DNA of 34,798 nucleotides from positions 1-34,798 of IMG/VR virus record IMGVR_UViG_3300047678_000064; one strand, 5' to 3'. This DNA is from a virus. Within the stretch, counting starts at the first letter, position 1. Each line of letters begins with the position of its first letter. The notes under the pieces are model-generated. The model saw only the letters and a list, made by a program, of their open reading frames with translations. It made no database searches and was not told the DNA's origin. Shown in pieces: positions 1 through 34,798 of the stretch. Made by a program: the position numbers and the translations under genes.

Positions 1-438
1 ACCTCCAATCTGTTCGATTGCATACTTGGAGTATACAACTCCTGAATTACCAAGGAAGGTAATATCAGTGATGTCTGGTTCATTCCAAAACATACCTTTA
101 GCCCAGTGTAGAACAGTAGTACCTTCTACAAAAAGTTCATTGATATTTTTAAGGTGATTGGGTAGAGCAATATCATCATCATCCCATGTAGCAATAACAT
201 CAAATTTGGCCTGTTCTACATCAAACTGTACTTTAGCTCCTATAGTTGAGAATTGATCTACAAAATTGATTATTCTAACATTAGGGTGATTAAATACTAG
301 TGTCTGGTGAGCGTAATCATTAAGGATAATGAGCTCACATTTGTCTTGTGGGTAATCTTGCTTGAGGAAGCTTTGTAAAGCCTCCTCAAGAAAATTAACC
401 CTTCCATATGTCAAACATATGCAGCTAATACCTACCAT
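1..438 (-). CDS. Family 2 glycosyltransferase, N-terminal part (cut by window edge)
   Basis: 146 codons are open from ATG at 438 to the window edge, so the C-terminus is missing. The start of the protein (ISCICLTYGR, then FLEEALQSFLKQDYP and ELIILND) matches the nucleotide-binding beginning of GT-A fold, family 2 glycosyltransferases. The segment ATWDDDD around residue 105 is the expected DXD metal/nucleotide-sugar site. Such enzymes move a sugar from a nucleotide-sugar to an acceptor; in phages the acceptor may be modified DNA, a virion protein or host surface glycan, and the sequence does not say which. The start overlaps the stop of the preceding gene by 7 bases, so the two are translationally coupled. 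The family call is firm; the acceptor is unknown. Confidence 0.8.
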   Translation of the reverse strand, partial: MVGISCICLTYGRVNFLEEALQSFLKQDYPQDKCELIILNDYAHQTLVFNHPNVRIINFVDQFSTIGAKVQFDVEQAKFDVIATWDDDDIALPNHLKNINELFVEGTTVLHWAKGMFWNEPDITDITFLGNSGVVYSKYAIEQIGG

Positions 439-719
439 ATGTGTGCTATGTCAAAATAACTAATCATTATTACTTCTCTGTCCTCTGATAAAATGATTTT
501 TGCTGCTTTAGCTGCAGATGTAGGATCTATCATAACTTCATCTCCTTCTGAGATGTCTGTTATATCACTACCTACAGCGTAGACTCTTAATCTACCATAA
601 GATTTCATTTTTTCAGCTTCTAGAGCTGCTTTAGACTCCTCATCTAAATGTAAACTGCTTTTTGGTTCTACAGGGAGCTCTAGATACATCCTTCTCCCTA
701 ATAACTTTCTAAACTCCAT
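432..719 (-). CDS. Small protein with a GroES-like (co-chaperonin) C-terminal half, tentative
   Basis: 95 aa. Residues 43-95 read as a compact beta-rich unit: a G-x-VYAVG strand (about 46-50), then an S-EGD-VMID turn (about 57-65), a short Ala/Lys-rich segment, and a closing strand with an acidic SEDREVIMI stretch (78-86). This order (AVG, then GD-V, then an ED-ILA-like end) resembles GroES and phage substitutes such as T4 gp31, which cap the host GroEL during folding of capsid protein. The first 40 residues are charged and not recognisable. It overlaps the neighbouring upstream gene by 11 bases and the glycosyltransferase by 7. The GroES link is an inference from motif order only; an unrelated small beta protein is possible. 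Confidence 0.55.
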   Translation of the reverse strand: MEFRKLLGRRMYLELPVEPKSSLHLDEESKAALEAEKMKSYGRLRVYAVGSDITDISEGDEVMIDPTSAAKAAKIILSEDREVIMISYFDIAHIW

Positions 720-1068
720 TTGGCTCTTGTGGTGTAAGTGTTAAGTTACGATCTACTTCATAGTATGAAGTGGCTCTTCTAAATCTGAGTTTATCCTTCT
801 CATTAAGGTGAATTTCAGACTGTAACATCTGTGTTTCCATTTTAACAATGGGTTTGCCTTTCATATTATTGACTACAGATTGTCTAGTTTCTTCATGGAA
901 GTCATCCAGAATAACAATAAGTTTATTATCTTCTGTTTCCATAGATCTAATTACTTTATCTATATTGAAGGAAGCCATTCTAGTTTTAACAACTGGTTTA
1001 GTTCCTGCTGGAGCTCCAGCAGCTGGAGTTATTGTGTACTCCAATGTGTAAAAAAATTGATTTCTCAT
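709..1068 (-). CDS. Hypothetical protein, 119 aa
   Basis: 119 aa, not recognised. The N-terminal 30 residues are hydrophobic and Ala/Pro/Gly-rich (ITPAAGAPAG), and the middle is an acidic/hydrophobic segment that probably forms a mixed alpha/beta core (SMETEDNKLIVILDDFHEE, about 42-60). It has no membrane segment and no catalytic motif I can name. The start codon lies 2 bases before the stop of the upstream 52-aa frame and its end overlaps the next gene by 11 bases, so it belongs to the same transcript as the GroES-like and glycosyltransferase genes. Plus-strand frames over the same bases are shadows. Confidence 0.75.
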   Translation of the reverse strand: MRNQFFYTLEYTITPAAGAPAGTKPVVKTRMASFNIDKVIRSMETEDNKLIVILDDFHEETRQSVVNNMKGKPIVKMETQMLQSEIHLNEKDKLRFRRATSYYEVDRNLTLTPQEPNGV

Positions 1069-1070
1069 AT

Positions 1071-1229
1071 CTAATTTTTTAAGGCTGATGTTAATGTATA
1101 ACTGTTAGCTGTACTATTAAAATTTGATAACCCTGTATTTATTGTTCCTGATCCTATATTACTACTACTACGTACTGTTAATCTCTGTGAAGGAGCTTGT
1201 GCAGGAAATTGTGTAGGAGATATAAACAT
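1071..1229 (-). CDS. Possible 52-aa Ser/Thr/Asn-rich protein
   Basis: An open frame of 52 codons fills what would otherwise be a 184-base gap. It runs from ATG at 1229 to TAG at 1071. The product is rich in Ser, Thr, Asn, Gln and Ala and has only one Lys, unlike the Lys/Glu-rich neighbours, which could fit a small structural or secreted piece. The frame remains open upstream of this ATG towards the previous gene, so the start is uncertain. It is supported mainly by position, tight spacing to the next gene, and the absence of any other explanation. Confidence 0.4.
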   Translation of the reverse strand: MFISPTQFPAQAPSQRLTVRSSSNIGSGTINTGLSNFNSTANSYTLTSALKN

Positions 1230-1252
1230 ATTAGGGTATGAAAAAGGAACAT

Positions 1253-1453
1253 CTAAAAATTTCTTATCATAATTTGAATATTATCAGGATTCTCAACATA
1301 TTTGTCTGGGATTTCTCTTGTTATTGCGAACAATAAATCCTTCTCTGACTTCGCAAGTCTAAAGATTGGAGGAATCACCATTTCTGAATCTTTATAATTT
1401 CCTTTATCATCATAAGAGTGTAACAATACTGTGTACTGAAATAAAGTTTTCAT
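1253..1453 (-). CDS. Hypothetical protein, 66 aa
   Basis: 66 aa, not recognised. It has a beta-strand-like N-terminus (LFQYTVLLHSYDD) followed by an amphipathic helical part (RLAKSEKDLLFAITREIPDK). The ATG is preceded by an A/T-rich leader ending AAAACC, the same sequence seen in front of the 5915 start, and follows phoH by 12 bases. No function can be assigned. Confidence 0.65.
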   Translation of the reverse strand: MKTLFQYTVLLHSYDDKGNYKDSEMVIPPIFRLAKSEKDLLFAITREIPDKYVENPDNIQIMIRNF

Positions 1454-1465
1454 GGTTTTAGAATT

Positions 1466-2119
1466 TTAATTAAAATCATATTCATACTCAAGAATCTTAC
1501 CAACTAAATCACTTCTATGGTTCTCTTTAAGCTTAATCCATTCTATGCCATCTACTTTCTTAGATAGTGCTATAGCGTAAGCTAAACCTGTGTAAGAGTC
1601 TTTGGTATCCTGTTGTTCTAAATCTCCATTAATAATAATCTTTCCAGTTTTTCCCAGTCTTGTTAGAATAGCAAGCATCTCAGCTTTAGATAAATTCTGT
1701 GCTTCTTCAACCACAAGAACATCTTCTACTGTTTTACCTCTAATAAATTGTACTGGGAGTGCTTTAACCTTTCCTTCTTTAATAAGTTCATTAACTTTAA
1801 GAGGGTCATAACAAGAGATTAAGTTCTCTTGAAATGCTTCTAAGTATGGGTTAAACTTATCCTTTAAATCTCCAGGTAAGAATCCTAGAGAATTACCTAC
1901 TTCAATGGCAGCCCTAGTGACCAGAATTTGATCACATTGCTTTGTCATTAAGAAATCCAGTGCTGTCTGAGCACATACAAGAGATTTACCACTACCTGCT
2001 CTCCCTGTTACAATAACAATTTGGTTATTAATAATTAGATCCTTAGCTGTTTTTTGCTCTTCATTAAGAGTGACATTATAGTGGATGTCTCCCTTTCTGG
2101 TTCTATTTGGGTCTTTCAT
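1466..2119 (-). CDS. phoH: PhoH-like ATPase
   Basis: 217 aa, close to the size of the ATPase domain alone. A P-loop GRAGSGKS lies at residues 39-46, and FIRGKT (126-130) is followed by VLVVEEAQN (134-142) as the Walker B/DEAQ box. TRLGKTGK and IINGDLEQQD (about 153-171) follow, and HRSDLVGKIL sits near the end; this is the full PhoH signature order. PhoH proteins are predicted ATP-dependent RNA/DNA helicase-like enzymes common in phages and induced by phosphate starvation in bacteria; the phage role is not settled. The start overlaps the stop of the HNH gene in an ATGA, so it is cotranscribed with HNH and dUTPase. Confidence 0.95.
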   Translation of the reverse strand: MKDPNRTRKGDIHYNVTLNEEQKTAKDLIINNQIVIVTGRAGSGKSLVCAQTALDFLMTKQCDQILVTRAAIEVGNSLGFLPGDLKDKFNPYLEAFQENLISCYDPLKVNELIKEGKVKALPVQFIRGKTVEDVLVVEEAQNLSKAEMLAILTRLGKTGKIIINGDLEQQDTKDSYTGLAYAIALSKKVDGIEWIKLKENHRSDLVGKILEYEYDFN

Positions 2120-2523
2120 GACACATTGAATTTAGTTGTAACAAAGTTAATCTTTTCTTGATACTTCTCACTAATAATGCCTCTGGTTTTATTGTCATGA
2201 CATGACATACAAACCATCCAAATGTTCTCTTCTTCCAAACTAAGTTGTGGGTATTTACTCTTTTCTAAAATATGATCAAACATATAAGAGCGTGGTTCAC
2301 TTCCTAAGCTATCTCCACAGTGCTGACATCTATGGATTCTCTTCTCCCAAATAGACATAAATAGTCTATTTCTAGCTACTAACATAGATACTTTTTCAAC
2401 CTTTTCTTTTTTTATATAAGGTATAGTTGTATTCTTAGTTAGTGAGGTTCTAGGACTGTGTTTTGAACACAGTCCTTTTCCCCATACAGGATTGTTACAT
2501 CCTTCTACACTACATGATTTCAT
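2116..2523 (-). CDS. HNH endonuclease with N-terminal zinc finger
   Basis: 135 aa. The N-terminus has a C4-x4-C9-x9-C19-x2-H22 zinc knuckle. The nuclease core has C66-x2-C69, then MFDHI with D83-H84, an acidic linker, and C105-x2-C108-H109 followed by N111-K, the usual zinc-bound HNH/beta-beta-alpha-metal arrangement. It would cut DNA using one divalent metal. It sits between dut and phoH with ATGA overlaps on both sides, so it is integrated in the operon and may act in DNA processing rather than being a recent homing insert. The exact target is unknown. Confidence 0.9.
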   Translation of the reverse strand: MKSCSVEGCNNPVWGKGLCSKHSPRTSLTKNTTIPYIKKEKVEKVSMLVARNRLFMSIWEKRIHRCQHCGDSLGSEPRSYMFDHILEKSKYPQLSLEEENIWMVCMSCHDNKTRGIISEKYQEKINFVTTKFNVS

Positions 2524-3035
2524 AAACCTGATGAACCATATCCACCTGTTCCCCTAACTGTCTCAGATAGTTCTTCAACTTCCTCCCACTCTATGGCAGG
2601 TCTAGGAATGATAACTATCTGACCAATTCTATCCCCTATAGCATAAAGTTCAGTAACATCTTCCCCATCAGGAACTTCTTTACTAAAACATATATAGTCA
2701 TAGTGATCAGATTCAAATCCCACAAGCTCATCTAGTGGTACAGAAGCAAAGTATCCTGTTGGTTTAAACTTCAAGAATATCTCTCCTCTATAACCAGGAT
2801 CTATAATTCCTACGCTATTGGATAATATTAAATCTTTCTTGGCATTACTGCTTCTTGGGAATATCAATCCCATGTAACCAACAGGTATCTCCATGGACAA
2901 TCCTGTACCATATGTACAATTACCTTCTGAATCGAAGATTCTTGATGTAGCCACTAAATCCATACCACTATCATCTGGTTTCATATATTGTGGAATAAAT
3001 GCCTCAGGCACTAACTTCTTGATTTTTACTTTCAT
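2520..3035 (-). CDS. dut: dUTPase (dUTP diphosphatase), trimeric type
   Basis: 171 aa. All five motifs are visible: I DSGMDLVA (22-29), II PRSSNAKKD (60-68), III GIIDPGYRGEI (76-86), IV GDRIGQIVI (134-142) and V RGTGGYGSSG (161-170). The protein therefore has a complete trimeric active site; it hydrolyses dUTP to dUMP and pyrophosphate, keeping uracil out of phage DNA and feeding dTMP synthesis. Relative to short dUTPases there is a 20-30 residue insertion (about 94-130) before motif IV. The start overlaps the end of recA by 32 bases. The presence of a UDG gene in the same genome fits a uracil-exclusion strategy. Confidence 0.97.
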   Translation of the reverse strand: MKVKIKKLVPEAFIPQYMKPDDSGMDLVATSRIFDSEGNCTYGTGLSMEIPVGYMGLIFPRSSNAKKDLILSNSVGIIDPGYRGEIFLKFKPTGYFASVPLDELVGFESDHYDYICFSKEVPDGEDVTELYAIGDRIGQIVIIPRPAIEWEEVEELSETVRGTGGYGSSGL

Positions 3036-4047
3036 CTTCTATTAAAGGTTTAGATTTAATTTTCTCTATTATTGATCTTTTAACTTCATTGTTGAAGTCT
3101 TCTTCAGAGAGCATATCCATAAATACGTCTAGTGGATATTTAATTTCTTTGAAGGTAAAAGTCTGGCCATACTTTCTGCCCAGTTCCAATGTATTCAATA
3201 ATTCCATTATTTCTTTTCCTTTGTCTATCCCTAAGCCATAAATTATATCAAATGAACATAACTTATAGGGAGCACCCATTTTATTCTTTACAACCTTAAT
3301 TTTGGTAACATTACCAATCACATCATCTCCATCTTTGAAGAGTGACTTGCTTACCTCTATTCTTACATCAGTATAGTATTTTAAAGCATGTCCTCCTTGA
3401 GTTGTGGTAGGATTCCCAAACATAACTCCAATTTTTTCCCTAAATTGGGAAATTACAATCATACAGACATTGTTATCTGCACAAGCATTCTTTAACTTAG
3501 GATATACACTATTGTTAAGTACTGCTTTCTTACCTATGGCAGAATCTCCAACTTCACCATCAACAACCTTTTTAGGCATAAGAGAGGAATCACTATCTAA
3601 TATAATGAGCTTTATCTCTCCAGTCTTAATTAAATCTAGTGCTATTTGGAATCCTTCTTCCCCACTGTTAGGCTGTGCAATTAACATTTTGGTGGTGTCT
3701 ACACCTAGCGCTTCAAAGTAATGCTTATCTACAGCATGCTCAGCATCTATATAAGCAACTATGCCTCCTTTCTTCTGACATTCAGCAGCTGCATGACCAC
3801 AGATGGTTGACTTACCAGTTCCTTCCCATCCCATTAACTCATACACTCTTCCTTCCACAAATCCTCCAGTGCCCAAGGCTATGTAATCAAATGCTATGGA
3901 GCCAGTACTGAACACATCGTAATCTCCTGTTGATTGATCATCAAGAGTCAGAATAGTTCCCTGGCCATAGGATTTGTTTAATTTATCCATGGCTTCTTGT
4001 AACTTAGTCTTACCCCCTTCCAAAGGAGGTGCTTTTTTTACTCCCAT
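3004..4047 (-). CDS. recA: RecA recombinase
   Basis: 347 aa, near the usual RecA length. Features include Walker A GWEGTGKST (73-81), DAEHA (101-105), QPNSGEEG (125-132), Walker B LIILDSDSS (147-155) with MPKK, GEVGDSAIG (164-172), the ISQFREKIGVMFGNP stretch (199-213) and the L2 region TTTQGGHALKYY. These match bacterial RecA almost element by element, whereas T4-type UvsX is more divergent. The C-terminal domain ends in an acidic/Lys-rich tail. It catalyses strand exchange on ssDNA filaments and probably works with the SSB candidate at 13.5-14.4 kb and the exonuclease just upstream. The ATG follows a TTAATTA-rich leader typical of this genome. Confidence 0.97.
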   Translation of the reverse strand: MGVKKAPPLEGGKTKLQEAMDKLNKSYGQGTILTLDDQSTGDYDVFSTGSIAFDYIALGTGGFVEGRVYELMGWEGTGKSTICGHAAAECQKKGGIVAYIDAEHAVDKHYFEALGVDTTKMLIAQPNSGEEGFQIALDLIKTGEIKLIILDSDSSLMPKKVVDGEVGDSAIGKKAVLNNSVYPKLKNACADNNVCMIVISQFREKIGVMFGNPTTTQGGHALKYYTDVRIEVSKSLFKDGDDVIGNVTKIKVVKNKMGAPYKLCSFDIIYGLGIDKGKEIMELLNTLELGRKYGQTFTFKEIKYPLDVFMDMLSEEDFNNEVKRSIIEKIKSKPLIEDESKNQEVSA

Positions 4048-4056
4048 AATTTCTAA

Positions 4057-4611
4057 TTAAGTAGTTAATTCAGCAAGCTTTTCAATTGACAGAGTTTCTT
4101 TATCATCATTAAAGGAATGCCAGACTTCTTGTTCTTCAGTAAACTTAACACCAAGTTTATCTTCCCAGTAATCTGTCATATCTTTAGTTTTATTGAAAAC
4201 TCTAAATTGTAGAGAAACTTCCTCTTTGAATCCTGAAGTAGACATAATCTTAATGATCTTTGGGAATTCCTGTTGGAAAGTTTTAGAGGTTTTAGAATAT
4301 TGTCCCTTTTTTATAAGATCAATATCCTTAGCAAATTTTGAATTTAATCTATAGACAACTACAATAAATCCTCCTTTATAGTCATAATCATCTATGACAT
4401 TAGTAGTTCTTTCATACTCTGTTTCAAGGAATTGTTTAAAGTCTAATAGATTATTAGGCTTAAATAGAAGATAGATAGCATTCTGATATTCAATATCTGC
4501 ACTGCTGTCTTTTATATAAGCATTGATAAATCCCATCTCTCTTAAAGTTTCTCTATTAAACTTTAGAAGAGGTACCATAAAAAGACTAGTCACTGTTTTC
4601 TTGGTGTCCAT
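4057..4611 (-). CDS. Hypothetical protein, 184 aa, in the recombination operon
   Basis: 184 aa, not recognised. Visible parts are a hydrophobic strand IYLLFKP near 46-52, a central strand FIVVVYRL (about 82-89), a Lys-rich region, and an acidic C-terminus. No catalytic motif, membrane segment or zinc site is seen. It overlaps the upstream exonuclease gene by 26 bases and precedes recA by 9 bases, so it is a candidate accessory factor of the exonuclease-RecA pathway, by context only. Confidence 0.75.
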   Translation of the reverse strand: MDTKKTVTSLFMVPLLKFNRETLREMGFINAYIKDSSADIEYQNAIYLLFKPNNLLDFKQFLETEYERTTNVIDDYDYKGGFIVVVYRLNSKFAKDIDLIKKGQYSKTSKTFQQEFPKIIKIMSTSGFKEEVSLQFRVFNKTKDMTDYWEDKLGVKFTEEQEVWHSFNDDKETLSIEKLAELTT

Positions 4612-5671
4612 TTGGCCTGATGTTTACAAATCCTTTGTTTTCATAATTAGTTTTGCTGATGTTCCAGACGTCCATTGTTTGTGCCCATTTAAGATCCTCT
4701 ATAAGATATCTTACTCCAGGATAAATCTTATCATTCCAAGTAAACCCTTCAAATGCATTAATCATGTCCTGTTCATCCATTGAATAAATGAGAGGACTGT
4801 AATAGTTTATACTATCACACACTATGAATTGAGGCAAGAGTACTGTGTAACCTATCCACTTATCATATCCTTCTGATAGACAAAGATGATTTACAGCTCT
4901 CCAATAAAGGTAACCTTGAATATAAGCTCTTCTATATAAATAGTAGTCACCAAAGAAGTTCTCAACTGACCAAACACACTTTAAATCATAGATGTGAATC
5001 TCCTTTTTTTGGTGATCTACTATTATCTTATCTATCATAGACTTGAACTCATGTCCTTCAACAAAATAACTTTCGATTTGAAATTGATTCATTACAGTGA
5101 ATCGATCATCAGTAACTGTGTTTATGATGGTTTTTGTAAACTCATTGTTCTGTAACTCCTCAACAATTCTTTCAGCATTGGTAACATCCTGAGCAGTTAC
5201 TACAGTTAGATTCTTGGAGCGTACCTCTCTAATCTCTCTATAATAAATCTCATTACTGCTATCCATAAACTTACCTAATACAGCAGCTTTAGCTATCTTG
5301 AATCCTGAGGCTGCATAAGCATCATCAGTAATATCTTCAAAGGTTCTGGTTATTACACCAAAACCATCTGTTGCTGCAGCGGTGGCTCTATAGAGTGCTT
5401 CAACAAATTCTAACATTAAGCCTGTTGGTACTGTCACACAAGAGGACATATAAAACCTATTGTCAAACTCTTCTGGTTCTAATAACAATGTTTCTACCAG
5501 ACGTCCCATATTAGTGGCAAGATTGTCCTTCTCTTCCACTTTCTCTCTCAGATAGTACTTCTTATAATACTTTCTTCTGTCCATACTGAAATCTTTCAGA
5601 CTGGATGAAGAATCTTTCTCAATAGCTCTATAGAGACCTTCCTCCTTGGTTTTATTTATCCCTTTAATCAT
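4586..5671 (-). CDS. PD-(D/E)XK exonuclease (RecE/RecB-like, DUF3799 type)
   Basis: 361 aa. The catalytic core is at 206-260: E206 and H207-FK, then D214 in SMIDKIIVD, then IYDLK (227-231) giving D229 and K231, followed by a helix with Y249 and Q252 (AYIQGYLYW), the QxxxY-like motif of RecB-type exonucleases. The N-terminal part (SSSSLKDF, then GRLVETLLLEPEEF around 56-70) is typical of phage exonucleases that resect dsDNA ends to give 3' single strands. It probably supplies substrate for RecA encoded 0.5 kb downstream. The long middle (80-200) is helical and unrecognised. Confidence 0.85.
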   Translation of the reverse strand: MIKGINKTKEEGLYRAIEKDSSSSLKDFSMDRRKYYKKYYLREKVEEKDNLATNMGRLVETLLLEPEEFDNRFYMSSCVTVPTGLMLEFVEALYRATAAATDGFGVITRTFEDITDDAYAASGFKIAKAAVLGKFMDSSNEIYYREIREVRSKNLTVVTAQDVTNAERIVEELQNNEFTKTIINTVTDDRFTVMNQFQIESYFVEGHEFKSMIDKIIVDHQKKEIHIYDLKCVWSVENFFGDYYLYRRAYIQGYLYWRAVNHLCLSEGYDKWIGYTVLLPQFIVCDSINYYSPLIYSMDEQDMINAFEGFTWNDKIYPGVRYLIEDLKWAQTMDVWNISKTNYENKGFVNIRPNGHQENSD

Positions 5672-5915
5672 CGTGCTCTATATTTGGATCCCATTTATAG
5701 CTCACTAGACAATATCCTTTTGTTCCATTTCTTCCAGGTATGTGACCTGAGGTTAGAACGACCTTCTCCTTTAGACTATGGGGGTCCATAGTCATAACTT
5801 TATCCTGAAAACAGATGTGCATGACATCATTTTTTCTAATGCATTCGGCAACTTCATAATCTCTTACACTGACTAAAGAGTCATTCTGAAAGAGAGTCTT
5901 TACTAGTTTTCTCAT
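5664..5915 (-). CDS. Hypothetical protein, 83 aa
   Basis: 83 aa when started at ATG 5915, which I prefer over the ATG at 5957 because it lies 10 bases after the upstream stop and is preceded by CCAAAACC, almost the same leader as at 1453. The product is mixed alpha/beta (VRDYEVAECIRKNDVMHICFQD, in two halves) with a Gly-rich turn HIPGRNGTKG and an acidic end. It is not recognised. It overlaps the exonuclease start by 8 bases and may be coupled to it. Confidence 0.6.
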   Translation of the reverse strand: MRKLVKTLFQNDSLVSVRDYEVAECIRKNDVMHICFQDKVMTMDPHSLKEKVVLTSGHIPGRNGTKGYCLVSYKWDPNIEHDD

Positions 5916-5925
5916 GGTTTTGGAT

Positions 5926-6330
5926 TTAAGGATTCTTTCTGGTATTAATATTATCAATCACACTTTTAGCAGTGTGACAAGCTGAACATATGCACTGAAG
6001 ATTATCAATTTCACAGAACAATGTTTCTACAAATTTAGGAAGATCTTGAGCATTATTGAGACTTCCAACAGGATTTATATGATCAACAGAAACTTCTGAT
6101 CCTTTAAACCAGTTTTTACAGACATTACATTGATATTCATACTTTTGTCTATTATTAGGACCTACATATGGCCGACTAGCAAGTTGTCTGGTTAAACTAA
6201 TTGGTTTCCAGACAATGCTTCTTCTTCTCAATGAATTTCTTATAAACAGCCAAAAAGAAGCTTCAGTAAATGTACCAGCATTTCTATTCTTAATAGCTTT
6301 GCTCGCTCTTTTATATGCTTTCTTCTTCAT
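5926..6330 (-). CDS. HNH endonuclease
   Basis: 134 aa. The N-terminal 60 residues are very basic (RASKAIKNRN, RNSLRRRS) and likely bind DNA. The nuclease core has C68-x2-C71, VDHINP with D83-H84, and C115-x2-C118-H119, with a further Cys at 113. This is the zinc-supported HNH fold of phage endonucleases. Its ATG lies 15 bases beyond a long hairpin (6345-6376), so it begins a new translational unit after rIIB. It could be a free-standing homing endonuclease or a recombination nuclease. Confidence 0.88.
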   Translation of the reverse strand: MKKKAYKRASKAIKNRNAGTFTEASFWLFIRNSLRRRSIVWKPISLTRQLASRPYVGPNNRQKYEYQCNVCKNWFKGSEVSVDHINPVGSLNNAQDLPKFVETLFCEIDNLQCICSACHTAKSVIDNINTRKNP

Positions 6331-6344
6331 AATTAAAGATATTA

Positions 6345-6376
6345 AATAAGGGACATTATTTCTAATGCCCCTTATT
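6345..6376 (-). terminator. Hairpin terminator after rIIB
   Basis: A 14-base-pair inverted repeat (one G-U pair in RNA) with a GAAA loop on the minus strand: AATAAGGGGCATTA, GAAA, then TAATGTCCCTTATT, followed by a T-rich stretch (TTAATATCTTTAATT). It begins 4 bases after the rIIB stop codon and ends 15 bases before the next ATG at 6330, so it could end or attenuate the transcript. Confidence 0.7.
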
Positions 6377-6380
6377 AGAA

Positions 6381-7757
6381 TTAGTTTATAACACTAATTC
6401 TTTTGGTTATTGCTTTCTTCATCTCTCCTAGAGATAATACAATACTATTTATTTCTGCAGTAGAAATACTAGGAAGATTGAATTCATATTTTGTGGATTC
6501 AGCAGTAAATCCATCCTTAACTCTTTTGGCTAAGTCTTCTAATTCAGTGATAGCATATTGTTCATCTAACTGAAAGAAGTCAAAATCTCTAGAATTCATT
6601 ATTTGATTTGCCTCAGATACCGTAGTAGTCATAAATGGCAAATACTCCCAACATCTTCCTTTCTCTCTTCCAATACCAACTACCTTCATGGGATTATGTA
6701 AAGTAAACACCGAAGTATCTCCACATAATACATAAGGAGCTGTATGGCCAGCAAAATGTAACCCAGCTCTAGCACAATCCTGTGTGCTCCAATCGCAGTT
6801 TTCCTTTGGCATGCTAACCACTTTCCCTATTCTAATGTCAAATGTTTTAGTCCAATTATCAGTGAATCTATTTTGAGTCATATTTGGTAAATCCAAGTAT
6901 AAGTCAGTAAGATTACCAACAATTGATCCTTCGCTTTTATTATCATAATCAGCTGTTTCTACTAATGAAAATGAGTCATTAGCATGAGCTATGATAATGT
7001 AATCAGAAGGGTCTCTTTTCCAAACAGCTTTCACTTTGTTATAAGCATTGCTTATATACTTAATAACGTTACTATTACCAGCGTCTCTAACCTCAACAAC
7101 ATTTCTAAGTGCTACAAAGAAACCTTGCTTGGTAATCTTCATTCCATTTTTATCCAAGAAGTCATACAGACTGTCTGCTACTTCAGCTCTAGGATTTAGA
7201 CAACACCACATGAAGAAGTTCTTTAATCCTTGGTACTCATCATCTTCTTTTAAATCATTTTCCAGCTCTTGGAAGTTAGTAAACGTATGTCTGCCTACAA
7301 CTTCAGCAAACTTGTTAACCAATAGTGGAGGTATTGATCTACTTGTTCCTGTCAAGTATATAGTCTTACCTTTAGAGGTAAAATCTACAAGCTGTTCAAG
7401 TAACTTAAACCCTTCAGCCAGTGCTGTTAATTTCTGTGCTTCTGATCTTGTTTCAATTTGCTCTTGAACAATTTCTTCATCTTCAATTACAGCATTAATT
7501 TCTTCTATTGAAGTGGCTTGCTGAACTGTCAAATAGTCCTTTTCAGTTGCATTTGGTTTGGTAATAATATTACCATCCTTCAGCACTACAGTAAGCACTT
7601 CATTAACAAGCATTATACTTAAGTATGGTCTTCCATGGGATGGAATAGGACAGTTTGGAATGATCACTCCTACTCTGTCTTCCACAGCTTTTTTAATAGC
7701 TACCTCTACTCTCTCTTTGAACCAATCCATACTTAAAAATTCTTTTCCTTTTTTCAT
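6381..7757 (-). CDS. rIIB: RIIB-like protein
   Basis: 458 aa. Three features match T4 rIIB relatives: NPRAEVADSLYDFLDKNGM (about 190-208) followed by ITKQGFFVALRNV; the IGKVVSMPKENCDW segment; and TQDCARAGLHFAG, the Cys-x4-GLH motif. Next to it lies an rIIA-type GHKL gene with a 4-base gap, the same gene order as in T-even phages. RIIA and RIIB are membrane-associated in T4, affect lysis timing and are needed to grow on lambda rex lysogens, so they are seen as counters to host exclusion. A helical acidic region (85-130) is lineage-specific. A terminator hairpin follows the stop. Confidence 0.85.
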   Translation of the reverse strand: MKKGKEFLSMDWFKERVEVAIKKAVEDRVGVIIPNCPIPSHGRPYLSIMLVNEVLTVVLKDGNIITKPNATEKDYLTVQQATSIEEINAVIEDEEIVQEQIETRSEAQKLTALAEGFKLLEQLVDFTSKGKTIYLTGTSRSIPPLLVNKFAEVVGRHTFTNFQELENDLKEDDEYQGLKNFFMWCCLNPRAEVADSLYDFLDKNGMKITKQGFFVALRNVVEVRDAGNSNVIKYISNAYNKVKAVWKRDPSDYIIIAHANDSFSLVETADYDNKSEGSIVGNLTDLYLDLPNMTQNRFTDNWTKTFDIRIGKVVSMPKENCDWSTQDCARAGLHFAGHTAPYVLCGDTSVFTLHNPMKVVGIGREKGRCWEYLPFMTTTVSEANQIMNSRDFDFFQLDEQYAITELEDLAKRVKDGFTAESTKYEFNLPSISTAEINSIVLSLGEMKKAITKRISVIN

Positions 7758-7761
7758 GATT

Positions 7762-10080
7762 TTATGTATTTTGTATTAGTGTATCAATTGTTTGTTCACT
7801 CACTGGTTCTACAATCTCCTCATTGAGAGTAAGTTTGTAGTTAGTGTAATCAATTCTAATCCTGTAATACTTAAATAAATCCACTAAAATGTTAATATAA
7901 TGCTCCTTACCCTCATTTGTAGAGTTGTCAGGCAATACTTCAAGAGTTGTTTCAATAAAAGGAAAAGTATCTAATAGTTCTTTTACTTTTTTATACTCTG
8001 TGTAAATTGTTTCATCAAACAGATTGTGTTCTTCTGAAATAGCAAGCATTGCTATATAAACATCTTCATCACCTATACTGTGATAGTTTTCTTCTCTGTA
8101 ATCAATTAACTTGATTAATTCTTTTTCTAGAGGTTTGCTTATCTTAGATAAGATGTGTCTCTTACGGAAAGTATCTTCATACTGTTTAACCAGCTTATGT
8201 ACTAGATAGCTAGTTACTAATCTCTTAAATGGTTTGTTCTTGCCTTCCATAAACTTTTCAATTGAGATAAAATTGTGAAAATCCAGTGTTTGTGCTACTT
8301 TATGCTCTCTATCAGAAAGAATATAATAACTGATCTTTTGACAATCAGAGATTGAATATAACTGATCACATAGAGATTCATGACTTGTCTTCCCATATAC
8401 ATGCAAACCTTTAGCTGATTGAATTTCTTCAACCTTTAATATATCTGAAACAAGTTTACTACTCTTACCATTCACATATCTTTGCAGCTCTGAAGTTTTT
8501 CTACAGTTAATCTCTCCTTGAAGTTTAACTCTTCTAGTTCCTGTTCCTGATGCAAATACTCTTTTCTTCTTTCTGGCATCTAACCAAGCTTGAGGAATTG
8601 TCATAGCATCTACATTTATAAAATGAGCTGTAAGTTCAGTAATAATAGATCTAAATTCTGTAATTCTATCTCTCCATGTGTCTTTAGGGTACTTTTTAAG
8701 ATCCAGCATGGTCATGTAATTATCATAAATGAAATTTCTATGCTTGTTTTTAAGACTGAATTCTTTTTCTTTCTTAACAAACAAAACAGGATTCCAATCC
8801 ATTGGAGGAAGCAATGATTTTACATAGGACTTTTTGTTACCAACAAACAGTTCATCATAGATGAATATCTTTTTACTTATATTCTCCATACTAAGAATTG
8901 TGTTAGAATATCCTTTAGAATTCTTAAACATACCTCTTGTGTACTCAATGTGAGTTTTGAACTCATAGAACAAATAGTCTTTGTGTCTGTACAATAACTG
9001 AAAGTCAGTTAGTACATACTTTTTGTACTGAGGTTTGTTGAATGTCTTTTTAGAGAATCCTAACAGCTTATTAGCATCCATAGTCTTTGGACCAATCACC
9101 ACATTACGAACCTGACTAGCATAGTAATTGAAGATCTCTTTGATATTTTTACAATCAATACTATTTTCATTGTATTTATCCATAAAATAGTCAGCAATAA
9201 GAGTTATCTTATCTAGAATGGTTTTTTTGGCCTGTGTAGTATAGATAAGCTGCTCTCTATTAGGAGTTGGATATAGTCCATCTGTAAGACTAAATCTTAA
9301 ACCAATAGGTAGATTTATCTCTTGAATTCCTAGTTTATTGAAATCTAAGGGATAGTAAACATTATCTAAACAAATGTGCATGTTACCATCTTCATTCATC
9401 TCAGAGATTTGGAAATGTTCTGCTCTGTGAATCTGGAATTCATTGGTAATAATAGCATTTTGAACATTTACATCGAAGTAAACACTCTCAAAATAAGCCA
9501 ATTGTCCTTTGATTTTATCTTTAAATGTGAATCTATCAATAAACTTAACAGGAACAATAACCTTAACTCCATTTCTTTCCTCTGTGGGAGTTTCATACAA
9601 TAGGTCAATTGTATTAACATCTTCTCCTTCATACATCATGTACTTGCGCTCTATACCATTCTTTCTACAAACAAAGTAGAAACTAGAGCTGTAAGCTAAA
9701 GGAGACTTAAAACCTAAACCCATCATTCCGATTTCAGTAGCACTATCTCTCTTGGTAGATTTTCCATACTTGGATATAATGTTCTCTACATCATCAGCAT
9801 CTAGACCAGTTCCAAAATCTTCAACAGAAAACTCATAGTTATTCTGAGCATTTACTTTCAATGATACAATAATTGCATCAGTAACTCCTGCTCTTCTATG
9901 ACTATCGAGTCCATTAGATGTACACTCTCTTACAGTTGATCCAATAGGATCTGAGTACAGGTTCTTGCTTAACATCTGCATGAGCACATGAGCACTCTCC
10001 ATATCTAAACTCATCCCTATACTAGCAGTAGATTGTCCTTCACCTAGTACCTTATTTAAAACTTGCTTTTCTTGAATCAT
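7762..10080 (-). CDS. rIIA: RIIA-like protein with GHKL (HSP90-type) ATPase domain
   Basis: 772 aa, like T4 rIIA (725 aa). The N-terminal GHKL domain is intact: N-box RECTSNGLDSH (51-61) with E52, N56 and D59; G1 box VEDFGTGLD (86-94); G2 box IGMMGLGFKSPLAYSSSF (117-134). SIGMSLDMESAHVLMQML before it is the usual RIIA start. The long C-terminal part is Lys-rich and unrecognised. ATP binding should drive conformational cycling of the RIIA-RIIB complex at the membrane. The stop is followed after 4 bases by rIIB. Its first 29 bases overlap the end of the upstream 136-aa gene. Confidence 0.9.
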   Translation of the reverse strand: MIQEKQVLNKVLGEGQSTASIGMSLDMESAHVLMQMLSKNLYSDPIGSTVRECTSNGLDSHRRAGVTDAIIVSLKVNAQNNYEFSVEDFGTGLDADDVENIISKYGKSTKRDSATEIGMMGLGFKSPLAYSSSFYFVCRKNGIERKYMMYEGEDVNTIDLLYETPTEERNGVKVIVPVKFIDRFTFKDKIKGQLAYFESVYFDVNVQNAIITNEFQIHRAEHFQISEMNEDGNMHICLDNVYYPLDFNKLGIQEINLPIGLRFSLTDGLYPTPNREQLIYTTQAKKTILDKITLIADYFMDKYNENSIDCKNIKEIFNYYASQVRNVVIGPKTMDANKLLGFSKKTFNKPQYKKYVLTDFQLLYRHKDYLFYEFKTHIEYTRGMFKNSKGYSNTILSMENISKKIFIYDELFVGNKKSYVKSLLPPMDWNPVLFVKKEKEFSLKNKHRNFIYDNYMTMLDLKKYPKDTWRDRITEFRSIITELTAHFINVDAMTIPQAWLDARKKKRVFASGTGTRRVKLQGEINCRKTSELQRYVNGKSSKLVSDILKVEEIQSAKGLHVYGKTSHESLCDQLYSISDCQKISYYILSDREHKVAQTLDFHNFISIEKFMEGKNKPFKRLVTSYLVHKLVKQYEDTFRKRHILSKISKPLEKELIKLIDYREENYHSIGDEDVYIAMLAISEEHNLFDETIYTEYKKVKELLDTFPFIETTLEVLPDNSTNEGKEHYINILVDLFKYYRIRIDYTNYKLTLNEEIVEPVSEQTIDTLIQNT

Positions 10081-10462
10081 GACCTATTAGTTTTATTTGT
10101 GTTAGTATTAATTTTGCTTTTTCATAATTAATAAACTTATCACCAGAAAATAAACTATCTGAATCCGTTAACTTAACAACACAATCCTTTTTATGGTTCC
10201 TTACAGGGTGTTTCCCTATATGATCCAATGAGAACCCATCTCTATCTTTCTTTGATAGAGGGATACCTGTTCTCTTAGCTGTTTCTACCAGCCTTAAATA
10301 ATCTCTATGAGCATAGAGAATACTTTCAATGGTAATATACTGAATGTTATCAGCTCTTCCATTACCACAATACCAGCCAAAACTCATACCATAATTATCT
10401 CCAATACCTATGAAGTCTCCTATTTTAAGAGTCCCTCCATATCTAATGTCATTAGTTATCAT
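10052..10462 (-). CDS. Hypothetical protein, 136 aa, paralogue of the next upstream gene
   Basis: 136 aa. It has a GGTLKIGDFIGIGDN start followed by SFGWYCGNG, and ends with a KLTDSDSLF...INYEKAKLIL segment. The same layout occurs in the gene at 10459-10860 (GGVLTTGDVVGI, DFGWFV, KITNPEEFF), so the two are diverged tandem copies. The KxGDxVGI pattern suggests a small SH3-like beta barrel at the N-terminus. No function is known; the pair lies directly upstream of rIIA-rIIB. Confidence 0.75.
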   Translation of the reverse strand: MITNDIRYGGTLKIGDFIGIGDNYGMSFGWYCGNGRADNIQYITIESILYAHRDYLRLVETAKRTGIPLSKKDRDGFSLDHIGKHPVRNHKKDCVVKLTDSDSLFSGDKFINYEKAKLILTQIKLIGHDSRKASFK

Positions 10463-10860
10463 TTGGCAGGAAATTTATTTTTATTTAAAGTGTCTTTACC
10501 TTCTAAGTAAATCTTCTCTGCAGTACTTCCTTTAAAGAATTCCTCAGGATTAGTTATTTTAAAAGCTCTATTGTCAAAAGCATTAAAACTTATAATATAA
10601 TCTCTTTGAAAGCTTTTATAGTTTATATCATCTTTAAACTTTTCTTTTATATGAGATGGAGACCCTAAAGGATCTGTAATATATTTAGTATGTTGAAGAT
10701 GTAAATTTTCTGAAGTTCTAAATGCAATATACTTCAGAGAACCTCCTGCTCCTGGTTCAACAAACCAACCAAAATCTATATGATTGTGTAAACATATACC
10801 TACTACATCTCCTGTAGTTAGTACTCCCCCAATATTCAAATTAATAGGCTGTGCTTTCAT
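10459..10860 (-). CDS. Hypothetical protein, 133 aa, paralogue of the downstream gene
   Basis: 133 aa when started at ATG 10860, which forms a TAATG overlap with the previous stop; an earlier ATG at 10887 would overlap more. N-terminus: NIGGVLTTGDVVGI, then DFGWFVEPGAGGSLKYIAF, a probable small beta barrel. The C-terminal third has AFKITNPEEFFKGST. Both parts align by eye with the downstream 136-aa protein. Its function is not recognised. Confidence 0.75.
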   Translation of the reverse strand: MKAQPINLNIGGVLTTGDVVGICLHNHIDFGWFVEPGAGGSLKYIAFRTSENLHLQHTKYITDPLGSPSHIKEKFKDDINYKSFQRDYIISFNAFDNRAFKITNPEEFFKGSTAEKIYLEGKDTLNKNKFPAK

Positions 10861-11180
10861 TATATTTCTCTTTTTATAATCCAACATTGTCTCCCTGTGA
10901 AATCAATTCTCTTCTCATCAGTATAAGGTTCCCCATTAGATATTACTTTTTCTGTAGTAACATAAGTTTGAGTTTTTCCTCCTAAAGTATAGCTATTATT
11001 AACTTTTATTATTCTTACTTCGCATGGAACAGCTGTCCAGCGGGTTTTTCCCAACCATGTAGTAAGCTTACCTTGTTTAGCTTTCTGTGGTGTTCTAAGC
11101 AGTTTAACATCATAGATTCCTGAAGAGGAACCTATGAGTACTACATCACCTTTCTTTAAATCTTCTACTGTTGCGTACAT
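10860..11180 (-). CDS. Hypothetical SH3-like small protein, 106 aa
   Basis: 106 aa. The start DLKKGDVVLIGSSSG is followed by VKLLR and later strands (CEVRIIKV, TQTYVTTEKVI), a layout typical of a small beta barrel. It shares the KGDVV-like opening with the two genes that follow, but the rest differs. Both ends are TAATG or similar overlaps with neighbours, so it is firmly in the same operon. Its function is unknown; nucleic-acid or protein binding is possible by fold only. Confidence 0.7.
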   Translation of the reverse strand: MYATVEDLKKGDVVLIGSSSGIYDVKLLRTPQKAKQGKLTTWLGKTRWTAVPCEVRIIKVNNSYTLGGKTQTYVTTEKVISNGEPYTDEKRIDFTGRQCWIIKREI

Positions 11181-11362
11181 TATTCTTCAGATTTAGGTTC
11201 TCTCTTTTTAGACTCTTCCATCATAGCTTCTGCTACATCAAAGGCTTCCTTTGCTATTACATCTGCTGTAGCGAAAATAGACATTCTCCCTATTATTCCA
11301 GGCAATGCTATACCTGCAAATAAATTTAATTTGTCATTGTAATCTTCTTCTGCTTCTGTCAT
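11180..11362 (-). CDS. Small phage protein, 60 aa (LFAGIALPG...ADVIAKEAFDVAEAMMEE type)
   Basis: 60 aa. Acidic, with the pattern LNLFAGIALPGIIG, then ADVIAKEAFDVAEAMMEESKKR. Small proteins with this FAGxAL...A..AY..ADAML.xR layout are widespread in phages of many hosts, usually close to replication or recombination genes, and have no known function. It ends in a TAATG overlap with the following gene and starts 11 bases after the UDG stop. Confidence 0.75.
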   Translation of the reverse strand: MTEAEEDYNDKLNLFAGIALPGIIGRMSIFATADVIAKEAFDVAEAMMEESKKREPKSEE

Positions 11363-11373
11363 GATTTTTAGTT

Positions 11374-12102
11374 TTAAAATGGTGTTTCAATATTAAGCCA
11401 TAAAATTGTTTCCTTGTTGCTATCCCAGACTATCTTGTTGATCTTGGTGAATGTATCTTTAGTATCCCAAGGTTTGCCTGTATAGGCTGCAGATGCTGGA
11501 TGAGCTAAGGTAAAAGTGGGATTTGTACCTGCTAATAATAACTCAAATCTAGATGCTTCCTTTCCTAAGAAGAGGACTGGTACTCCAGTTGTAGAGATGA
11601 CTTCTTTTAGCAAGAATTTAGTGAAGGGTTCCCATTTAGTCATATGACTGTTAGGAGTATCCCTGGCAACAGTAAGTGCAGCATTTAATAACAGCACTCC
11701 CTGTGAGCTCAAATAATTTAAATCATAATCATTAATATAATTTAAATTTAACCCATTGAACATTTCTGTTTCAATGCCATTATAGAAGTTCTGTAAGGTA
11801 GGCTGAACTCTAGCTGTTATGCTACAATCCATGGCTACACCTGAAGCTATAGGACTTCCATTCACATACTTAAAGTAGGGATCCTGACATACAATTACAC
11901 ATTTCAGATCATTAAAATCTGTTTCTTTGAATGCTCTGTAAGTGTGCATACTAGCAGGAGCTATTTGTACTCCTGACTGTGCTTGTCCCCTAAGAAAAGA
12001 ATAAATAGGATCAAAACCTGCTTCATCAAAGAAAGGTTTTATCCTACTGGCCCATGTCCCAAAAAGTGGTTCAAATTTCTTCCAATCAAGTTGGGTTTTC
12101 AT
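11374..12102 (-). CDS. ung: Uracil-DNA glycosylase, family 1 type
   Basis: 242 aa. Motif A is CQDPYFKY (72-79), keeping the catalytic Asp74 and Pro-Tyr but with Phe instead of the usual His after Tyr. The strand LLLNAALTVARDTPNSH (137-153) matches the UNG core. The leucine-loop motif AHPASAAY (200-207) keeps His201-Pro. It should flip out and excise uracil from DNA. Together with the dUTPase at 2.5 kb it indicates that uracil in phage DNA is avoided or used as a signal. Motif changes may alter substrate range. It overlaps the upstream 59-aa gene by 17 bases. Confidence 0.9.
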   Translation of the reverse strand: MKTQLDWKKFEPLFGTWASRIKPFFDEAGFDPIYSFLRGQAQSGVQIAPASMHTYRAFKETDFNDLKCVIVCQDPYFKYVNGSPIASGVAMDCSITARVQPTLQNFYNGIETEMFNGLNLNYINDYDLNYLSSQGVLLLNAALTVARDTPNSHMTKWEPFTKFLLKEVISTTGVPVLFLGKEASRFELLLAGTNPTFTLAHPASAAYTGKPWDTKDTFTKINKIVWDSNKETILWLNIETPF

Positions 12103-12265
12103 CTTTTACAAGATATTGAAGTTCTCTGATCACATCCTGATAAACAGATTTCTTTGTACCTAGCCTAATTTTAGATAGGTTATCATTAGCTTCAGTAAGT
12201 AAGCTATCCAATGCTGTAATTCTTCTCTTGTAACTTTCTATTAAATCTAAAATTGCTTCGTTCAT
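12086..12265 (-). CDS. Small coiled-coil protein, 59 aa
   Basis: 59 aa, running from ATG 12265 to TGA 12086. Almost entirely helical and charged: ILDLIESYKRRITALDSL then LTEANDNLSKIRLGTKKS, with heptad-like spacing of I/L. It joins the preceding frame by an ATGA overlap and ends 17 bases inside the UDG gene. Unknown role; a small helical adaptor is plausible. Confidence 0.65.
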   Translation of the reverse strand: MNEAILDLIESYKRRITALDSLLTEANDNLSKIRLGTKKSVYQDVIRELQYLVKDENPT

Positions 12266-12420
12266 AACTGTGTTATTAGTCCTTTAATGGATGTTCCTAA
12301 AAAATTACTTAGAATCTCTTCTAAGTTCTCTATACTAATGCATTCTACTTCACCTCCATTGGAAGTGTTTAACCATTCAGTATCTGAGCGAATGGCTTCA
12401 ATTAATTCTCTTGTACTCAT
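12262..12420 (-). CDS. Small acidic protein, 52 aa
   Basis: 52 aa, running from ATG 12420 to TGA 12262. It starts in an ATGA overlap with the primase stop and ends in an ATGA overlap with the next gene, so reading is continuous across primase, this gene, the coiled-coil gene and ung. The product is acidic with a helix IENLEEILSNFLGTS. Not recognised. Confidence 0.6.
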   Translation of the reverse strand: MSTRELIEAIRSDTEWLNTSNGGEVECISIENLEEILSNFLGTSIKGLITQL

Positions 12421-13424
12421 AATAAACCTTTTTCTTTAAAAATAGTCTCTAATGTGTCCATACCCTTACTCCTAGCCAGTTCAGCCCAATCTTTAATGTT
12501 CTCACTCAAATACACCTTAGGAACATTTGAGTATCCAAAATCAAAGATCTTTGTAATTTGCTGTGAATTGGTAACTCCAGTAATATCACTATCAAATGAT
12601 AGAATCTGATGTTCTGAGTTTTCTTTAAGAAATGTTACATTCTCGACAGAGAAACATCCCATACCCTCATTCTGGACTGCACAGGTGCTTTGTAACAGTT
12701 TTTTTACTACCATGTAGTCTTTCTTACTCTTGTTGATAAAAGCATACTTAGAATCCTTTATATTCTCTTTACCCTCCATTGTGGTAATAGGAACATTATT
12801 GGGAACCCATTTGTACAGCTTCTCAGCATGTGGTCTATAGATCTTCCAATTTCCATTATAGAAATAACCAAATTTAAGTTCTGTTGGTTTGAAGGCAAAT
12901 AGCTGTTTGTTGAGGTACACCTTGTTTAGAGAAAATATATTGTTATCCCTTAGATCTTGTATGTCTTGGTGAAATTCATTCCAATAAGCCAATTCTTCAT
13001 TTGTGAACTTTCTTGGTATTACCTGGATATTAGTATATCTCTTTCCAAGTTCTTCTGGTTGTTTGTACTCAGCCTGTATTATCTTATAAGCAGCTGTGTT
13101 TGTATGTAAACCAGTTAACCCTAATCCAAAATCTTTATCAATGAGCATTAGTACATCATTCATATTTGGTAGCCCATAAAGGGTTTTAACAAATTGAAAG
13201 CAATCTCCTTTTATGCTAGTATTAGCAAAATCAATATAAAATAAAAGACCTCCTTGATTACCTATAATAAAGGAAGGATTATCATCTTTTCTAAAAGGAG
13301 AATTTGTTACTCGATTGAGTACCCAGTCTTTATTAGGCATATAATACCTAAAGATGTCATAGGCAGAGATTCTTTGGAGAATGGTTTCAATTTTTAAATC
13401 TGCTTTTTTTACTCCGCCAATCAT
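12417..13424 (-). CDS. dnaG: DnaG-type DNA primase (TOPRIM), zinc site degenerate
   Basis: 335 aa. The N-terminus resembles the primase zinc-ribbon domain (RVTNSPFRKDDNPSF, 38-52; LFYIDFANTSIKGDCFQFV, 61-79), but the metal-binding Cys residues are absent, so zinc is probably lost. The TOPRIM core follows: KYAFINKSKKDYMVVKKLL (226-244), then a Glu (253) in NEGMG, ILSFDSDITG (274-283) supplying the DxD acids, and SENIKDWAEL (307-316). It makes RNA primers for the replisome together with the DnaB-type helicase at 16.7-17.8 kb. The ATG lies 6 bases past the terminator U-tract at 13431-13455. Confidence 0.88.
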   Translation of the reverse strand: MIGGVKKADLKIETILQRISAYDIFRYYMPNKDWVLNRVTNSPFRKDDNPSFIIGNQGGLLFYIDFANTSIKGDCFQFVKTLYGLPNMNDVLMLIDKDFGLGLTGLHTNTAAYKIIQAEYKQPEELGKRYTNIQVIPRKFTNEELAYWNEFHQDIQDLRDNNIFSLNKVYLNKQLFAFKPTELKFGYFYNGNWKIYRPHAEKLYKWVPNNVPITTMEGKENIKDSKYAFINKSKKDYMVVKKLLQSTCAVQNEGMGCFSVENVTFLKENSEHQILSFDSDITGVTNSQQITKIFDFGYSNVPKVYLSENIKDWAELARSKGMDTLETIFKEKGLL

Positions 13425-13430
13425 AGTATA

Positions 13431-13455
13431 AAAATAAAAGGGGGCCGAAGCCCCC
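13431..13455 (-). terminator. Strong intrinsic terminator between the SSB candidate and primase
   Basis: On the minus strand the hairpin is GGGGGC-TTCG-GCCCCC (13455-13440), six G-C pairs closed by a UUCG tetraloop, then CTTTTATTTTT. This is a classical rho-independent terminator. It starts 5 bases after the 13461 stop and its T-tract ends 6 bases before the primase ATG, leaving no space for a promoter. Confidence 0.9.
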
Positions 13456-13460
13456 AGATA

Positions 13461-14372
13461 TTAATAATCAGCGCCTCCCTCTGTTATAGGAGCATTAGTG
13501 GCTACTGGATTCTCATTAGGATCATACTCTTTGATGTCCTTAAGATTGTAAAAGTCTTTACAACCATATTCCCCTGTTACATTAAGGACGAATCTCTCAT
13601 AAGTTTTGAGATCTTTCTTGTCCTTAGTTAGTAACGCAGCTTTTACATTATCATTATCATAATCGATAAGTCTAAAGTATTTTAAATTGTATTGAGAGAA
13701 GAATGCTCTATTATAAATACCTTGATATTCTTTAATTTCACCTTCTACCTCTTTAACAATAACTGTGGCCATACAACCTATTTTGCCAGCCCATTCCCCA
13801 CCAATTTGACTTTTAATGTCTTTTAGGTCACCTTTCATTAACTTCTTCCAATCCAAAGTTAATTCAGTTTCCTCATTTCTATAGTCAAGTTTGTTTAGCC
13901 AGTTTCTTAAGAACTCATACAAGTCTTCTTCCCCATGATAAGCTTTTCTATACTCTCTACCTTTAACAAACCAGGTAGGAAGCAGACTCTCATCAGTCGC
14001 CCAGGTACACATTCCAACACTATTAATGTATTGAGTTTTGCTGCCCTCTTTATTCAACCTTACTTTGTCCTCTAGGAAATAAGTAATCTTCTGTTTAAGA
14101 CCTCCTTCTTCATCATTGGCTTCACTGGGTTTATTAGAAGCCACATCAGGAGTGGTTTGCTTAACCCAAAAATCTAATCTTAATACTGTATTCCCATCAC
14201 GCTCACCAAAATATTCAGCAGCCTTACTGCCTTCTTTCAATTCTATTCCCAATACGTCTTTGAATTCTTTCTCAGTAGGATTGATAGCAAGAACCTCTGC
14301 TACAAATAAACCTACTTTTTTAACTCCACCTTCAGCATTATTTTCTCTTTTTGCTCCTCCAATAGTTCCCAT
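13461..14372 (-). CDS. Probable single-stranded DNA-binding protein
   Basis: 303 aa. The N-terminus is Gly/Lys-rich, the middle holds strands consistent with an OB-like fold (VLRLDFWVKQT at 63-73; KITYFLEDKV; GCMATVIVKEVEGEIKEYQ), and the C-terminal tail is acidic and Asn/Pro/Gly-rich (EYDPNENPVATNAPITEGG), ending DY. That overall plan (core plus acidic protein-interaction tail) is shared by phage SSBs such as gp32. No specific sequence motif proves it. Position between primase and the Sak4-like ATPase supports a replication/recombination role. A strong terminator follows at once, suggesting high, separately dosed expression. A different replisome factor is possible. Confidence 0.6.
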   Translation of the reverse strand: MGTIGGAKRENNAEGGVKKVGLFVAEVLAINPTEKEFKDVLGIELKEGSKAAEYFGERDGNTVLRLDFWVKQTTPDVASNKPSEANDEEGGLKQKITYFLEDKVRLNKEGSKTQYINSVGMCTWATDESLLPTWFVKGREYRKAYHGEEDLYEFLRNWLNKLDYRNEETELTLDWKKLMKGDLKDIKSQIGGEWAGKIGCMATVIVKEVEGEIKEYQGIYNRAFFSQYNLKYFRLIDYDNDNVKAALLTKDKKDLKTYERFVLNVTGEYGCKDFYNLKDIKEYDPNENPVATNAPITEGGADY

Positions 14373-14386
14373 AGTTTCTCTTTAGT

Positions 14387-15211
14387 TTAGTTTTTATAAA
14401 TGTTTTCCCAGTATACTTTAATAGACCCATCTTTCTCTTTTTTGGAAATTAATATTTTTCCACTTAAAGAGGCGAGTCTTGATCCTGCAATGATACTATC
14501 ATTCTGAACTTCAAAATTGATGTATCTTTCTTCTCCGTCAACAATTAACTTTCCTAAAGCGGTAACTCTTGAAGCAAATATAGATTTTAATTTACCTGTC
14601 AAAGAGATTTCACTGCCTATAACCTCATCTTTACCATTATCCTTAATGTATTTATCAGCTACGTGCGCTGCATAAATTCTATAAGGACTGATTTGTCTAA
14701 AGAAATCGATTTGCTGCATAAACCATTCTCTGGTATATCTATATCCTGCACCCTCTGGTAGACTTGTAACTGGTTTCCATAATGGATCTGTTACTTCATA
14801 AGGTGTACCTCCTGGTACAGCTCTATTAAAATTCTTACCAATTGTGCTGGCTTGATAGGCTAAAGTACCACCTATCTCTGATAAACTGTCCAAGTCGGAC
14901 AAACCATCTACTATCAAGAACTCATACTTACCTTTTTCTTCTAATAAGGCATTTCTGAACTTGATGTAGTTTTTGAAACTCTCCCACTGAGTAGTTTCAT
15001 TTGTAGTGTAAGTAGAGATTTTTCTTGCTGGGATGAACTCATATCCACCAGCTTCCAAATCTAAAACAATTGCATTTTTTTCCCTTGTTAGCGCTCCTAG
15101 AATAGTACCCTTTCCAATCTTAGGTTGTCCAATGATCACGAGGTCACGGGGACTTGTACTATTTACCTCACTAATTTCATCTGGTAATAAACTTTCCTTT
15201 GTTGCGCTCAT
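14387..15211 (-). CDS. Sak4-like P-loop ATPase (RecA-like recombinase mediator)
   Basis: 274 aa. Walker A GQPKIGKGT is at residues 28-36, an IVLDLEAGGYE strand follows (48-58), and Walker B FLIVDGLSDLD is at 98-108. A later HVADKYIK segment and GSEISLTGKL complete a RecA-like core. This is the pattern of phage Sak4/AAA_24 ATPases, which help single-strand annealing recombination with a cognate SSB; the next gene downstream is the SSB candidate, 14 bases away. The start overlaps the stop of the 41-aa DUF1778-like frame in an ATGA. Confidence 0.85.
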   Translation of the reverse strand: MSATKESLLPDEISEVNSTSPRDLVIIGQPKIGKGTILGALTREKNAIVLDLEAGGYEFIPARKISTYTTNETTQWESFKNYIKFRNALLEEKGKYEFLIVDGLSDLDSLSEIGGTLAYQASTIGKNFNRAVPGGTPYEVTDPLWKPVTSLPEGAGYRYTREWFMQQIDFFRQISPYRIYAAHVADKYIKDNGKDEVIGSEISLTGKLKSIFASRVTALGKLIVDGEERYINFEVQNDSIIAGSRLASLSGKILISKKEKDGSIKVYWENIYKN

Positions 15212-15333
15212 TTTTCTAGGGTTTTGTGATTAGTCATTGCTTTCTTAAGTTTCTCATTAGCAGGAGGAGGATTCAGAATTGCTTCTATGAAGACTTTTTT
15301 GTCTTCCTCTGTTTCTAAGATTTTTGATTCCAT
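15208..15333 (-). CDS. 41-aa peptide resembling the C-terminal tail of DUF1778 antitoxins
   Basis: ATG 15333 to TGA 15208, 41 aa, ending in an ATGA overlap with the Sak4-like gene. Residues 14-32 (VFIEAILNPPPANEKLKKA) closely follow the conserved C-terminal pattern of DUF1778 (TacA/AtaR-type) antitoxins, in which this part, after a ribbon-helix-helix DNA-binding domain, wraps and blocks a GNAT acetyltransferase toxin. No DNA-binding domain is present here. The coupling and coding-like sequence support a real gene; a role in neutralising host toxins is inferred. A chance resemblance over 20 residues cannot be excluded. Confidence 0.65.
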   Translation of the reverse strand: MESKILETEEDKKVFIEAILNPPPANEKLKKAMTNHKTLEK

Positions 15334-15377
15334 CTCTAATTGATTTAGTTATTTTACGGACTATAAATATACAATAA

Positions 15378-16484
15378 TTAAAGCGATTTAACAGCATAAT
15401 TTCCGGATTTTATCCAGGTTATTTTGTCCTCTGGAATGTTGGAAAGTGCTGAGTGTAACCAATTTAGCTGAAAAACTCTATCAGTGCACCAGATGTGGAT
15501 TTCTGCTTTATCAGTATCCAAGAGTAAGGCTCTTCCTAGCATTTGTTCGAGTGTTTCTCCATTGGAGTTTATCGCTGTAATCAATATGTTATCAAGATTA
15601 GGGTAGGTAACACCTGCAGATCCCTTCTTGATTAAGCAGAGCTTATTTATAACTCCTTCCTGGAATTCTCTTAGCACACTATCATCCTTGCTCTTGCTAT
15701 TGAACATGGGTAACTTAAACCTTAGAGCAAAGGTTTCATTCTCTGTAAACATGATGAATCTCCTATCAGAATGTTCTTTTATCCATCTACTAACAGCATC
15801 AAATAAACTGCCATTAGAGTTGATAAATCTCATTCTAGCCAGAGAAGCCAACATTTTTCTATCTCCATGTCTTGTTTCAACATTTCTGGTTAGCCTGTTT
15901 AGTTCTTTTATGTCTGTAGACACCCACTTTTTCTTCCCAGCTACTATTAGCCTGGGTGCTGAGGTTAACTCATACTGGTGTACATAAACATTATAGTCAC
16001 TAATTATAACATCCTCAATAGCATTCTCAGTAGAGTATTTTACTATTAGTGGTAAACTTGTGTGGATCTGAAGATCAGCCAATGTATTCACATTATAGGT
16101 ACCTGAAGCAAATATGACATGTTTATATTTTTTAGCCATATAACCAGCTATAGGAAGCTTATGCTCCTCTGGAATTAGATGGGCCTCATCAAATACAACA
16201 TAATCCCAATCATCATCCATTACCTTTTCCATACTTATAAAAGTACTATATGTAATATCCATTGGACAGTTAATCATAGCACATTCATTTATCCAAGAAT
16301 TCTTTATGTCTATATTTGGGTATAACACCAACACTCTAGGATTAACCTTCTTACAGTGATCTTTAATCGCTGTGATTAGTATCCTAGTCTTACCACTTCT
16401 AACACTAGACAGAATAATTCCTCTGAAATCAGACTCTACAATAATATCAATTATCTCCTTCTGTATTACATCCTTTGTTTTCAT
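15378..16484 (-). CDS. SF2 helicase (SNF2/DEAH-like)
   Basis: 368 aa from ATG 16484 (MKTKDVIQKEI), preferred to the ATG at 16526, which would overlap the upstream gene by 80 bases. Motif I SSVRSGKT (26-33), motif Ia-like VLVLYPN, DEAH box VVFDEAHL (96-103), motif III ASGTYN (126-131), and motif VI EQMLGRALLLD near the end are all visible. It is a compact two-domain translocase, of the kind found in replication modules of Bacteroidota phages. It probably remodels DNA or protein-DNA complexes at forks or during recombination. A 44-base gap separates it from the next gene. Confidence 0.88.
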   Translation of the reverse strand: MKTKDVIQKEIIDIIVESDFRGIILSSVRSGKTRILITAIKDHCKKVNPRVLVLYPNIDIKNSWINECAMINCPMDITYSTFISMEKVMDDDWDYVVFDEAHLIPEEHKLPIAGYMAKKYKHVIFASGTYNVNTLADLQIHTSLPLIVKYSTENAIEDVIISDYNVYVHQYELTSAPRLIVAGKKKWVSTDIKELNRLTRNVETRHGDRKMLASLARMRFINSNGSLFDAVSRWIKEHSDRRFIMFTENETFALRFKLPMFNSKSKDDSVLREFQEGVINKLCLIKKGSAGVTYPNLDNILITAINSNGETLEQMLGRALLLDTDKAEIHIWCTDRVFQLNWLHSALSNIPEDKITWIKSGNYAVKSL

Positions 16485-16752
16485 TGACCTGTTCGTAATA
16501 TTTGACAAAGTCCTTTGCCTCATCACTTAAGGCTCCTATAATTTGTATTCTCAATATAGGATGAAATTGAGCTAATGCAAACATAACATCTGCTCCTTCA
16601 TTTTTAAGTAACTTGATAAAAATAAGTTTCTCTAAAATATAATCTTGATTTTTATCATTTAACTTAGATGTCCAATAATGTCTACATTTAGTAATAATCT
16701 CTTTGAATATTACATCCCTCGGAGGTAAATATCCATCTTTTTCTTTACCCAT
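16447..16752 (-). CDS. Hypothetical helical protein, 101 aa, next to DnaB
   Basis: 101 aa from ATG 16752, which sits within the DnaB stop (ATGGGTAA); an in-frame ATG further upstream would lie inside dnaB. The protein is mostly helical with hydrophobic patches (YILEKLIFIKLLKNEG, VMFALAQFHPILRIQII) and an acidic C-terminus. It is not recognised. Tight coupling after the helicase gene makes a helicase-loader or replisome accessory possible, by context only. It overlaps the SF2 helicase start by 38 bases. Confidence 0.7.
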   Translation of the reverse strand: MGKEKDGYLPPRDVIFKEIITKCRHYWTSKLNDKNQDYILEKLIFIKLLKNEGADVMFALAQFHPILRIQIIGALSDEAKDFVKYYEQVNENKGCNTEGDN

Positions 16753-17812
16753 TACGCATAAACCAGGTTTTATTAAGTACGTTAGCATAATCCTCATCAG
16801 TCATATCCTTCTTCCTGTGCAGTTCTTTAAACATACCTATCTCTCCACAAAATGCAAGTCCTATTCTAATATCATCTGAACCATAACTATTCTTAATTAT
16901 TCTTACAGATCTATAGAACTTAGCTCCTGTACTATCAACAAGTTTACCTAAATCATAACCAGCAGGATCAGGTACTTTATATCTCACTGGATCAAATAGT
17001 GCCATTACTACATCAGCATCATTCTGAGTCTGACTGCTATCAGCAAAATCCTCCAACTGAGGCTCTAAATCACCATTCTTAATTCTGGCAATATTAGCTA
17101 TGTCTCTATTAAATTGACTTACAACTACTGGACTAAATCCAAAGAAATCCCTTGCATACCGCAGTTCTTCTGACATCTTGTCAATTAGGGCTTTTTTGTT
17201 TGGATAATCTTTAATTGCTTTCAATAAACCAATATGGTCGATAACAACAAGAGTGATAGTATTCTCATCATGAGGAATGTACTTTTTATTGTACTTATCA
17301 ATTGTTATTATTTCCCCATTTTCTAAGGCATACTCTCTAAGCTCTTTAGCAATACCAACAGGATTCTCAGGACCATCAATAATAGTCACAATCTCTTCTA
17401 CTTGTTTGATATAATCAGCATAAGATTCAAATAATGCAAACTCCTCATCATTCATTTTATCATTCCATCCAAGAAGCTTAGGTACAGGTATGCTAATACC
17501 ATGATCTAAAAATATCTTTCTAGCCACCCATTTAGCTAACTTATACGTTCTGCTTCGCTCCATGGAGCGATAAATGATTTTGAGCTTGATATTTGTTTTA
17601 TCTTTATTCTCAATATACCAATCAACAGGATTGAGCACAAAAGCATCATCTATAAAGGAGGTCTTACCTGAACCAGTAAGACCCCCAATTAGATAATACA
17701 TGCTTTTTCTTATGCCTATGTAATGATTGAGCCTGTTAAAGCCCATAGGTATTCCACCATTTCTGCCCTCACGCCCTCTATTAACCTCATCCCGCAGATC
17801 ATCAAAGCTCAT
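16745..17812 (-). CDS. dnaB: DnaB-type replicative helicase (RecA-fold ATPase domain)
   Basis: 355 aa, shorter than cellular DnaB because the N-terminal primase-interaction domain is reduced or lacking. Motif H1/Walker A GGLTGSGKT (43-51), H1a region IIYRSMERS (79-87), H2/Walker B LVVIDHIGLL (188-197), H3 VVVSQFNRDI (229-238) and the DSSQTQNDADVVMAL segment (258-272) of H4 are all present. It should form a ring that unwinds DNA 5' to 3' ahead of the family A polymerase and works with the TOPRIM primase. The stop codon overlaps the next gene. Confidence 0.92.
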   Translation of the reverse strand: MSFDDLRDEVNRGREGRNGGIPMGFNRLNHYIGIRKSMYYLIGGLTGSGKTSFIDDAFVLNPVDWYIENKDKTNIKLKIIYRSMERSRTYKLAKWVARKIFLDHGISIPVPKLLGWNDKMNDEEFALFESYADYIKQVEEIVTIIDGPENPVGIAKELREYALENGEIITIDKYNKKYIPHDENTITLVVIDHIGLLKAIKDYPNKKALIDKMSEELRYARDFFGFSPVVVSQFNRDIANIARIKNGDLEPQLEDFADSSQTQNDADVVMALFDPVRYKVPDPAGYDLGKLVDSTGAKFYRSVRIIKNSYGSDDIRIGLAFCGEIGMFKELHRKKDMTDEDYANVLNKTWFMRNG

Positions 17813-17814
17813 AG

Positions 17815-18303
17815 CTATTTGTCTTCTAAAATTACTCTAGCAAAAGTAGTGTCTTTCTTCATTTCAGTCATAAGTTCTGCAGCAGACATTTTCTTAGCTT
17901 TTTCAAGGATTTTATCCTTTTGAGAGCTAATATTTAAATCTACAGCAGCCTCTTTAGCCTGATTTTTAATCTCAGTAAGTACAAAGTTGCTTAACTCTGC
18001 AGGGATCTGTTTTGCTGACTTGTCATTAGCAAGAAAGTTTAAAGTTTGCCCCCCTGCTACAATAAGCAAAGCATCTCTCTTACTTGGAGTGAATATATAT
18101 AAACTCCAAAATAAGATAACAAAAGGATAAGCCCACCACATCCACTTCCTAGCCATAGATTGTGAACTACCTTCCTCTGTACATAAAATATACGCTACAG
18201 TAGCTATCAGAGCTACAATCGAGAAAAAGATTAAACCTGCTTTGAACATATTTTTGGCATTATCTGCCACTACTAACCAATAAAACAGTGTTGTGTAATT
18301 CAT
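17815..18303 (-). CDS. Membrane protein with two transmembrane helices, 162 aa
   Basis: 162 aa. Two clear hydrophobic helices at about 21-41 (AGLIFFSIVALIATVAYI) and 54-71 (WWAYPFVILFWSLYIF), a weakly hydrophobic N-terminus, and a long soluble C-terminal part rich in Lys/Ala/Glu (100-162) with likely helices. Not recognised. It lies between the MazG-like gene and dnaB with 1-4 base junctions, which suggests a membrane anchor for replication or a host-membrane modifier, but the sequence alone does not decide. Confidence 0.75.
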   Translation of the reverse strand: MNYTTLFYWLVVADNAKNMFKAGLIFFSIVALIATVAYILCTEEGSSQSMARKWMWWAYPFVILFWSLYIFTPSKRDALLIVAGGQTLNFLANDKSAKQIPAELSNFVLTEIKNQAKEAAVDLNISSQKDKILEKAKKMSAAELMTEMKKDTTFARVILEDK

Positions 18304-18650
18304 AGCTTAAAAACTGAAGGGTTAAAATATAATAGGTTACTTGGATTGTGAGGATTCAGATTATTCAGAGCTAAATTTGAAAAGGAACCTTTCTTTTCCA
18401 TTTTTTCATTAGATCTTCTAATCAGCTCTTCAAGATCAAATCCATTAACACCAGCAAAAGCAATAACTACATCCATTAAATCAACAAACTCCATAACATC
18501 AGTATGGAAAGCATTCTGGATTTCAGTTAATTCTTCCTTAACCTTTAAAGCATAAAGCACATTCAATTCTGCTTTATCTTCAATACGCTCAAATTCTCCT
18601 GGTTGTAATTTCTCTTGAATTCTCTCTCTAATTAACTTCTTTGGTTTCAT
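18300..18650 (-). CDS. MazG-like NTP pyrophosphohydrolase (PRA-PH type)
   Basis: 116 aa. The start KPKKLIRERIQEKL matches the KLVRDKIPE opening of this family. The metal site is E39-E40-x2-E43 followed by E54-x2-D57 (VKEELTE, then MEFVDLMDVVIAFA), i.e. the EExxE...ExxD pattern of all-alpha NTP pyrophosphatases, and GFDLEELIRRSNEKMEKKGSF (70-90) is the standard ending. It would hydrolyse (d)NTPs, altered nucleotides or possibly alarmones to monophosphates. In phages MazG-like enzymes are thought to tune nucleotide pools or stress signals. The C-terminal 20 residues are extra. Confidence 0.82.
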   Translation of the reverse strand: MKPKKLIRERIQEKLQPGEFERIEDKAELNVLYALKVKEELTEIQNAFHTDVMEFVDLMDVVIAFAGVNGFDLEELIRRSNEKMEKKGSFSNLALNNLNPHNPSNLLYFNPSVFKL

Positions 18651-19231
18651 GGGATATATAGATTAGTTGGATTATCACGTTGAATTTCTATTTCAGGATA
18701 TTTTTTTTGAAATTCTCTAGAGTCAAAAGGTAATGTAATTAAATGTAAACCTGCTTTTGAAGGAATATAAGCTAAAGTTTTTCTTCCTTCAGGTTTAGCT
18801 TCTTGAATAAAATCTTCTATATACATTAACTCTGTTGGAGTCATTTGAGAATCTATGTCTAGTATCCACTTTTTTACCTTGTCATTATGACCTAATCCAC
18901 AAGCTCTATCATATGATTGTCTTAGAAATTTGTATTCCTTGTTCATCATTGTATTACCTAAATTAACTAAATTTTTAAAGGCTACTTTTTCAAAAGATCT
19001 TTTATTTAGACGTATCATAGCTCTGGCATTCATAGCCTCACAAATTTGTTTGATTTCTGCATATCTAAATCTAAGATGATCTTGAGAAGTAATGTAATAA
19101 TTTTTGATCACTCTGCTATTACTTCCCAGTTGTGGATTTTCCTTTTTCCTTTGTAAAATCTGCAGATAATAAAAGTCATCTGAAGATTCAAACTTCAAGA
19201 ATGGAAGAACTTTCTCTAAATTATCTATCAT
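18647..19231 (-). CDS. Protein with archaeo-eukaryotic-primase-like motifs, tentative
   Basis: 194 aa. The C-terminal third has KWILDIDSQ (121-129, D125-x-D127), IPSKAGLHLITLPFD (156-170, with S158 and H163) and EIEIQRDNPT (180-189, D186). The order hDhD, then SxxxxH, then hD is that of the AEP superfamily (motifs I-III), which includes primases and PrimPols. The N-terminal 110 residues are Lys/Arg-rich and helical. If real, this would be a minimal AEP domain beside a TOPRIM primase in the same phage. Alternatives: a nuclease or RNA-processing protein with a similar DxD. The gene itself is secure; its function is a guess from motif order. Confidence 0.7.
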   Translation of the reverse strand: MIDNLEKVLPFLKFESSDDFYYLQILQRKKENPQLGSNSRVIKNYYITSQDHLRFRYAEIKQICEAMNARAMIRLNKRSFEKVAFKNLVNLGNTMMNKEYKFLRQSYDRACGLGHNDKVKKWILDIDSQMTPTELMYIEDFIQEAKPEGRKTLAYIPSKAGLHLITLPFDSREFQKKYPEIEIQRDNPTNLYIP

Positions 19232-19421
19232 CTCTTATTTGTTTATCTGTTAATACTCCCCAACTCATACCACAAGGTATAGTGTATATGTCAAGAGATT
19301 CTAATTTCTCTGCTACCCATTTTTGTATTTCTGCTTCAGTTCTTTCAGAGTCTTTAAACCAAGAATGATTATACATTGTTGATGTAATACTGAATATTAA
19401 GTCAACTTCTTCTTGTGTCAT
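19221..19421 (-). CDS. Hypothetical protein, 66 aa
   Basis: 66 aa, acidic, Trp-rich (SWFKDSE, KWVAEKL, SWGVLTD) with one helix in the middle (ERTEAEIQKWVAEKLESL). It begins in an ATGA overlap with the phosphoesterase stop and ends 11 bases inside the next gene. Not recognised. Confidence 0.65.
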   Translation of the reverse strand: MTQEEVDLIFSITSTMYNHSWFKDSERTEAEIQKWVAEKLESLDIYTIPCGMSWGVLTDKQIRDDR

Positions 19422-20113
19422 ATCTCTAATATGTTACCGTTACTGGTTAAAACCCCAAATTTCCTGTCTGTAACTACTGATCCATTACTATAAATGGTAT
19501 CACGCCCTGATAACTGAAGAACACCTGCATTCATAATGTCTTCATTGTTATGTAAGTGTCCGAATAATACAGCTTTTGGTCTAATTCTAGTTAGAATATG
19601 ACTTCTCAATGCTTGACATCCTGAATGTTCTAAAGCACCTGTATCTTTATTGTATGCCTTATCTAAGATTGTCCTAGGGGGACCATGTACAACAAAGATA
19701 TCTACATCATCTGTAACCTGCCTCCATATATCATGTAATAAAGATCTGTGCTTATTGAAAGCCCAGTTATTGCTAAATGAGGGTGTGTAAGGTGATCCAA
19801 AGAATTTAAGACCTCTTATAGTTGCATAACTATTCTCTAAGTAGATAATACCCATCTTTTTTATCTCCTTAGCTGTAACCAATCCTCTTTCAATTGAAAG
19901 GTCATGATTACCTGCTACAAAGACTTTATGTTTAATAGGTAAGTTTCTAAACCATTCTAAAAAACCTCTCATTTCCCACTCATTGATAACTAAATCCCTC
20001 GGATTGGTAGCATCTCCACTAAATACCACAATGTGTATGTCCTTAGGGACTTCCAGTAATCCATGGTAAGTATGGGTATCACTGATATGCCATATTTTAC
20101 TCTTTCTCCTCAT
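19418..20113 (-). CDS. Calcineurin-like metallophosphoesterase, MPPED2/UPF0046 type
   Basis: 231 aa from ATG 20113, giving MRRKSKIWHISDTH at the N-terminus; an upstream ATG at 20212 would add 33 unrelated residues overlapping the previous gene. Metal motifs: SDTH (11-14), SGDAT (32-36), AGNHD (67-71), VVHGPP (141-146), GHLH (185-188). The HGPPRTILD...SGCQAL...IRPKAVLFGHLHNN run is typical of the MPPED1/MPPED2 group, whose members hydrolyse cyclic nucleotides and similar phosphodiesters. In a phage this could degrade signalling nucleotides, but DNA or RNA end processing is also possible. Confidence 0.88.
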   Translation of the reverse strand: MRRKSKIWHISDTHTYHGLLEVPKDIHIVVFSGDATNPRDLVINEWEMRGFLEWFRNLPIKHKVFVAGNHDLSIERGLVTAKEIKKMGIIYLENSYATIRGLKFFGSPYTPSFSNNWAFNKHRSLLHDIWRQVTDDVDIFVVHGPPRTILDKAYNKDTGALEHSGCQALRSHILTRIRPKAVLFGHLHNNEDIMNAGVLQLSGRDTIYSNGSVVTDRKFGVLTSNGNILEI

Positions 20114-20483
20114 GTGTGTAGTTTTGTTTAGTGTTACTATAAAACTCATAAAACTCCTTACAGAATTCTTCAAACTCTTCTCTGGTAATCTTATCATCAG
20201 AGATGGAAACATCTAATCTACTAATATTCTCATGTGTTCCAAGCATGAATTCATTCTGTATTCCTATGCATTTCTCCTCAGTAAACTGAGGGTACTTTGA
20301 CCAATCCCAAAAAGCAAATCCTACTGAGTAACCACCACTTTTGTGACCGTCCTCATCGACTGTTTTAGCAAAGCTTTTCCAATATAAGTAATCTTCATTT
20401 TTGTAATGTTGAATGTACTTAGTATATCCATCAGCTTTTAGTTCTTCTTCGAACTTTATTGCCTCTTCCTTAGTTATGTGCAT
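20097..20483 (-). CDS. Hypothetical acidic protein, 128 aa
   Basis: 128 aa, rich in Glu, Lys, Tyr and Trp. The middle (YSVGFAFWDWSKYP, about 52-65) looks like a beta hairpin, and the C-terminal half is helical and acidic (REEFEEFCKEFYEFYSN). It lies between two metallophosphoesterase genes and overlaps each by 14-17 bases, so it may work with one of them. Not recognised. Confidence 0.75.
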   Translation of the reverse strand: MHITKEEAIKFEEELKADGYTKYIQHYKNEDYLYWKSFAKTVDEDGHKSGGYSVGFAFWDWSKYPQFTEEKCIGIQNEFMLGTHENISRLDVSISDDKITREEFEEFCKEFYEFYSNTKQNYTHEEKE

Positions 20484-21072
20484 GTTCTAAAGCTTGTTTA
20501 GTTATATGTTCCTTAACTTGTTGGTAAGAGATTGGTGTGTAATTGTGACAATCAACACCTACATCCATTGATGTTACTGGGTGACCTTCCATCCCCTTGC
20601 TACTCATGCCTCCGTGGACATGACCAAATAGCTGCCAGCTTCCTCTGTGGCTTCCATTCCAGACAATCATTGGATAATGGCACATTACTATATGCTGTTC
20701 ACCATATGTAATTTCTTCATCCTTAATGAATATTTCTGCGATATCATAAATTTCTTCAAATTTATCTCTAATGTATGCTTTTGTTAATACATCGCTTTCA
20801 TGATTTCCTACAATCAAGAAAATTTTACCATTGAGCTTTCCAAGTAACTCCTCTAATTGTTTAGGATTTGCTGTTAAGCTGACATCTCCTAGATGGAAGA
20901 CAACACCATCTGTTGGAACTACAGAGTTCCATAACTCTACAAGATGTTCATTCATCTCTGTTATATCCTTGAAAGGTCTATTACAGTATTGTAAAATATT
21001 CTTGTGAAAGAAATGAGTGTCTGATGTAAAAAATAACTTGTCTTTATCGATTTGAATATTCTTGATTTTCAT
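20470..21072 (-). CDS. Calcineurin-like metallophosphoesterase
   Basis: 200 aa. Metal motifs are complete: TSDTHFFHKNI (17-27), HLGDVS (60-65), IVGNHE (87-92), MCHYPM (130-135) and FGHVHGG (149-155). FFHKNILQYCNRPF and WNGSHRGSWQLFGHVHG are typical of a phosphoesterase subfamily common in phages and bacteria and distinct from the SbcD nuclease and from the MPPED2-like enzyme encoded 0.4 kb downstream. It should hydrolyse a phosphate ester or diester; the substrate is unknown. Starts 2 bases after the upstream stop. Confidence 0.9.
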   Translation of the reverse strand: MKIKNIQIDKDKLFFTSDTHFFHKNILQYCNRPFKDITEMNEHLVELWNSVVPTDGVVFHLGDVSLTANPKQLEELLGKLNGKIFLIVGNHESDVLTKAYIRDKFEEIYDIAEIFIKDEEITYGEQHIVMCHYPMIVWNGSHRGSWQLFGHVHGGMSSKGMEGHPVTSMDVGVDCHNYTPISYQQVKEHITKQALEHAHN

Positions 21073-21074
21073 AA

Positions 21075-21701
21075 TTAAATGTCCGTGCCTCCGCTTATTT
21101 GTGGTTGGTTTCCTGTTATTGGTACTCCTTTTTCTAATAACTCTACGAAGGGCTTAAAATAGCCTCCATCCAAAAATGTATAACTGTTCTGTAAATAGGT
21201 CAGCTCGTTAGACCTTTTGTTTACAGAAGCATCCTTTTTCAACTTTACAACCAGTTTGGTTGAATCTATTATCTGCTGTGCAGTATAGACTCCCTCATTT
21301 AGAATTGCATTGAATTTTAGCTTGCACTTTTCTTTTTGTACACGCATTCCTCGACTGCCTGTAAATACTCTGCCCCCATGCTCAAATTGATCTGTACTTG
21401 GGTAGCACTCCCACCACTCATCAAATTCCTTAAGAGAAGGTTTCTTTTTGACAATAGGTACAGCTATCTTACTATTCATGAACTCTAATAGTTCTGTTCC
21501 AAAATGTGTAATTTTGAAATCATCAGTAATAAGGGCCTTCCTTTCTAGTCCTTGAACCATTCCCTCTAATTTGAGATTGTCTTTAATAAGAGCGGGTATG
21601 TCATGCCCCTCTTTAACCAGCATAAGAAGAAAAACTGAGTCAAGACTCAGATTCTTCTTTGCTAGTTCCACAAAATGCTCTTTTGTTAACTTGATTATCA
21701 T
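21075..21701 (-). CDS. Possible replication initiator or helicase-loading protein
   Basis: 208 aa. Residues 1-75 look like a winged helix (LAKKNLSLDSVFLLMLVKEG, then LERKALITDDFKITHFGTEL). Residues 88-170 begin LKEFDEWWECYPSTD and continue with basic helices and a QNSYTFLDGGYF stretch, similar in layout to the C-terminal part of phage replication proteins (FxxFWxxYP...). It lies among replication genes. The start at 21701 overlaps the previous gene by 62 bases, which is large; the next ATG (21623) would break the winged helix. Assignment rests on layout, not on a diagnostic motif. Confidence 0.65.
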   Translation of the reverse strand: MIIKLTKEHFVELAKKNLSLDSVFLLMLVKEGHDIPALIKDNLKLEGMVQGLERKALITDDFKITHFGTELLEFMNSKIAVPIVKKKPSLKEFDEWWECYPSTDQFEHGGRVFTGSRGMRVQKEKCKLKFNAILNEGVYTAQQIIDSTKLVVKLKKDASVNKRSNELTYLQNSYTFLDGGYFKPFVELLEKGVPITGNQPQISGGTDI

Positions 21702-21837
21702 CTGTATCGAATTTAATTTTTACTACTATTTTCGCAGGTAATCTTTCTGAAACTACGAATCCTCGCAGTAATTTGTTCTCATGTTCCCTATTCTCTAGTT
21801 CCCAATCAAACATGTCTATAAAACTTACATTGTCCAT
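21640..21837 (-). CDS. Hypothetical protein, 65 aa
   Basis: 65 aa. Acidic N-terminus (DNVSFIDMFDWELEN), one hydrophobic strand pair (GFVVSERLPAKIVVKIKFD), and a Ser/Glu-rich tail. It starts 1 base from the preceding stop and overlaps the following gene by 62 bases, so its C-terminal 20 codons share DNA with that gene in another frame. Not recognised. Confidence 0.6.
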   Translation of the reverse strand: MDNVSFIDMFDWELENREHENKLLRGFVVSERLPAKIVVKIKFDTDDNQVNKRAFCGTSKEESES

Positions 21838-22121
21838 TATTGTTTCTTTAAAATGAATGTATCCTCATCCTTCTTATAAACATCATATTCTCCTATGAGT
21901 CCAGGAACATCCTCCTCTCTCTTTGGTTTATAAGCAAATACACTATCTCTTATAGAGTATAGCCTTGTATCATCAATAGTAGGTTTCTTAATCTGCATTT
22001 TTTTGCAATTAAAGGTAATATCCTTACCTCCAAGAAGATCTTTTAGATTTCTTCTTAAATAAAATCTTACAGATTCCCTATTAGTAGCCTTATAGCACTT
22101 AATTTTTCCAATAATCTCCAT
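21837..22121 (-). CDS. Hypothetical protein, 94 aa
   Basis: 94 aa, basic, with alternating strand-like stretches (EIIGKIKCYKATN, DITFNCKKMQIKKP, YDVYKKDEDTFILKK). Likely a small beta-rich protein. It is linked to its neighbours by 1-2 base junctions. Function unknown. Confidence 0.7.
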   Translation of the reverse strand: MEIIGKIKCYKATNRESVRFYLRRNLKDLLGGKDITFNCKKMQIKKPTIDDTRLYSIRDSVFAYKPKREEDVPGLIGEYDVYKKDEDTFILKKQ

Positions 22122-22123
22122 GT

Positions 22124-22387
22124 TTATCCTTTTATTCTAAGTCCAAATGAAAAGTCAAACCAGTTAAATATACTGTCTGCTTTTGCTGTGTTAACTTTAA
22201 AAACTTTCTTAATTGTAGCAATGGAGTACTTCTTGAACTCTTCATGCTGAACTCTTGTCATGGTAATATTGCTGTACCATTCCATATCATCCAGAGTATC
22301 CATCATTGTTTTACCCACCATCTCGAGCTCTTTCTCGACAAGGTGTCTGGCACAATTTTCTCTTGTTATTTTAACTTTTGACTCCAT
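22124..22387 (-). CDS. Hypothetical helical protein, 87 aa
   Basis: 87 aa, helical throughout, with a basic middle (EEFKKYSIATIKKVFKVN) and an aromatic C-terminus (IFNWFDFSFGL). No known motif. It overlaps the previous gene by 17 bases and ends 2 bases before the next. Confidence 0.7.
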   Translation of the reverse strand: MESKVKITRENCARHLVEKELEMVGKTMMDTLDDMEWYSNITMTRVQHEEFKKYSIATIKKVFKVNTAKADSIFNWFDFSFGLRIKG

Positions 22388-22664
22388 CTTTTGTTGTTCT
22401 TAAAAAGATTACTCTTTGTTCTAACTTGTCTGCTAAATATAATCTAGCTTTTTCATAGGAGGTTAAATTATTGTCTAGAATATCTTGTAACATATGTTTC
22501 CAGATTCTTATAGGCTCCTCATTCATATCAATAAGGATATGATACATATCAGAAGCTGGATGGACACATAAATAAGTATACCAAATAACTTGGGTACTAT
22601 TTACATCATACATTTTATACCCTTTTTGTAACTCTTCTATTTTTATAGTGTTTTCTTTATCCAT
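22371..22664 (-). CDS. Hypothetical protein, 97 aa
   Basis: 97 aa. An N-terminal charged segment is followed by strands (YKMYDVNSTQVIWYTYL, MYHILIDMNEEPIRIW) and a C-terminal helix SYEKARLYLADKLEQ. That helix resembles the NYEKAKLIL helix of the 136-aa protein at 10052, so both may belong to the same phage-specific family of small proteins. It overlaps the HNH gene by 22 bases. Function unknown. Confidence 0.7.
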   Translation of the reverse strand: MDKENTIKIEELQKGYKMYDVNSTQVIWYTYLCVHPASDMYHILIDMNEEPIRIWKHMLQDILDNNLTSYEKARLYLADKLEQRVIFLRTTKDGVKS

Positions 22665-23311
22665 TTAGCAAAATTTAAAAGCTCTTCTTTTGTAGCATTA
22701 TTTTTCATTTTATTAGCCTTCATAGAGATAACCTGTATGTTATCCTTTGTGTAACCTTTACTATTATCAATCCTATCAACAGAAGGAGAAAAACTATAAT
22801 CATTTTTATCTCCACAGATTAAGGGTTTTAATAGAATAGGGCATAAGGCAGGGACAATAATATCCTCCTTAGTTAGATCAAACTCAAGATTTCTCTCCTT
22901 AGCTCTGTTCCTACAATTTATCAGTAAAGAAGTTACTATGTTCTTTTTCCTGTTTTTATTCTTCTCTGATAATACATGAAGTTTATATTCAGGATCAGTT
23001 CTAAGTCTCTCTTTCCTAACTTGTTGACTTGTTTTATAGTACTCATTCTCTTTGTTTTTAGTATTTGAGCATGTTTTACAATAAGTGTGTAATCCTCCAA
23101 TTAATCCAGGATTTTTAGGAAAATCTTCTGCAGGTTTTACTGTTTTACAAGTAAAACACTCTTTTTCTGTTAAAGTAACTTCATACCTTTTACTAAGTCT
23201 TTTTTTAGCATAACATACTTTACAAGTACTTATAGTTCCATCATTTGTTAAGGTAGTTTTTACAAAATCTTCTAGTGGTTTTTCTTCTCCACAATGTTTA
23301 CAGGTTTTCAT
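22643..23311 (-). CDS. HNH endonuclease with two N-terminal zinc ribbons, probably free-standing homing enzyme
   Basis: 222 aa. Two CxxC-x22-CxxC zinc ribbons (C4/C7-C30/C33 and C52/C55-C78/C81) are followed by a basic linker and an HNH-like core: C157, SPSVDRIDNSKGY (175-187) and DNIQVISMKANKMKNN (190-205). The SVDRIDNxxGY...NIQVVS-type core is typical of phage homing endonucleases, often placed next to DNA polymerase or other replication genes as here. It has its own putative promoter in the 56-base gap before it. It would make a site-specific cut in related phages lacking the gene. Confidence 0.9.
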   Translation of the reverse strand: MKTCKHCGEEKPLEDFVKTTLTNDGTISTCKVCYAKKRLSKRYEVTLTEKECFTCKTVKPAEDFPKNPGLIGGLHTYCKTCSNTKNKENEYYKTSQQVRKERLRTDPEYKLHVLSEKNKNRKKNIVTSLLINCRNRAKERNLEFDLTKEDIIVPALCPILLKPLICGDKNDYSFSPSVDRIDNSKGYTKDNIQVISMKANKMKNNATKEELLNFAKWIKKTL

Positions 23312-23334
23312 AATTGTACATTTAGTTTAAATAA

Positions 23335-23366
23335 CAAATATACAAAAAGGAACTCATCAAACCAAA
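23335..23366 (-). promoter_or_regulatory. Putative Bacteroidota-type promoter for the HNH gene
   Basis: On the minus strand TTTG (23366-23363) is followed by 20 bases and then TATATTTG (23342-23335), matching the Bacteroidota consensus TTTG-N19/20-TAnnTTTG. It starts at the very end of polA and lies in the 56-base gap before the HNH start codon at 23311, about 24 bases after the -7 element. This is the best promoter match I found in the window. Confidence 0.6.
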
Positions 23367-23367
23367 T

Positions 23368-25401
23368 TTATTTTGCACTTCCCCAAGAATCATTGTAATG
23401 AGCATCTGCCTTAATAGTAAGGTTTGTTAAGTAATGATTACCTGCTGTAACCATAAATTCTCCAAGCTTAGGTGTTATCTCTTCAGCCATGTCTTCTGGA
23501 ACTTCTAAGACTATCTCATCATGTATAGAATTACAAAGAAGTACTTTCCATTGATAATTTTTCTCAATAATCCAATCAAACAAAAGAACTGTTGCAAGTT
23601 TTAATTGGTGTGCAGCGCGGGCTTGTACAGGATTATTCAGACAAAGTCTCAAGTATTCTGATCTTAATTTGAAATATTTGGATACAAAGACTTTTTTCTC
23701 ATTATAAAGCTCCACGCTTTTTGGAAATTGGTAAGTATACTCCCTGCCTTTATCATATTCTTCAAATTTCTTCTTAAAATCAGTTTTTCCAATCTTGTAC
23801 TGAGTCCACTCATCTCTGGAAATAGAGTCAACTTTACTTTTCAGTGTAACAAAATCTTCATAGAAAGGAAGTCTTAACTTCCAGCCATCTACAGATTCTA
23901 TATATCCTGTCTTGATAGAAGCTTGAAATACTCTATCTCCCCAAGCATAAAGACCAGAGTGTAAATTCTTAAAACCATCCTCAATTTCCTGAGCCCTTTT
24001 AAGTGGAATACCTTCATTCATGTGAATAGTAAATGCATTCCCGCCATAGGACATAGCAAATCTTGGTGCCTTAGAAGCATTTCTCTTATCCTTGTGCTTC
24101 GCAACAATTTCCTCATCTGATAGATGTTCTATCTCTGGGAATAACACTCTCGCTAATAAACAGTGCAAGTCAGCACCTTCGACCACAGATTTGGTCATAG
24201 CTTCATCTCCAGACAAGTCAGCAACTATTACAGTTTCCTGGCCACTGTAGTCACAAACTATCATTACATTGCCCTCATTGGCTTTGAAACAATACCTTGT
24301 GGTTTTATCAGCAGGAAAATTAAGGAAGTTAATATTCCCTCTCCTGGTTGATAATCTCGCAGTATCTACCATAGGATTGAAATTAGTGTATATACGCTCA
24401 TTTTCAATTCTATTATAAATACTCTCGCCAAATGTTGTTACTCTATGGTTAGCTACTTGATACTTTAACCACATTTCAACAAACTCATGCTTAGATTTAC
24501 TAATTACATTCTCATTGATACTGTCTTTACCATCTTTATCAATAGTGGGAATACCAAATGCATTAAAGACTTGTAACATCTGTTTTGCAGAGTTTACAGA
24601 TACATTCACTTTTTTCATTCCTTCTTCAAATAAATCCAGCTGATCATCAGCATATTTGGGAAGATTATTATGAATGTATTCTTCTATAGTCTGTTTCCAT
24701 TTAAAGGAATTACTAATATCTTCTTCCATTTTAGCAGACCACTTCTCACTAGATATAGGCAGTCCGCATTGCTCCATATAGGCTAATGCTTTGACATATC
24801 TATAATGAAGTTTGTAGGTTTCAATGGACCCCCTATCAATGAGTTTGCCAACAAGTACACTATGTAGAGTAAGGAGCTTATCCACATCATTAAAAGAATA
24901 AATAATAGTACTAGCTTGGCTAAGCTTAACCAAGTGAATGTTCTTTTGCTCTGTTTTGTCATAAGTAATGTCTAATTCACGTTTCATTACATGCCCAAAA
25001 TCATGTCTTTCTCTTGGGTCTCCATTATGGAGTATCTTGCTAGCGAGCATTGTGTCCCGCACCTCTCTAGGCCAGAAATCATACTTATAAAAAAAGCCTA
25101 AATCAAATAAAATGTTATGCCCTACAAGCACCTTTCCATCAATATATGGTATTAAATCCTGAAACACATAATTGTCATCATACATGTGTATAATGTAGTT
25201 ATTCTCTCCTGTGCCTATCTGGACACAAAATATTTCACAATTTCTAGCTTCTAGACCAGTAGTCTCTGTATCTATAGCTATTGCTGGAAATCTGTCTAAT
25301 TTCATGTCTTCTAAACCACAAAATCCTATCTGACCAGCTAATATCTGATCAGAAAGGATTTTTGTAAAGAATAATGGATTTTTGGTGATAATGTAGTTCA
25401 T
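23368..25401 (-). CDS. polA: DNA polymerase, family A, with 3'-5' exonuclease
   Basis: 677 aa. The proofreading exonuclease is at the N-terminus: AIDTETTGLE (41-50, D44/E46), GHNILFDLG (94-102, D100) and YSFNDVD (168-174). Polymerase motif A is VCDYSGQET (382-390, D384), motif B is RNASKAPRFAMSYGG (440-454) and motif C is NSIHDEIVLEV (624-634, D628). There is no 5' nuclease domain, as in T7 gp5. This is the replicative polymerase of the phage. Motif A reads DYSGQE rather than DYSQIE, a one-residue shift in spacing. The HNH gene follows 56 bases later. Confidence 0.97.
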   Translation of the reverse strand: MNYIITKNPLFFTKILSDQILAGQIGFCGLEDMKLDRFPAIAIDTETTGLEARNCEIFCVQIGTGENNYIIHMYDDNYVFQDLIPYIDGKVLVGHNILFDLGFFYKYDFWPREVRDTMLASKILHNGDPRERHDFGHVMKRELDITYDKTEQKNIHLVKLSQASTIIYSFNDVDKLLTLHSVLVGKLIDRGSIETYKLHYRYVKALAYMEQCGLPISSEKWSAKMEEDISNSFKWKQTIEEYIHNNLPKYADDQLDLFEEGMKKVNVSVNSAKQMLQVFNAFGIPTIDKDGKDSINENVISKSKHEFVEMWLKYQVANHRVTTFGESIYNRIENERIYTNFNPMVDTARLSTRRGNINFLNFPADKTTRYCFKANEGNVMIVCDYSGQETVIVADLSGDEAMTKSVVEGADLHCLLARVLFPEIEHLSDEEIVAKHKDKRNASKAPRFAMSYGGNAFTIHMNEGIPLKRAQEIEDGFKNLHSGLYAWGDRVFQASIKTGYIESVDGWKLRLPFYEDFVTLKSKVDSISRDEWTQYKIGKTDFKKKFEEYDKGREYTYQFPKSVELYNEKKVFVSKYFKLRSEYLRLCLNNPVQARAAHQLKLATVLLFDWIIEKNYQWKVLLCNSIHDEIVLEVPEDMAEEITPKLGEFMVTAGNHYLTNLTIKADAHYNDSWGSAK

Positions 25402-25458
25402 GCAGTAAGGATTAAAAAGTTATTACTCTTTTTTTCAAGCCTTATTAACTTGTTCCTT

Positions 25459-26193
25459 TTATTCTTCTTTATCTCCTTGAATCAAATGATTTGGATACTC
25501 ATGATTAAGAGTAATACGCATAAAGGTTCTTCTCATTCCTTTTTTAATCATCAATGTTTCATGTGGTGTATTGCTTGACATAAAATATAATTGATTCTTT
25601 TCAAGGATAACCTTGTTTTCTTCAGTACATTGGTTTAACCAGTTTTGAGCATCTCCTCCATCTGTGATTAACCCATAGAATCTTCCATCCCAAGCCTGAC
25701 AGCCTACTTCAGTAGATACAGTTAGTATTCCTCCTTTTTCACTAGAGATATAAGTTCCAATAGGAATAGGGAGATTGTAAGGAGAAGCAAAAGTCTGAAT
25801 TACTTCATGTTCAGGTGTCATTGTTATACCTGACCAGGTAGTAGTAGTGGTAGTTCCACCCCAGGTAGCATAGTTAAGATTAGGATCAGCACAGAAATTG
25901 CCATCAATATGAACTCCTTCTCTTCTTAGGAAGTCATCTTCTGTGAAGAACTTACTATCAATAGTTACATAATGGCGATTAGCTCCTGCAGATAATGGAA
26001 TCATGTCAATAATTGCATTGAAACTTGTTTCCCATTGTTTAAACCCTTTTGGTAAGTTTTGCCATTCTCCATCATGGTCAAAAGGCATTACAGATAATTT
26101 AAAGTCTCCAAATTTAGGATCTGGAATAGTAAATCTTCCCAATTTACTAATTGTAGCTTGCTGCTCGAAGTTGTGCATAGTTTCTGTTGACAT
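25459..26193 (-). CDS. Putative 2-oxoglutarate/Fe(II)-dependent oxygenase-like protein
   Basis: 244 aa. It carries GVHIDGNF (93-100, H95-x-D97), then TPHETL (209-214, H211), and an Arg at 221 exactly ten residues after the distal His, in KKGMRRTFMRITL. HxD...H...R with this spacing is the iron- and 2-oxoglutarate-binding signature of the double-stranded beta-helix dioxygenases. A central GGTTTTTTWSG turn (112-122) is odd. Such enzymes hydroxylate nucleobases, amino acids or small molecules; the place just upstream of the DNA polymerase makes base modification conceivable. The fold call rests on the four-residue signature; a non-catalytic cupin is an alternative. Confidence 0.75.
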   Translation of the reverse strand: MSTETMHNFEQQATISKLGRFTIPDPKFGDFKLSVMPFDHDGEWQNLPKGFKQWETSFNAIIDMIPLSAGANRHYVTIDSKFFTEDDFLRREGVHIDGNFCADPNLNYATWGGTTTTTTWSGITMTPEHEVIQTFASPYNLPIPIGTYISSEKGGILTVSTEVGCQAWDGRFYGLITDGGDAQNWLNQCTEENKVILEKNQLYFMSSNTPHETLMIKKGMRRTFMRITLNHEYPNHLIQGDKEE

Positions 26194-26223
26194 AATTTAG
26201 TTTGTTTGTTGTTTGGGATATGC

Positions 26224-26244
26224 AAGGTAATAAATAATTACCTT
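26224..26244 (-). other. 8-bp hairpin over a stop codon
   Basis: A perfect inverted repeat AAGGTAAT / ATTACCTT with a 5-base loop covers the last bases of the 81-aa gene, including its stop codon, and lies 31 bases before the next ATG (26193). It lacks a T-tract on the minus strand, so it is more likely an RNA-processing, stability or translation-coupling element than a terminator. Confidence 0.35.
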
Positions 26245-26488
26245 ATAGTTCATTTTCTACAAAATTCTTAATTTGAATTGCTACTTCATCAAGAGTTTTA
26301 CCATCGAATCTTACTTCTCCTTTGGTATTATTCTTTTTAAATCCTACTATTCCCCAAGCATACCAATCTTGAGCTCCATAAGATCTTTTAGTATAGTGAA
26401 TATCAATATCTGTTATTGATTCTCTAGTAAATGGATTAGAAAGTACTCCATCTAATCCTGTTTCTCCTAATCTTTCTATATTACTCAT
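26243..26488 (-). CDS. Hypothetical protein, 81 aa
   Basis: 81 aa, mixed alpha/beta: an acidic middle (TDIDIHYTKRSYG), a Trp-rich strand (AQDWYAWGIVGFKKN), and a C-terminal helix (TLDEVAIQIKNFVENEL). Not recognised. It begins in an ATGA overlap with the previous stop and ends in a hairpin at 26224-26244. Confidence 0.65.
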   Translation of the reverse strand: MSNIERLGETGLDGVLSNPFTRESITDIDIHYTKRSYGAQDWYAWGIVGFKKNNTKGEVRFDGKTLDEVAIQIKNFVENEL

Positions 26489-26895
26489 CTCTTACTTTTA
26501 AATGAGGCACACCAGATATCAAACATTTCAGCAGCAGAAGCGCTAGGATTTTTTTGTCTATAGCCTACACATAATCCAGCAAATAAAAACATGTCTTCTT
26601 TAGTAAAGCATTTAGTTTCTCTATAATCTTTGAATACAGTTTCTTCATGTTTTCTAATCTCACCCATTAAAGAATCAGAGATATTGAGATCACTACCAGA
26701 GTCTTTAAGAATTTGTTCCTTTTCAGCTTTATAATCAGGTTTTATTCTCCAATTTTCCAAAGTACCTAGATTTAAATTTGGTCTATCTAGTTGATTCTGT
26801 CTTTCAAAATCTTTCCAGTCTTCTGAGAGAAATCTTGATTGAATTGTTTTGCCTTGTTTAAAGCCTTCTAAAATTTCTTCTTTCCATTTTTCCAT
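26485..26895 (-). CDS. Hypothetical protein, 136 aa
   Basis: 136 aa from ATG 26895, which sits 1 base after the upstream stop; an earlier ATG (26949) would overlap the previous gene and add a Leu/Ile-rich leader. The protein is mostly helical and Lys/Glu-rich: KWKEEILEGFKQGKTI at the start, and DMFLFAGLCVGYRQKNPS (105-122 approximately) near the end. No motif identified. Coupled to both neighbours. Confidence 0.65.
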   Translation of the reverse strand: MEKWKEEILEGFKQGKTIQSRFLSEDWKDFERQNQLDRPNLNLGTLENWRIKPDYKAEKEQILKDSGSDLNISDSLMGEIRKHEETVFKDYRETKCFTKEDMFLFAGLCVGYRQKNPSASAAEMFDIWCASFKSKR

Positions 26896-26896
26896 A

Positions 26897-27202
26897 TTAG
26901 TCTTTTTTAAATTTAAGATTATTTTTAAGCCACTTTGGTAAATAAACAAAGGAATCTTTAGAGTTTATTGAAACTTTACTCTTAGGCACCCATGCTTTTC
27001 CTTTCTTGAACAGAAGCAGATAAGCTCTATCTGTTTCATGTACAACCTCTTTGTACCTCTTCTTTACTATATCAAATAAAGGATTATGTACAGGAACATA
27101 ATAGTTTCTGTTTCTAGAGTAATTAGAATCTCTTCTTCTATATCCTCCACCATCCCAATCATCAGGAGGGATGTTATGTCCAAAATCATCTGCAAAACTC
27201 AT
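26897..27202 (-). CDS. Hypothetical protein, 101 aa, with AWVPKS motif
   Basis: 101 aa from ATG 27202, which forms an ATGA overlap with the upstream stop; an ATG at 27259 is possible but would overlap by 61 bases. The N-terminus is Gly/Arg/Asp-rich and probably disordered (PPDDWDGGGYRRRDS). The C-terminal half has ETDRAYLLLFKKGKAWVPKSKVSI, in two strands, matching a small family in which a strand pair ends in WxPKS. Its role is unknown; the fold suggests a small binding domain. Confidence 0.65.
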   Translation of the reverse strand: MSFADDFGHNIPPDDWDGGGYRRRDSNYSRNRNYYVPVHNPLFDIVKKRYKEVVHETDRAYLLLFKKGKAWVPKSKVSINSKDSFVYLPKWLKNNLKFKKD

Positions 27203-27483
27203 ACTATCTGTGTTATAGTTAATTCTTCTCCAGTTAAAATCTGATAGAGAAACTTCCATTCCTCTACAGAAATGTTTCTCCTTGTTAAATCTTTATTCCA
27301 TAGGGAAATAAGATCATCTTCCATTGGTCCTCTACTACCTGCTTGTCTTAGCATAATATAATCATGTGAGAAGATAACCTTAATATTAAAGTTGCGATTA
27401 TTGGGTAGTATGTATTCAAACTGACCAAAACCATTTTTAAATACTCCAAACTTATTATGCCATTCTTCTGTCATGAGTTCCAT
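27199..27483 (-). CDS. Hypothetical protein, 94 aa
   Basis: 94 aa, beta-rich N-terminal half (FGQFEYILPN, FNIKVIFSHDYIMLRQ) and a helical C-terminal half (SVEEWKFLYQILTGEEL). Not recognised. It starts 3 bases after the upstream stop and overlaps the next start by 4 bases. Confidence 0.65.
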   Translation of the reverse strand: MELMTEEWHNKFGVFKNGFGQFEYILPNNRNFNIKVIFSHDYIMLRQAGSRGPMEDDLISLWNKDLTRRNISVEEWKFLYQILTGEELTITQIV

Positions 27484-27486
27484 AAC

Positions 27487-27690
27487 CTAAAACTCAGCTT
27501 TTAGAAAAGTATCAAGTTGATCACGCAATTCTTCTGCTTTCTTTTTAGTAAGGAACAGATCAAAATAATCATTAGTCTCTCCTTCTTTAAAAACAGTAAT
27601 CATAATATCTGTATTAGTTTTCTTTGTTCCAATACAATCTTTGTAAAAAGAAACTCTTTCTACAATACCTTCATTGTTTTCTAGTGTCAT
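27487..27690 (-). CDS. Hypothetical protein, 67 aa
   Basis: 67 aa, alpha/beta: two strands (IVERVSFYKD, DIMITVFKEG) and a C-terminal helix (TKKKAEELRDQLDTFLKAEF). The first gene after tRNA-like element 27713-27791; its leader is ACAAACAACAAAAATTAAT, a CA-rich sequence also seen before 26193. Not recognised. Confidence 0.65.
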   Translation of the reverse strand: MTLENNEGIVERVSFYKDCIGTKKTNTDIMITVFKEGETNDYFDLFLTKKKAEELRDQLDTFLKAEF

Positions 27691-27712
27691 AATTATTAAT
27701 TTTTGTTGTTTG

Positions 27713-27791
27713 TTGGGGAAGCAGGGATCGAACCTGCGCTAGAAACCATTTTACTGGATGACAAACCAACCTGCCATTATACTCTTCCCCT
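27713..27791 (-). tRNA. Unusual tRNA or tRNA-like gene (anticodon uncertain, perhaps GUC)
   Basis: The T-arm is perfect: GCAGG, TTCGATC, CCTGC (27737-27721). The acceptor 3' strand TTCCCCA (27720-27714) pairs with AGGGGAA (27791-27785) except at the first pair, and base 73 is A. A stem GTTGG/CCAGT (27767-27763, 27757-27753... read on the minus strand) frames an 8-base loop TTTGTCAT containing GUC; standard loops have 7 bases. The D region (14 bases) shows no proper D-stem and base 8 is G, not U. The region between this stem and the T-arm is 15 bases. It may be a degenerate, specialised or frameshift-type tRNA. No CCA is encoded. Confidence 0.5.
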
Positions 27792-27912
27792 TCCTAAAAT
27801 CATAGCTTCCAAGACATTATCTTCTCTAACTCAAATGGTTATCTTAATGGTTGTCCTCTGGTGCAGTAGTTGTGTAAAGCCTTCTATCGCAAAGTGAGTA
27901 GCCTATAATGAT

Positions 27913-29115
27913 TTATTTTTTATTATTCAAATTTAAAGATAAATCCATTTGAGCTTTTGCTGACATTAACTCCATGAAATTAAGTCCAGCATTACCTCCA
28001 TTAGCTCCTCCATTTCCTCCAGATACAAACTGTGGAACTAAACTTCCACCATAATTAGCAAAAGCATCAGCCCAGTACTTCTGAACTTCTTTATAAGTTT
28101 GTAATTTTTGATCTAGAGCACCATCAGCCTGCATTATAAGACGTTTCTTTGTTGCAATACCTTCACCTTCCAGAATATCTTTTTGCTTTCTTAATTCAGC
28201 TGTCTGTACGTCTAATACTGCTACATCTTTTCTAGCTTGTGCTTCAGTTACAATTTTAGCTTTAATAACTTCCTGTTCCCATTTAGCTTTGGCAGCATCT
28301 GCTTCACCTTGTTTCATAGTAGTTATAGCATCTTGAATAGCTTTTTGAGCATTTGCTTTAGAAGTCTGTACAGACATTACTAATTTTTGCTGATCAGCAA
28401 TCTGTTTTGTTACTGTTCCAGAGAAAATGATCTCATTAATAGTAAAATTAGAAAGCACAACACCATAAGTAGCTACATCTGAAGGCTTAATTATTTCAGG
28501 AATACCATTTTTATAAACAATTTCCAAAAGTTTAGTATTAGCATCTGCAGAAAGTGTATCCTTGGTAGTAATAGCTCTAGTTCTATAGATACCATTATTA
28601 GCCTGGTCTTCTGTATAAGTCAATAGAGCTGTCTTTTTCTCAGACACTGCTTCTTTTGATGACATCAGAGGACCTGACATATAGATAGCTTTAGTAACTG
28701 CCTGCTTAATTAATTTAATTTCAATAGATTCCTGAGTTCCATAATCTCTATGGAGTTTTAAGATATGTTCTGTATTTGTTGGCATATACCATCTTACACT
28801 TCCAGACACTGTACCTTCACCAAAATCATTAAAACCAATCTTAATAGCACCATTAGTACTTCCACCTTCATCTTCTTTATTTGAAAACCAAAGCTGATTA
28901 GAACGTTTGTATTTGGTGACTGTTCCTCCTCCCTGCCAAGCCCATCCTGGAGTAGTTACAACTGTCAAAGCTCCTGTTACAGGACTTTGAATTACTGCTA
29001 TTTCTCCAGCAGATACATCCTCAAAGCAATTGAATGCTAAGATTACAGCTAGGATTCCTCCACCAACTATTAAACCAAACTTTTTAATTCCTGATACAAT
29101 TGAATCTGCTTCCAT
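27913..29115 (-). CDS. SPFH/band-7 (prohibitin-like) membrane protein
   Basis: 400 aa. A signal-anchor helix at about 13-29 (FGLIVGGGILAVILAFN) is followed by VSAGEIAVIQSPVTGAL (34-50), the usual opening of SPFH domains after the membrane segment. The SPFH core runs to about 235, then comes a long Ala/Lys/Glu/Gln coiled coil (240-350) and a Gly/Asn-rich C-terminal region (355-385). SPFH proteins form large ring or cage assemblies on membranes and often control AAA proteases. Downstream in the genome sense it follows a TM coiled-coil gene and is 0.7 kb from a AAA+ gene. Its role in infection is unknown; protecting or reorganising the host membrane is possible. Confidence 0.85.
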   Translation of the reverse strand: MEADSIVSGIKKFGLIVGGGILAVILAFNCFEDVSAGEIAVIQSPVTGALTVVTTPGWAWQGGGTVTKYKRSNQLWFSNKEDEGGSTNGAIKIGFNDFGEGTVSGSVRWYMPTNTEHILKLHRDYGTQESIEIKLIKQAVTKAIYMSGPLMSSKEAVSEKKTALLTYTEDQANNGIYRTRAITTKDTLSADANTKLLEIVYKNGIPEIIKPSDVATYGVVLSNFTINEIIFSGTVTKQIADQQKLVMSVQTSKANAQKAIQDAITTMKQGEADAAKAKWEQEVIKAKIVTEAQARKDVAVLDVQTAELRKQKDILEGEGIATKKRLIMQADGALDQKLQTYKEVQKYWADAFANYGGSLVPQFVSGGNGGANGGNAGLNFMELMSAKAQMDLSLNLNNKK

Positions 29116-29117
29116 GT

Positions 29118-29360
29118 TTAATTATTTAAAGTGTTATTAATGTTATCGATTACTTCTTTATTTTTGTTAACTTCTCCTAAGATGGTCTCCTTTTCAGCAG
29201 CCACTTGTCTAGCTTTGTCTTCAAGATCGGATAAAGCTCTAGATGCTTTATATTTTTCCTCTCTTTTATTGATTTTATTGCTAGAGAACATCTGTATCAA
29301 TTTAATGATACCATAAATAACAATAGCAACTATTACTGCAATCTCTAAAACTCTCAACAT
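29118..29360 (-). CDS. Membrane-anchored coiled-coil protein, 80 aa
   Basis: 80 aa. An N-terminal transmembrane helix at 5-25 (LEIAVIVAIVIYGIIKLIQMF) is followed by a basic patch and a continuous coiled coil (about 33-78). It ends 2 bases before the SPFH gene start, so the two are likely made together and may associate at the membrane. A spanin or a membrane adaptor are other options, but there is no lipobox. Confidence 0.75.
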   Translation of the reverse strand: MLRVLEIAVIVAIVIYGIIKLIQMFSSNKINKREEKYKASRALSDLEDKARQVAAEKETILGEVNKNKEVIDNINNTLNN

Positions 29361-29375
29361 AGTATTTGATTTAAG

Positions 29376-29723
29376 TTAATCAAGTATTTGCCAGTCCTCA
29401 GCTTGCATGTCTGTTTGTGAAGCTAACCATCCATTTACAATAGAACCATCAGCAGCATACATACATAAATAGGAACAAAATTTTACTTTTGAAGCTAATA
29501 AATGTTGTCTTGTTTCTTCATTTGCAGCACTATCAACAGTAACAGCAAAGAATTTCTTCACATCAGCGGGAAGAGATCTGACCACATTAATAATTATATC
29601 ATGTGTTAAATGATCTTCTGGTCTTTGGAACACAAACATTCCTTTACCATTCCACCCTTCTCTAGCAATTAACTTGCCTTTTTTAGCAGCCTCCAGGGCT
29701 ACTCCAAATGTTACTTTTGTCAT
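29376..29723 (-). CDS. tad2: Tad2-like protein (DUF2829), candidate anti-Thoeris sponge
   Basis: 115 aa. The opening [21 protein letters not shown] (residues 4-24, read in two parts) with [10 protein letters not shown] (23-32) and the ending [16 protein letters not shown] (98-113) are the hallmark of the DUF2829 family. The established member Tad2 binds the Thoeris signal (glycocyclic ADP-ribose type) and blocks this defence. Here the middle (35-90) is longer than in the shortest members. It lies 18 bases past a terminator hairpin with its own A-rich leader. The family is clear; binding of a signal by this copy is inferred. Confidence 0.88.
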
Positions 29724-29728
29724 TGTTT

Positions 29729-29756
29729 AAAATTAAAAGCCCCCATTACTGGGGGC
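29729..29756 (-). terminator. Intrinsic terminator after the AAA+ ATPase gene
   Basis: Minus strand GCCCCC, AGTAAT, GGGGGC (29756-29739), six G-C pairs, followed by TTTTAATTTT. It starts 10 bases after the AAA+ stop codon and its T-tract ends 5 bases before the Tad2-like ATG at 29723, so it probably limits expression of genes beyond it. Confidence 0.88.
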
Positions 29757-29766
29757 CTGGTTAATA

Positions 29767-31173
29767 CTATTCATTATCCCACACCTGTTTTACAACAGTT
29801 TTCACTTCAGCATAATATTTCTGATCGTGAACTACTGTTTTAAGAGCAGAAGCAAGACTTTCAGCTGGAGTAGTATAGCTGTCTTTAGTCTGTGCTAAAC
29901 TTACTTGTTTAAGGTAAGAATCAATACAAACATCAAACTCATCAGAATGAAGCATATTATCTCCTCTAATAACCATAGTGGATTTAACATTTTCAATGAT
30001 TTCTGCCATAAAAGCAGGAGCTATACTGCTTGCTTCAATTTTGCTGTAAACTGGTGCAAATTCTCCTTCCAATGTGATTCCTTTACAGAAAGCATTGATA
30101 TACTGCTCAGAAGTGTAAGCATCCAAGTAATCCATAGAGATTATGGTACCAATTCTCTTTCCTCTTAAGAAAGTAGGATCAATTTTCTCTAAGTGATTAG
30201 TTGTGAACAAAGCAATAACATTCATGTTCTTAGTGTCTCCACCATCCAATGTATTTAAGATGTCCTGTAATGCAGCATCTCTTTGACCACTGGTAACCTG
30301 ATCAATATCCTCAGTAAATACAATGATTCCAGAACCATTGTTGTCTAAGGTTTTAGCCATACGCAAAGTATCAGCTAACAACTCTGGAGACTTCAAATAG
30401 ATTGAAGCAAAGTTGTTTTCATTACCTATTTTGGCAAGTTTGAAAGCTAACAAAGTCTTTCCAGTACCATAAGGTCCTTCAAGAATAGCACCATATTTGA
30501 TTGGCACATTGGCTTTCTTACAATTTTCAGCATGCAATAACCTAGCGTATAATGGAGATAATGACTTCTTGGTTTTATCAGATAAGATCATAATCTCCTT
30601 ATCAATTTTTGACATATCAATAAGCTGTGGCTGACCATTGTCAACAGCTGCATTGATTTCAAATGTTTGATTTTTGTAAATACTGTCAGTATTTAACAAA
30701 GACTTGGTTTTTGCAATAATTCTGTCAATCAAACTGTTGAATTTGAACTGACATTTACCTCTGATATAAAGGTCTCTTCTTTCAAAATCATAATGAATTC
30801 TGATTTGAGCACCTTCTCCCATATCTGGTAAATCAATGTCACCATAAGGTACTTTTTTACGTAAACCTCCTGCAAGGATTACATCTACAGTATTCATTGG
30901 TCTTTCGCTGCCTGAAGGCCCTTCATTTTTACCCATAGTAGTAGCCCCAATAATTTCCTCAATAGCTCTGTTTAATTGATAAACCCCATCGCTCATAAAA
31001 CAAGGAATTCTGTAATCAAAGTTTGTCATTCGATCAGCATTGGCAATCTCATTTTGAAGATAAATTAATACTTCAGGATAAGTCTTGTTGCTTTGTCCTA
31101 ATTTAACTAATTCAGCTTTTTTCTCTAATTCCCAGCTGTTTTGTACATTTTTGATTGTTTCGATAGTTTCCAT
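29767..31173 (-). CDS. AAA+ ATPase, Cdc48/FtsH-like ATPase domain
   Basis: 468 aa. Walker A GPYGTGKT (233-240), Walker B IVFTEDID (284-291), sensor-1 FTTNHLEKID (323-332) and an Arg-finger region FLRGKR (335-340) place it among classic AAA proteins. The Walker B has ED instead of DE-D, so ED289 may still serve. The first 220 residues are a separate helical/beta domain without known motifs. No protease or membrane domain is present. It likely remodels a protein partner; the neighbouring VWA and SPFH genes suggest partners. Confidence 0.9.
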   Translation of the reverse strand: METIETIKNVQNSWELEKKAELVKLGQSNKTYPEVLIYLQNEIANADRMTNFDYRIPCFMSDGVYQLNRAIEEIIGATTMGKNEGPSGSERPMNTVDVILAGGLRKKVPYGDIDLPDMGEGAQIRIHYDFERRDLYIRGKCQFKFNSLIDRIIAKTKSLLNTDSIYKNQTFEINAAVDNGQPQLIDMSKIDKEIMILSDKTKKSLSPLYARLLHAENCKKANVPIKYGAILEGPYGTGKTLLAFKLAKIGNENNFASIYLKSPELLADTLRMAKTLDNNGSGIIVFTEDIDQVTSGQRDAALQDILNTLDGGDTKNMNVIALFTTNHLEKIDPTFLRGKRIGTIISMDYLDAYTSEQYINAFCKGITLEGEFAPVYSKIEASSIAPAFMAEIIENVKSTMVIRGDNMLHSDEFDVCIDSYLKQVSLAQTKDSYTTPAESLASALKTVVHDQKYYAEVKTVVKQVWDNE

Positions 31174-31406
31174 ACTTGTTTATAAAATTTGTTAAATTGT
31201 TCTTTTGTTAGTTCTAGGCAGCCAAAGGTTACAAAACCTCCAGATACCTCATATTCTAGTTTCTCCGTAAGGGGAAACACATTGCAACCACTTTCGACAG
31301 CTGATTTAATCAAAGAGAACGGTACTCTGTTCTCCTTGTAGATTAATTCAGCAGAATCCTCATCGTACTCGATGGGCAGACCCTCCTGACTATAATCTAA
31401 AATCAT
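31125..31406 (-). CDS. Hypothetical protein, 93 aa
   Basis: 93 aa, alpha/beta: acidic N-terminus (DEDSAELIYKEN), strands (EVSGGFVTFGCLEL) and a Lys-rich C-terminal helix. The end overlaps the start of the AAA+ gene by 49 bases, where its C-terminal residues (about QVWKLSKQSKMYKTAGN) share DNA with the ATPase N-terminus. It starts 4 bases after the coiled-coil gene. Not recognised. Confidence 0.65.
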   Translation of the reverse strand: MILDYSQEGLPIEYDEDSAELIYKENRVPFSLIKSAVESGCNVFPLTEKLEYEVSGGFVTFGCLELTKEQFNKFYKQVWKLSKQSKMYKTAGN

Positions 31407-31410
31407 AGCT

Positions 31411-31698
31411 TTAGAATCTTTCTTTTAAGACATCTAAAGCATATTCCAATCCTTCTTCCAAGCTTTGTACTTCTTGGAAAGCAGCTATTTCATCCTGTAC
31501 TTTGTAAGGAATAGCTCTTTTACTTGTAGCAAGTTTTTGTCTTGCATTAGCCAAATCAAGCTTAGTCTGAGCAATGTCCACTTCTAATTTGGATTTTGCT
31601 TTTTGCACATCTAATTCCAGTTGCTCTGACTGGGTCTGTGTCTCTGACTGTGAGATTAGGTCTTTGTATTTTAAGGCCTCCACTGCTGACTTTTTCAT
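31411..31698 (-). CDS. Coiled-coil protein, 95 aa
   Basis: 95 aa, almost all helical with regular hydrophobic spacing (about 22-65: QTQSEQLELDVQKAKSK, then LDLANARQKLATSK), then a helical acidic C-terminus. It looks like an oligomerising rod. Its first 137 bases lie inside the larger 305-codon reading frame in another phase. Composition here matches the rest of the phage better than the overlapping tail does. Confidence 0.7.
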   Translation of the reverse strand: MKKSAVEALKYKDLISQSETQTQSEQLELDVQKAKSKLEVDIAQTKLDLANARQKLATSKRAIPYKVQDEIAAFQEVQSLEEGLEYALDVLKERF

Positions 31699-32479
31699 CT
31701 TCTGCTGTTTTTAAATTGTTTGTAAAAATTGGTGACTGTGTAAGAACGTGTTTTAAAAATTGATTTGTTGTGATTAACACATAGCCTTTTTTTGGTGTAT
31801 CTTCTGAGTGTCCAAAAGGATCAGCTGGTGGATAGTGAAAATAGTTATGAAGTGGAGAAACATACCAAGAGTCTTTATAACCTGGCCATTCATTTTTATG
31901 CTCACGAAGAAATTTAGTGAGCATTTCATGATTATCTTCTTTATTTACTATACACCATTTTTCTGGTAATTCTGAGATAGTCAGCATATATTTTACAAAG
32001 AAATCTTCAGATATTTCTAGATAATTTCTTCTATATGTGGGTTCTGCATAACAATGCTTTGTCTGCTGAGGATAACATAAATATAGTCCTACAGCTTCTT
32101 TTGGATTCCAAGATTTTAACCAACCATCATACTCATGTTTTTTATATGCCAAAAAAGTCTTTACTAATTCAGAATTACTGTGTGTTATTCTTAAACAAAA
32201 CTTATCTGGAGGAAAACATTCCTCTGGAGTCAGAGGTCTCAATGCTACTTCATGAGGTTTAGGAAGAAAGGGTTTCAATTGGGATAAGGCATAAACAGTT
32301 TGATTACTCTGTCCTTTAACTGCCCAACAACCACTGCTATTCCAAGCTACTCCATTATATCCCTTTATACTCATGTTAGCATTTATGTAGGTATCTTTTC
32401 TTTCTGTTATATATTTAACAAGATCCTCATTATGATCCCAACATACACCTGACATGGGAAATTCTCTTAATACTACCAT
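31562..32479 (-). CDS. Protein with three diverged ~75-aa repeats
   Basis: The frame is 305 codons. Three similar units are visible at about 8-75, 92-170 and 175-246: a strand (KFCLRITHSN / KWCIVNKED), a helix with LVKTFLAYKKHEYDGW or MLTKFLREHKNEWPGY, a Trp-containing stretch, and a closing GYVLITTNQFLKHVL or NYLEISEDFFVKYML. It is not a family I recognise. From about codon 259 on the frame overlaps the 95-aa coiled-coil gene for 137 bases and becomes Arg-rich, so its real end may be different. The ATG lies 8 bases after a terminator hairpin. Confidence 0.65.
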   Translation of the reverse strand: MVVLREFPMSGVCWDHNEDLVKYITERKDTYINANMSIKGYNGVAWNSSGCWAVKGQSNQTVYALSQLKPFLPKPHEVALRPLTPEECFPPDKFCLRITHSNSELVKTFLAYKKHEYDGWLKSWNPKEAVGLYLCYPQQTKHCYAEPTYRRNYLEISEDFFVKYMLTISELPEKWCIVNKEDNHEMLTKFLREHKNEWPGYKDSWYVSPLHNYFHYPPADPFGHSEDTPKKGYVLITTNQFLKHVLTQSPIFTNNLKTAEDEKVSSGGLKIQRPNLTVRDTDPVRATGIRCAKSKIQIRSGHCSD

Positions 32480-32480
32480 A

Positions 32481-32507
32481 ATAAAAACCCTCCCCTCTCA
32501 GGGAGGG
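32481..32507 (-). terminator. Intrinsic terminator after the 201-aa gene
   Basis: Minus strand CCCTCCC, TGAGAG, GGGAGGG (32507-32488), seven pairs, followed by TTTTTATT. It begins 7 bases after the stop at 32515 and its T-tract reaches to the ATG at 32479 without space for a promoter. Confidence 0.88.
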
Positions 32508-32514
32508 AATTAGG

Positions 32515-33120
32515 CTATTTTAAAGTGTACTTCACTTTGTTAATAATAAGGCTTTGGATGGTTCTTGGATCCACCTGTCTGCTTCTGGTATCATAATCCT
32601 TAGTAGGATCTTTTTTGATTTCCATATCAACAAAGTTTACTCTGCCCAAATCATCCACATGTCCATAGTGGCGACCTTTCATAGTTCTTAACTTTCCTGG
32701 AATAACATTAGTAATAGGATTTTCCATCAAATCATTCAACAATGCATTAGCAGTTTTCATACTGGCATTTTGAATCTCATCAATTTTAGCTTTTTTCTCA
32801 GCTTCAAAGTCTTTTTTAGTTTTCTCTGTTGCTTTGGTAATAAAGCTTACAGTCATGGCGATGCGAGGACTGTTGATGAAAAGCTCAGCTAGTTCAGTCA
32901 TAGATTTTTTCTCTTCAGTAGTGAAATGATCTGCTGAGGTACAGATTTCTTCTACATAGCGTGTTCCTAATGTAATTTCATGACCGAAGTCATCATATAC
33001 AATAACTTTTGTCTGTTGAACTTCTTTTACTACATAGAATGAAGTTTCAGATAATATACTACCTGGTTCAATTACTACTTTTACTGCTGTTGCTGAAGCT
33101 TTTTTTGTTGTTGTACTCAT
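32515..33120 (-). CDS. Hypothetical protein, 201 aa
   Basis: 201 aa. Lys/Thr/Ala-rich start (STTTKKASATAVK), a beta unit (FYVVKEVQQTKVIVYDDFG, about 28-46), a helical Lys/Glu-rich middle (about 95-130), and a C-terminal part with MKGRHYGHVDDLGRVNFVDMEI (146-167) and many Asp/Arg. No enzymatic motif is certain. It lies right after the VWA gene (18 bases) and before a terminator, a two-gene unit that may be highly expressed. Possibly a partner of the VWA protein. Confidence 0.75.
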   Translation of the reverse strand: MSTTTKKASATAVKVVIEPGSILSETSFYVVKEVQQTKVIVYDDFGHEITLGTRYVEEICTSADHFTTEEKKSMTELAELFINSPRIAMTVSFITKATEKTKKDFEAEKKAKIDEIQNASMKTANALLNDLMENPITNVIPGKLRTMKGRHYGHVDDLGRVNFVDMEIKKDPTKDYDTRSRQVDPRTIQSLIINKVKYTLK

Positions 33121-33138
33121 GTTTTTAAAATTAAAGGG

Positions 33139-34023
33139 TTAGTTAATATCTTTGTAGAAACCTTTGGAAACATCTTCTCCAGCTGCTACTTTACTAGAGT
33201 AAGAGGAGCGAGAAACACTGTTAGTCATGAAAGCACTTTCCATGCCTCTTTCAGTATTGTCATGAACAAGAGTATTTGAGTCGTGGAACTTAAGATTTTT
33301 TTGGGCATATTTCACATCTTCAACAGTTCCAATGAAGGTGAATGTCCATCCCAGAGAGCCTAATTCTTCAATTAGTTTGGCAATTTTAGCAGCACCGTAT
33401 CTTCGAGATGAGTTCTCCTGGCCATCAGTATAGATGTTGACTAACACTACATCAGCATCTTTCTTAACAGGGGAAACTTTAGCTATAGAATCACCAATAG
33501 CATCATATAATGCAGTGGATCCTCTAGTAACTCCTCGATACTCACTAACTACTGTTAATGGATCTGTGGTGTGTAGGAAGCGAATGTCATCTGAGAAATC
33601 ACAGAGAGTGTAGGTATAAGTGACATGATTTTTGTCTTCTTTGAGCTCTTTTATACCTCTGTTGATTCCCATGTATGCAGCCTTAGCTTTACCACCACTC
33701 ATTGAACCACTATTATCCAGTACGTCTACTACGTGGATAACTTTTGCTGCAGTTGATGCAACAGTTTTGGTTTTAGTTTTAGTGACCACTGTAGTTTTGG
33801 TCACTGTAACCTTGTTACGTTTCTTGGGAGCTTTAGATGCCGTCTTAGCTTGTGCTCCTTTGGAATAGGGAAAGTTTCCTAATCCTTGTGCAATAAGATC
33901 ATCTAAATGGGCGATGAAATCTTTTGCACTGTTGAACCCTTCAGCGAGCGCTTTAGGTTCTCTAGCAACTTTGTTGTACTGTTTGATGCTTTTCAACATC
34001 TCTGAATTTGTTTTTGTGCTCAT
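33139..34023 (-). CDS. von Willebrand factor A (VWA) domain protein
   Basis: 294 aa. An N-terminal helical part is followed by a Lys/Thr/Val-rich linker (about 66-90, with KTKTK repeats), then the VWA domain: VVDVLDNSGSMSGGK (98-112) gives the DxSxS MIDAS motif, GSTALYDAIG (168-177) gives the metal-binding Thr170, and IYTDGQENSS (197-206) gives the Asp200-Gly. It should bind a divalent metal and a protein ligand. VWA proteins often act with AAA+ ATPases; one is encoded 2 kb downstream. Confidence 0.92.
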   Translation of the reverse strand: MSTKTNSEMLKSIKQYNKVAREPKALAEGFNSAKDFIAHLDDLIAQGLGNFPYSKGAQAKTASKAPKKRNKVTVTKTTVVTKTKTKTVASTAAKVIHVVDVLDNSGSMSGGKAKAAYMGINRGIKELKEDKNHVTYTYTLCDFSDDIRFLHTTDPLTVVSEYRGVTRGSTALYDAIGDSIAKVSPVKKDADVVLVNIYTDGQENSSRRYGAAKIAKLIEELGSLGWTFTFIGTVEDVKYAQKNLKFHDSNTLVHDNTERGMESAFMTNSVSRSSYSSKVAAGEDVSKGFYKDIN

Positions 34024-34043
34024 AAATTAAAGGATTTAAATGA

Positions 34044-34325
34044 TTACTTATTCTTAAACATATTCTCCATAAACTTTGCCATTCTGAGAGAATTGGCAAG
34101 GTCTTCACTCTTTTCTAAAGCTTCTGCTAGACCTTTAGCTATTAATACACTTGTTAAATAAACAACTTCATTGTAGCTAAAGTTCTTAACTATATGCTCA
34201 AAGAGTTCTTCCACAGTATCTGGCCCATTATCATCAATGATAACTACCATTGCTTTTACGCATTTTTCTTGTATGTCAGGCATATCAAGAGAAGCGTATG
34301 CTTCTTTAGTTTTCTGGCTTGCCAT
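34044..34325 (-). CDS. Hypothetical helical protein, 93 aa, paralogue of the upstream gene
   Basis: 93 aa from ATG 34325; an ATG at 34343 in the same frame would add 6 residues and cannot be excluded. Mostly helical: IQEKCVKAMVVIIDDNGPD, then FSYNEVVYLTSVLIAKGLAE, then LANSLRMAKFMENMF. The order and hydrophobic pattern match the 95-aa product of the upstream gene (FTREEMAYVVCVHAASRVLA), so these are tandem diverged copies. Function unknown. Confidence 0.7.
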   Translation of the reverse strand: MASQKTKEAYASLDMPDIQEKCVKAMVVIIDDNGPDTVEELFEHIVKNFSYNEVVYLTSVLIAKGLAEALEKSEDLANSLRMAKFMENMFKNK

Positions 34326-34593
34326 CTTTTGAGTCTTCAGCATTTTTCAAAACAGCTACTAATTTCTCTAATGCAGGATTAGCTTCTAAAACAGCCAATA
34401 CTCTGCTTGCAGCATGAACACATACTACATAAGCCATTTCTTCTCTAGTAAATGTGTCTAAAACATGCGTCATATCCCCTTCTGGATCTTCTTTATCTGC
34501 ATTTTTGGCCATATGCAGCATAAATATTGCCATTTTCTCACTTACTTTTTCTTGATCCACTCCTTTTATTTTGTGGAATTCATGTTCACCCAT
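34306..34593 (-). CDS. Hypothetical helical protein, 95 aa
   Basis: 95 aa from ATG 34593, with the leader TTTAAACAACAATCAT. The frame is also open upstream to 34686, but that part is the tRNA-like gene, so the 34593 start is preferred. Helices: EKVSEKMAIFMLHMAKNAD, FTREEMAYVVCVHAASRVLAV, and a short acidic C-terminus. It is a paralogue of the next gene. The first protein gene after the tRNA-like element. Confidence 0.7.
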   Translation of the reverse strand: MGEHEFHKIKGVDQEKVSEKMAIFMLHMAKNADKEDPEGDMTHVLDTFTREEMAYVVCVHAASRVLAVLEANPALEKLVAVLKNAEDSKDGKPEN

Positions 34594-34612
34594 ATGATTG
34601 TTGTTTAAAATT

Positions 34613-34745
34613 AGAAGGAGGAAGCAGGAATCGAACCTGCATTTACCATTTGGACTGTCTGGTAATCCTATCATCTTTCCTGGCATCTCTCTGTCCTGAG
34701 TAGACTTATCCAGATGATAGAGTGTCTACCATTCACCATCCCCCC
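34613..34745 (-). tRNA. tRNA-like gene with an insertion (Leu-like 5' half), or intron-containing tRNA
   Basis: The T-arm GCAGG, TTCGATT, CCTGC (34640-34624) is perfect and continues to TTCCTCC (34623-34617). The matching 5' acceptor strand GGGGGGA (34745-34739, two G-U pairs) is 100 bases upstream, followed by T8-G9, D-stem GTG/CAC and D-loop AATGGTAGA with A14, G18-G19 and A21, a Leu-like D-arm. Anticodon-stem strands CTATC (34720-34716) and GATAG (34672-34668) pair, but 43 bases instead of 7 lie between them. A 6-bp stem TTACCA/TGGTAA before the T-arm resembles a long variable arm. Alternative short reading from about 34681 has a poor acceptor. Confidence 0.6.
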
Positions 34746-34798
34746 ATGTTCCACTATAGATGAAAGTAAATTACTAAAAAGAATACAATAATAAATAA

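Follow-up and report, generated by a model that had tools for sequence, protein, structure and literature searches.

The DNA analyzed here (the window; 34,798 nucleotides, positions 1 to 34,798 of IMG/VR virus record IMGVR_UViG_3300047678_000064) is a 34.8-kb virus contig that carries DNA polymerase, RIIA/B-like, UvsX-like, PhoH, and primase/helicase genes. The best matches of the polymerase are mostly to Crassvirales, at about 30% identity, and these matches, together with the gene content, point to a crAss-like phage. Near the end of the window, on the strand of the early/replication genes, is an element that had originally been described as a tRNA-like gene split by an insertion in its anticodon loop. 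The element lies between co-directional genes. Only 53 bases of the window lie upstream of it, and the preceding gene is therefore outside the window, so that the intercistronic position is taken from three other records (G006, G001, and G028, introduced below). The features of the locus are as follows.

34616-34745, minus strand: the whole tRNA-like element (family A), ~130 nt; 138 bits with CM R1, homologs in G006, G026, G027, and G028, and covariation
34739-34745, minus strand: 5′ strand of the acceptor stem, GGGGGGA, partner of 34617-34623; seven of seven pairs changed on both sides across homologs
34617-34623, minus strand: 3′ strand of the acceptor stem, TTCCTCC, from sequence and covariation; no CCA is encoded, and the next base (34616) is T
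34722-34736, minus strand: D arm, GTG-AATGGTAGA-CAC, of the Leu type with GG in the loop, from homolog alignment
34713-34720, minus strand: 5′ strand of the extended "anticodon" stem, CTATCATC; eight of eight pairs with 34668-34675 changed on both sides
34668-34675, minus strand: 3′ strand of the extended "anticodon" stem, GATGATAG, from covariation
34685-34705, minus strand: inner hairpin, GTCT-A-CTC[AGGACA]GAG-AGAT, with a bulged A and a conserved apical loop (AGGAC[A/C] in five of five); seven of seven pairs changed on both sides
34692-34697, minus strand: apical loop of the inner hairpin, AGGACA; GGAC is invariant in five homologs and is a candidate partner for GTCC in the variable-arm loop
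34643-34665, minus strand: variable arm, TTACCA-GACAGTCCAAA-TGGTAA, 6 bp with an 11-nt loop; five of six pairs changed on both sides, loop the same in five of five (search bait for three)
34624-34640, minus strand: T arm, GCAGG-TTCGATT-CCTGC; four of five pairs changed on both sides
34306-34593, minus strand: downstream gene (95 aa), which begins with an ATG 23 nt downstream of the element; homologs of this gene also follow a tRNA-like in G006, G001, and G013
27715-27790, minus strand: second tRNA-like (site B), acceptor GGGGAA/TTCCCC and T arm GCAGG-TTCGATC-CCTGC, 24 nt before the ATG of ORF 27487-27690

Read on the minus strand from 34745 to 34617, the element consists of the 5′ acceptor strand, TG, the D arm, T, CTATCATC, TGGATAA, the inner hairpin, GCCAGGAAA, GATGATAG, GA, the variable arm, AT, the T arm, and the 3′ acceptor strand. 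Two of the seven acceptor pairs are G-U, and a GGA follows the inner hairpin in the 3′ internal loop. As originally described, a 7-bp acceptor stem, a Leu-like D arm, and a perfect T arm are all present on the minus strand, and CTATC and GATAG are 43 nt apart and lengthened by ATC and GAT. What had been taken for an insert in the anticodon loop is an extended arm of 8–9 bp plus the inner hairpin with its bulged A and AGGAC[A/C] loop. This hairpin had been overlooked, as had the variable arm and the second tRNA-like at 27715-27790. The top half is that of a tRNA-Leu (7-bp acceptor, D arm, 5-bp T arm, and TTCRANN loop), with the exception of G006, whose T loop is 6 nt long and non-canonical (ATCGGA). 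The acceptor and T stems directly adjoin one another and covary, thus forming the stacked helix that an RNase P substrate requires.

Family A has five distinct members, all of them metagenomic: that of the window (G000) and those of G006, G026, G027, and G028. G006 (IMGVR_UViG_3300049491_000418, 106.8 kb), which was reached by a search with neighboring genes, has a polymerase 78% identical to that of the window and a homologous element at the same place. The others came from pattern scans on two shared loops: G026 (IMGVR_UViG_3300005758_000180), a more distant crAss-like phage; G027 (IMGVR_UViG_3300025154_000005); and G028, one of a near-identical pair with G029 (IMGVR_UViG_3300033571_002405 and 3300042559_000426). 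G027 and G028 have other types of DNA polymerase or primase, and the GC content of the phages ranges from 23% (G026) to 44% (G028). All members are 128–133 nt long and share the same cloverleaf. With CM R1 the five score 123–140 bits; the E-values of R1 come from a short calibration, and the members (at least 123 bits) are separated by a wide gap from everything else (at most 53 bits).

In a model-fitted alignment of the five sequences, two-sided changes were present in 32 of 36 pairs, and 98.9% of cells were paired, as compared with 15.2 pairs and 67% for shuffled controls and at most 11 pairs and 46% for slid structures. Because this alignment had been fitted to the structure, RNAalifold was also run on a plain MAFFT alignment made without reference to structure, and the fold that it returned was the same; 31 of its 39 pairs had changed on both sides. 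When single sequences were folded, the cloverleaf was the minimum or within 0.5 kcal/mol of it in four members; in G027 an alternative fold was better by 5.6 kcal/mol. A T arm plus an acceptor is by itself weak evidence, because Markov-shuffled windows contained up to three such matches (mean 0.5). The element is beyond chance because four independent homologs share its compensated fold. The tRNA-like fold is real, and it has been kept by compensatory change in quite different phages.

Further searches brought no additional members. BLASTN with the element and three homologs against 50,697 phage records returned nothing, or T-arm stretches of at most 28 nt. The last viral pattern scan yielded only chance matches in coding sequence, and a scan of genome contigs, with a pattern that required flanks absent from some members, yielded three matches, all due to chance. 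Public phage isolates were covered by BLASTN, and one of them, Cellulophaga phage phi14:2, was also searched with the model and had no such element. A search of one literature library found no paper on such RNAs. The gene upstream of the G026 element (c22034-21549) encodes an HNH homing-type endonuclease (phrog_59, HNH_3), which might have aided the mobility of the element.

Two loops stand out in the alignment. The 11-nt loop of the variable arm, GACAGTCCAAA, is the same in all five members; it served as bait for G026, G027, and G028, and the unbiased test is the comparison of the window with G006, in which 11 of 11 positions are identical on stems that differ. The apical loop AGGACA, which was not bait for G027 and G028, is kept at six of six and five of six positions, respectively, the single change (AGGACC in G028) being outside GGAC. 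The GGAC of the inner hairpin is complementary to the GTCC of the variable-arm loop, and a loop–loop kiss between them is plausible, with the proviso that chance alone would make a 6-nt loop and an 11-nt loop complementary over four bases in about one case in ten (our rough estimate). The pairing is without covariation because both loops are invariant.

The genomic setting of the element was compared among relatives. At the place before homologs of the downstream gene (site A), every relative checked has a tRNA-like: a family A element in the window and G006, a 39-nt acceptor/T-arm minihelix (GGGAA-AAATGGTTAAT-GCAAG-TTCGATT-CTTGC-A-TTCCC) in G001, and a canonical tRNA-Ile(GAT) in G013. G023 has a 64-nt form, probably at site A, in front of a gene with a weak match, and a 119-nt odd tRNA-like in G007 precedes a vWA gene, the neighbor of the site A gene. 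In the window a von Willebrand factor A-like phage protein (phrog_7371) is encoded at 33139-34023 on the minus strand, and its gene is near the element in several relatives. At site B, behind a gene of ~400 aa that is 80%–87% identical among them, there is a tRNA-like in each of the window, G006, and G013; the distance from it to the next ATG is exactly 24 nt in all three, and the following genes are unrelated. The site B sequence of the window, GTATAATGGC...GTCATCC.GTAAA..GGTTTCTA, recurs in G013 (c63983-63908) and partly in G015 (c4902-4823), with stems that are changed yet complementary; ARAGORN made no call on the window copy. Nor did ARAGORN find a canonical tRNA in 10 of 13 clade contigs examined.

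In the clade of the window, 11 of 14 tRNA-likes are followed after 21–38 nt by the ATG of a co-directional ORF, as compared with 28% of random places that fall within 45 nt of an ATG. We regard this spacing as supportive only, since compact genomes favor any intergenic feature near an ATG. Family A elements end 16–32 nt before an ATG in the window, G006, and G028. Upstream, a stop codon lies 5–8 nt before several elements (5 nt in G006 and G001), which leaves little room for separate promoters. Outside the clade, a canonical tRNA-Arg(TCT) in G029 (+23785-23857) has the same spacing as the tRNA-likes: the preceding stop codon is 9 nt upstream of it, and the following ATG is 23 nt downstream.

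With moderate confidence, we favor the view that the element is an intercistronic tRNA-like RNA that would be excised from phage mRNA by the host nucleases that mature tRNAs. The part that is constant across the tRNA-like forms is the acceptor/T-arm branch, which is the part read by bacterial RNase P. Cotranscription with both neighbors is likely, given spacers of 5 nt before and leaders of ~24 nt after many elements. These two considerations together favor the processing of a polycistronic transcript. RNase P is known to cut phage M3 RNA, phage C4 RNA, and polycistronic mRNAs (PMC11143913). The top half (acceptor, T arm, and D arm) would be maintained as a nuclease substrate, RNase P presumably cutting just 5′ of the acceptor stem and RNase Z (the tRNA 3′ nuclease) or exonucleases acting 3′ of it. 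Such cuts would part the upstream from the downstream message and set the 5′ end of the downstream mRNA, leaving the next gene with a short, A/U-rich leader (23 nt in the window and ~24 nt for many elements), and they would release an RNA of ~130 nt that is probably stable. The anticodon arm of this RNA, an 8–9-bp helix with a folded-back inner hairpin, would be non-decoding, and pairing of GGAC with GTCC may lock the lower half into a compact body. Punctuation of this kind is not universal: the G026 and G027 elements are far from both the next ATG (177 and 69 nt, respectively) and the last stop codon (342–525 nt). Also, two invariant loops would be unexpected if the top half were all that mattered. 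The conserved loops suggest an additional function, and the retention of the lower half of family A in distant phages calls for something beyond punctuation, either compact folding for stability or a function in trans.

How does excision from mRNA compare with other readings of the locus? The original prediction had offered three options: a small unusual intron, a decaying gene, or a processed tRNA-like RNA. A tRNA-Leu gene with a small spliced intron would account for the canonical top half, the Leu-type D arm, and an insert in the anticodon arm, but the positions of the would-be anticodon loop are taken up by one continuous, covarying helix of 8–9 bp. This helix has no 3-nt bulges in the five sequences, and hence no bulge-helix-bulge. 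Neither a U33 nor an anticodon is common to the five homologs, and no RtcB gene was found in the records. The insert of ~40 nt is, as had been pointed out, too short for a usual group I intron, whose P3-P8 core usually takes at least ~200 nt, and Rfam gave no group I match either at gathering or at E-values up to 5. ARAGORN made no tRNA call at the element in its default mode; with introns allowed, as had been proposed, it gave a Trp(CCA) interrupted by an intron of 59 nt, an implausible call that fails on comparison with the homologs. An intron is thus highly improbable. We attach as little credence to a decaying tRNA or to an attP that is a copy of a host tRNA at its 3′ end. Decayed tRNAs are indeed present in phages, and the 3′ ends of tRNAs are used as att sites, but compensatory change runs throughout the element, its stems being kept by paired changes in five phages, and both halves are kept rather than the 3′ end alone. 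A tyrosine integrase was absent from nine of these records (the control was positive in 14 of 14 genomes). A tRNA pseudogene was likewise rejected, with 98.9% of cells paired despite two-sided change in 32 of 36 pairs. The option that survives, given a compensated fold in five phages, is a tRNA-like RNA that is presumably processed.

Other identities were considered and rejected. A functional tRNA-Leu would have a 5-bp/7-nt anticodon arm with U33 and an anticodon, in place of which the element has its covarying helix, and the conserved Leu discriminator A73 is lacking, the base after the acceptor being T, A, A, T, and T in the window, G006, G026, G027, and G028, respectively. LeuRS does not read the anticodon; leucylation without an anticodon is not favored, however, because the discriminator base varies. 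The Leu character originally proposed holds for the D arm and the long variable arm; an anticodon for Leu finds no support, none being common to the homologs. For tmRNA there was neither a gathering match nor an ARAGORN call, only a similarity in the T arm (E 0.24–0.9), and Rfam 15 had no match in the window at curated thresholds. Homology to T4 species 1 and 2 RNAs was dismissed, as species 1 reaches 15.6 bits against the model, in the range of ordinary tRNAs. On these sequence comparisons, the element is a representative of a so-far-unnamed family of ~130-nt tRNA-like RNAs and is neither a broken nor an intron-split tRNA.

Two readings give the element a regulatory role. It could be a cis-acting leader, riboswitch-like or controlling translation of the downstream gene, as might be expected of an element that ends 16–32 nt before an ATG in the window, G006, and G028. 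However, the genes that follow the element, although homologous in the window/G006 pair, are mutually unrelated among the window, G026, G027, and G028, which argues against a gene-specific riboswitch; the gap is 69–177 nt in G027 and G026, and a canonical tRNA-Ile or a minihelix replaces the element in relatives. We consider such a leader very unlikely. Alternatively, the released RNA could act in trans as a tRNA mimic that binds a host factor (the ribosome, a synthetase, a tRNA-modifying enzyme, or a tRNA-targeting defense nuclease) through its tRNA-like surface and loop-locked lower half, the intergenic place being only its site of expression. Consistent with a mimic, the two loops are invariant while the stems turn over, and members of the family are found beside unrelated genes in phages that differ clearly from one another (GC 23% to 44%). 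On the other hand, neither a discriminator (T, A, A, T, T) nor an anticodon is conserved that a synthetase or anticodon nuclease could recognize, no interaction partner can be named, and the substitution of a minihelix or an ordinary tRNA in close relatives makes the lower half dispensable at site A. We therefore hold a mimic to be rather unlikely. A broader proposal, to which we give only tentative credit, is that of a new class of regulatory RNA: a non-decoding mimic of tRNA-Leu with a kiss-locked lower half, made from phage mRNAs by tRNA-type processing, acting in trans on the translation or tRNA machinery of the host, and spread over different Bacteroidota phages.

The element can be compared with several known RNAs. 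Like a canonical class II tRNA-Leu, it has a 7-bp acceptor, a Leu-type D arm with GG, a long variable arm, and a T arm; unlike it, the element has no 5-bp/7-nt anticodon arm or anticodon, is 130 rather than ~87 nt long, and has an 11-nt invariant variable loop and a discriminator that is not conserved. An ordinary T4 tRNA-Leu scores 35 bits with the model. The T4 small stable RNAs C and D (species 1 and 2) are stable RNAs of similar size that are also encoded by a phage, and species 1 has a tRNA-like T arm with a long arm beside it, as does the element, but its fold differs and it is located in a tRNA cluster. To our knowledge, the phage RNAs known as RNase P substrates do not include a conserved cloverleaf of the tRNA-Leu type with a loop–loop kiss. 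The likeness to M3 RNA, C4 antisense RNA, and RNase P-cut polycistronic mRNAs would lie in a phage RNA serving as a site for RNase P (PMC11143913). Metagenomes also contain unusual tRNA architectures, such as allo-tRNAs and other non-canonical tRNAs of bacteria, some of which are not aminoacylated in vitro; these vary the acceptor/T branch (8/4 and 9/3) and retain the anticodon arm (PMC7609411), whereas the branch of the element is 7/5 and its anticodon arm is replaced. By analogy, the element would work like tRNA punctuation, and it belongs to no named RNA family. In mitochondrial transcripts, tRNAs or tRNA-like units between cistrons set the ends of mRNAs; the element was likened to these, with the differences that here the sites are few, partly non-decoding, and only presumed to be cleaved.

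Family A RNAs are missed by standard tRNA finders, and their fold is strongly supported for the five sequences compared here. If the processing model is correct, tRNA-like units serve crAss-like phages as punctuation between genes, in the way that tRNAs serve mitochondria, and new folds can then evolve freely in the anticodon half. A released RNA that acts in trans would be a natural mimic of tRNA with the host as its target.

Finally, we note that other odd tRNA-likes occur in these phages. Elements of 125–129 nt resembling tRNA-Leu in G019 (c64410-64286) and G020 (c21270-21146), G018 (c68628-68503), and G009 (c8122-7994) have the anticodon arm replaced by other, differing folded inserts, that of G018 seeming to be pseudoknotted, and score 34–53 bits with R1. 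A third type, in G023 (+8340-8408) and G008 (c21817-21748), has wholly different acceptor and T stems in its two copies, which nevertheless share an identical GCGCTCTTAATTGAGAAAT in an anticodon arm that is reduced. G027 has two more close to its family A element (c31680-31575 and c29126-29052), one with ~36 extra nt between the D and anticodon arms and the other with a loop of 6 nt, AAAAAT. In G003, a separate phage record of 131 kb, there are two tandem tRNA-likes (~+11250-11560) in which 79–108 nt separate the acceptor from the T arm.
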